NCBI GenBank assembly: GCA_023333565.1
Contig: JAJKFH010001865.1
Location: 5,270,001-5,334,000 of the forward strand
Length of the DNA stretch: 64,000 nt
Source of the DNA: Puffinus mauretanicus
Taxonomy: Eukaryota > Chordata > Aves > Procellariiformes > Procellariidae
Direction of reading: 5' to 3'
A program made the translations under genes and the position numbers. Numbering within the stretch: the first letter of the stretch is position 1; each line of letters begins with the position of its first letter. This document shows positions 1 through 64,000 of this stretch, piece by piece. The notes beneath the pieces were generated by a model, which worked only from the letters and a program-made list of their open reading frames with translations, searched no databases and was not told the DNA's origin.

Positions 1-9498
<9,498 letters not shown>

Positions 9499-9595
9499 GA
9501 TTCCCAGTTGTTAAGCAGCAGATGGCTCAGCACCAGTACAAACTTCATTACCCTCCAACACAACTGATATGAAAGGTCTACAACCACCATCCTTG

Positions 9596-9601
9596 AATAA
9601 A
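9596..9601 (+). terminator. Polyadenylation signal AATAAA of ADH1-like gene
   Basis: A canonical AATAAA hexamer lies 98 nt after the TAG stop at 9496-9498. It is the first one downstream, which would give a short 3' UTR. Alternative sites further on cannot be excluded. Confidence 0.6.
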
Positions 9602-11876
9602 AGAATCAAGCTCAAACCCCAGACTTCAAGCACAGCGTTTACAAATGAAATAATCTTTTTCCTCCTACCTCTTTCTCCTCATTCTTGCTTTAAATCCTCT
9701 GTATTGTGCTGCAATTTTCTTTTAATAGCTAGTTATGAATTACAGGACTTGCTGCCGTCACAGGTGTTATGAAATTTTTTGATTTTTTAAAATGGCTTTC
9801 AATATGCAATCTTTTAATAGAAGAAAAACGAAGGAAACTGTTTCTTTGGGCCTTCATAACACTGCAAGCTTAACAGATTTGTGCATGCAGCTCAGCACAG
9901 TAAAACTCTACGTCAGAACTATGTATCCATCCTGAATTATTTTAGCATTCCATTACCTAATAGGCACGGAAATTACTGCAGAGATTAAAATTTATGGTGA
10001 CCACGTGTTTGAATTAATAATTTCAGTAAATGATGTTTAAGTCAATCATAGACTTAGGTACTGGAGAATGTCTCACCACTGGGTATTTTACCAAATTAAC
10101 ACTTTCAAGCATTTTATATAAAACTGCTGTGGTGGTGGTGGTCTGTGTTGTGGTTTGGTTTTTTTTTTTTTACCTTTGTACCTCTTTCTTGGGGATGTTT
10201 CAGTTGTTTTATCAATATGGTTTTAGATCTTTGGCCAATTTATACAAGTGCATCTGATGCTTGGGAAACAATGTGAAGAAATATGAATGTGCATCAAATA
10301 TTGTTATTTGTTTCCATTAAATAGAGGGGAGGTTTCTTAACCTTTACATGTGAATAGAGAGTAAATGGGAAGAAACAGGCGACTGATAACAGTTTGCAAG
10401 AAATCAAACATAAAGCATCTGCTTTCTGCATTTGTAACGTGGAAACAGGAACAGAGGCTATTTCTATCTTGGCAAACATGGTAAACATTGACTTATCTTT
10501 TGAAAGTACTAATCAGAGCTTGCAGGCACTCGCGTGCATGGTAGCTGGGTAGAAGAGCCTGTGAAGTAAGGGGATTGTATGCTAATGATGACTGACTTGT
10601 TTGTGTCAGCAGAAAGTGTCCTTGAGCCGCCCAGCTAGGTTAATGATTTGAGGATAAGTTTACCAAGAGATTAGACTTTAACAGAAGAAGATCCTTAAAC
10701 ACATGTGTGTATAATATGTTTATTTATAATCAGTTTACACAGCAATTAAGACCCAAACTTCAGTCATTTGTTTCTGTGGAGTTACCTGTCCAGTCAGATC
10801 TGAAGATTTTTTCTAGATCATAAAATAATTCTTTTCAGGTGCAGTTCAGTGGAAGAGTTCTGATCTCTTTCAAGGCAGGTTGTGTGTGAACCAACAGTGT
10901 GAACTGGATCACTATTCAAAACAGAAGGAGAGGGGGTTTAATTCCACTTCATTGATCTCACCGGTAGTAACTGGGATTTAGCAGAAACAAGAGCATAATA
11001 ATATCTCAATTCTCCGAGTAGTCTAACAAAATGTTTTCTGTGGAGGCCAAGCTAGTTCATTGTACCAGCTAAGGTACGTTCAGCTCATGACTTAAACAGA
11101 AGCCAAAGAACGCCTGTTTAAACCTAGCTTGTGAGGACAGAAAGAAGGAGTACGGAGAGGTAAAGTATCCCCCATATGCCAGATATACGTTTTTTTCCAA
11201 GGCATTCCCTATTGCATGAAGGGTAGAGAATACAACAGCACTCTTCAAAGCAGAAGAAGGAAAAAAAATAGAGCTAGGGAATAAAGTACAAAGAACCTCC
11301 TTGCTTCTGTCCTCTTCAGGATCATGCCAAGCCCATTTCTGTTGTTGTAATCTGCCAAGCATAGTAAACACCTGCTGTTAGTATCCTTACTAGGATAGTT
11401 GCTGGGCTCCAAAACAATAAACCCGTGAAATCATTCTTGTTAGGGGCATTTTACAAGGCAGCACTCTAGTTCTGCCTTCACATGGAGGAATGAAGTGGCT
11501 TCTGACTGGGGAACGACGAATAGTTCATACTGTCCTAGAGTATTTCTCCCTGCAGGTCCCCAAGCACACTCAGCTGAAGATTAATTTGTTTGTGTGATTG
11601 GGCAGCTCTGGACAGCGTGTGTCTGACAGACCTTCCCAAGGGCTCGCTGACTCTGGGGTACTGCAGGTGGGTTCAGGGCCACCTGCAGCGGCTCTGTGTG
11701 AGCCTCCATTTAGGAGCTTTCCTGTGAATGAGCAGGGGCCACACCGCCCATCAGAGCGCAATCTGTCCACTAGCACATGACAACACTAGGAAAAAATCCA
11801 CAAAAGCCATGAAAAATCCCAAGAGACAAATTCTGTCTGACAAAGCACAAATGGTGTTTCCTCAGATCTTAAACTA
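9602..11876. other. Intergenic, no gene seen
   Basis: AT-rich, with scattered short open frames on both strands that resemble nothing known and lack splice context. No ADH exon motifs (CGECxxC, GxGGVG, GWKS) were found in any frame, and no obvious transposon end. Confidence 0.5.
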
Positions 11877-12154
11877 CGCCAGTGTTTATTGAACATCACT
11901 TGGCTTCGCATACAGCTGAGCACGCCCGTGTTTCTGCTCTCCCACCGCATCCCACCCACCCAGCAGGAAAGAGCACAGGACAGTTGTGCAGCTCCAGCAG
12001 CGCGTGCTCCAGCGTGCAGAGACACGTGCTGTGCAGCTCTGCTTTTACATGCTTGTAAGATCATCCTCATGACCGTGCATCACCGGCAAATGATCACTCC
12101 CACGCAGTATAATCCCCTCTATTGCTTCCAGGTTACCAGATGGAGAGCACGACC
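11877..12154 (+). pseudogene. Decayed duplicate of ADH intron 1 end plus start of exon 2
   Basis: This segment is a diverged copy of 14822-15106, the 3' part of intron 1 and the start of exon 2 of the second ADH gene. Shared blocks include TGTTTCTGCTCTCCCACCGC, CAGGACAGTTGTGCAGCTCC and TAATCCCCTCT just before the acceptor. The copy keeps the TTGCTTCCAG acceptor at 12131 followed by GTTACCAGATGGAGAGCA, matching GTTATCAGATGCAGAGCT of the true exon. After about 20 bases the coding match ends and stops follow, so it is not functional. It is either a stand-alone partial duplication or what remains of an extra tandem ADH gene. Confidence 0.75.
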
Positions 12155-13480
12155 CCCAGTAATAAAAACCACTGTGATGCACAGATAGTTGGGAGATGAC
12201 AGGCCAATGTTTTGTTCAAGGGATGTCACTTCTGCTGCTGCTCAGGACAAGTGAAACAAATTTTTCTCTTGCAAGATACACACGTCATACCACAAGTCAT
12301 GATAGATTTTTTTTTTCAAAATGCAGCAGGCAGACCAGGCTGAATATTGAAAACCTTAAAAACTTCATTCTAAAAATCCTTATTCCAGGGAAATTATACA
12401 TCACCAGCACTCACAGTCTGACGGAAGCTACCAAAGGTGTGCAAAGAGATGTACAAAAAAGTAGATGTTTCTTGGGAAAAACTGCTAAACATCCCCGTGC
12501 ACCTGAAATACAGACCAAAATGATCCACAAATGCATGGCCACTCTAGTGCCAGGTGCTCACCTCCATGACAGGAACATGGCAGCACTTGCCACCATCACC
12601 TAGAGGTTGGGCTTGACCAGCAAGGCTGGGGAACAGGCTGCCCAGCAGCACTTCCACGCAGCTGGAGCCACTGTGACACCACAGGGCCACCATGCCCCGG
12701 GCAAGAGCTCAGCCAGCTGTGGGGGCACGGTAGCGCTGCCGGTCTGCATCAGTGAGGCCGGACACAGGTTCAGGGGATTTGGGAAGTGGGGGTTCAGCCT
12801 TGCAACATCAAGTGCTGCTGCTGCGGCTGACCTTCCCTCTCGCCCCATGAAACAGGGCCGGGACACGCAGCAGCAAGCGCCCACACAAAACTCTCCAGGC
12901 AGTTCCCTAAACACATAAACCTGGGGCTGATGTCCTCCCAAGTGCAGAAGCAGTTCCCAAACCTGAGGGTCGCACACAGGGTGCTCATCTTAGCCTGGTC
13001 CTCCAACAAGGTCTCGCTCACCCAATCTCCTATAAATCTCACCCGATGCCTCAGCAGAAACAGATCTGTGAGAATCAGGAGAGCACGGGGGAGTGAACCC
13101 CCTTGCAAACCTGGTTACACACGAGTGAAACAAATGTGTCCTTGGAAAAGCCCCCCTTCCTGACATTCTCCCCTTACTACCCAGGTGAAAATAGCTGCAA
13201 TACAACAGACAGTTAAGCTTCACTCCAAAAGGGCATGTGTGTTTTTCTACCATACCATGTTTTCTCTGTCTTCTTTTTCTTTTTTTTTAATTTTTAATCC
13301 TTTCGCAAACACCTTGATGTGAACCGCTGCCAGGTCAAATGCTACCCCTTGGCAGCAAGGGAACCCGAGGAGCAAATCTCCTCCCTCCACACCCGCCGGC
13401 AACAACCGGAGGAGAAAAATCTCGCTGAGCTCTCTGTGCCTTTCATGCAGGGAGGGCAGGCCATGGCCGAAGGCAGAGCC
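12155..13480. other. Intergenic, upstream of second ADH gene
   Basis: GC content rises from about 12.6 kb onward. Overlapping open frames occur on both strands (for example 12600-13253 minus), but they lack recognisable domains and are typical of GC-rich DNA with few stops. No exon could be supported. Confidence 0.45.
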
Positions 13481-13491
13481 ACCAATAAAAG

Positions 13492-13499
13492 CCTCCCCG
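13492..13499 (+). promoter_or_regulatory. TATA-like box upstream of second ADH gene
   Basis: An ACCAATAAAAGCC sequence contains a TATA-like ATAAAAG about 295 nt before the ATG at 13790, followed by a GC-rich stretch. Many class I-type ADH promoters have TATA boxes. The long leader this would imply makes the assignment weak. Confidence 0.25.
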
Positions 13500-13789
13500 G
13501 AGGACTTCTGCCCGCTCCCCGTGGAGCGTGACTGCTGCCCGTCAGCACCTCCCTGCTGCTATCCAGCTCCTGCACTCAACACTCGCAGTGCTCCTCAGCA
13601 TCGGACACAGAGGAACCTCCGCTCCCCGCTCTCCGGCGAAGGCTCCACGCTCCCTGCCTCCCCCTGCAGCTGCGGCCGGCGGCTGCCCAGGAGTGCTCCG
13701 GCTGGGCCATTTGCACGGGGCTTCGGCCAGACGGGCGGCAGCTTACCTCCAGCCTGCTGCAGTGACAGCAACAGCTCTGCTAAGACCAC

Positions 13790-20580
<6,791 letters not shown>

Positions 20581-20769
20581 AGGACACAGGCACGGGAGGC
20601 CGAGCGGAGGGACCAGCGCAGCAGACCACCTGCCTTCTCGCCCAGCACCTCACTTTGTGGGGCACAAGGAGACGAGAATGAAGGACTCGCCGATGCGGGT
20701 GCCGCTGCCAGTGCTCCCGCGCCCGGCCGAGACTCCAAAGGATGCCTCTCCCGAGAAAACACTTTTACC

Positions 20770-20775
20770 AATAAA
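20770..20775 (+). terminator. Polyadenylation signal AATAAA of second ADH gene
   Basis: First canonical AATAAA downstream of the TGA stop at 20578-20580, about 190 nt away. Confidence 0.6.
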
Positions 20776-20799
20776 GGGTTTCAATCAGACTCGTCCCAT

Positions 20800-23700
20800 G
20801 CAGTGCACTCAATCGACAGAGGTCCTACGGGGCAGGAGGAGCTCTTCTTCATACCACAGGTCCTTCCATCACACCCCTTGTCTCAGCAGCAAACAACTGC
20901 TTTTGCCCCCTCCACTGCTGCTGCCTCCCACCTTCACCCACTTTACACACGTATGCCCACACGTCTCTGCCCGCAACTCAGCTGGGTGAATGCTGCAACC
21001 TCAACCAAAGTACGGCAGCGAAACGACAGCTGCTGCTGCTGCTGTTCTCTGGTCTCACTCACAGGACCAAAATGTCTTTTGCTACATGAGGTTACTCTCA
21101 GGTAAAAGCTGTCACTCCAGCCCCTTTCATTTAAACATAAGGTTTTCTTATCACATTACTTTGTCCTATTCTCTCCTAATTTTCCCTTCTTCAATTCACA
21201 TTTGTCGTCTTTAGATCCTCTGGCCTCCTGAGCTCAGTCTGGTGGCTTTTCTCCTGATCTAGTTTTGTTCTTGATAACAACCTCAGAGAAACATACAGGT
21301 TGGAACCAGGAGGAGAAATTACAAGTGCATTTGTGTGCCATGATGCGTAAATGTGAGTGCTAGGGGTACTATACCTAGACTTTCAGAAAGTAAAAAGCAA
21401 AATTCTCCTTACATTGCAGTAGTGCAATTCAATAGGAGCTACCAGGATCACAACCTGGATCACAAACTAAATTTGTTCTGTGCACAAAAGGAAATGCAAG
21501 GATACGATCCTTATAGGTCCCTTCCAGCTTGAGATATTCTAGGATTCTATGCTTCTATGATAGCATGGACTCAAAATTAGCAATTGCTGTAAGATTCCTG
21601 TTCTCTATTTTAACACATTTTTACCCTCATTCTCCTTCACTAGGGTGAACAGAATCAATTGTACATGTTTAATAGACCTTTATCAATATTTTTGTTATAT
21701 CTTTTCAGTGTATAATATGTCAGGATGGATCTAACTCTCACATTCCTTACATCATTTGCCTCCTCCCCCTTCCATTTTGTATGAGGTACACAATATCTTT
21801 GTTCTAATGGAAATTAAAGTGACAGGGCACCTTAAAGAATAGTGAATTATCAATCTTGCTAACAAATGCAAAGCCATATCTGCTAGGATATGATCTAGTT
21901 TGTTCTTCATAGTAGAAGTGCAAAGATTGTCTCTGAAACTGGTGGCCAGTTACACTGAAGACAAAAATTTAATGCTGAAGCATTAATAAAGGCATTAATA
22001 TCTGCCTTTGTCTTTTAATTAAAAATTATTGACGGGTTTGAACAACTGCAGGCAGGGGAAAAGATAAGATTTGTACTTAGCCCTCGTAAATGCATTTCAG
22101 TCTATTCCACAAAGTGATTTCTGTCAACTATTCTTCCATTTTTCCACCACTTTGATACAGACAAGAAACGAACATAATGCACAGAGGGGGCCAGAACACT
22201 GACTACCAAGATAAAGACAAAGACCTTGAGGCCTGTGCCTGTCTGTACAAATACCTGACCTAACAGATCAGTTATTAAAACTTGCCTGATACGTGAACAC
22301 ATGTAGCAAGTCAGGATATGAATTATGTTTAACACAGACACACAGTATCTGTCATTAAAAAGTTAATCATTAAATCCATGCCTACTGACATACGTTTGAT
22401 TTTATTTTCCCTCTATTAATTGGATAAGAAAAAACCATCCTCCACAAAGCTGCACAGCAACAGGATCTCAGTATCAACTCCCCTCCATATTCACATACAT
22501 CTCAAATGTTTTGCAGAGCTGTCAGCTACCCATGGCACCTCACAACTGCAAGCAGGGCAGTCAGCAATTCTGAAATCTATGTTGTCTTCACATCAATGTT
22601 GGGTTTGCAAGTTTGATGGAGAAGAGCATCACATGGATGTTTTAAGGAAAAATAATATTACACATTTGAAACACCTTTTTACAACGATTTTGTAGGGTAT
22701 AAGCTCAACAGCAGAGACTGAACATGTCCTAAGAGGCATGAAATACCAGTACATGTAGCACTGTTCATATTTATGTCCTTATGTGTAAAATGAAAACATA
22801 AGCCATATGTATGCAATGTTATCTAGGAAGCAGTTGAATTATTTCATTATCTATCACAGTATTTGTAAAATTTGTTGTTCTAGACTTTGAACACTAGCAA
22901 CCATACGGGATATCAGCCATACAGCATTTGTCCTCTGGAGTTGCTCTCCAACTCTTGCACAATGTAGAAAACTGAATGGTAATCAAAACCAATTAAAATA
23001 AGGCTCAAAAGCTGTGTAAAGTGGGTCTGTCTGAACAGCTTAAAGGATATTTTTGTTTTCAGCTAAGCACTTAAACATCAGTCCACTTTCAAAGTGGAGT
23101 GAAGATTGCAAAGCACATGAAAGCAACTAATCCTGGAGAAGAACCACATCTTTGCTCCACCAAATCTGGTGAGTGAACTGACAGGATAACAGGCATGAAG
23201 GACATGTGAATCACTCGTAGAGCTCAGTGTCCTAAGCATGAGTCTGCAGAGTAATGCCTTCCTGATTTATGAATGCTGAATTTTTTTTCTGATAAGAACT
23301 AATCTTTTTTGCATCCTAACGTTAACAGATGTCTCTTGATTTTTTAAAAATATTACTATCAGTATATCTATCATTTTGTTCAACAGCTGAAGAGTTGAGT
23401 TCTGCTCACTATAGCATTCTAAATGGTTCCTGATCCGAGAAGGGTTTTTATGTCATTATTGGTAGTCTTCTAGGAAATTATCCCATTCCTTAGGTATACA
23501 AAAACGTGCTGTCAGCCACACGGAATGAGAATTCCTTTCTAGTGGACAGGCCTTTTCTAGTCTATCATTTCCTTCTACACTAGAGCTGGTGGGATCATGA
23601 AGGTCCTCAAGGCTGAATTAGGCACGTGGAAACTTACTTTCGTTACAGACAACACGAATTCTTACACAGCAGGCCCCGAACTGGGAGAGGGACGGGCAGA

Positions 23701-25530
23701 AGGATGAACTGGCTTTCAGTGCTAACCAGCTTTTCAGTGGGCTAAGCAGTTAAGGGTGAAGAAAAAGGGAAGCATGGAGCAGAGAGGTAGGGAGAGAACA
23801 CAGGTATAAAGAGATACAACACCTGAGCAAAGATTTTTATTTTAAGTTGAAAAGAGCTCTCATTGCTTTTTCTAAGAACATGCAAAATTTCAAAGCTATA
23901 ATCAATATATGGCATTTCTGACATGCTGGGGTCAAGTTCACATGTGTGACTAGGAAAAACTGATTATCTTTACTGGCATTTAACCATATCATCTCCATTT
24001 TTAATCTCTTCATCCATCATCCTTCTGTTCCTTTTATCAGTTTCTCCTTGGCAGCAGCTTAAAGTTGAGTATATGATAAGTCTAGTGATTCTAGCTGGTT
24101 GCCAAAGTACACATAACAACCCTGTGTATTCAATATTTTAATGTGTGGCGTTTCTTTCCAGAGAAGCAATGGGAAGGACACATTGCTCTTTGGAGTGGTT
24201 TCCAAACTTACCTGTTTCAGCTACAATTCTATTTTAATCAATTTTACAGCTCAGTTTCTTTGAAATAACAAAAAGACCATCTCTTCTAGAATATAAATGC
24301 AGACTCAGCAGTCTAAAACTACCATCAATAAAACACCAGTAGATTTATGCAAGATATATTTTAACCCAGAAAAATATTTAATACTCTGTCCTAGCAAACA
24401 GTTTATATGGGCAATGAGCCCATATATGAGATTGCAAAAATCAAAAGGAAACAAATGGGTTTGCTCCATAACATGTACATGAAGCATCGGAGTATCAAAC
24501 ATTGTTCTCTACTGATGCTTACGTACTGTTAGAAGCGCATATAGAGAGTACCCAGCCCTGAACAGACCATCACTTAGAATATTTTCGTTTTCTGTTTGAG
24601 TATTTGCGACTCTGTACTGTTTTCTTATACTTGAGAGATGACAATTACACACCATTTCTCATCAAGTGTCCCCTTTCCAGGTCTTTCACATTGTAGAAGT
24701 AACACAAACACAAATGTCAATCAATCTTTGCTTCTAGAACCATGTAAACTAGCACTATGTAAATGTAGTATATTATCTGAATAATCCTTTGGCATTTATT
24801 TTAAGTCGAATACTCTGAGCTCTGACTTACACAAATGTTATGATAGCCATGCCAGATACTCCAGCAGGGGATATCAATATTTTAAATACAACCTAGTTCC
24901 CATAAAAATCCAATACATCATAAGATTGTTGTCATTTACACCACCGCTTTAGAGAAACTGATGGACATGTGCACTTCTAGCAATATCATTCATATCAATG
25001 AAATGGTAAGCAGATAAATCTCTTACGACGCTGATCAAATGTTTACTTAATAAAACTCTGCGTCGAGCACCTCTGTTTGTGAAAGAACCTCGTTCTCATA
25101 AATTCATTTCAGTCTCCTACAGGAGAAGAAAAGCCTGCTTGGGGCATCCAAGTCATAAGCAAGAAACCAATAATTACATGCGTACACAGTAACTCTGTTT
25201 CACAGAAATTATTTATAGAACAGTACCACAGAAACAGCCACCTCATATATTTTACAATGGAAATCCTTGGAAGTGCCCACTACAATGAGTACAGCTCTCA
25301 GTAGCATCGTTTACATTTTATTTCTATGTAACACAGTTTTCTCCTATAGAACAGGCAGCAGAATCCTGGCTGGAAACACAGGTTTCATGCTCCAAGTGAA
25401 CTGGAAGAAAAACATCTCCCAGAGGCAGAAAAAATTCCCTTGTTTACCCAGCACCATTACCAGGCAGCACTAACAACAACATTAGTATGGAAACTGAGGC
25501 AAATTATATCCAAGTTACCTATACTGTGCA
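20800..25530. other. Intergenic, AT-rich, no gene seen
   Basis: Short open frames only, none with recognisable domains or exon context. The only element noticed is a tiny CR1 tail near 21.5 kb, listed separately. Confidence 0.5.
21508..21562 (+). mobile_element. CR1 3' end remnant
   Basis: The segment reads GGTCCCTTCCAGCTTGAGAT followed by repeated ATTCTATG-like units, which is the typical end of avian CR1 elements in plus orientation. Only the extreme 3' tail is left. Confidence 0.6.
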
Positions 25531-25536
25531 TGGATG

Positions 25537-26165
25537 GCTTGTGTTGTAGCTCCTGGCAGGACTGCAGATACAGCTCTAACTGCATCACGTTCAGATGGAC
25601 CCTCCTGCGTTTCAGTTTGTGCCCATTGCTTCTGGTCCTGTCACCGGGCACCTCTGACAAGAGCCTGGCTCTGTCCTCTTTGCACCCTCCCTCCAGGTAT
25701 TTGCACACATGGATGAGATCCCCTGAGCCTTCTCTACTCTGTGCTGAACAGTCCCAGCTCTCAGCCTTTCCTCATGGGAGAGATGCTCCAGGCCGCTAAT
25801 CATCTTTGTGGCCCTTTACTGGACTCTCTCCAGAATGTCCGTGTCTCTCTTGTACTGGGGAGCCCAGAACTGGACCCAGCACTCCAGATGTGGCCTCACC
25901 AGTGCTGAGTAAAGGGGAAGGATCCCCTCCCTCGACCTGCTGGCCATACTTCGTCTAATGCAGCCCAGGACACCGTTAGCCGCCTTTGCCTCAAGGGCAC
26001 ACTGCTGGCTCATGTTTGACTTGGTGTCCACCAGGACCCCCAGGTCTTTTTCTACAAAGATGCTTTCCAGTTGGGCGGCTCCCAGCATGTACTGGTGCAT
26101 AGGATTCTTCCTCCCCAGGTGCAGGACTTTGCAATTCCTCTTGTTTAACCCAATGAGACAAAGGA
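25537..26165 (-). mobile_element. CR1 LINE fragment
   Basis: Minus-strand frame 25816-26181 encodes the C-terminal part of CR1 reverse transcriptase ([37 protein letters not shown]). Downstream sequence to 25537 matches the end of the CR1 coding region. It is truncated at both ends, with several stops and frameshifts. Confidence 0.88.
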
Positions 26166-26189
26166 CAGCATGTCTTTTCAAACCTAAGA

Positions 26190-29100
26190 AATAGCAATTT
26201 CCCTTTAGTTTTTATTTAGAGACTCTGGCATACAGTATTTCAAGTGAATCCAAGGGAAATAAAAAGAAAGTCACACTGCAAGTACATTTTTCAATTACTC
26301 TGGAAAAACTACGAACCACAACGTTTTACTGAAGCATTATTCTTTTCCTGTAATGCCAGATTCTAGTCTTAGCCGTGCTATTAGTCTGGTGTGAGATCAG
26401 ACTTTGGTTATTGGTTATTGGTATCAAAACATCTTCTTCCATGGTTTTTGTGAACCATGAAGGTGCGTATTGTAGAAATTAACCAGTTAGAGCTAATACA
26501 CAGAATATAGAAATTACACAAAGCAGCTCACTTAGCTACGTTAGTTATTACATAAAGCAGCCAAACAACAATAATTTATCTCTTGCACATACATGTTAGC
26601 TTCAGTTTTCAGATATTTGAGACTAAATTACCATGATGAACAACAAGTAAAGAAATTCTGGAAAACCATGTTCAAGGACAATGAATTCAAACTGGAAGAG
26701 ATGCAAAGGCATGCTACTAGCAGGGCCAAAGAAAAGAAAGCCATGGTGACAAAAGAAACTATAAGTGTGTGGCTCACCTAGTCTAACAAAAGGGAGGGTA
26801 AAAGGATATGGCTACCTTCCAAAAATAAATTAAGGGTATAAACACTAAACAAGGGAAAAACTTTTTGCGGTAAATGGCATTGTTTGCACAGGAACAACTG
26901 GGGAAAAGTAGCCTAGAAATTAAAAGAAGACTAATCAGATCAAACTATCATAAATAATCTGAATGGCAGTAAACCCCCCCTATTTTTAATACAGAACATG
27001 TCAGGTTTATGATAAGGGCTATATGATACAGTTCCTATAGCAGCAAAGGAATAGACTCAGATTTATTGCAATTGCATCTTCAAATATGTTCAAATAGAAC
27101 ATTTCATATAAGAAATCTACCCAGCCCCTCAGGCATGTCATGTGGTGCACAACACTCATACAGAGATCTGCTGCTGTTCCAGGCACTGCTCCATTGATGG
27201 CATCCTGCCTGAACAGCTGTGCAGGGTGACACACCTCTGGAGCACATGTGTTGCAGTGAAGGTCTTTGCTGATTCCTGTGAGTTCGGAATGGAAATATAC
27301 TAAGCACATACTTATTTCTCCCAATTCCCTTTCCTTCCTTCTGCATTTGCTGTGTGATTAAAGTTCTACAAAGCCTAAAGAGAAGCCTAGCAACCATCTA
27401 GATAATCAGCAGAAGCAGAGGCAACTCTTCCTTCAACAACCACTTAAGTTTTATACCTGTGAATAAGCCCTTTGCATGCACACTTCTAATGCAAATGGCT
27501 TTCTCCAGAGGTGGCAGTTGCTCTAACTCAGAGCACCCAGGTACCTTGCCATACAAGCAACGCTTCATAAGGAACAGAATTAAAAAGAAAAGCATTAAGA
27601 GCAATTACTCACTGACTTACTTAGCTATACCAAAATTTGTATTTAAAAATATTCTATTTAAAAATACACCTGTTACATGATCAATGTCTAAGCCATTGAT
27701 CTGGATTCTGTTCTGCGGCGAACAAGTCAAATTGTAACAGCTGAAATCTTGGTAATGTTTTTACTTGAATTGGATTTTCTGCTGCAACACTTAGGACTGC
27801 TTGGTTTGAATAGTTGCTACTGATTGTTACAGACATTGAGAAGTCAATTATAGTCCTAGTCTGGATCACATAGTTTAAAGAACAAGATGAGGCAGTGTCA
27901 ATTAAATTCCTCATCAGATCACCACATATTCTGATCAATTCTCACCATATGCCAGGAAAAAATAAACTCTTTAAAGAAAGCAATTTCATGTGATCGTACA
28001 ACATCATCTTACAGCACAGATAAAACATGGCAGAAATGTAAGGATGCTTTTATCTTCATACACAAGTTGCATGAAATATAAACATGGTCACCAACTTCAG
28101 TGGGAAATTACATGCCTTTGATACTTGCAGGTACAAAACCCCCTACTTTCCTTATAGAATTCCTCACAAGTATTAGGACCTAGGCTAATTCTTTTTCAGA
28201 ATTCTCAATTTCATATTTTGACCTGTACCTTAGAGATATCAGTTACCTTCATTTTTGTTTTACTTGGAGGTAACATTCCTTTTTCTCAGTGAAAGAGAAC
28301 GTTTCACAGACGTGTCAGTAACAACATTACTAGGAGCTTTATGCCAGTACTAACCTGATAATATTACCCAAGTCATATTACCCAAAGTTTGCACAAACTG
28401 AGATGGGAACCTTATTCCGGAACAAACACAGCACAAATTTGCTTTGAACGTAATTAAACATTTGCAATAAAGGCTGGTTATCTCTTGAAAACATCCTTTA
28501 TAATAAAGTTGCTGACAGATTTTCTGCTCTATAGGGTTTAATAAATGCAGGAAGAGTCTTACTTTGTTTTAATTTTGGTAAGGATTATAGGAGTGTACTT
28601 ATTTTTTCTTTTGGCTTTCTTCACATCCTTTGGGCTTTGCATGCTAACGCAAGACAAAGAAAGTTGTCTGTTGTACATCAGTGTATCTGTTTTAGTAAAC
28701 AGATGTGTTTCAATAGAAATGCATATAATTTTTATCATCTTATCTTTATCACCAGAATAGTATTAACGGCATCTCTTGTCAGCCAGTATTTTGCTATTCA
28801 AATCTCTGTAGTTCCTTTTCTTGCTTTGAGGAGGAATTCATCCCCCTTAGCAACTAAGCACTGAGGCTTATATTTATGTACTTTATCCATGTATAGTTGG
28901 TGATAAGCAGATGATAATGTGTTTTGGCTTTCACATGCAAAATTTATGATTCCATTATGTTACATCTGTGTTTATTTACTGAACCAGTGCTAAAGCTTTT
29001 ATGTGAACTTAAGTAAGTTTCTTGAAGGCTTCCAGGGCCTTCCAGGTGTATGTCCCAAACATTAATTCTTAAAGAAATCATGGAGATTTTTAAAAATCCC

Positions 29101-29755
29101 TAGATTATTAAAAAAAAATGCGATAAAAGAGAGCGGGGTTACAATGGCATAGTCTGAATTTCTCAGGTGAAATCTTACTGAGAAAGTCTGTTCAAATGGA
29201 GAAAACTGTAACTGGCACCTAACTCACAGCAAAAATGGCCTTTTCTCTGTTCTGAAGGAAATAATAATAATTCATTAACAACACAATAGAACTTACTCAT
29301 GTTACAGCGTTATACTAACGTTTGCAGTAGCAATTTTCAGAAACTTGGTTGATGTATTGTCATTTCTTTTTCATTTTTGAGGGGTTTAGACTAAATATTT
29401 TGTTTGGTACAAACCATCACCGACTTAAGTTCAGCTCCGAACCAGGACATGCATGGAGTTTAGATACTTGCATTCGAAAGCAACATCCAAAAAACCCCTT
29501 TATTCCCTAATAGGCTGGAAGAGCAGGCACCTAACTTCAGTATAGCCTATTCCAGTTTTGATCTGACAGTTCCCAGGTTTGCATTTTCGCCAGAACTGCC
29601 CCAGTTCCACAGGTTCGTCCACTGAAAAAGCATTTCTCTACCAATGCGAAGTCACTCAGTAGTCCTACATAGGACCTGCTAGTCCTCGTTCAAGACCAAG
29701 GGCACATCGTGCTAGGCACTCTGAACACAGAATAGAAACGCATCCTCTGCCCTAC
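26190..29755. other. Intergenic, no gene seen
   Basis: AT-rich sequence with a few 60-100 residue frames. The frame at 26593-26781 has a lysine-rich, coiled-coil-like composition but no recognised family and no splice or promoter context. Confidence 0.45.
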
Positions 29756-29760
29756 AGAGT

Positions 29761-30160
29761 TGTACTGGGTCTGGCGAGGATGGAGTTAACTTTCTTCGTA
29801 GCAGCCCATATGGTGCTGTGTTTTACAGCTGTGACCAAAATAGCGTTGGTAAGACACCAATGTTTTAGCTATTGCTGAGCAGTGCTTGCACAGTGTCAAG
29901 GCTTCTCCGTTTCTCACTCTGCTCTCTGCAGCAAGCAGCCTGGGGTGGGCAAATGGTTGAGAGTACTGCCAGGACAGCTGACCTGGATTGACCAGAGGGA
30001 TATTCTGTGCCATATAATGTCATGCTCAGCAATAAAAACTGGGAGGTAGTCTTTCAAGGTAACTGTTGCTCAGAGACTGGTCGGGCAACAGTCTCCTCGT
30101 GGGAGGTGATAAGGGATTGCCTTTGCATCACTGGTTGGGTTTTTTTTCCCCCTCAAATTT
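29761..30160 (+). mobile_element. Degraded, truncated ERVL-like LTR
   Basis: Collinear with the first 400 bases of the solo LTR at 36982. Shared blocks include GGAGTTAA near the start, AGCGTTGGTAA, a TGTTTTAG block, GGGATATTC and TGTCATGCTCAGCA. It lacks the 3' half and no internal retroviral genes adjoin. It is older and more diverged than the second copy. Confidence 0.75.
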
Positions 30161-30169
30161 ATTAACTAT

Positions 30170-31200
30170 AAGCACACATGTTCATTAATTGGGTAAGTTT
30201 GCTCTTGCAGTTCACAGACATTCAAAACTTAGAATCAGTTTTGTGCAAATAACCTTTGAGGATATTATTAGGGCTGTTCCTGGTAAAGGAGCATATGTAA
30301 AGGGACCCAAGATGGTATGTAATACTCAGTGACTTATGGATACTGGACTGTACATTCCACGTAGATCATTACCAAATATGTTGTTTATTCAAATATTCTG
30401 TCAGCAATGTGTAGAGGGATGCAGCGTAACTAGCCTTCATTTTAAATTACTTTAAGATCTTACTATAATTCATTCGAAAAGTGATTTATTTTTTTCTCCC
30501 AGGAAGCTCACAAAATAAACTTACAACTCAGAAAATCTGCAAATCTTCTACTAGAAAATAAGAGTAACAAAATGACACGTGCTTCAAGAATCTAAATCTA
30601 ATTCTAAATAATGTTTGGTATCCAGGAGAAAGAAACACAGAAAAACAATTTGGAAAGATACAAAAGAAAAAGTAGATGCAAAAAAGGATATGTAGTCTAT
30701 TTAAAATGTGGATTCCTTCATGACAGTGTTTCAGCAGTTAGTGTACTTAGTAGAGGCTTGACATTTCTGGAAGTGATTATCAGAACAAGGTCATTATAAG
30801 GGTCTCCCATTTGCCTCCCAGTTTCTCAAAACACTGGATACAAAAAGATGCAATAAAGCATTCAGACTTGCAGTTTATTAGGAGTCACACACCTGAATAC
30901 AACAACAAAGCAATTTTTCATTTTCAGAGTGTAACTGGATGTGTAACAGTATTTAATGTATTAAGTATTCTTTCCAGGATATTACTAAAGTCATTTGGGT
31001 TGTCATTTTATCAAGCAAAAACTAAACTAAACTATGTGATACTTAAAATAAAAAATACACAAAGCTTTATAATTTAGTTGACTCCTTACAAATCAGCAAT
31101 TTGTGGAGTAACAGTTGGCTCCTAACACAGCAATGAAGGTATCCTGACCAAACACTGCTTTTTAACCAAAACTCATAGCAAAGACAACCAAAAAATACCA
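30170..31200. other. Intergenic, no gene seen
   Basis: AT-rich. Frames at 30611-31077 have no recognised domain. No additional ADH relic exons were recognised here, although a very diverged one could be missed by eye. Confidence 0.4.
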
Positions 31201-31213
31201 CCAGCGCAGATCT

Positions 31214-31265
31214 GCCATTTAACTAGTAATAGGTCTGGTGCTGTTCTTCAGCTGGTATCCCACAA
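31214..31265 (+). pseudogene. Possible ADH exon 7 relic
   Basis: The stretch AGATCTGCCATTTAACTAGT then AATAGG lines up with ADH5 exon 7 around 46850-46881 (AGATCT, GCCATT, AACTAGTAA in the same order) with one deletion of about seven bases. In one frame it reads LVIG, then LFFSW, similar to the ADH4 LIIGR...FFGGW end of exon 7. It lies about 430 bases before the clear exon 8 relic, a plausible intron 7 length. The match is short and could be chance. Confidence 0.3.
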
Positions 31266-31690
31266 AACCAGTGGATTTTTGGGGCACGTGTTATACAGGA
31301 TTCAGAGTTATTAATATTCAGGTTATTAATATTACTGTATCAGTATATTAATATTATACTGTAATTAGTGCTCAGTGTGGTGGGTATATTTAACCTGGAC
31401 AGTACACAACACTCAGCAGTAATTAGACACTTGAGAATTTCCTGCACTCATGAAACATCCATCGATCAGATTTAATAGCTTTTGTGAAATACGTACGTGG
31501 CTGATAAGGCAAGAAAAGCATCAGAAAAGAAAGTGTGACCACTGGCTTGAAAACTGAAGTAGGGAATGAGGCAGAAAATCAGGCAGGTGTCTAATCTTGG
31601 ATGAAATGATTTTTTCTTGTAACCTGATTTATTAATTAAATTCAGTTTGTTCACTGTTAACAGAACTTGGTTTTATGGATTTTGTTGAAG

Positions 31691-31830
31691 GTTGGAAGAG
31701 CGTGGAGAGTGTACCAGAGCTGGTGTCTGACTATACGGCAAGGAAATTTTATTTGCATGCCTTGGTGTCATATACATTGCCATTTGACAAAAATCAATTA
31801 TGCTTTTCACCTTATGATTGCAGGAAAGAA
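31691..31830 (+). pseudogene. Relic ADH exon 8, ADH4-like, frameshifted
   Basis: Isolated ADH exon 8. It reads GWKSVESVPELVSDY, then KFYLHALVSYTLPFDK, then after a one-base shift INYAFHLMIAGK. Functional exon 8 is 139 nt in all three local genes; this one is 140, the extra base being an A in the run at about 31787-31791. An AG precedes the first base in the correct phase, while the donor has decayed from AG-GT to AA-GC. Residues such as ALV before the [12 protein letters not shown] block fit mammalian ADH4 better than the ADH1 or ADH5 versions (PLI, EFV). Its place between the other ADHs and ADH5 is where ADH4 lies in mammals. Exons 1-6 and 9 were not found. Confidence 0.85.
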
Positions 31831-32070
31831 GCAAGGTATCAAGAAATCAAATCTACCTTATACTGTTCATGAGGCATATTTTAATCACAGAAACTGAATA
31901 TTTTGTTGTCCTATCTTATGAGTCTATCAACTTGGATGCATTTAAACAGAAAAAAGAAAAAAAAAGATGCATCTTCAAATGCTCCAAGAAAATCTCATTC
32001 CCGCCACTAATTCATATCTGAAAAGGAAAATTAACATGCAGTCAACGATGCTATGTATTTCCACAGCTTT

Positions 32071-33465
32071 AGAATCATAGAATCATAGAATCATTAAGGT
32101 TGGAAAAGACCTCTAAGATCATCAAGTCCAACTGTCAACCCAACACCACCATGCCCACTAAACCGTGTCCCTAAGCGCCTCATCTACACGTCCTTTAAAT
32201 ACTTCCACGGATCGTGACTCAACCACTTCCCTGGACAGCCTGGTCCAAGGCTTTCAGTAAAGAAATTTCTCCTAATGTCCAGTCTAAACCTCCCTTGGCG
32301 CAACTTGAGGCCATTTCCTCTCGTCCTATCGCTAGTTACTTGGCAGAAGAGACCAACACCCACCTCACTACAACCTCCTTTCAGGTAGCTGTAGAGCACA
32401 ATAAGGTCTCCTCTGAGCCTCCTCTTCTCCAGACTAAACAACCCCAGTTCCCTCAGCCGCTCCTCATAAGACTTGTTCTCTAGACACTTCACCAGCTTCG
32501 TTGCCCTTCTCTGGACACATTCCAGCACCTCAATGTCGTCCTTGTAGTGAGGGGCCCAAAACTGGACACAGTATTCGAGGTGCGGCCTCATCAGTGCCGA
32601 GTACAGGGGCACGATCACCTCACTACTCCTGCTGGCCACACTGTTTCTCATACAGGCCAGGATGCTGTTAGCCACCTTAGCCACCTGGGCACACTGCTGG
32701 CTCATGTTCAGCCGGCTGTCAACCAGCACCCCCAGGTCCTTTTCCTCTGGGCAGCTTTCCAGCCACTCTTCCCCAAGCCTGTAGCGTTGCACGGGGTTGT
32801 TGTGACCCAAGTGCAGGACCCAGCACTTGGCCTTGTTAAACCTCATACAGTTGGCCTCGACCTATCGATCCAGCCTGTCCAGGTCCCTCTGTAGAGCCTT
32901 CCTACCCTTGAGCAGATCAACGCTCCTGCCTAACTTGGTGTCGTCTGCAAACTTACTGAGGGAGCACTCGATCCCCTCATCCAGATCACTGATAACGATA
33001 TTAAACAAGACTGGCCCCAGAACTGAACACCGGTAATGTAGTCTGTGACCGGCCGCCAACTGGATTTAACTCCGTTGACCACAACTCTCTGGGCTCGGCC
33101 GTCCAGCCAGTTTTTTACCCAGCAAAGAGTGCACCTGTCTAAGCTGTGAGCCGCCAGCTTCTCCAGGAGAATGCTGTGGGAGACAGTGTCAAAGGCTTTA
33201 CTGAAGTCCAGGCAGACCACATCCACAGCCTTTCCCTCATCCACTAGGCGGGTCACCTGGTCATAGAAGAAGATCAGGTTGGTCAAGCAAGACCTGCCTT
33301 TCATGAACCCGTGCTGGCTGGGCCTGATCCCCTGGATGTCCTGCACATGCCTTGTGAGTGCCTTCACGACGAACCGCTCCATAATCTTTCCCGGTACTGA
33401 GGACAGTCTGACAGGCCTGTAGTTCCCCGGATCCTCCTTCCAGCCCTTCTTGTAGATGAAGTTAG
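32071..33465 (-). mobile_element. CR1 LINE fragment upstream of ADH5
   Basis: The 3' end at 32071 shows three tandem ATAGAATC units. Minus-strand frames at 32184-32846 and 32930-33382 encode CR1 reverse transcriptase pieces, including [18 protein letters not shown] and [13 protein letters not shown], broken by a frameshift near 32.9-33.0 kb. It is very similar along its length to the copy at 52458-53690. Confidence 0.93.
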
Positions 33466-33469
33466 TGTG

Positions 33470-36400
33470 AATTTATCTGTGTCAAGGACAATTCAGCAAA
33501 GAGCAAGGGAAGAAAACTTCCCCAAATTTCTCTTCAGCATGAGGACAGTTTCTACAGGGATACAAAAAAGCTACTGAGCCAATCAATTAAACTATCACTT
33601 TCATAGCCTGCCAAAGGAGAGCAATGCTACTAAGCTGATGAACAGCCCACAGCGATAGTATTGCCCAAAGCTCTAATGGAACAGGAACATCTCAAAACAG
33701 TAAGTAAATACTATACATATCCAAGTTCCACATACCAATATTTTGTGTTTGTGGGTTGGGCTTTTTTCTCAAGTTTAAAACAAACATTTATGTGGTTGAT
33801 TTTCTTTGTTGCAGCAATTGAGCTGTCCTCGTTTTCTAAGGATTGACCTCAAATTTTTGAAGACTTTCACTTGAACTTAAGCCTTATTTTTGGCTGATCT
33901 CATTGTTTAACAAATTGATTTAATATTTAATAACTATGTATTAAGAATTAATATGTATTTAAGAAAGCTCACACAAATATGGAATGGTAGCATTGAAAGG
34001 TAATGAGGGACAGTACCTAGCACTGTATTATTTGAAGCATATTATATAAAGCAGTAGATAACTTTCTTATTATCATGTAACATTTATACACGCATACATG
34101 GATGTGGTTTCATTTCTGCAAATGCTGTTGTACTTTTAATATATTTCCAGCACCAAGTCCCACAGCACAACCGTGCAAAATCTTCCCCGGAGAACAGGAT
34201 TGCCACTGAGAGCGGGTCATTCTACCACAGACCCTTCTTTCGGTGCTGAACATTGGACCCATAACACTGTAATGCCTTTTGACCTCTTTTGAGCAACTCT
34301 TATCCCAGTCCATAGCCCTTTGAGCTTCTGGAAACCCTTCAGCACGATCAGCAATTACACAGCACATCATGAACACACAAATGAGTTATCAAAGATTAAA
34401 TTCCATCTTGTCTGTCAATTTACAGTAACTTCTGCACATAGAACTCACTTTATCCTGCTATAAAAGTTACCTATAATTCTCTTAACTACTTTTTAAGCAT
34501 AAAACAATAAGACTGCAGGTAATGAGATAACACCAAAATAACTCGTTAAATGTTTTAATTGAGTTCTAGCACTTCCCTACCAAGAAAACACTACAAGAAG
34601 TTCCTCCCAATAAACAATATGTTTCCCTACTACTGCATGTGTGTCTGCACAGCCTTAATTTTATACTAGTGACAAGTCTCAAAAAAAGTAATCAATTAGC
34701 CTAGTAACTCTGTAATAAATATAAACACAAAAATAGATTTGTGCAAGACAGGGACAAAAAAAATTTTCTTTTTTGAAAAAAATCTAAACCTAGATGAAAA
34801 CAAAATTTGATTGCTATAAAATAACTGCCTTAAGTCAATTGTAACTTGCACTTTACCAATCATTTTGAACTGTTGCTACATGAAAAATTGTGTAAGCACT
34901 CCTGAATAGTGATGAGTTCTGTCATTACAGCAGTGCCACCTGGTGATTACCTTTCACTGCTTTCTCTGCATACTGCCGATCAACTTCTGAACATGCTGGA
35001 AGAGTGGGATTTCTGCACAGCTCAAGTATCTGCCCGCAACAGACATCCGTGGCCGAGGTTTGCCCTGTGCACAGTGGTGTGCGTGGGCACACGCGTGTGC
35101 AGCCGACAGCTCCACGGAACCTTCTGCCATCCTCATTGCTAAGCTCTGCTACCAGCCGCGACGTGACAAGTGCCAGTGGGAAGCTGTTCAGCTGCCCTTT
35201 CCTCCAGCCAGCGAAGGCGTTACTGCTAACTTTCCAGTAACTTGGAGATTCTTCTGCTCCTTTGACAAGGATCACTAACTGGGCAAGACTTCAAATTTCA
35301 GCAGATAATTAGAGAGCTCCTCAAATTCTGCTTGATTCCTAAAACACCACTGGTTTCACAGCTGACCAAATAATTATGTTTGAAAGACTAGCAAAGACAT
35401 TTATACATATCAGAAGAAAATGCTGTCAAGTGCAAGCAAGGAGGGGCCAGCATAACCCTCCACCCACTTTTATCTTTAAAATTTCGCTTGCATAGTTAGT
35501 TTAAGATCAACATATCAGAATCAGCACATAAAAGATCAGCTTTTTGTGTTTTATTTAATTTTCAATGAAAGCAAATACCTGAGACTATTTAATCACAAAA
35601 CTCCCCAAATGACTTATTTCCATATCTAAAATATTAAAAATCTTTCAGTATCCCAGCCTCATGTGTCTCTGCAAAACTGTCACGGTCACTTTCATATTTA
35701 TTTTGAATACATCTAATTAACATGGGCCTTTGTTTTGAAAAGTTATTTTACTTCAGTATACTTTAGTATTATACCAGAATTAATTAGCGAATATGAGGAT
35801 TAATTAGTGAAATTATTCCTAAAGTTTTTCTTTTGGAACCAAACATTTCTTGAAATACTGGATAATATTTTAAATTTATATTTGTATTTACAAAACCAGA
35901 ATATTTTAATTAACTACAAATTATCCAAAGAAACATCAACCAGCTTTGAATGTTTTAAATTAAAACAATTTTGATTTTTTCAGTGTTTCCGTTTTTCAAG
36001 CAGTATATTTGTTCCTTACAAAAATAAATTTATGCTGATTTGAAGAATGACAAGAATTTCTAATTTTTTTGAAAGCTACGCAAGTATTACCCTCCAGTAT
36101 TTCATAGGAAAATGTAGGAAAGATTAAATCAGAATTCAAAATGATGGTTTTGAGACTAATGCCCCACAAAAAGTCTGCTATACTCAAGCAACCACAGCTG
36201 AAGTCTGTGCACAGGTTATCCCAGGTTTAATGGGGTTGTTCTAATGAAATATATCTAACAAAACTACTTAAATTACACTGGTTTTATTTGGGAAATTGTA
36301 TTAATAGGGGAAAAATTACCTCTGGGTCAATCTAGCACCATTTCTGTTTGGGGAAAATAAACCAGGCAACGTTTGTGTGAATGCATTTCAGTTTTGCCTA

Positions 36401-36981
36401 TGGGTAGGCATGTCAGTCCCCTCCAGCCTCCCTATGCCTCACCAATCTGCTCACCAGTGCGTGAGGTTGCAGCCAGCAGTTACAGCCCCTAACCATCACC
36501 TCCTAGTTCTGATGCTGGCATACGGCCAGCTTCTGCCATTGGCACTCAGACTGCCCCGCGACGAACACCCTGGCAGATCACTTGCCTCTTCTTTCAGTGT
36601 ACAGCGGCTGCCAAGCTTGCAAGTGATTTCTTGCCCTGCATCTTCTTGTACTTGGAAGTCAAACTAAGGTACAGAAAACCCTCACTAAAAACTAATGCCT
36701 CCAGGATTGGCACAATAATCCAATTTAAAAAAAAAAAAAACCACCGGTAATGCAGATCCCTAGTTGTTTTGGGCTTTCCCCCCGCTTGCCACATGGAACA
36801 CAAAACATCGTCCAAGCAAAACCACGATTGCCAGGCCTCTCTCCCACATGCTCACAGTGCTTCCAAGCCCTCCTCTTTTCTCAATCCAAACTGATGTTTC
36901 TGATTAGCACGTAACGTTTGCTAGAACAACACATTAAAACCAACCCAATGTAAAAACCACAGTAGCACTAGGAGCCCTCAC
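33470..36981. other. Intergenic, no gene seen
   Basis: Mostly AT-rich. A small GC-rich island at 34.98-35.25 kb produces overlapping frames on both strands, without a recognised protein. No further repeats could be identified by eye. Confidence 0.45.
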
Positions 36982-37580
36982 TGTGCTAGTTTTGGCTGGG
37001 GTAGAGTTAATTTTCTTCACAGTAGCTAGTATGGGGCTATGTTTTGGATTTGTGCTGGGAACAGCGTTGGTAATTCAGGGATGTTTTAGTTACTGCTGGG
37101 CAGTGCTTACACAGAGTCAAGGCCTTTTCTGCTTCTCACCCCACCCCACCAGCGAGCAGGCTGGGGGTGCACAAGGAGTTGGGAGGGGACACAGCCGGGA
37201 CAGCTGACCCCAACTGACCAAAGGGATATTCCATACCATATGTCGTCATGCTCAGCATATACAGCTGGGGGAAGAAGAAGGAAGGGGGGGACGTTCGGGT
37301 GATGGCCTTTTGTCTTCCCAAGTAACGGTTACACGTGATGGAGCCCTGCTTTCCTGGCGATGGCTGAACACCTGCCTGCCAACGGGAAGTAGTGAATGAA
37401 TTCCTTCTTTTGCTTTGCTTGCACGCGCAGCTTTTGCTTTCCCTATTAAACTGTCTTTATCTCAACCCACGAGTTTTCTTACTTTTACCCTTCCGATTCT
37501 CTTCCCCTCTTCACTCACTGCGGGGGAGTGAGCGAGCGGCTGCGTGGTGCTTAGTTGCTGGCTGGGGTTAAACCACGACA
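36982..37580 (+). mobile_element. Solo LTR, avian ERVL-like
   Basis: A 599-bp unit starting TGTGCTAGTTTTGGCTGGGG and ending GGTTAAACCACGACA, so it has the TG...CA termini of retroviral LTRs. A polyadenylation-like ATTAAA lies near 37446. Flanking pentamers CTCAC and GTCAC agree at four of five positions and may be the target-site duplication expected for ERVL-type insertions. No internal retroviral sequence is attached, so it is a solo LTR left by recombination. A second, older, truncated relative is at 29761-30160. Confidence 0.85.
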
Positions 37581-39225
37581 GTCACCTACAGAACTTCCCT
37601 AGATAAACCTGAAATACATATGACAAAGCATAGATAGTTCAGTCACGAGCACAGTGTGGTAACTAGATTTACTTGCATGGTACTGAGAACCACTTACCAT
37701 GGCCAGGGGCTTCCAATACTACACAGCAACACTGGAGACAGCATCACAAAACTGCCAGGGAAGGAAAAATGAAAAAACCAACCACTTTAATCTCTGAAAT
37801 TGGACAACGAGCATTACAGAGTTGTGATTTCTGTAGTTGTGCTTTTGTCTACCAGAATCAATACCTGCAGTTTCTAGAATGTCAGATACTAACAAAAGCT
37901 GAGCATCTGCGGAGTTTAGCTAAATGTAAAATGTTTTGAGTCTTTTTGGAAGCACTGACAAACCTGGCGTGACCAAGAGCATGCAATTCACAGAAGAGGC
38001 CGGCAGAGCTGAATTTAACCAAGGAAATGGACAAGGCCTGCTTTGATTTCAACAACAAGATTTTAGTGGTAGCTAGCGAGCATAAACAGAATTAAATAGT
38101 GGAAAGCCTCAAGAAGGCCATGGGACAGGCAGCCTGATCACACATACTTTCATTCCTTCTCAACACCTTTCACCATATGTGAAGCCTATATAGCACTTTC
38201 ACTGCCCAAATTATCTTCCAGCTAGGTGTCAGCTTTCCTGAGCCTACAGGTTATTAAAATAACATTTTAACCATGTTATTAAATGTTATGTTATTTTTAT
38301 GTTATTTATTAAATGCTATAGTTGTTTAAGTCGCATTATTAAAGTTTATTTTTCCCCAAGTTGGTGCTATTGTCTAACTGTGGTATTTGCTGAGCTTTGT
38401 TAGCATGTCACTGGAAAATAGAAATTCCATTTCTCACCGAGGGGGACTCAGTTACACCCTGCAATTCCTCAAACACCAGCACCTCTCATGTAAAATCCAA
38501 CCGCCCATGGCAGAACTGTTCACCTGACCTTACACGACCACATCTGCAGATCTCACAAGAAGCCCTTCCTATCCTGCCTGGAGAAAGAAGGTTCTTCAGA
38601 AAATGAAACAGCAGCGTGAGCAGGTTAAGGATCCCATCTTGTAGCAATAGCCCCTTTGCTTCAAAGATGGCCAGATGGGATCTCAGGGGTCCCCGCCAAA
38701 ACTTCCATCTTACTTATGCAGAACCCCTTAGCCTACACTGGACAGGGGCTGCCTTCACCCAGTTTGAAGCACACCGCTGCCCAGTAAAGCCTCCACCACT
38801 AAGGTTTAGCGAGCCGAGTATAGACTCAGGTGCGCAGGACCTACACTGGAGACAGGAGGACAGCTCCCACCTGTGTCCAGGTGGGGTAGAGGAGGTACCA
38901 AGCATCTCCAGACCGGGTGCAAGAGGGGACTCCCCCAGAGAGGGGGAGCCCGTACGCGAACACACTGCAGAAGGGGTCAATTACCTCCCATTATTCAGGA
39001 AGGAAGCTGGGCAACCTGGTGTCGGCAGGATCAGCAGACCAAGCCCATTACCCAGGACAACGGGTCTGTTCCCTCACAGGCAGAATAATCTAAGTCTGCC
39101 TGCCGGACTGACGGGATTGCGTTGTAAGACGTTGATGCGGCTGTCAGAAGCCACAAAACCAGCCACACCGCAATGCAACACCGCGGATACCGTGAGGAAA
39201 CAGCCACATCTTCGCGCGTACCGGG
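37581..39225. other. Intergenic upstream of ADH5
   Basis: No gene could be supported. The long plus frame from 38616 runs into the CpG island and looks like an artefact of low stop density. GC content rises from about 38.6 kb towards the ADH5 promoter. Confidence 0.45.
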
Positions 39226-39229
39226 GTCT

Positions 39230-39496
39230 GCAGGAAGAAAAGCGCTGCAAGGGTCTTCCAACCCGCTACGGGCGCTCCCGCCCTGCCCTTCCGGCGGGGA
39301 ATGAGGGAGGGGAGGAGGCCGCCGCCCCACGGGGCTCCCCAGCCCGCCGCCCCCGCCCCAACGGCCGCCTGTCCCCCCGCCCCACACCGCCCACAACGCC
39401 CGCGCCAGGGGGCGCCAGCGCGCATGCGCGCCGGCGGCGGGGCGGGGAGAGGCGGGGCTCCTCTCCCCTTCCGGCAGGCAGCGGTAGCCGCGCGCG
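39230..39496 (+). promoter_or_regulatory. CpG-island promoter of ADH5
   Basis: Dense CpG sequence continuing past the start codon to about 39750. It contains an NRF1-type palindrome CGCGCATGCGCG at 39419-39430 and two GC boxes (GGGGCGGGG near 39439 and AGGCGGGGC near 39450) and no TATA box, which fits the housekeeping expression known for ADH5. Bidirectional activity is possible but no divergent gene is seen. Confidence 0.75.
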
Positions 39497-49875
<10,379 letters not shown>

Positions 49876-50137
49876 AGCCAAATGTGGACCTTCCAGCTGG
49901 CCAGCAACATACTAACTGTCCTTTTATAATGGAATTTCTGGTAGAGGGTAGAATCAAGCGAACGAAAACTCACTGGGATTAGGAAGATGATGTATTTTAG
50001 GGTGAGCATTCTGAATATTAGATAACAAAAAATTGGTAACCACTGAAATAGCGTTATATAATTAGCACTGGTTGTGAAACTTCTACTTCTGTAGTTGTTC
50101 TTCAAATTCAATACTGCCTAATTCAATTAATCTACTT

Positions 50138-50143
50138 AATAAA
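50138..50143 (+). terminator. Polyadenylation signal AATAAA of ADH5
   Basis: First strong AATAAA after the ADH5 stop, about 263 nt downstream. Longer 3' UTRs using later signals are possible. Confidence 0.5.
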
Positions 50144-50149
50144 AGCTTA

Positions 50150-52450
50150 TTTCTAAACACAGTGTTGGAATTATTGAGCATTAAGACTGTGACTATGATT
50201 TCTGTGTCTTACTGTTTTCCTCTAGTGATTTTACAGGATGTGTGTACATGACAGAGGAAGAGCATTCTTCAGAGTCAATAGCAAATGATGTGGGATTCAT
50301 TACACTAGGCAGTTTGCTAAGCACAGCTGGGTTGAGAAGCAGCATTGATGTGCTGTAACTGTACTGAAAGAGTGGCAAGAACTCCAACAGCTGTCAAGCT
50401 TCTGAGGCTATTCTAGGACTACAAAGGATGTACCATCCAGCTCTACCTTGAAGCCAACCGTAGAGCAGAGTCTGGCTGAATGTATGACCTAAGTGTCCAG
50501 GTGTACCCATGTTCACTTGGGAAGTCCATATTCTGCATTATTTCCTGTCTGGCTCACTACAGTTGCTGTAGGCAGGCCTGTTGTAAAGATGATAGCACAG
50601 ACTACTCTAGTCACTTGCCCTAGTGGTGTCCTCCAAGACTTCAGTAGCACAGTTTTGCCATTTCCTTAAACTTACTGGCAACTGAAGCAGCCTTTGCAAA
50701 AACAAACGGTGTGGGATTGTTACCTCTATTTAGTCAGAAACAGGATCATGCCACTGAAGCAGGGAATGTTACTGTTAGAGCAACAGTCTGCTCTTCAGGG
50801 GTAAACAGTAAAGAGCATTGTGTAACGAAGGCTTCAGGGTTTTGTGGGATTCCTTTGTTTGTTTGTTGGAGGGGAAGGGGTTAAGTCTTAATTTTGGAGT
50901 TGCAGGGTTTTTTCTTAACTATAGCTGAAGTGATCTGACTGGATAAAATTTCTTTGAATTGAAACTTGGAAGCAGTGCCACAGGTACAGAAAAACACAGA
51001 GGAACAGCAGAAAACAGACTGCAAAGCAGAAGCAGAATGGCTACCCAGTTAAAGAAAAGTTATATACATAAAAAGTCAGTGCTTTCCAGTGAATCAAGGA
51101 CACTGATTAAGAGAGAAGGTTCACATTTTAAGGGAGCCTGGTCAAAACAACTGTTACAGAGAACTCTGAATGCAAACAGTAATCTTATTAGAACTTCCCT
51201 CTCACCACTAACAACTACCTTACCCCAAGACACTGCTGTACAACTGGGACAATTACATCTTTTCCATTTGTCATTGGAAAGATATCCCTAGAGCATTCTG
51301 AAAATAGTCGAGGTAGCTGCATTTCTAACTTCATTTCAGACAGAGTAAACAAGAAAGTTAACTCCTGTGAATGTCATAAGAATTCAATTTTGAGCATCTG
51401 GAAGAAATAAAAAGTGAATATGTACCAGGAAAGTGAGCCCTCCAACACAGCAGTGAAGCGATTCTCAGCACCTTGTAGCTCCAGAAATGCTGGCTGTATC
51501 AGAATTAGAGACTTCAGCAGAAAACTTGCTGTCAAGCCGTTCCAGCAGGAGTACTCTATAACTACAAGATGGTATCAATAGAATATTAGCTCAACATCTT
51601 AGCAAAACTACCCCCCAACTGGATCTAACAGATTTTAAATATTTATACTATAGCAGTTGTTCCTCTAGGCTGCACGAACTAGATCAAGACTGTACAATCA
51701 TGTCTGCATTACATTAATTACTTTAGAGAATCTGTATCTTGGAGTGTTTGTGGAAAGCTAGTCTTGTAATACCAGGGTAAGTCAACAACAAAGAGATCAG
51801 TTGTTTTGATACCAGAGCACTCAGGTCAAAGACTTACAGCTTCTTCCCAGCCTGAAGAATTGATGGCCTAGCCCTTACCTAGCAGAGTTTTCAGACTACT
51901 TTGTGCTGCAAAGCAGTTGATTGAATGGAGCATGTTTGAAGTAGATTCTTTGTTAGCTGAGTAACTTCAAAGGGACTCGTAAACACAAGAGCTTGTACCC
52001 CATTCTTGGTGGTCAAGGTACTGTATTGAACTGTACCATCTTGACAATTGTAAAGACTTCAATGGACGAAAAGTTTCCACCAAATGACTGTACATGAAAT
52101 GTGTATGTGCTCTACTGGCTGTCACATAAAAGATGGAGCTCGTCCCCTCTCCTCATGCTGTTACTTTTATTCAACGTTATCTATTAAGTCTTCTCTCCTA
52201 AATATTCATGTCAATTTGCAGAAACAGCATGAGGAGCTTCCACACTCTCTTATATGATAGTTAAGAGAAAATACTTTAAAAGATTGTTTCAGAACTAATT
52301 GCCGGATTGTGTTTTTGGCAAAAGTGTATACAATTTCTAAAAATTTCATTAGAAAGTAGATTTAAGTTGGTTTAGTTTGGTTTTTTTTTTTTTAAAGTAG
52401 ATAGGAAGAATCAAAAATAGATCATTTCCCAAATCCAGTCAGCACAAGTC
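50150..52450. other. Intergenic between convergent ADH5 and METAP1
   Basis: No gene seen. The 110-residue plus frame at 50959-51291 has no recognised domain. Part of this stretch may be a longer 3' UTR of ADH5. Confidence 0.4.
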
Positions 52451-52457
52451 TAATATT

Positions 52458-53690
52458 AATCATAGAATCATTAAGGTTGGAAAAGACCTCTAAGATCATT
52501 GAGTCCAATCGTCAACCCAACACCACCATGCCCACTAAACCATGTCCCTAAACGCCACATCTATGTGTCTTTTAAATACTTCCAGGGATGTGACTGAATC
52601 ACATCCCTGGGCAGCCTGTTCCAAGGCTTGACCACTCTTTCAGTAAAGAAATTTTTCCTGCTGTCCAATCTAAACCTCCTTTGGCGCAACTTGAGGCCAT
52701 TTCCTCTCATCCTATCGCTAGTTACTTGGGAGAAGAGACCAACACCCACCTCGCTACAACCTCCTTACAGGTAGCTGTAGAGCGCGATGAGGTCTCCTCT
52801 GAGCCTCCTCTTCTCCAGGCTAAAGAGTCCCAGTTCCCTCAGCTGCTCCTCATAAGACTTGTGCTCCAGGCCCTTCACCAGCTTCGTTGCCCTTCTCTGG
52901 ACACATTCCAGCACCTCAATGTCCTTCCTGTAGTGAGGGGCCCAGAACTGAACACAGTGTTCGAGGTGCGGCCTCACCAGTGCCGAGCACAGGGGCACGA
53001 TCACCTCCCTGCTCCTGCTGGCCACACTAGTTCTGATACAGGCCAGAATGCCATTGGCCTTCTTGGCCACCTGGGCACACTGCCGGCTCATGTTCAGCCG
53101 GCTGTCAACCAGCACCCCCAGGTCCTTTCCCACCAGGCAGCTTTCCAGCCACTCTTCCCCAAGCCTGTAGCATTGCATGGGGTTGTTGTGACCTAAGGGC
53201 AGGACCTGACACTCAGCTTTGTTGAACCTCATACAGTTGGCCTTGGCCCATCGATCCAGCCTGTCCAGGTCCCTCTGCAGAGCCTTCCTACCCTCGAGCA
53301 GATCAACACTCCCGCCCAACTTGGTGTCGTCTGCAAACTTACTGAGGGAGCACTCAATCCCCTCATCCAGATCGTTGATAAAGATATTGAACAAGACTGG
53401 CCCCAAAACTGAGCCCTGGAGAACACTACTCGTGACCGGCCGCCAACTGGATTTAACTCCGTTGACCACAACTCTCTGGGCTCGGCCGTCCAGCCAGTTT
53501 TTTACCCAGCGAAGAGTGCACCTGTCTAAGCCGGGAGCCGCCAGCTTCTCTAGGAGAATGCCATGGGAGACAGTGTCAAAGGCTTTACTGAAGTCCAGGC
53601 AGACCACATCCACAGCCTTTCCCTCATCCACTAGGCGGGTCACCTGGTCATAGAAGAAGATCAGGTTGGTCAATTCAAGCAAGAAGGAGA
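52458..53690 (-). mobile_element. CR1 LINE fragment downstream of ADH5
   Basis: The 3' end with ATAGAATC is at the low coordinate. The minus-strand frame from 53886 to 52765 (373 residues) carries reverse transcriptase motifs [22 protein letters not shown] and KFADDTKL, with its first part outside the element. It is closely related to the CR1 copy at 32071-33465 and lies in the same orientation about 20 kb away. Confidence 0.93.
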
Positions 53691-54156
53691 TCAGGTTGTC
53701 ATATTCAAGCAAAGTTACAGCTCGACAGGTGAAAAAATAGCCTTTTACAATATTTTTATTAAATAAGTTTTGTTCTCCAGGCTGATGTGCTATCTCATAT
53801 TGAAAGAACTGGTGTAGATGCTGACTAAGCTTTACACTTGTTTGAAAATACTGTAGTAGCATGAACTCAGTATAAACAGGTTTCATGCTGTGATTTCAAT
53901 TTATAGGCAGAAATGCATAGCATCATAGATTACCTATATTAAAAATGTGCAGTGTCAAATTTGGTTGTGTTGGTGCAATGACAAAGAGGCATTCAAGTGG
54001 CACATGTGCAGGTTTAAGGGTGATTTTTAACTGGTTGCATGCGTCTACCAGTATGGCTTGCACTAGTGCAAGCAAACTTGGATATAATTGAGAATGCTAT
54101 GTCTGGTTTTGATCACAAAAAAAAAAAAGTTATTTCTGTTAAAAGCAGCTGCAACT

Positions 54157-56103
54157 TTTATTTTATAGACCAAAAATGAAGCCCCCCCAACATACACACA
54201 CATATAGAAAAGGCAAGACCGTTGTAACCATTCAAGTGAATGATATGGTGGGCAAACCTCCAGGACAGTCATCTCCTCAATACATTACATCTCATTCAAC
54301 ACAGGTAATTCCACTCAAGTACTACAGTCTGTTTTGTTAAAATCTACACACACACACACACGCATACGCACGCACGCTCGCTCTATATGCATCATTTCAG
54401 GTCACTTTACTGCATAATTAAAAATAATAATAAAGGTAATGAAAACATCGCAATGATACTCTTACAGCAACAGAGGTCTGAGGCACTCAGGGCAGAGAAG
54501 ACATTTTCTGGCAAATTTGCTATTTGGTAGTACACATGAGTCCAGTTCTATGAAGCACTAACCCCTTTCCCCCACCTAAATTCTGCAGTGCCAAGGGGAG
54601 CCAAGGGTATGCAGCACCTCATATGCTTGGGTCTAATGTGGCAACAAATTCACCAGACACCTTGTAAAAGGTGTATTTTATGCCCATGATTGTATGATTT
54701 AATGTCTGCATTGGTTTAACTATTTCTTGTATTACAGTGGTGTAAGACTAAGTCTGCAATGGGGTCTGAAAAATTTTTCATTACAATTCAGAAGAAAAAA
54801 TAAATTTCCTCAGCAGAGACACCAAAGATGATGGAAAGGAAGTGGGCATGGGAAAAGAAAGGGTAGAGAGAAGAGAGGCTTAATCAATCCACACTCCTTA
54901 ACATGACAGTTTCCACCTCATCATGACCCATTAACAGAAAAAAAAGGGGTATATATACTAACATTGCCCACTCTATACCCAGTCTGAGGAAGAAAGATCA
55001 GTTTTCATAGCTGCCACCCTAAGTCTTTCCAAAAGCATGAAACTCACTTAACTGAGGGGGGAAAAAATGACCTGTTTAAAAATTACCAAAAGAAAATGAA
55101 TACAGCATTGAAGGTGTTTCATTTTCTCACACTCAGACTTGTTTTGAGATATATACTCATTTCACTGTAAGTCTTGCAAATCCAATCCCCCACAGCTACT
55201 GTGGATGTACCTTGGAAAAAATGCCCCACAGTTAACACATGCAGGGATCCCACAAATCGTGGGATCTTTTTGGTTCTTGTTTCATTCCTTTACCTAGGCA
55301 AGTCTGATACATCAGCTTCACCAAGCTTCTGGAGCAGGAGACTGCCTGCAAATACTGCTTCACCGAGAAGCAGCTTATTCTAAGGAGCTGCATGTAAGAC
55401 AGAATTTATTAATTTTCCCTGTAGGAAGCCCATACTATCAAATCTCCAGCAAGAGAAACAAGTCCTGCCATTAACACAGTGCGTCACCTACAGTCACAAT
55501 CACCACAGAGGCCATCGGCAGAGAGATGGGGACAGAATTAAAGTTAAGGGTAGCCTATTCTTGGCAACATGCATGCTTTTCTCCCTTCTGCCCCCTTCTC
55601 AACTGATAAACAAACAAGGCCCAGCCCATTAGAACAGTATCTGCAGAAGCAGGAGCAAGTCTTTGGAACTAGAAATGCTTAAAATCTCAGGTGCCACTCA
55701 CATACCAAGAGAGACAGGGCACACTGAAGTGGTGAAAAAAACCTGGATCCCAAAATATCAAGTCCCAGTGGGAAAGGTTACCCACACTTTTCTAGCTAAT
55801 ATCATGGCAGCAACAGAAGCAATTGTGGGTCTAATTGGAAGAAAGGTGCTAAAGAGATAACTGAAGAAAAAAGAAAAATATAGCATGAGTGTTGTAGTTA
55901 CGAGGAAAGCAGGGAATTCTTTAAATTCTCTGCTTTTCCAGACACTGGGTCAGGTTCTTCAAGATATTCCTCTTATCTACAATCACCGAGAACAAAGTAA
56001 ATGATGAAATCTCTCTATTCTGTACTCTTAAAAAAATGCATAGTACAGAGACAAAAAAAACCACCATATGTATCGTTCAGATCCACCTGCTCACTCTAGA
56101 CTA
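54157..56103 (-). other. Probable METAP1 3' untranslated region
   Basis: Lies directly after the METAP1 stop on the minus strand. Minus-strand AATAAA hexamers at 55405-55410 and 54157-54162 would end the transcript about 0.7 or 1.95 kb after the stop. No coding sequence is visible. The extent is inferred only from these signals. Confidence 0.35.
54345..54377. repeat. CA-type dinucleotide microsatellite
   Basis: Run of (CA)n followed by imperfect CGCA/TACG units, within the probable METAP1 3' UTR. Confidence 0.85.
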
Positions 56104-60839
<4,736 letters not shown>

Positions 60840-63800
60840 CTGCAAAGAACACCAGACATATTGTAATATTAGCACTGTATTTCTCACTTCTCGTCTCTTG
60901 ATTTGTGAAAGGACAAACACACACATGTAAAAATGTAGTATTGTAATTGTGATGTTTTAAGATTACTTTGGAAGAATTCCAATGTAAACTCTTCTGGCAC
61001 AATCAATTCTCTCATGCTTATCCTGTAGATTCTATAGAATTAATTAATAAGATAGTGTTTCACTGGTCAATGGTTTGATTTAATTAAAAAAAAAAAAAGG
61101 GAAGAGGAAAAATGCAACAATGCAACACAGACACAGCAAGCCTATGATTGGTTTTCTAGGTAAATATAAAAACAGGAAAGAGAAGCTCTTTGCTCCATGG
61201 TGATTTACCTGGTTAAAATATTTTCTTAGAATTAATTCCAGCACTAATAGGGGTAAATTAATTTAAAAAGGTATGTAACCATGTTTTAACCCATATTTTA
61301 ACTTCAGTAATTTCTATGCATGTTTAGAATAATAAGTCACACCTTTGCAAAAACTGTAATGCCAAAACCCATTGCTTCCAGCCAAAAAGGTAAAATTTCT
61401 TGAACATTAAAAACACTGTAACTTTCCAATAGTATTCCTGACTAAGAAAAACACACCAAATGACTTAAAACTTCTTCTTTTTTCTTTCAAATGAAAGAAT
61501 TTAAACATTCAGTATCAGGCAAACAGCAAGAATGAGAAGGACATGCTTAAACAACTGAGGTTTAGAAGAACATATAGTAAGAGTTTAGAATTATGTTGCA
61601 GCAAAACTCGAACTTGTTTGTGTATGAAGTTGGTTGTAAACTAAAAGTGATATAACTCATTCCTACAAAATAGCAGCATATGTAGTTTTAATGAGGAAAA
61701 AAAAATTTTTTTTAGTTTAACTAATTCCAAAAAAAAGATAGGCTTTTTTGGATTAAGAACTTCCATACAAGATGCCTGTTGCAAATAGTCCTTTTACCAA
61801 ACATAGGAACAGGCCTACCAGTTTAGACATAGCTGTCATCTATTCTAGTATCCTGTCTCTCATAGCAGATGAGTAAAAAATTAAAACCTGCCATCATATA
61901 GTCATTATATATAGTAAACACATGCAAAATGTTCTAGATTTGCCTATCAAGTTGACTTCCTGTGGTTGAATGGGTACTGTTGTATTTAACAGACTTTGTC
62001 AGTAGTCTGGTAGGTCTAATAGCCGCTAGAAAACTGCTAGAATAGTTATTGAACTGCTATTCATGAAGAAATCCACACGCAGACCCCCTCACAGGTAAAT
62101 AGCCATGAAAGAAACTGTTCTGATCAGTAATACTTTAGGAATATGGTATATGAGCCGCCTAGAGAGATCAGTACAACCTTGATAGGAAAACGTGGGGAAA
62201 AAGAACATTGGTGTCAACAGTAAATCTGTACTGCTGGCAAACATTTAAGAATGAAATTAACACCACATGAAAACAATACTGCCTGTTGTGGATGCATGCA
62301 TGTGCAGGGTTACACTATACTCACTGCATGATTGCGTAGGAGTACTGGAATATTTTGACCAGTGTACATATCTAGTAACGTAACAGGACTGTATAGAAAC
62401 CAGCACCCTGGTAACTTATCCAGATAAGTTTCTTGTGAACTGTATGTCAAAGCTCCTTAGCGCAGTGTCCAGACTACTTACTGCAAAGAGGCTACCTCTA
62501 TAGGCTACTTGATTACAAGACTTTCTCTTGACGCTGCCAGATTTGGCCAGAACATCTCATTTTGCAGAGAGATAAGCTTCATTAAAGAATCTGCTCCCAG
62601 GGAACAGTATGATAAGAAAATGTTATGATGCCCTGCTCGGAGCAGGGGTTTGGACTAGACATCACCTGCCAGTACCTTCTGGATGACATTTTCCTGTGAT
62701 TCTAAAACCCTGTTTTGGACTCTGACATGGCCACCTTTTGCTTCCAGCAGGCTAAAAAGTTTTAAGTAAAGAGGAAGATGGGCCCTTCCTTCTCTTGTTC
62801 ACTGGGCACATTCCCTCCAAAGTACTCTGCCTATCTCCTCTTTTGTACCCTGTTTTGTTTCTTCTTTTATAGAGGCTTTTGGGCCACTACATTACCAAAA
62901 GGAAGCCTACAAGACTTGGAAGCCTTTTGAGCCCACGGAGAATGCATGTTCAATCCACAAAATGTGGACCATTTTGTAAGAAGACCTACCCAGCTACAGA
63001 AGAGTAAACTATTTCTTCCTCATCAAAACAACACAGAAGGCTTTGGCAAGTGCAAAAAGCTTGGGCAAGTGCAGTCAGGGCAGGGATGTGAACAAAGGTA
63101 TGACTAAACCCTGTTATAAAAGGTGTTTTCTAGCACTGAGGTACAGCCTTGGCATGCAAATAGCGGAGAGGTAAGGCACAGTGTAGATGAAGCCAACCTA
63201 GTAAGCTTCACTGGGCTTCTTAGTTTGACTCCAGCAATGCCAGAAAAGCTGGCAACAACAGAGAGATGTGCAAAGGCATCATCTTTGAAATTAAAAAAAA
63301 GATAAAGGAGCTTTGGGCAAATGGTTACATGTACGCTACAGCTCAGAGCTATCAGCCAGACCAAACCTGACCTAGAAAGGGGCAGCAATCGTGAAGCTTG
63401 TTCTGAAAAGGACGGTACCCACAGCACTGAGCTGTAGACTTAGCAGCTATTATTGCATGTTAATATATATCAAATATCTGACAACCTAAAAGGATTCCAA
63501 CCTGCTTCTAGAGGTAGGCCAAACCTTAGGATATGCTGGGTATTTATTTACGGATAAGAGAAAAGCAAACCAATGCAATAAACAAAGGTGCAAATGTTTG
63601 TACAAAACAAATGTCATTAATTTTTACTGCCAAACCAAGAAGAAATGAATGAGAGAACAAAACATGGTCAAGTAATTTATAAAACTATCCTTCACCACCC
63701 AAGAAGGCATAAGTACCTTGAGTACCATCAACAAAAAGCAGCTGGTACTGTTAGGCTGAGAGATGCTCAAAAAAAGGTATGTTTTTTAATATGCACCTAT

Positions 63801-64000
63801 ATAATGCCTCACTATTAGAATCCTTTACAGTCGTCATAATCATCATGTCCGTAGCAAAATCTTAAGGACCTAGAGCCATCTAATTAAGAATTCACACAGA
63901 ACTAATCCAGTTGAATAATTCAATATACATTTTATTCACTGTTTATAGAGTCTGGAACAACTGGAACCTAGCCCACAAGTGGAATACTCAGGCACTACAC
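60840..64000 (-). other. METAP1: METAP1 intron, right edge of window
   Basis: Sequence upstream of the METAP1 exon starting at 60839. The preceding exon, expected to end in a VN codon pair just before VDITVY, was not found, so this is read as one long intron. It holds poly-A runs and a small CR1 piece at 62.6 kb. Open frames near 63.1-63.4 kb look random. Confidence 0.65.
62620..62710 (+). mobile_element. CR1 3' UTR fragment in METAP1 intron
   Basis: The segment GAGCAGGGGTTTGGACTAGA followed by a diverged CTTCTGG...GTGATTCTA end matches the well-known CR1 3' tail. It is short and degraded. Confidence 0.65.

Follow-up and report, generated by a model that had tools for sequence, protein, structure and literature searches.

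The ADH cluster of Puffinus mauretanicus contains a stray copy of exon 8 between the class VII gene and ADH5, which raises the question of whether it is the remnant of a class II ADH (ADH4) gene or a by-product of one of its neighbours. A first-pass annotation, made from the letters alone, had described it as a lone ADH4-like fossil exon at 31691..31830, 140 instead of 139 nt long through a single-base insertion, with a preserved acceptor AG and a decayed donor, and located between the other avian ADHs and ADH5. We followed up this description in the window, by which we mean the whole 64 kb stretch of DNA that was analysed, and which contains no N. Each part of the description held, with the exception of the word lone, as a relic exon 9 was found at 33815-33839, with 1,984 nt of intron separating it from exon 8.

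The relic exons and their neighbours

A class I probe detected three sets of ADH exons on the + strand plus an extra exon 8 at 31690, matching the latter with an E-value of 5.3e-8. We take the first set to be a class I gene, from its grouping beside the human class I row, and the second is presumably a class VII gene, from its grouping beside a pigeon protein; the third is ADH5 (Table 1). The end of the class VII gene had been placed near 22.1 kb by a weak match, which was replaced by position 20580 from the exon 9 scan described below. The first two residues of its exon 8 (19788-19926) appear to be Asp-Trp, in contrast to the Gly-Trp of most ADHs. The relic lies between the class VII gene and ADH5, adjacent to class III and on the same strand as the rest of the cluster, and its orientation and residues, as well as its position, fit class II. 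In a turtle, class II also adjoins class III; the published coordinates put about 7.0 kb between the two (PMC4028059).

Table 1. Features of the ADH cluster, in window positions; class names of the first two genes are presumed.
Feature	Position	Strand	Remarks
Class I ADH gene	1608..9498	+	Exon 2 (first detected) to exon 9 (9474)
Class VII (ADH-F type) ADH gene	15080..20580	+	First exon detected to exon 9 (20556)
Expected place of class II exons 1-7	20581..31690	+	Exons 2-7 undetectable; exon 1 too short to test
Decayed exon 8, class II ADH (ADH4)	31691..31830	+	139-nt exon plus 1 inserted base; acceptor AG kept; GC at donor position
Relic intron 8, 1,984 nt	31831..33814	+	Boundaries set by the two relic exons; CR1-like stretch inside
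Decayed exon 9 (coding part), same gene	33815..33839	+	Acceptor TTTTCTTTGTTGCAG, then N-stop-A-V-L-V-F-stop
ADH5 (class III)	42332..49875	+	First exon detected starts at 42332; exon 9 at 49851

Read directly, the relic exon 8 opens with GTTGG immediately after the AG at 31689-31690, and the base that brings its length to 140 nt lies in a run of A. Its translation, WKSVESVPELVSDYTARKFYLHALVSYTLPFDK, carries no stop upstream of the one-base frame shift in the A-run, after which it continues as NYAFHLMIAGK. The 3' end reads GGAAAGAA, followed by GCAAGG, with GC at the donor where all three paralogues have GT (AA/GC at the boundary in the relic, AG/GT in the paralogues). A frameshift-tolerant profile, built on five sauropsid class II proteins, scored 161.6 at this exon, whereas 30 first-order Markov resamples of these 20 kb gave no more than 41.6 on either strand. 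Ostrich ADH4 matched it by tblastn with an E-value of 2.6e-13 when searched against a 20 kb stretch. A protein search with the 47-residue peptide found no homologue among proteins of similar length. Eight of 46 residues differ from anything seen in ten class II segments from sauropsids and amphibians, compared with five in ostrich, for which the comparison set is a different one. The eight include the replacements of two Asp that do not vary among the 18 class II segments examined, and they are as expected after loss of constraint. Further upstream, at 29513-29526, the stretch AGGCTGGAAGAGC resembles by eye the start of a paralogue exon 8, with no likeness beyond it, and is probably due to chance.

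The relic exon 9 was identified with a pattern consisting, after AG and one base, of [IN] R T [IV] L [VIT] [FYL] and a stop, which was scanned in the stretch 3' of exon 8 and in two control stretches, and then in the window. In the 64 kb, on both strands, only four positions match at least six of the eight elements, 9474, 20556, 33815 and 49851, all on the + strand, and those other than 33815 belong to the three living genes, class I, class VII and ADH5, as their exon 9. When the 10.5 kb separating exon 8 from ADH5 were resampled 300 times, the score was reached in 5 resamples; the hit is a moderate match taken alone and a strong one when order, strand, phase and splice site are considered together. 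An in-frame stop replaces the Arg of class II. Its first residue is N, as in class II of ostrich, turtle and lizard, whose C-terminal end is S-N-R-T-[IV]-L-V-[FY], and not the I of the three neighbouring genes. Crocodile class II ends in S-I-R-T-V-L-V-F, and crocodile and human ADH4 have I or V at this position, which makes the N typical of most, but not all, sauropsid class II proteins. The structure of the surviving exons, a 139-nt exon 8 (plus the inserted base) and a short exon 9 that ends the frame, matches that of ADH.

Within the old intron 8, a stretch starting at about 32074 is taken by us to be CR1-like, the family being named by its 3' end sequence. Reverse-transcriptase domains (Pfam PF00078) were present in two of the five long open frames scanned, at 17528-18550 and 52768-53895, both on the - strand, and presumably belong to CR1-type retroelements. 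The interval from the class VII gene to ADH5 also contains direct repeats of two families (29965-30043 with 37191-37269, and 25760-26059 with 32452-32751), 77% and 73% identical, which are probably dispersed elements.

Class of the relic

Among solved structures, the best match to the relic exon 8 is human ADH4 (51 bits), ahead of mouse class II (42.3 bits), ADH5 (41.5 bits) and class I (40.1 bits or less). We also counted identities over 46 residues, reading through the frameshift codon, against 136 exon 8 segments, 130 of them from 137 proteins (seven were dropped for a gapped alignment or for lying off an end) and six typed. In this set, which is mostly class II or III since it was drawn from an ADH4 search, the best 25 segments are all class II by label or by sequence. 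The highest identity is to ostrich and tortoise class II (35/46), class II of other reptiles reaching 33-34/46 (34-35 in turtles, 33 in crocodile), whereas the bird's own genes share 27/46 (ADH5), 26/46 (class I) and 19/46 (class VII). Two proteins labelled ADH1, from Zootoca vivipara (P0120) and Castor canadensis (P0026), have a class II-like exon 8, which suggests mislabelled or chimeric gene models. Mammalian ADH4, which is functional and belongs to the same class, also lies in a tandem ADH cluster, where it adjoins ADH5; the chimpanzee protein has 30/46 residues in common with the relic.

Phylogenetic trees were built with 32 full-length rows. The relic falls within the amniote class II set (UFBoot/SH-aLRT 98/94 for exon 8, 97/94 with exon 9), as sister to ostrich class II (87/37 and 94/28, respectively), a placement of modest strength that draws on 46 + 8 surviving residues. 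With exons 8 and 9, AU tests rejected pairing with the bird's own ADH5 (p 0.0005), class I (p 0.0007) and class VII (p 0.0003), as well as a position on the class III stem (p 0.032) or on the I/VII stem (p 0.033). With exon 8 alone, pairing with the own class I (p 0.0034) and ADH5 (p 0.0021) was again rejected, and the class III stem (p 0.092), the I/VII stem (p 0.089) and pairing with crocodile (p 0.142) were not. With exons 8 and 9, the test did not reject a constraint that groups the relic with every class I, VII and III row (p 0.134) and that also limits where amphibian class II sits. The relic thus reads as a class II ADH (ADH4) orthologue, with the class-stem alternatives rejected only when exon 9 is included, at p about 0.03. 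The first-pass annotation had argued that the residues favour ADH4 over ADH1/ADH5 and had proposed a tree as a check; the identities agree with it, and the tree, now run, does not group the relic with the bird's own class I or ADH5.

The nomenclature requires some care, as the HGNC ADH4 is the "ADH2" of PMC4028059, in which "ADH4" denotes class IV.

Fate of the gene

The 5' part of the gene left no trace that we could detect. On the + strand, from the end of the class VII gene (20580) to exon 8, the profiles of class II exons 2-7 scored 29-38 at best and in no case attained the corresponding null 95% point (34-44, from 60 resamples), whereas the same profiles score 65-362 on the three living paralogues. 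In a wider scan (22.1-42.3 kb, both strands) an exon 6 match was obtained at 41794-41901, just 5' of ADH5, with a score of 41.8, and was set aside as chance (null 95% point 41.0, maximum 44.0). Since decay only to the level of exon 8 would show easily, exons 2-7 were probably deleted or replaced. The class II hallmark is a four-residue insertion after position 115 (PMC4028059), and the part of the gene with this insertion site is undetectable in the window. By the published coordinates, a turtle class II gene spans 42.4 kb (PMC4028059); here, the class VII stop codon and the first detected ADH5 exon are about 21.8 kb apart.

The search was extended to the whole assembly, covering 1.21 Gb in 2,370 contigs. 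Ostrich ADH4 gave 24 matches, 22 of them in the ADH cluster, where they correspond to seven exons of three genes and to the relic exon 8 (E 3.2e-8); the two others are noise (E 0.36 and 0.52), so that no ADH4 exon was reported outside the cluster in the whole assembly. A Pfam search for zinc dehydrogenases yielded nine matches, three in the ADH cluster and six on five other contigs (C422, C608, C1251, C225 and C783); the frames on C422, C608 and C1251 look to us like quinone-oxidoreductase-type proteins.

We conclude, with a probability of roughly 0.93, that the relic is the 3' remnant of an inactivated class II ADH gene (ADH4) between the class VII gene and ADH5. As they stand, exons 8 and 9 cannot code for an enzyme, given the frameshift and GC donor of exon 8, the stop in exon 9, the replaced invariant residues and the undetectable exons 2-7. 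These disabling lesions, the absence of a functional copy elsewhere in the assembly and the existence of functional orthologues in related species are the marks of a unitary pseudogene. Position, orientation, residues, tree and AU tests all speak for the earlier idea of a lost ADH4 orthologue, and its corollary, the loss of class II in this bird lineage, gains from the undetectable exons 2-7 and from the lack of any intact ADH4, or other ADH4 exon, reported in the assembly. In the proposed course of events, the class II gene would have been inactivated in its place between the class VII gene and ADH5; exons 1-7, of which exons 2-7 were tested, would have been removed, most simply by one or more deletions; and the remaining exons 8 and 9 would have decayed neutrally, the old intron 8 carrying a CR1-like element. 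Exon 8 is in rather good condition for a very old pseudogene (8/46 unusual residues), which may reflect either a slowly evolving lineage, or a loss younger than the neognath stem, or a longer period of constraint.

Two other readings, which we consider very unlikely, concern what was lost and what was kept. ADH4 may not have been lost at all, an intact copy being missing from the assembly or located elsewhere and the relic being a secondary fragment; some "missing" bird genes did later prove to be masked by sequencing difficulty. Against this, the 64 kb are free of N, the assembly-wide search reported no other class II exon, the relic sits at the expected place, and among the protein matches listed no bird but ostrich is named for class II. 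Alternatively, and with similarly slim prospects, exons 8 and 9 may have been kept for a new use, for instance as a regulatory element or to provide the class VII gene with an alternative 3' end. Such a use would account for the survival of these two exons in readable form when exons 2-7 have disappeared, and would suit the AG kept at both acceptors, the lack of a stop in exon 8 before the frameshift, and the 8 unusual residues compared with 5 in ostrich (on different sets). It sits poorly with the frameshift, the GC donor, the exon 9 stop and the loss of two Asp invariant in the 18 class II segments compared, and a deletion of exons 1-7 accounts for the pattern without any function.

A recent local partial duplication of the bird's own class I, class VII or ADH5 gene, leaving stray 3' exons, is hardly credible. 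Tandem duplication is common in ADH clusters (PMC4028059), and the relic does share the tandem cluster and the strand of these genes, but its identities to the three genes are well below those to ostrich and turtles, all three pairings are rejected with exon 9 at p 0.0007 or less, and its exon 9 opens with the N of ostrich, turtle and lizard class II, not with the neighbours' I. A processed (retro)pseudogene is ruled out, as exons 8 and 9 are 1,984 nt apart and each follows an acceptor AG.

The extent of the loss among birds

Homologues of ostrich ADH4 were collected as the best 120 of 7,996 candidates scored, with some rows unnamed and short gene models excluded. Among the matches listed, class II occurs in turtles, crocodile, lizards, tuatara, amphibians and mammals, and full-length proteins are available from ostrich, turtle, crocodile and lizards. 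Among birds, these matches name ostrich alone for class II, in a cluster of five members, the others being unnamed; the other bird-named rows listed (tinamou, starling, goose, pigeon and myna) are class III, class VII or composites. Class II ADH is active with ethanol in ostrich and with retinoids in humans. Activity of the ostrich enzyme is recorded in PMC4028059. The ostrich protein is the nearest relative of the relic by tree, with 35/46 exon 8 residues in common and an exon 9 of the form N-x-x-[IV]-L-V-F, but it is complete, with 380 residues, whereas Puffinus retains only the disabled exons 8 and 9.

Because ostrich retains the gene, the loss of ADH4 is probably common to neognath birds; such a loss, which looks ordinary in kind, may concern the majority of living birds. 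That class II ADH was lost once, in the ancestor of all neognaths, with the 3' remnant as a shared scar, we regard as an even bet. It would parallel STK33, for which a unitary pseudogene at the palaeognath-neognath split is already known (PMC4509753): STK33 is reported to be present in palaeognaths including ostrich, with only remnants left in 28 of 28 neognaths analysed, with large deletions, lost exons, indels and stops. The gene is a different one, and the case of STK33 covers 28 species, whereas that of ADH4 draws on one genome and on absence among the protein matches listed. Borras et al. 2014 (PMC4028059) counted class II as present in birds, the tabulated ostrich enzyme being the only bird example. 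A full-text literature search, with most subscription papers beyond its reach, found no description of a neognath ADH4 loss.

The locus indicates a dead class II gene in at least one bird other than ostrich, and probably a neognath. If this is true, the handling of ethanol and retinol in such birds rests on class I, III and VII enzymes, and the remnant provides a marker that can be screened across birds for dating the loss. In ADH5, Puffinus has the residue of goose, myna and starling at two aligned sites, where tinamou and two turtles differ; at two others, tinamou shares its residue with myna and starling, and Puffinus with goose. For the globin exons of Puffinus, the best bird chains are 3wr1 (beta) and 3wtg (alpha). 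In the tree, the ADH5 of Puffinus groups with those of goose and myna, apart from tinamou (94/88, and 93/88 with exon 9).
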